This document shows, one piece after another, positions 1-8,204 of a stretch of 8,204 bases of DNA. Under the pieces are notes generated by a model, which had not been told where the DNA came from, searched no databases, and was given only the letters and a program-made list of their open reading frames with translations. Numbering within the stretch: position 1 is the first letter of the stretch; each line of letters starts with the position of its first letter. Source of the stretch: a bacterium (GTDB taxonomy: Bacteria > ARS69); NCBI GenBank assembly GCA_025774865.1, contig JALGZO010000444.1:1-8204 (forward strand). Direction: 5' to 3'. A program made the translations under genes and the position numbers.

Positions 1-1
1 C

Positions 2-472
2 CAGCCCCTGGAGCTGGTCGAAGGGGAGCTGGGCGTCGCGGGGGAGGCCACGGACCTGTTCGCCGTCTACGACGGTTCCGGCTCCTTCGTCGGTTACGCG
101 ATCACCGGAGAGGGACCGGGCTTCCAGGATACCATCGGGCTCATCTTCGGATTCGATCCGGCGCGGGAGCAGGTCGTCGGGATGCAGGTGCTCGAGAGCC
201 GGGAGACCCCCGGGCTCGGCGACCGAATCTTCAAGGACCCGGAGTTCGTCGCGAGCTTCCGCTCACTCGCGACGCAGCCCGAGATCGTTCTCGTGCCGAA
301 GGGTTCCGGGACCGCGCCGCACGAGGTAGACGGAATCACCGGCGCCACCATTTCCTCGAAGGCCGTCGTGAAGATCCTCAACGCTTCCATCGCCCGGTGG
401 TCCGCCTCCCTACCCGAGCCAGGGGCCGAGCCGCCGCCGCCGCCCACATCCCCGTCCGAACCGGAGGCCTGA
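2..472 (+). CDS. rnfG: Electron transport complex subunit RnfG, 3' part (FMN-binding)
   Basis: Periplasmic-facing flavoprotein subunit of the Rnf complex, which couples electron transfer between ferredoxin and NAD to H+ or Na+ movement. The start lies outside the window; 156 residues and the stop are present. Seen: the family motif ETPGLGDRI (codons from 203) and the flavinylation motif DGITGATISS, where the Thr of GAT (codon 347-349) is the residue that carries FMN by a phosphoester bond in this family. The protein ends in a Pro/Glu-rich tail (LPEPGAEPPPPPTSPSEPEA) that is probably flexible. The stop sits 2 bases before the rnfE start, so the genes are co-transcribed. NqrC is a close relative. 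Rnf is preferred because rnfE and rnfA follow and no nqrF-like gene comes after them. Attachment of FMN needs an ApbE-type flavin transferase, which is not in this window. Confidence 0.93.
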   Translation, partial: QPLELVEGELGVAGEATDLFAVYDGSGSFVGYAITGEGPGFQDTIGLIFGFDPAREQVVGMQVLESRETPGLGDRIFKDPEFVASFRSLATQPEIVLVPKGSGTAPHEVDGITGATISSKAVVKILNASIARWSASLPEPGAEPPPPPTSPSEPEA

Positions 473-474
473 GC

Positions 475-1137
475 ATGCCGAAGCGAACCGGCCCCCCGGG
501 AGACGAGTTCCTCAAGGGAATCTGGCGCGACAATCCGGTGTTCGTTCAGGTCCTCGGGATGTGCCCGATGCTCGCCGTGACGAACACGGCGCCGAACGCG
601 CTCGCGATGGGCGGCGCGACGGCGTTCGTGCTTCTCGGATCGAGCTTTCTCGTCTCCAGCCTTCGCAATCTCATCCCGAAGCCGGTCCGCATCTCGACCT
701 ATATCGTGATCATCGCGACGTTCGTCACGGTGGCCGACCTTCTTCTCAAGGCGTTGGTTCCCGACATTCATCGTGAGCTCGGCGCGTTCATTTCTCTCAT
801 CGTGGTGAACTGCCTCATTCTCGGGCGCCAGGAGGCCTTCGCTTCTCGCACCTCGGTCCGCCTCGCCATTGCCGATGCCGCCGGGATGGCGGTGGGGTTC
901 GCGTTCGCCCTTCTCTGCCTCGGCGCGGCGCGCGAGGTGCTCGGTTATGGGACGCTCTTCGGACTACCGCTCTTCGGACCGAGCTTCGAGCCGTGGATCG
1001 TGATGATTCTGCCCCCCGGCGGATTCCTCATGCTCGGGGTGATCTTGCTCGTCTTCAACCACCTGCAGGAGCTGAAGGCGCGACGAGCGACGCCGCCGGC
1101 CACCACTCGGCCGGTCGAGAGGAGGGCAGTGGCATGA
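475..1137 (+). CDS. rnfE: Electron transport complex subunit RnfE
   Basis: Integral membrane subunit of Rnf (RnfE/NqrD family), 220 residues, the usual family size with a slightly long charged C-terminal tail. Start ATG 475 is chosen because GGAGG (463-467) lies 7 bases upstream and the reading begins with the family's N-terminus (FLKGIWRDNPVFVQVLGMCP). Seen: Cys30 in LGMCP and Cys113 in VNCLILGRQEAFA. In Rnf/Nqr structures this Cys pair, together with the equivalent pair in RnfA, holds an Fe-S centre in the membrane plane. About six hydrophobic helices are visible (roughly residues 22-62, 72-95, 101-117, 128-150, 174-196). The stop overlaps the rnfA start as ATGA (1134-1137), which suggests translational coupling. 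Confidence 0.95.
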   Translation: MPKRTGPPGDEFLKGIWRDNPVFVQVLGMCPMLAVTNTAPNALAMGGATAFVLLGSSFLVSSLRNLIPKPVRISTYIVIIATFVTVADLLLKALVPDIHRELGAFISLIVVNCLILGRQEAFASRTSVRLAIADAAGMAVGFAFALLCLGAAREVLGYGTLFGLPLFGPSFEPWIVMILPPGGFLMLGVILLVFNHLQELKARRATPPATTRPVERRAVA

Positions 1138-1715
1138 CCGGGAACGTGTTCTGGATCTTCGTGAGCGCAATGGTCATCAACAACTTCACGCTCACCTATT
1201 TCCTCGGTCTCTGCCCGTTCTTCGGGGTCTCGGGACGACTCGACACTGCGTTCCGACTCGGGCTGGCGAACATCTTCGTGCTCACGATCACGTCGGTCTG
1301 CGCGTGGGCGCTCAACACGTTCGTGCTCGACCACGCGCCGTACCTTCGGCTGATCAGCTTCATCCTCGTGATCGCGAGCACGGTGCAGTTCGTGGAGATG
1401 ACCATCCGGAAGCTCAGCCCGGCGCTCTTCAACGCTCTCGGTATCTTCCTGCCGTTGATCACCACGAACTGCGCGATTCTCGGGCTCGCGCTCTTCCAGA
1501 CGAACCGCGGTTACGGACTCGTTCAAGGCCTCTTCTACGCGTGGGGGGCGGGCGCCGGTCTGACGCTCGCGCTCGTCTTGATGGCGGGCCTGCGCGTCGA
1601 AGGCGAGCTGTCCGACGTTCCCAAGATCGCGAAGGGTACCGCCCTCAATCTCATCATCGCCGGCATTCTGTCGCTCGCGTTCATGGGATTCGCCGGCCTC
1701 TTCGCCGCCACGTGA
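1134..1715 (+). CDS. rnfA: Electron transport complex subunit RnfA
   Basis: Integral membrane subunit of Rnf (RnfA/NqrE family), 193 residues, exactly the typical length. It is related to RnfE with inverted topology and pairs with it around a shared intramembrane Fe-S centre. Seen: Cys27 in FLGLCPFFGVS and Cys113 in ITTNCAILGLALF, the two ligands expected from this subunit. Cys56 is extra and lies in a hydrophobic helix. Start ATG 1134 has GGAGG at 1121-1125 and overlaps the rnfE stop. An upstream in-frame extension to 993 has no family similarity and runs antisense-like through rnfE, so it is discarded. rnfB does not follow rnfA here as it does in clostridial operons. If the complex is complete, rnfB must lie upstream, as in a B-C-D-G-E-A order. 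Confidence 0.95.
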   Translation: MTGNVFWIFVSAMVINNFTLTYFLGLCPFFGVSGRLDTAFRLGLANIFVLTITSVCAWALNTFVLDHAPYLRLISFILVIASTVQFVEMTIRKLSPALFNALGIFLPLITTNCAILGLALFQTNRGYGLVQGLFYAWGAGAGLTLALVLMAGLRVEGELSDVPKIAKGTALNLIIAGILSLAFMGFAGLFAAT

Positions 1716-1724
1716 GGTGACGAG

Positions 1725-1901
1725 ATGACGGACATACTCGCGATTCTCGCCGTGAGCGCCGCCTGCGTCGTCTGGGGGATGTTGCGGGTCCGTACGAACC
1801 GCGCGTCTTGTGGGACGTGCGAGAGTCCCTGCTGCACCGACGACGTCGTCGCGGTTGACGATCAGTCGATCGCCCGGCGAGACTGCGGCGTCCCGGGGTG
1901 A
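1725..1901 (+). CDS. Small single-helix Cys-rich membrane protein following rnfA
   Basis: A 58-residue reading frame, 9 bases after the rnfA stop, with SD-like GAGGTGA (1714-1720) 4 bases before the ATG. Seen: one hydrophobic helix (about residues 4-20, containing Cys14), a basic stretch (RVRTNR, 21-26), then SCGTCESPCC (28-37) giving C-x2-C-x3-CC, an acidic segment and a last Cys53. 48 of 57 codons after the start end in G or C, like the neighbours, so it looks translated. The layout (one helix, then a cytoplasmic Cys cluster) resembles NqrM (DUF539), needed to mature the Nqr iron centre, and FeoB-associated Cys-rich proteins. Neither match is a full motif match. Its position beside the subunits holding the Cys4 iron site suggests iron delivery or assembly for Rnf, which is inference. 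It could also be a metal-binding or redox accessory. Confidence 0.75.
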   Translation: MTDILAILAVSAACVVWGMLRVRTNRASCGTCESPCCTDDVVAVDDQSIARRDCGVPG

Positions 1902-1915
1902 TCGGCCTAGTCAAC

Positions 1916-1920
1916 AGGAG
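1916..1920 (+). promoter_or_regulatory. Ribosome binding site deciding the GTG start of the VOC gene
   Basis: AGGAG lies 9 bases before GTG 1930. An ATG at 1923 in another frame is only 2 bases from this site and opens a 70-codon frame with no family resemblance, so the GTG is favoured. Confidence 0.6.
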
Positions 1921-1929
1921 CGATGACGA

Positions 1930-2328
1930 GTGAAACGTGTGACCGGGTTGGGGGGCGTCTTCTTCAAGTGCCGAGACCGCGAGTCGACTCTCTCGTGGTA
2001 CCGAGAGCATCTGGGAATCGAATCGGACGAGTGGGGCTTCTCCTTTCGATGGCTGGACAAGGACGACGGGCAGGAGATCGGCTATACGGTGTGGAGTCCG
2101 TTCGCGGACGACACGAGCTATTTCGCGCCCAGTGAGAAACCGTACATGGTCAACTTCCGCGTCGCGAATCTGGAGGAGCTGATTCGGGCGCTGAAGGACG
2201 AAGGAGTCCAGGTCGTCGGCGAGATCAAACAGGAAGAGAACGGCAAGTTCGCGTGGATCCTGGACCCCGAGGGCAACAAGATCGAGCTCTGGGAGCCGGT
2301 CCCGTCCGCGGAGGATCCGTACCTCTAG
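1930..2328 (+). CDS. VOC superfamily (glyoxalase/bleomycin-resistance fold) protein
   Basis: 132 residues, the normal size for a single-chain vicinal-oxygen-chelate protein made of two beta-alpha-beta-beta-beta modules. Module 1 spans about residues 3-57 (GLGGVFFKCRDRESTLSWYREHLGI at its start). Module 2 spans about 72-124 (MVNFRVANLEELIRALKDEG, then AWILDPEGNKIELWEP). Glu119 in KIELWEP is at the conserved metal-ligand position. The strand positions where glyoxalases usually carry a His or Glu ligand hold Gly8/Gly9 and Asn75, so classical metal-dependent glyoxalase I activity is doubtful. Substrate unknown. It starts with GTG and follows the Cys-rich protein after a 28-base gap with no visible terminator, so it may be the last gene of the rnf transcript. 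Whether it serves Rnf or is a passenger cannot be told. Confidence 0.88.
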   Translation: MKRVTGLGGVFFKCRDRESTLSWYREHLGIESDEWGFSFRWLDKDDGQEIGYTVWSPFADDTSYFAPSEKPYMVNFRVANLEELIRALKDEGVQVVGEIKQEENGKFAWILDPEGNKIELWEPVPSAEDPYL

Positions 2329-2355
2329 AACCCCCACCCAATGCCGTGTCGGCGG

Positions 2356-2369
2356 GGCCGTTCTCGGCC
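2356..2369 (+). terminator. Weak hairpin after the VOC gene, possible terminator
   Basis: GGCCG-TTCT-CGGCC is a perfect 5-bp stem with a 4-base loop, 27 bases past the VOC stop. No T-run follows, so intrinsic termination would be weak. In so GC-rich a sequence it may be chance. Confidence 0.2.
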
Positions 2370-2455
2370 TGAACCTCCCTCACCGCGGCGCAGAGACCCG
2401 AACCGCCGCGAAACGGCTGTCAAATCGGCTCGCGGTAAATCATGACCTTTGAGTC

Positions 2456-2484
2456 TTGAATAGTTTCCCCGGGGTGCCTATCCT
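2456..2484 (+). promoter_or_regulatory. Possible sigma70-type promoter for the heme lipoprotein pair
   Basis: TTGAAT (2456-2461) and TATCCT (2479-2484) are separated by 17 bases and each match 4 of 6 consensus positions. They lie in the most AT-rich part of the 194-base gap (about 2411-2465), with the -10 some 38 bases before the ATG at 2523. The rest of the gap (2329-2522) holds only the weak hairpin at 2356 and a CCGCGA/TCGCGG inverted repeat (2406-2411, 2430-2435) that could be an operator. Confidence 0.3.
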
Positions 2485-2522
2485 TCTCGGGTCTGGGGTA
2501 ATCATTCCAACACGAGGCTCCC

Positions 2523-4001
2523 ATGCGGAACGGACTCACCTCTGGGCTCCCGGTACTCGCGCTCGCCGCCATCGTGAGCTGCGGCGACGACTCCGCCGGT
2601 CCCGGTTCGACCGGCACTGACTACGACAGCATCGATCCGATCGTCTTCACCGAACACGTTCAGCCGATCCTCGACGCCAACTGCGGCGTGACGGGTTGCC
2701 ATGCGGGGGCGGAACCCCAAGTCGGACTGGACCTGACGAGTCACGACGGACTCGTCACGGGCAGCCACCACGGCTCGGTGGTCATTCCGTTCCACCCCGA
2801 GCGAAGCCACTTCTATCTCCACGTGTCCGGCGAAGTGCCGCCGCGCATGCCCTTCGAGAGGGATCCGCTGGACGAAGCCGTGGTCGGCTTCTTCGAGAGG
2901 TGGATCACGGAGGGCGCGAAGTACGACGATGGCGTCGTGATGTACGAGGGAGTGTCGCGCAAGGCGTTCGTCGCTTGCCAGGGTGACAACCTGGTCGCCG
3001 TGCTCGACATGGATCCCGCATCTGCCGACCGGGGAAGGGTCATCCGGCTGCTCGACGTCGACGCGCCGCACTCGGTGCACGTCCACGCGCAGTCGAGTCG
3101 TCTCTACGTTTCCCGGTTCGAGACGGCCACGGACAACATCCACGTCTACGACACCGACAGCTACGAGCTCGTCGCCACCGGGCGCGCGGGCACGTTCCCG
3201 GCGCTCATGGACATCACCCCGGACGGGTCGCAGCTCTGGGTCACGAACTTCACCGGGTTCGGCGATGGCGACAACGCGGTGCGGATCCTGGATCCCACGA
3301 CACTCGCAGAGATCGTGGTCGGAGGCATCACCCCGCCCAACGTCCAGCAGCCACACGGTCTGGCGATCGCGCCGTCGGGATCCTTCGTGTACGTCGCGAA
3401 CATCCTGAGTGACGACGTCAGCGTGTTCAGCCAGTCGGACCCGTTCAATCTCCAGGTCGTGAAGCTCCCGCTCTGGGGCGGCAGCGGTCTTCAGCAACCC
3501 CAGCAGTGCATCCTGTCTCCTGACGAAGAGTACCTGTACGTCACGGCGCAGGGATCGAACCGGGTCTACGTGATGCGGACTTCGGATCACACGTTCGTCG
3601 AGAGCGCGACGGTGGAGGTGGGAGAGGCTCCGTGGCACCTCGCACACTCGCCCGTCGGCGCCCGCCCCGAGGTCTGGGTCGCGAACTGGTTCGGCGAAAG
3701 CGTGACCGTCATCAACGTCGCGAACCCGGAGAGTCCGGTGGTGGCGGCCACGCTCGCGCCGATGGGCCCGATGGGCATGGGGCCGGCCATCGAGCGACCG
3801 ATCGGGATCGCGTTCACTCCCGACGGCAGCCGGGTCTACGTGGCGAACGCGAACGACGACGAAGGGGGCTCCGGACATCATCCGCCTCCCACCGGCACGA
3901 AGGAACCGGGCTCGGTCGCCATCTTCGACGCGGACACGCGGGAAGTCCTGATGGTGACCGAGGTACCCAATTTCGCCCGCTTCATCAGCTTCTTGCCGTG
4001 A
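2523..4001 (+). CDS. Lipoprotein: planctomycete-type cytochrome c domain fused to YVTN-type beta-propeller
   Basis: 492 residues, exported and probably lipid-anchored: a short hydrophobic signal ends in the lipobox IVSC (Cys20), followed by a Gly/Ser/Asp-rich linker. Residues about 40-133 look like a planctomycete cytochrome c domain (VFTEHVQPILDANC...GCH). The heme site is C54-GVTG-C59-H60, i.e. C-x4-CH rather than CxxCH, with Met109 in PPRMPF as the probable distal ligand. Residues about 145-490 form a YncE/YVTN-type propeller, about seven blades, with repeated 'S/DG..(V/L)YV.N...V.V(F/I)' units (LWVTNF 238, VYVANI 289, LYVTAQ 338, VWVANW 384, VYVANA 438). Such propellers bind proteins, ligands or heme d1; catalysis is not evident. 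GAGG lies 5 bases before the ATG. The stop overlaps the next gene's SD, so both genes form one unit. Likely role: periplasmic or surface electron transfer. Confidence 0.85.
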   Translation: MRNGLTSGLPVLALAAIVSCGDDSAGPGSTGTDYDSIDPIVFTEHVQPILDANCGVTGCHAGAEPQVGLDLTSHDGLVTGSHHGSVVIPFHPERSHFYLHVSGEVPPRMPFERDPLDEAVVGFFERWITEGAKYDDGVVMYEGVSRKAFVACQGDNLVAVLDMDPASADRGRVIRLLDVDAPHSVHVHAQSSRLYVSRFETATDNIHVYDTDSYELVATGRAGTFPALMDITPDGSQLWVTNFTGFGDGDNAVRILDPTTLAEIVVGGITPPNVQQPHGLAIAPSGSFVYVANILSDDVSVFSQSDPFNLQVVKLPLWGGSGLQQPQQCILSPDEEYLYVTAQGSNRVYVMRTSDHTFVESATVEVGEAPWHLAHSPVGARPEVWVANWFGESVTVINVANPESPVVAATLAPMGPMGMGPAIERPIGIAFTPDGSRVYVANANDDEGGSGHHPPPTGTKEPGSVAIFDADTREVLMVTEVPNFARFISFLP

Positions 4002-4006
4002 GGAGG
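4001..4006 (+). promoter_or_regulatory. Perfect Shine-Dalgarno of the five-heme cytochrome gene
   Basis: AGGAGG begins on the last base of the propeller gene's TGA and lies 8 bases before ATG 4015. It is the strongest ribosome site on the left side of the window. Its overlap with the upstream stop implies co-translation of the two heme proteins. Confidence 0.7.
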
Positions 4007-4014
4007 ATCGCCCG

Positions 4015-5316
4015 ATGACGCGATGGTCTGACAGAATCGGAATGTTCCTCGTCGCGGGAACGGTCGGTCTCGTGATGGCCACCGGCTGCGGCGAGGACGG
4101 CATGACCGGAACGAACGGGGACGCGGAGAATGTACCGCCAGCGTTCGCGTCGGCCGCTTCGTGCGGCGGCTGCCACCCCGAGCAATTGGCGGAATGGGAA
4201 ACGTCGCGTCACGCGTATTCCAGTGCGGACCCCGTCATGCATCGCCTCGCCGAGATCGCCGGCGCGGAGATCAAGGAGGTCTGCAAGGAGTGCCACGCGC
4301 CCGCGCAGCAACGGATGGAGAGGCTCCTGGCGATCGGGAAGGGCGATCCCTCCGTGGATCTCTCGAAGGACGGAACGAACTGCGACGTCTGTCACTCGAT
4401 CTCCGACATCCCGCCCGTGGCCACGGCGGCGTTCATCGGTCACATCGATCCGACCGGGCCGAAGTACGCGAACATGCCGCAGGTGATCGAGACCTCGGCT
4501 CACGCCTCCGAACGCCGGGAGTGGTACGGAACATCGATCGCGTGCGCGTCCTGCCACCAGTTCGACCTGGCCGACGGAACGAACCTCGAGAACACGTTCA
4601 TCGAGTGGGAAGCGACGAACCTGGCCGGCATGGGGTTCCAGTGTCAGTCCTGCCACATGCCGCTCTACGACGGCCGCGCCGCCGAGGGTGGACCGTGGCG
4701 GGAGGGCCTCCACCGCCATCGGATGGTCGGAGTGGACTACGCCTACGAGGAGTTCCGGGGCATCAATCTCGAGCAGCAGAAGGAGGACGTCCGCCAGCTC
4801 CTGGAGAACTCGGTCTCCGTCACCACGAGCGTCCCGACCTCGGTCACGGCGGGCTCGACCCTCACGTTCGACATCACGGTGCTGAACGATAAGACGGGTC
4901 ACTCGATCCCGTCGGGAGTCTCGTTCGCGCGCGAGATGTGGATCTCGGTGCGCGTGACGGACGGAGGCGACGCGGTCGTGTACGAGTCCGGTCAGCTCGC
5001 TTCGAACGACGATCTCATCCACGACGCGGACCTCACGACGTTCTCCGCTCAGATGTACGACGCCGCGGGAGCGCCCACGGGGTTCGCGTGGCTGGCGGCC
5101 TCGATCGACGAGGCGGGTCTTCTGAAATACCTGGAGAGCCGGACGGCCACGTACGAGTTCTCGGCCCCCGACCAGTCCGGTCAGCTCACGATGGAGCTCG
5201 CCCTCCGGTTCCGTTCCCTGGCGCCGGGAGGTCTGCGGGATCTGGGCCTGGACCGGATTCTGCCGATCGAGGTCTTCGACATGTGGACGGAGACGGTTCA
5301 GGTCACGGTGCTGTAG
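4015..5316 (+). CDS. Five-heme c-type cytochrome lipoprotein
   Basis: 433 residues. The signal peptide (about 1-24) ends in ATGC with Cys25 as likely lipidation site; Ala at -3 makes the lipobox slightly atypical. Five CxxCH heme sites: CGGCH (50), CKECH (90), CDVCH (123), CASCH (177), CQSCH (210). Their surroundings (EWETSRHAY, DGTNCDVCHS, CQSCHMPLY, HRHRMVGVD) are those of cytochrome c554-like and related multiheme cytochromes, where extra His residues (e.g. H66, H76, H233, H235) act as distal ligands. Residues about 265-433 form a heme-free, beta-rich domain containing NDKTGHSIPSG (291-301), like the 'GHxxPTG' segment seen in the C-terminal part of many multiheme cytochromes. It probably passes electrons in the periplasm or at the outer membrane, with the co-transcribed monoheme propeller protein as a likely partner. 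No catalytic site (e.g. CxxCK) is seen. Confidence 0.9.
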   Translation: MTRWSDRIGMFLVAGTVGLVMATGCGEDGMTGTNGDAENVPPAFASAASCGGCHPEQLAEWETSRHAYSSADPVMHRLAEIAGAEIKEVCKECHAPAQQRMERLLAIGKGDPSVDLSKDGTNCDVCHSISDIPPVATAAFIGHIDPTGPKYANMPQVIETSAHASERREWYGTSIACASCHQFDLADGTNLENTFIEWEATNLAGMGFQCQSCHMPLYDGRAAEGGPWREGLHRHRMVGVDYAYEEFRGINLEQQKEDVRQLLENSVSVTTSVPTSVTAGSTLTFDITVLNDKTGHSIPSGVSFAREMWISVRVTDGGDAVVYESGQLASNDDLIHDADLTTFSAQMYDAAGAPTGFAWLAASIDEAGLLKYLESRTATYEFSAPDQSGQLTMELALRFRSLAPGGLRDLGLDRILPIEVFDMWTETVQVTVL

Positions 5317-5328
5317 AGAGGCGGCCGG

Positions 5329-6852
5329 TCACTTTCGATACCTCGCCTTGATCGACGCCCAGCTCGCGGCCTCGACGGCCGTGACGCAATCGTTCGAGTA
5401 GGCGACCCCGATCAACTGTCCACAGGGGCTGTTCCCCGGAGCGCAGGGTGACTGCGCTGTCACCGCGAAAGCCCGGCCGGGGAGATCGCAGAATCCGGGG
5501 GGAGCGTCGATGTTGTCGTTCAGGCCGGCTTGGTCCGCAACGCAGTCCACGTAGTCGCCTCCGGCGTTTCCGAAGAGATCGCAGCAGGAGAGTGCGAGGC
5601 TGCCCGGAAGGGAGAACTCGCTGCACTGGACCGCGGCACCTCCTGCTCCCAAAGCGATGATCGTTCGGTCCACGGATACGGAGCCGACGCCGGCGCCGAT
5701 GAGGATGCCGCTCCCGAGGCTCGCTTCGTTTCGCACCAAGGTGCATCCGGAAACCGTCGTGTTCGCGGCGGCATACAACGCTCCTCCTCCGGCCGTTCCG
5801 TCCGCGGACGTGCTGACGTTGTCGACGAAGAGACAGCCGGCAATCGTGTAGCTCCCGACGCCGGTCAGGAAGAGGCCGCCGGCCCCAAACGCGGAGTTCC
5901 CCTTGAACTCGGACGAGACCAGTTCCGCGACGCCCTCCCCCACGATGTAGGCCGCGCCACCGAGACCACCGCCGTTCGTGCGGTTGCCCGTGAACGTGCA
6001 CGCGCGAACGTCGACCGACCGGAGCGAGAACACCGCTCCGCCGCTGGTGGCCGCCACGTTGCCCTCGAATCGGCAGCCTTCGATCGAAGCCGCCGACGCG
6101 ACCGCCGGAAACGGAGCCTCGAAGTAGACGCCGCCGCCGCTGTCGTTGGCGGTCGGGCTCTCGTCGACCCGGTTGTTCGTGAACGCGCTGCCGGTGATCG
6201 AGACCGGATCAGGACTCCGTACGTACACGGCCCCTCCCTTCTCGAGGAGCGCACGACAGCCGTCGAACGTGCAGTCCTGGATGCTCACGGTGCCGTCGAG
6301 GTACGCGGCGCCTCCTCGCTGGGCCGTGTTCGCGAGCCGAAACGTGCAGCTCCAGATGTTCGTGGACCCGCCCTCCGAGAGGATCGCCCCGCCGTTCCCA
6401 GAGGCGACGCAATCCTCGAAGATGCAGTTTCGGATCGTCGCGGCGAAACCGGCGTCCGAGGCCCCCAGGAACAGGGCTCCACCCGAGTCGCTGCGGCCCC
6501 CGCGGAAGGTGAATCCGTCGATCGTCACGGCGGCGGCGGGGTGCCCACTCGCGAAGAAGCCCGCGCGCGTGCTCGCGAGGCCGTCCAGAACGGTTCCCGC
6601 GGAGCCGGCCTCGGATCGAATGACGATTTCCTGACCGTCGAGCTGGACGTCCGTGAAGCCGGGACCGGCGTACGTGCCCGCGGCGACGAGCACCGTGTCC
6701 CCCGCCGCGGCGATCGAGATCGCATCCGAGATCGTCGGGCTCTCGCCGGGAACACGGATGGTCTGGGCCGCTTCCGTCGGAAGCGCCGCGATCAGGGCGA
6801 GGAGGAACGCTGCAGGTCTCGTGGGAGAACGTCGGGCGGAGCGAGGATTCAC
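5329..6852 (-). CDS. Secreted right-handed beta-helix protein with Pmp-like GGA/FxxN repeats
   Basis: 507 residues, start GTG at 6852. A signal peptide is evident (basic 1-12, hydrophobic 13-24, likely cleavage near EAAQ, 27-30). Residues 34-61 are a typical beta-helix entry: PGESPTISDAISIAAAGDTV, then LVAAGTY. About nine rungs carry GGA/GGG plus a hydrophobic residue (125, 154, 180, 206, 239, 271, 298, 325, 356), alternating with FxxN/FxxC (FEDC 145, FDGC 196, FTNN 224, FEGN 262, FTGN 287, FKGN 316, FVDN 342). This is the repeat pair known from chlamydial Pmp adhesins, but no autotransporter barrel follows. The C-terminus has a Cys-rich segment (GFCDLPGRAF...SPCAPGNSPCGQLIGV) and a basic tail, SWASIKARYRK. 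Probable role: cell-surface or secreted adhesion or glycan binding. No catalytic residues can be named. It is convergent with the cytochrome gene, 12 bases apart. Confidence 0.87.
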   Translation of the reverse strand: MNPRSARRSPTRPAAFLLALIAALPTEAAQTIRVPGESPTISDAISIAAAGDTVLVAAGTYAGPGFTDVQLDGQEIVIRSEAGSAGTVLDGLASTRAGFFASGHPAAAVTIDGFTFRGGRSDSGGALFLGASDAGFAATIRNCIFEDCVASGNGGAILSEGGSTNIWSCTFRLANTAQRGGAAYLDGTVSIQDCTFDGCRALLEKGGAVYVRSPDPVSITGSAFTNNRVDESPTANDSGGGVYFEAPFPAVASAASIEGCRFEGNVAATSGGAVFSLRSVDVRACTFTGNRTNGGGLGGAAYIVGEGVAELVSSEFKGNSAFGAGGLFLTGVGSYTIAGCLFVDNVSTSADGTAGGGALYAAANTTVSGCTLVRNEASLGSGILIGAGVGSVSVDRTIIALGAGGAAVQCSEFSLPGSLALSCCDLFGNAGGDYVDCVADQAGLNDNIDAPPGFCDLPGRAFAVTAQSPCAPGNSPCGQLIGVAYSNDCVTAVEAASWASIKARYRK

Positions 6853-6868
6853 GTATGAGAGTGTAGCA
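6853..6868 (-). promoter_or_regulatory. Extended -10 promoter placing transcription start at the GTG (leaderless) of the beta-helix gene
   Basis: On the minus strand TGCTACACT occupies 6868-6860: an extended -10 with TACACT matching 4 of 6 consensus positions. Only 7 bases separate it from GTG 6852, where transcription would begin. No purine-rich ribosome site lies upstream of the GTG, which fits a leaderless mRNA. No convincing -35 is seen. A CCGCG-GCGTCT-CGCGG hairpin (6879-6894) lies just upstream and could end the preceding lipoprotein transcript. Confidence 0.4.
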
Positions 6869-6915
6869 GATCGAACGCCCGCGGCGTCTCGCGGCGACCC
6901 ACGAGCGTCACTGAC

Positions 6916-7791
6916 TCAAGGCGAGGGCGGCTTGAAGACGATGCTCATCTCGCGTTCGATTCCGCTGGGCAGGTCCTCGAGCGTGATCGGGACCTCTCGC
7001 CTCTTCTGCAGGCTCACCAGATCGGAAGAGGAGACTTCGAAGACGGCCGCGTCCGGCAACCCCAGCTTTCCCGCCGGCAGCGTTTGCGGCACGGACTTCA
7101 CTCGCACGATACTGGAGTCGGCGGAGACGATCCTGGTCTCCGCGTGGTTTCCTCGCCAGGTGTTGTACGTGAGCTGCAGCTTGAACTCGTACGTCTGGCC
7201 CGGCTTCAACGACTCCGGCAGCTTGACCTGCAAGCTCTCCCTCACCCGGGTCAACTCGAGCTCCGCGAACGCATCGTCGTTCCAGCTCGTCGAGACGAGT
7301 CTGGCCGGCAGGCGTTTTCGCTCGCCCGTCAGAGGATCCTCGCGATTGATCGCGCTCAACGCGCATTTCGCCAGCTTCTCTCGACCCTCTTCTTCGGAGA
7401 GCTGGGCAAGCCGGTTGTCGCCCGTGACGACCCCCATCGTCATCTTCTGTTCGAGGTAGACCGTCTCGCCGGCTTCGAGGGTGATCGAGAGCTCGCTCTC
7501 GGTCTCGGCGATCGAGACGAACGAATGCGGACCGGGTTCGAGGATCGTATAGAGGTATCGCTTCCCGCCCGTGACCCCCACGACGTCGCCGTCGCAGATC
7601 ACAGGCATCTCCAGCGCCTTGCCGAGCCGCGACGGTCGAACGACATAGACGAGGGCCATCCCCTCCGGCGGGCGGATCTCGCGAGCCGACGTGTCCCAGT
7701 TCTGCGGAGCTTTCGGAGCGGCGGAGCAGCCGGCGACGAGCAGAGCGACGACGCAAGCGGACTGGCCGGTCCATCTCTTCGAATCGGGCAC
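6916..7791 (-). CDS. Lipoprotein with DUF2846-like domain and unclassified C-terminal domain
   Basis: Start GTG 7791 gives 291 residues and a textbook lipoprotein signal: PDSKRW n-region, hydrophobic SACVVALLVAG, lipobox VAGC with Cys22. GGAGGT (7802-7797) sits 5 bases before this GTG. The ATGATG at 7815-7810 would add eight residues and has no SD, and a longer frame to 7986 has no protein-like N-terminus. Residues about 40-135 fit DUF2846: ALVYVVRPSR, then VICDGDVVGVTGGKRYLYT, LEPGPHSFVS, LEAGETVYLEQKM. This family is of unknown function, often in outer-membrane-associated lipoproteins. Residues about 150-291 look beta-rich (e.g. KPGQTYEFKLQLTYNTW) and I do not recognise them. The next minus-strand gene follows after 63 bases. 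Confidence 0.8.
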   Translation of the reverse strand: MPDSKRWTGQSACVVALLVAGCSAAPKAPQNWDTSAREIRPPEGMALVYVVRPSRLGKALEMPVICDGDVVGVTGGKRYLYTILEPGPHSFVSIAETESELSITLEAGETVYLEQKMTMGVVTGDNRLAQLSEEEGREKLAKCALSAINREDPLTGERKRLPARLVSTSWNDDAFAELELTRVRESLQVKLPESLKPGQTYEFKLQLTYNTWRGNHAETRIVSADSSIVRVKSVPQTLPAGKLGLPDAAVFEVSSSDLVSLQKRREVPITLEDLPSGIEREMSIVFKPPSP

Positions 7792-7796
7792 CCTGG

Positions 7797-7802
7797 ACCT
7801 CC
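7797..7802 (-). promoter_or_regulatory. Ribosome binding site deciding the GTG start of the DUF2846 lipoprotein
   Basis: GGAGGT on the minus strand (7802-7797), 5 bases before GTG 7791. It lies inside the reading frame if the upstream ATGATG were used. Its quality and the compact signal peptide that results argue for the GTG. A -10-like TATGAT overlaps the ATGATG (7816-7811) and could give a transcript beginning just before this site. Confidence 0.55.
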
Positions 7803-7941
7803 GAGGACGCATCATAGGCCATTGAGCGGCTGCGGTCCTCTCCACGATTCCGCGGGGTCGCTGGAGCGATTCCCGACGTACCCCACGCCGGGAACGCGGC
7901 GGATCGACGTCCAGGGGTCGCCCTCCGAGCGCCGGATGGGT

Positions 7942-7947
7942 TATGCT
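7942..7947 (+). promoter_or_regulatory. Possible -10 element for the right-edge beta-helix gene
   Basis: TATGCT matches 4 of 6 -10 positions and lies in the divergent gap between the lipoprotein gene and the partial beta-helix gene, 62 bases before the latter's apparent start. No -35 is recognisable. The rest of this roughly 220-base gap shows nothing else clear. Confidence 0.2.
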
Positions 7948-7998
7948 GAGTGACGATCGCGGCCTGAAGCAGTCCCCAAAAGACACCCCTATGCACCC

Positions 7999-8003
7999 GG
8001 GAG
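7999..8003 (+). promoter_or_regulatory. Ribosome binding site pointing to a CTG start at 8010
   Basis: GGGAG, 6 bases before CTG 8010, at the beginning of the signal peptide of the partial beta-helix gene. There is no ATG, GTG or TTG in this frame between the in-frame stop (7965-7967) and codon 8061. Confidence 0.4.
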
Positions 8004-8009
8004 AACATC

Positions 8010-8204
8010 CTGAGCCGCCTCCTGATTCTCGCCACCGCGTACGCGTTTTCGGTCCCCGGCGTGGGCACGGCCGCCACGTGGGTGATCACTCCCGACGGCC
8101 TCGGCAACGCCCCCACGATCCAGGCCGGGATCGACTCGGCTGCGGCCGGAGATACGGTGCTCGTCTCGTGCGGAACGTATTTCGAGCATGACATCGCCAT
8201 GAAG
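8010..8204 (+). CDS. Secreted beta-helix protein, N-terminal fragment (runs off the window)
   Basis: 65 codons are present and open to the window end. The frame begins with SRLLILATAYAFSVPGVGTA, a signal-peptide-like hydrophobic stretch, then TWVITPDGLGNAPTIQAGID and SAAAGDTVLVSCGTYFEHDI. The APTIQAGI.SAAAGDTVLV..GTY segment is the entry to a right-handed beta-helix and matches the same segment of the minus-strand beta-helix protein in this window (SPTISDAI..AAAGDTVLV..GTY), so the two are distant paralogs. The start is odd. The frame opens after a stop at 7965-7967 with no ATG/GTG/TTG before the signal peptide; CTG 8010 behind GGGAG is the best site. An ATG at 7991 is in a different frame, so a one-base error or frameshift is the alternative. 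GTG 8061 would remove most of the signal peptide. Confidence 0.75.
   Translation, partial: MSRLLILATAYAFSVPGVGTAATWVITPDGLGNAPTIQAGIDSAAAGDTVLVSCGTYFEHDIAMK

Follow-up and report, generated by a model that had tools for sequence, protein, structure and literature searches.

Directly downstream of rnfA in the window, by which we mean the whole 8,204-nt stretch of DNA that was analyzed, lies a gene for a 58-residue protein with one helix and a cysteine-bearing tail. This small open reading frame (ORF) was confirmed to be a genuine, conserved gene, and its family falls outside the protein-family databases searched. A role as an accessory protein for the membrane iron site of RnfA/RnfE is proposed below.

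The small gene and its operon

The features of the window are given in Table 1. The product of the small ORF (58 codons; MTDILAILAVSAACVVWGMLRVRTNRASCGTCESPCCTDDVVAVDDQSIARRDCGVPG), provisionally named CysM/RnfM-like, begins at an ATG located 9 nt past the rnfA stop codon, and a GAGGTG ribosome-binding-like site overlaps the rnfA stop region. The sequence contains one hydrophobic segment, and its cysteines are arranged as C29-x2-C32-x3-C36-C37 with a distal C54, an additional Cys14 being located within the helix (approximately residues 3 to 21). ORFs were judged by codon scoring; greedy longest-ORF calling was misled at high G+C. The codon score of the small ORF relative to other frames was positive, at +11.8 log-odds. 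The first-pass annotation had described a one-helix Cys protein 9 bases after rnfA with its own Shine-Dalgarno sequence and host-like codon use, and the ORF, hydropathy, spacing, upstream GAGGTG, and codon score all agree with that description. An AlphaFold prediction from the single sequence produced one helix (residues 3-21) and nothing else structured, at low confidence (pLDDT 51).

Table 1. Coordinates of features in the window and the evidence for each
Feature	Position	Strand	Evidence
rnfG, 3' part	2..472	+	PF04205, E=1.7e-15; FMN-binding domain
rnfE, 220 aa	475..1137	+	PF02508, E=7e-61
rnfA, 193 aa	1134..1715	+	PF02508, E=1e-51
rnfA stop and 9-nt spacer	1713..1724	+	Sequence, spacing
Small Cys protein gene	1725..1901	+	ORF, codon bias, conservation in 22 members, chance test, model
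VOC/glyoxalase-family gene, downstream	1930..2328	+	PF00903, E=1e-6
Beta-propeller lipoprotein, upstream of the cytochrome gene	2523..3998		PSCyt1 domain
Putative lipoprotein c-type cytochrome	4015..5313		Five CxxCH motifs
Secreted beta-helix-like repeat protein	5332..6852	-	
Second beta-helix-like repeat protein, start	8061..8204		At window end

Since the contig starts inside rnfG, rnfC, rnfD, and anything further upstream are not visible in the window genome. The rnfG sequence contains the flavinylation-type motif DGITGATISS. In relatives with enough sequence, the gene order was rnfB, 2-oxoacid:ferredoxin oxidoreductase, rnfC-D-G-E-A, the small gene, and then a variable gene, while canonical operons mostly have rnfB after rnfA. 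The arrangement of rnfB, oxidoreductase, and rnfCDGEA was observed in loci L029 and L147 to L162, some of which end with an FAD/NAD oxidoreductase gene, and in L029 the operon contains a fused oxidoreductase of 1655 aa. The VOC/glyoxalase-family gene of the window is not conserved beside the small gene, and the neighbors in relatives differ: the next gene was apbE in 9 of 22 loci and an FAD/NAD oxidoreductase gene in 5 of 22, the others being FNR or unrelated. No apbE was found within 1.5 kb 3' of rnfA at any of 95 loci outside the clade described below.

Conservation and distribution of the family

The window's phylum comprised only five genomes, and a domain-wide sample of 386 genomes was therefore searched for RnfA. 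Matches were obtained in 124 genomes, and the RnfA loci were then fetched. A tree of 120 RnfA sequences placed 26 of them in a single clade of the window type (SH-aLRT 100) and 94 outside it. The conserved family directly 3' of rnfA that the first-pass annotation had suggested looking for was found: a one-helix Cys protein of 47 to 89 residues is encoded after rnfA in 22 of the 26 clade members, and every carrier falls within the clade. No such gene was detected downstream of the other 94 RnfA sequences. Presence of the gene required 4 changes on the RnfA tree, compared to 20.5 in shuffles, a number that fits a single gain and three losses. The carriers belong to 18 genera in 10 families and span at least four phyla according to the phylum searches, namely those of G000 (the window's genome), G240, G057, and G184. 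A lack of homologs next to rnf would have been counted against the gene in the first-pass annotation. Such homologs were present in at least three phyla besides the window's own and, within the latter, in every genus that has rnf of this clade; as called, the family ORFs are free of stops and frameshifts.

In four members of the clade that share this operon (L147, L148, L149, and L150), the 14 to 16 kb fetched contained no such ORF, and none of the gaps within these operons holds it. As the gene is absent from these four operons and from all sampled Rnf loci outside the clade, it is deduced not to be a general Rnf requirement.

All 22 members show by hydropathy an N-terminal helix and a Cys-rich tail. 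The anatomy is a single N-terminal helix containing Trp, followed by Cys-x2-Cys-x(n)-Cys, and the alignment gives the consensus helix-W-x-x-V-Q...C-x2-C-x(n)-C at a mean identity of 24%. The first Cys is the sole invariant one, while conservation of Trp17 and Cys54 is 90% or higher. The number and spacing of the cysteines differ among members, and one (L034) is without the distal Cys. The C-x2-C-x3-CC motif emphasized in the first-pass annotation is accordingly present in the window member but is peculiar to it, not the conserved pattern of its 22 relatives. Positively charged residues are usually found after the helix and seldom before it, although several members have few of them. In 8 of the 22 loci the gene overlaps rnfA by 4 nt, an arrangement suggestive of frequent translational coupling.

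The ORF was compared with chance expectation by means of a fixed filter (38 to 100 aa, a helix, at least three Cys after the helix, and a start within 130 nt of the gene end). This was passed by 17 of 234 ORF ends tested, all 17 being rnfA ends, and in dinucleotide-shuffled downstream DNA it was passed in 1 of 2000 trials. The filter also flagged three canonical loci (L103, L106, and L115), where the ORF was a short RnfB with NCGACG or a variant. The RnfB encoded directly after rnfA at these three loci is 94 to 95 aa long and has only the helix and the first Fe-S motif, the ferredoxin domains being absent. When the 386 genomes were searched with a profile of the family, 16 places matched, 15 of them directly 3' of rnfA. 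The sixteenth (G137), considered as a possible out-of-place copy, was rejected as a spurious reading frame on the strand opposite a glycogen-phosphorylase-like gene. Since the profile was made from the members themselves, the search is in part circular, and what it shows is that the family was not found elsewhere in these genomes. When 84,980 genomes were searched with the window protein alone, two 21-residue matches were returned, both in Asanoa.

Nonsynonymous drift had also been named in the first-pass annotation as evidence that would tell against the gene. Within one genus, dN/dS was 0.31 to 0.39 in two pairs and 1.3 in another pair that had just 6 differences, which makes for a weak test. 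For rnfA, the corresponding values of 0.01 to 0.02 indicate far stronger constraint. The small protein is therefore deduced to be fast evolving, and the substitution test adds little.

Comparison with known families

The first-pass annotation had likened the protein to NqrM, and the resemblance is one of layout. Like NqrM (PF04400, DUF539), it is small, with a single N-terminal helix and a Cys-rich tail; the two genes stand at the 3' ends of homologous operons, frequently accompanied by apbE, and the target sites are homologous (NqrD/E and RnfA/E). The nqr-apbE-nqrM order in Vibrio is echoed by the apbE that comes next to the rnf small gene in 9 of 22 loci. Kinship, however, found no backing. 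None of the 22 members matched PF04400 at E<=10, a threshold at which the NqrM proteins of G000 and G002 do match, and an hhalign comparison with a two-sequence NqrM alignment, rejected as evidence of homology, gave a probability of 25% over 16 columns. The small protein lacks the RRPLxGSCGG signature seen in the NqrM of the window's own genome, its cysteines follow C-x2-C-x(n)-C rather than CGG..CxxC..C, and its gene is linked to rnf, directly 3' of rnfA, not to nqr. The protein would be NqrM-like in its working, but homology to NqrM is not supported by these sequence comparisons. The idea that it serves lineages without a known iron donor agrees with the finding of no NqrM in 17 of 19 carrier genomes but is wrong for the window's own genome, one of the two with NqrM (PF04400 in G000 and G002), where NqrM with a GSCGG motif is encoded on contig C704 alongside nqrE and then nqrF. 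The window genome has two further complexes of this superfamily, a canonical rnf on contig C677 (rnfA then rnfB; L013) and the nqr with NqrM on C704 (L016, L026).

In Pfam and NCBIfam no member reached a cut-off, and NCBIfam gave nothing consistent. The nearest model and sole recurrent Pfam match was the FeoB-associated family PF12669, matched by 4 of 22 members at E<=10 (best E 9e-4). The window protein scored 19.2 bits (E 0.0014) against a curated cut-off of 27. With no PF04400 match and PF12669 below its cut-off, the profile comparison that had been suggested at the outset indicates that the protein is neither an NqrM nor a certified PF12669 member. PF12669 proteins are likewise small, with one helix and a C-terminal Cys motif, and are thought to handle iron. 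The small gene differs in lying beside rnfA, not feoB, in all true profile matches among the 386 genomes.

The N-terminal segment of RnfB (PF04060) also has a helix and then a Cys motif, and the RnfB gene directly follows rnfA in canonical operons. None of the 22 members contained the NCGxCG motif or matched PF04060 (NCGxCGxxGC), however, and the true rnfB was found separately in the same operon. FeoC is comparable as a small, poorly conserved accessory protein with a Cys-rich motif and a gene at the operon end, but is cytoplasmic and without a membrane helix. A search of solved structures with the family profile gave nothing below E 0.9.

Proposed role

Cys25/Cys113 of RnfA and Cys26/Cys109 of RnfE have been named as the metal site (PMC9588780). 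Cys27 and Cys113 of the window RnfA align with Cys25 and Cys113 of Clostridium tetanomorphum RnfA (7zc6_A), Cys30 and Cys113 are conserved in the window RnfE, and the four ligands are essentially invariant in the clade. Two further cysteines were observed. Cys56 of RnfA (gene 1134-1712) is present in 17 of 22 carriers, in 1 of 4 noncarriers, and in no RnfA outside the clade; its association with the small gene within the clade gave a Fisher p=0.07, uncorrected for relatedness. RnfE Cys148 (gene 475-1134) occurs at a frequency of 0.55 in the clade and 0.05 outside it. In the clade operons without the small gene, RnfA position 56 is Phe in two (same genus) and Ser in one.

We hypothesize, with about an even chance of being right, that the protein is anchored in the membrane and dedicated to RnfA/RnfE as an iron or Fe-S accessory protein, NqrM-like in action. 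The maturation idea of the first-pass annotation is plausible. The single N-terminal helix would anchor the protein in the inner membrane, and the Cys tail would lie in the cytoplasm, because positive charges usually follow the helix (positive-inside rule). The protein might then bind metal and deliver it to RnfA/E, both steps being inferred. ApbE is responsible for covalent FMN loading on RnfG/RnfD and often adjoins the small gene, and it is therefore proposed that the 3' end of the operon forms a cofactor-loading cassette. An accessory role is favored by the position directly after rnfA and by the apbE neighbor. Also counted in its favor were the clade restriction (22/26 versus 0/94), the confinement of filter-passing ORFs and of true profile matches to rnfA, the essentially invariant RnfA/E ligands, RnfA Cys56, and the rarity of NqrM among carrier genomes (found in 2 of 19). 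Caution is called for by the gene's absence from four clade members and by the variable Cys spacing, and the lack of detectable NqrM homology and the weak selection in one genus were counted against it. In NQR, nqrABCDEF-apbE-nqrM is one unit, and NqrM is apparently needed for the intramembrane [2Fe-2S] center (PMC12174285, PMC6209661).

The same strict adjacency to rnfA, with its frequent coupling, would also suit a stoichiometric small subunit whose helix packs on RnfA/RnfE and whose Cys tail, holding a cluster or a disulfide, serves electron transfer or stability. The gene occupies the canonical slot of rnfB, which likewise encodes one helix with Cys, and both RnfA and RnfE have the extra clade-specific Cys. 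RnfB is still encoded upstream in the clade operons, however, four of these operons do without the small gene, and variable Cys spacing at 24% mean identity is unusual for an electron-carrying subunit; we consider this explanation unlikely. A somewhat smaller likelihood is given to a general membrane iron or metal peptide of the PF12669 kind, recruited to the operon and serving cellular iron supply rather than Rnf specifically. PF12669 was indeed the best Pfam match, and its similar helix and Cys-motif layout is commonly associated with iron binding (PMC8749426), but every match was below the curated cut-off and, in the 386 genomes searched, the profile found the family solely beside rnfA.

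Action on another product of the operon (the ferredoxin oxidoreductase, RnfB, or a diaphorase-like neighbor), perhaps by tethering it to the membrane or by sensing redox state, was deemed very improbable. In most carriers the upstream part of the operon does include rnfB and 2-oxoacid:ferredoxin oxidoreductase genes, and some have an FAD/NAD oxidoreductase gene downstream, yet rnfA is the only constant neighbor. Finally, spurious ORFs are common in high-G+C DNA and the ORF of the window is a short, divergent member of the family, so that a functionless chance ORF had to be considered. Given the recurrence of the helix and Cys ORF in the clade across carriers of about 45 to 68% G+C, the single pass in 2000 shuffles, and the failure of all other ORF ends to pass the filter, this notion is hardly credible and may be regarded as already refuted by conservation.

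Among the energy-conserving pumps of anaerobes, Rnf is a major one, and confirmation of its intramembrane [2Fe-2S] center is recent. In the literature searched, which covered the relevant papers incompletely, no protein was named as inserting this center. NQR uses NqrM, and the clade-wide, rnfA-linked one-helix Cys gene is a concrete candidate inserter for the Rnf center. Somewhat more tentatively than the accessory role itself, we suggest that this unrecognized family may be the first dedicated Rnf maturation factor, which would have arisen in one clade linked to 2-oxoacid:ferredoxin oxidoreductase and having an extra membrane Cys in RnfA, as an equivalent of NqrM by independent origin. The small gene marks a type of Rnf operon suited to asking if the cluster depends on a helper, a dependence that may have been brought about by the extra Cys in RnfA.
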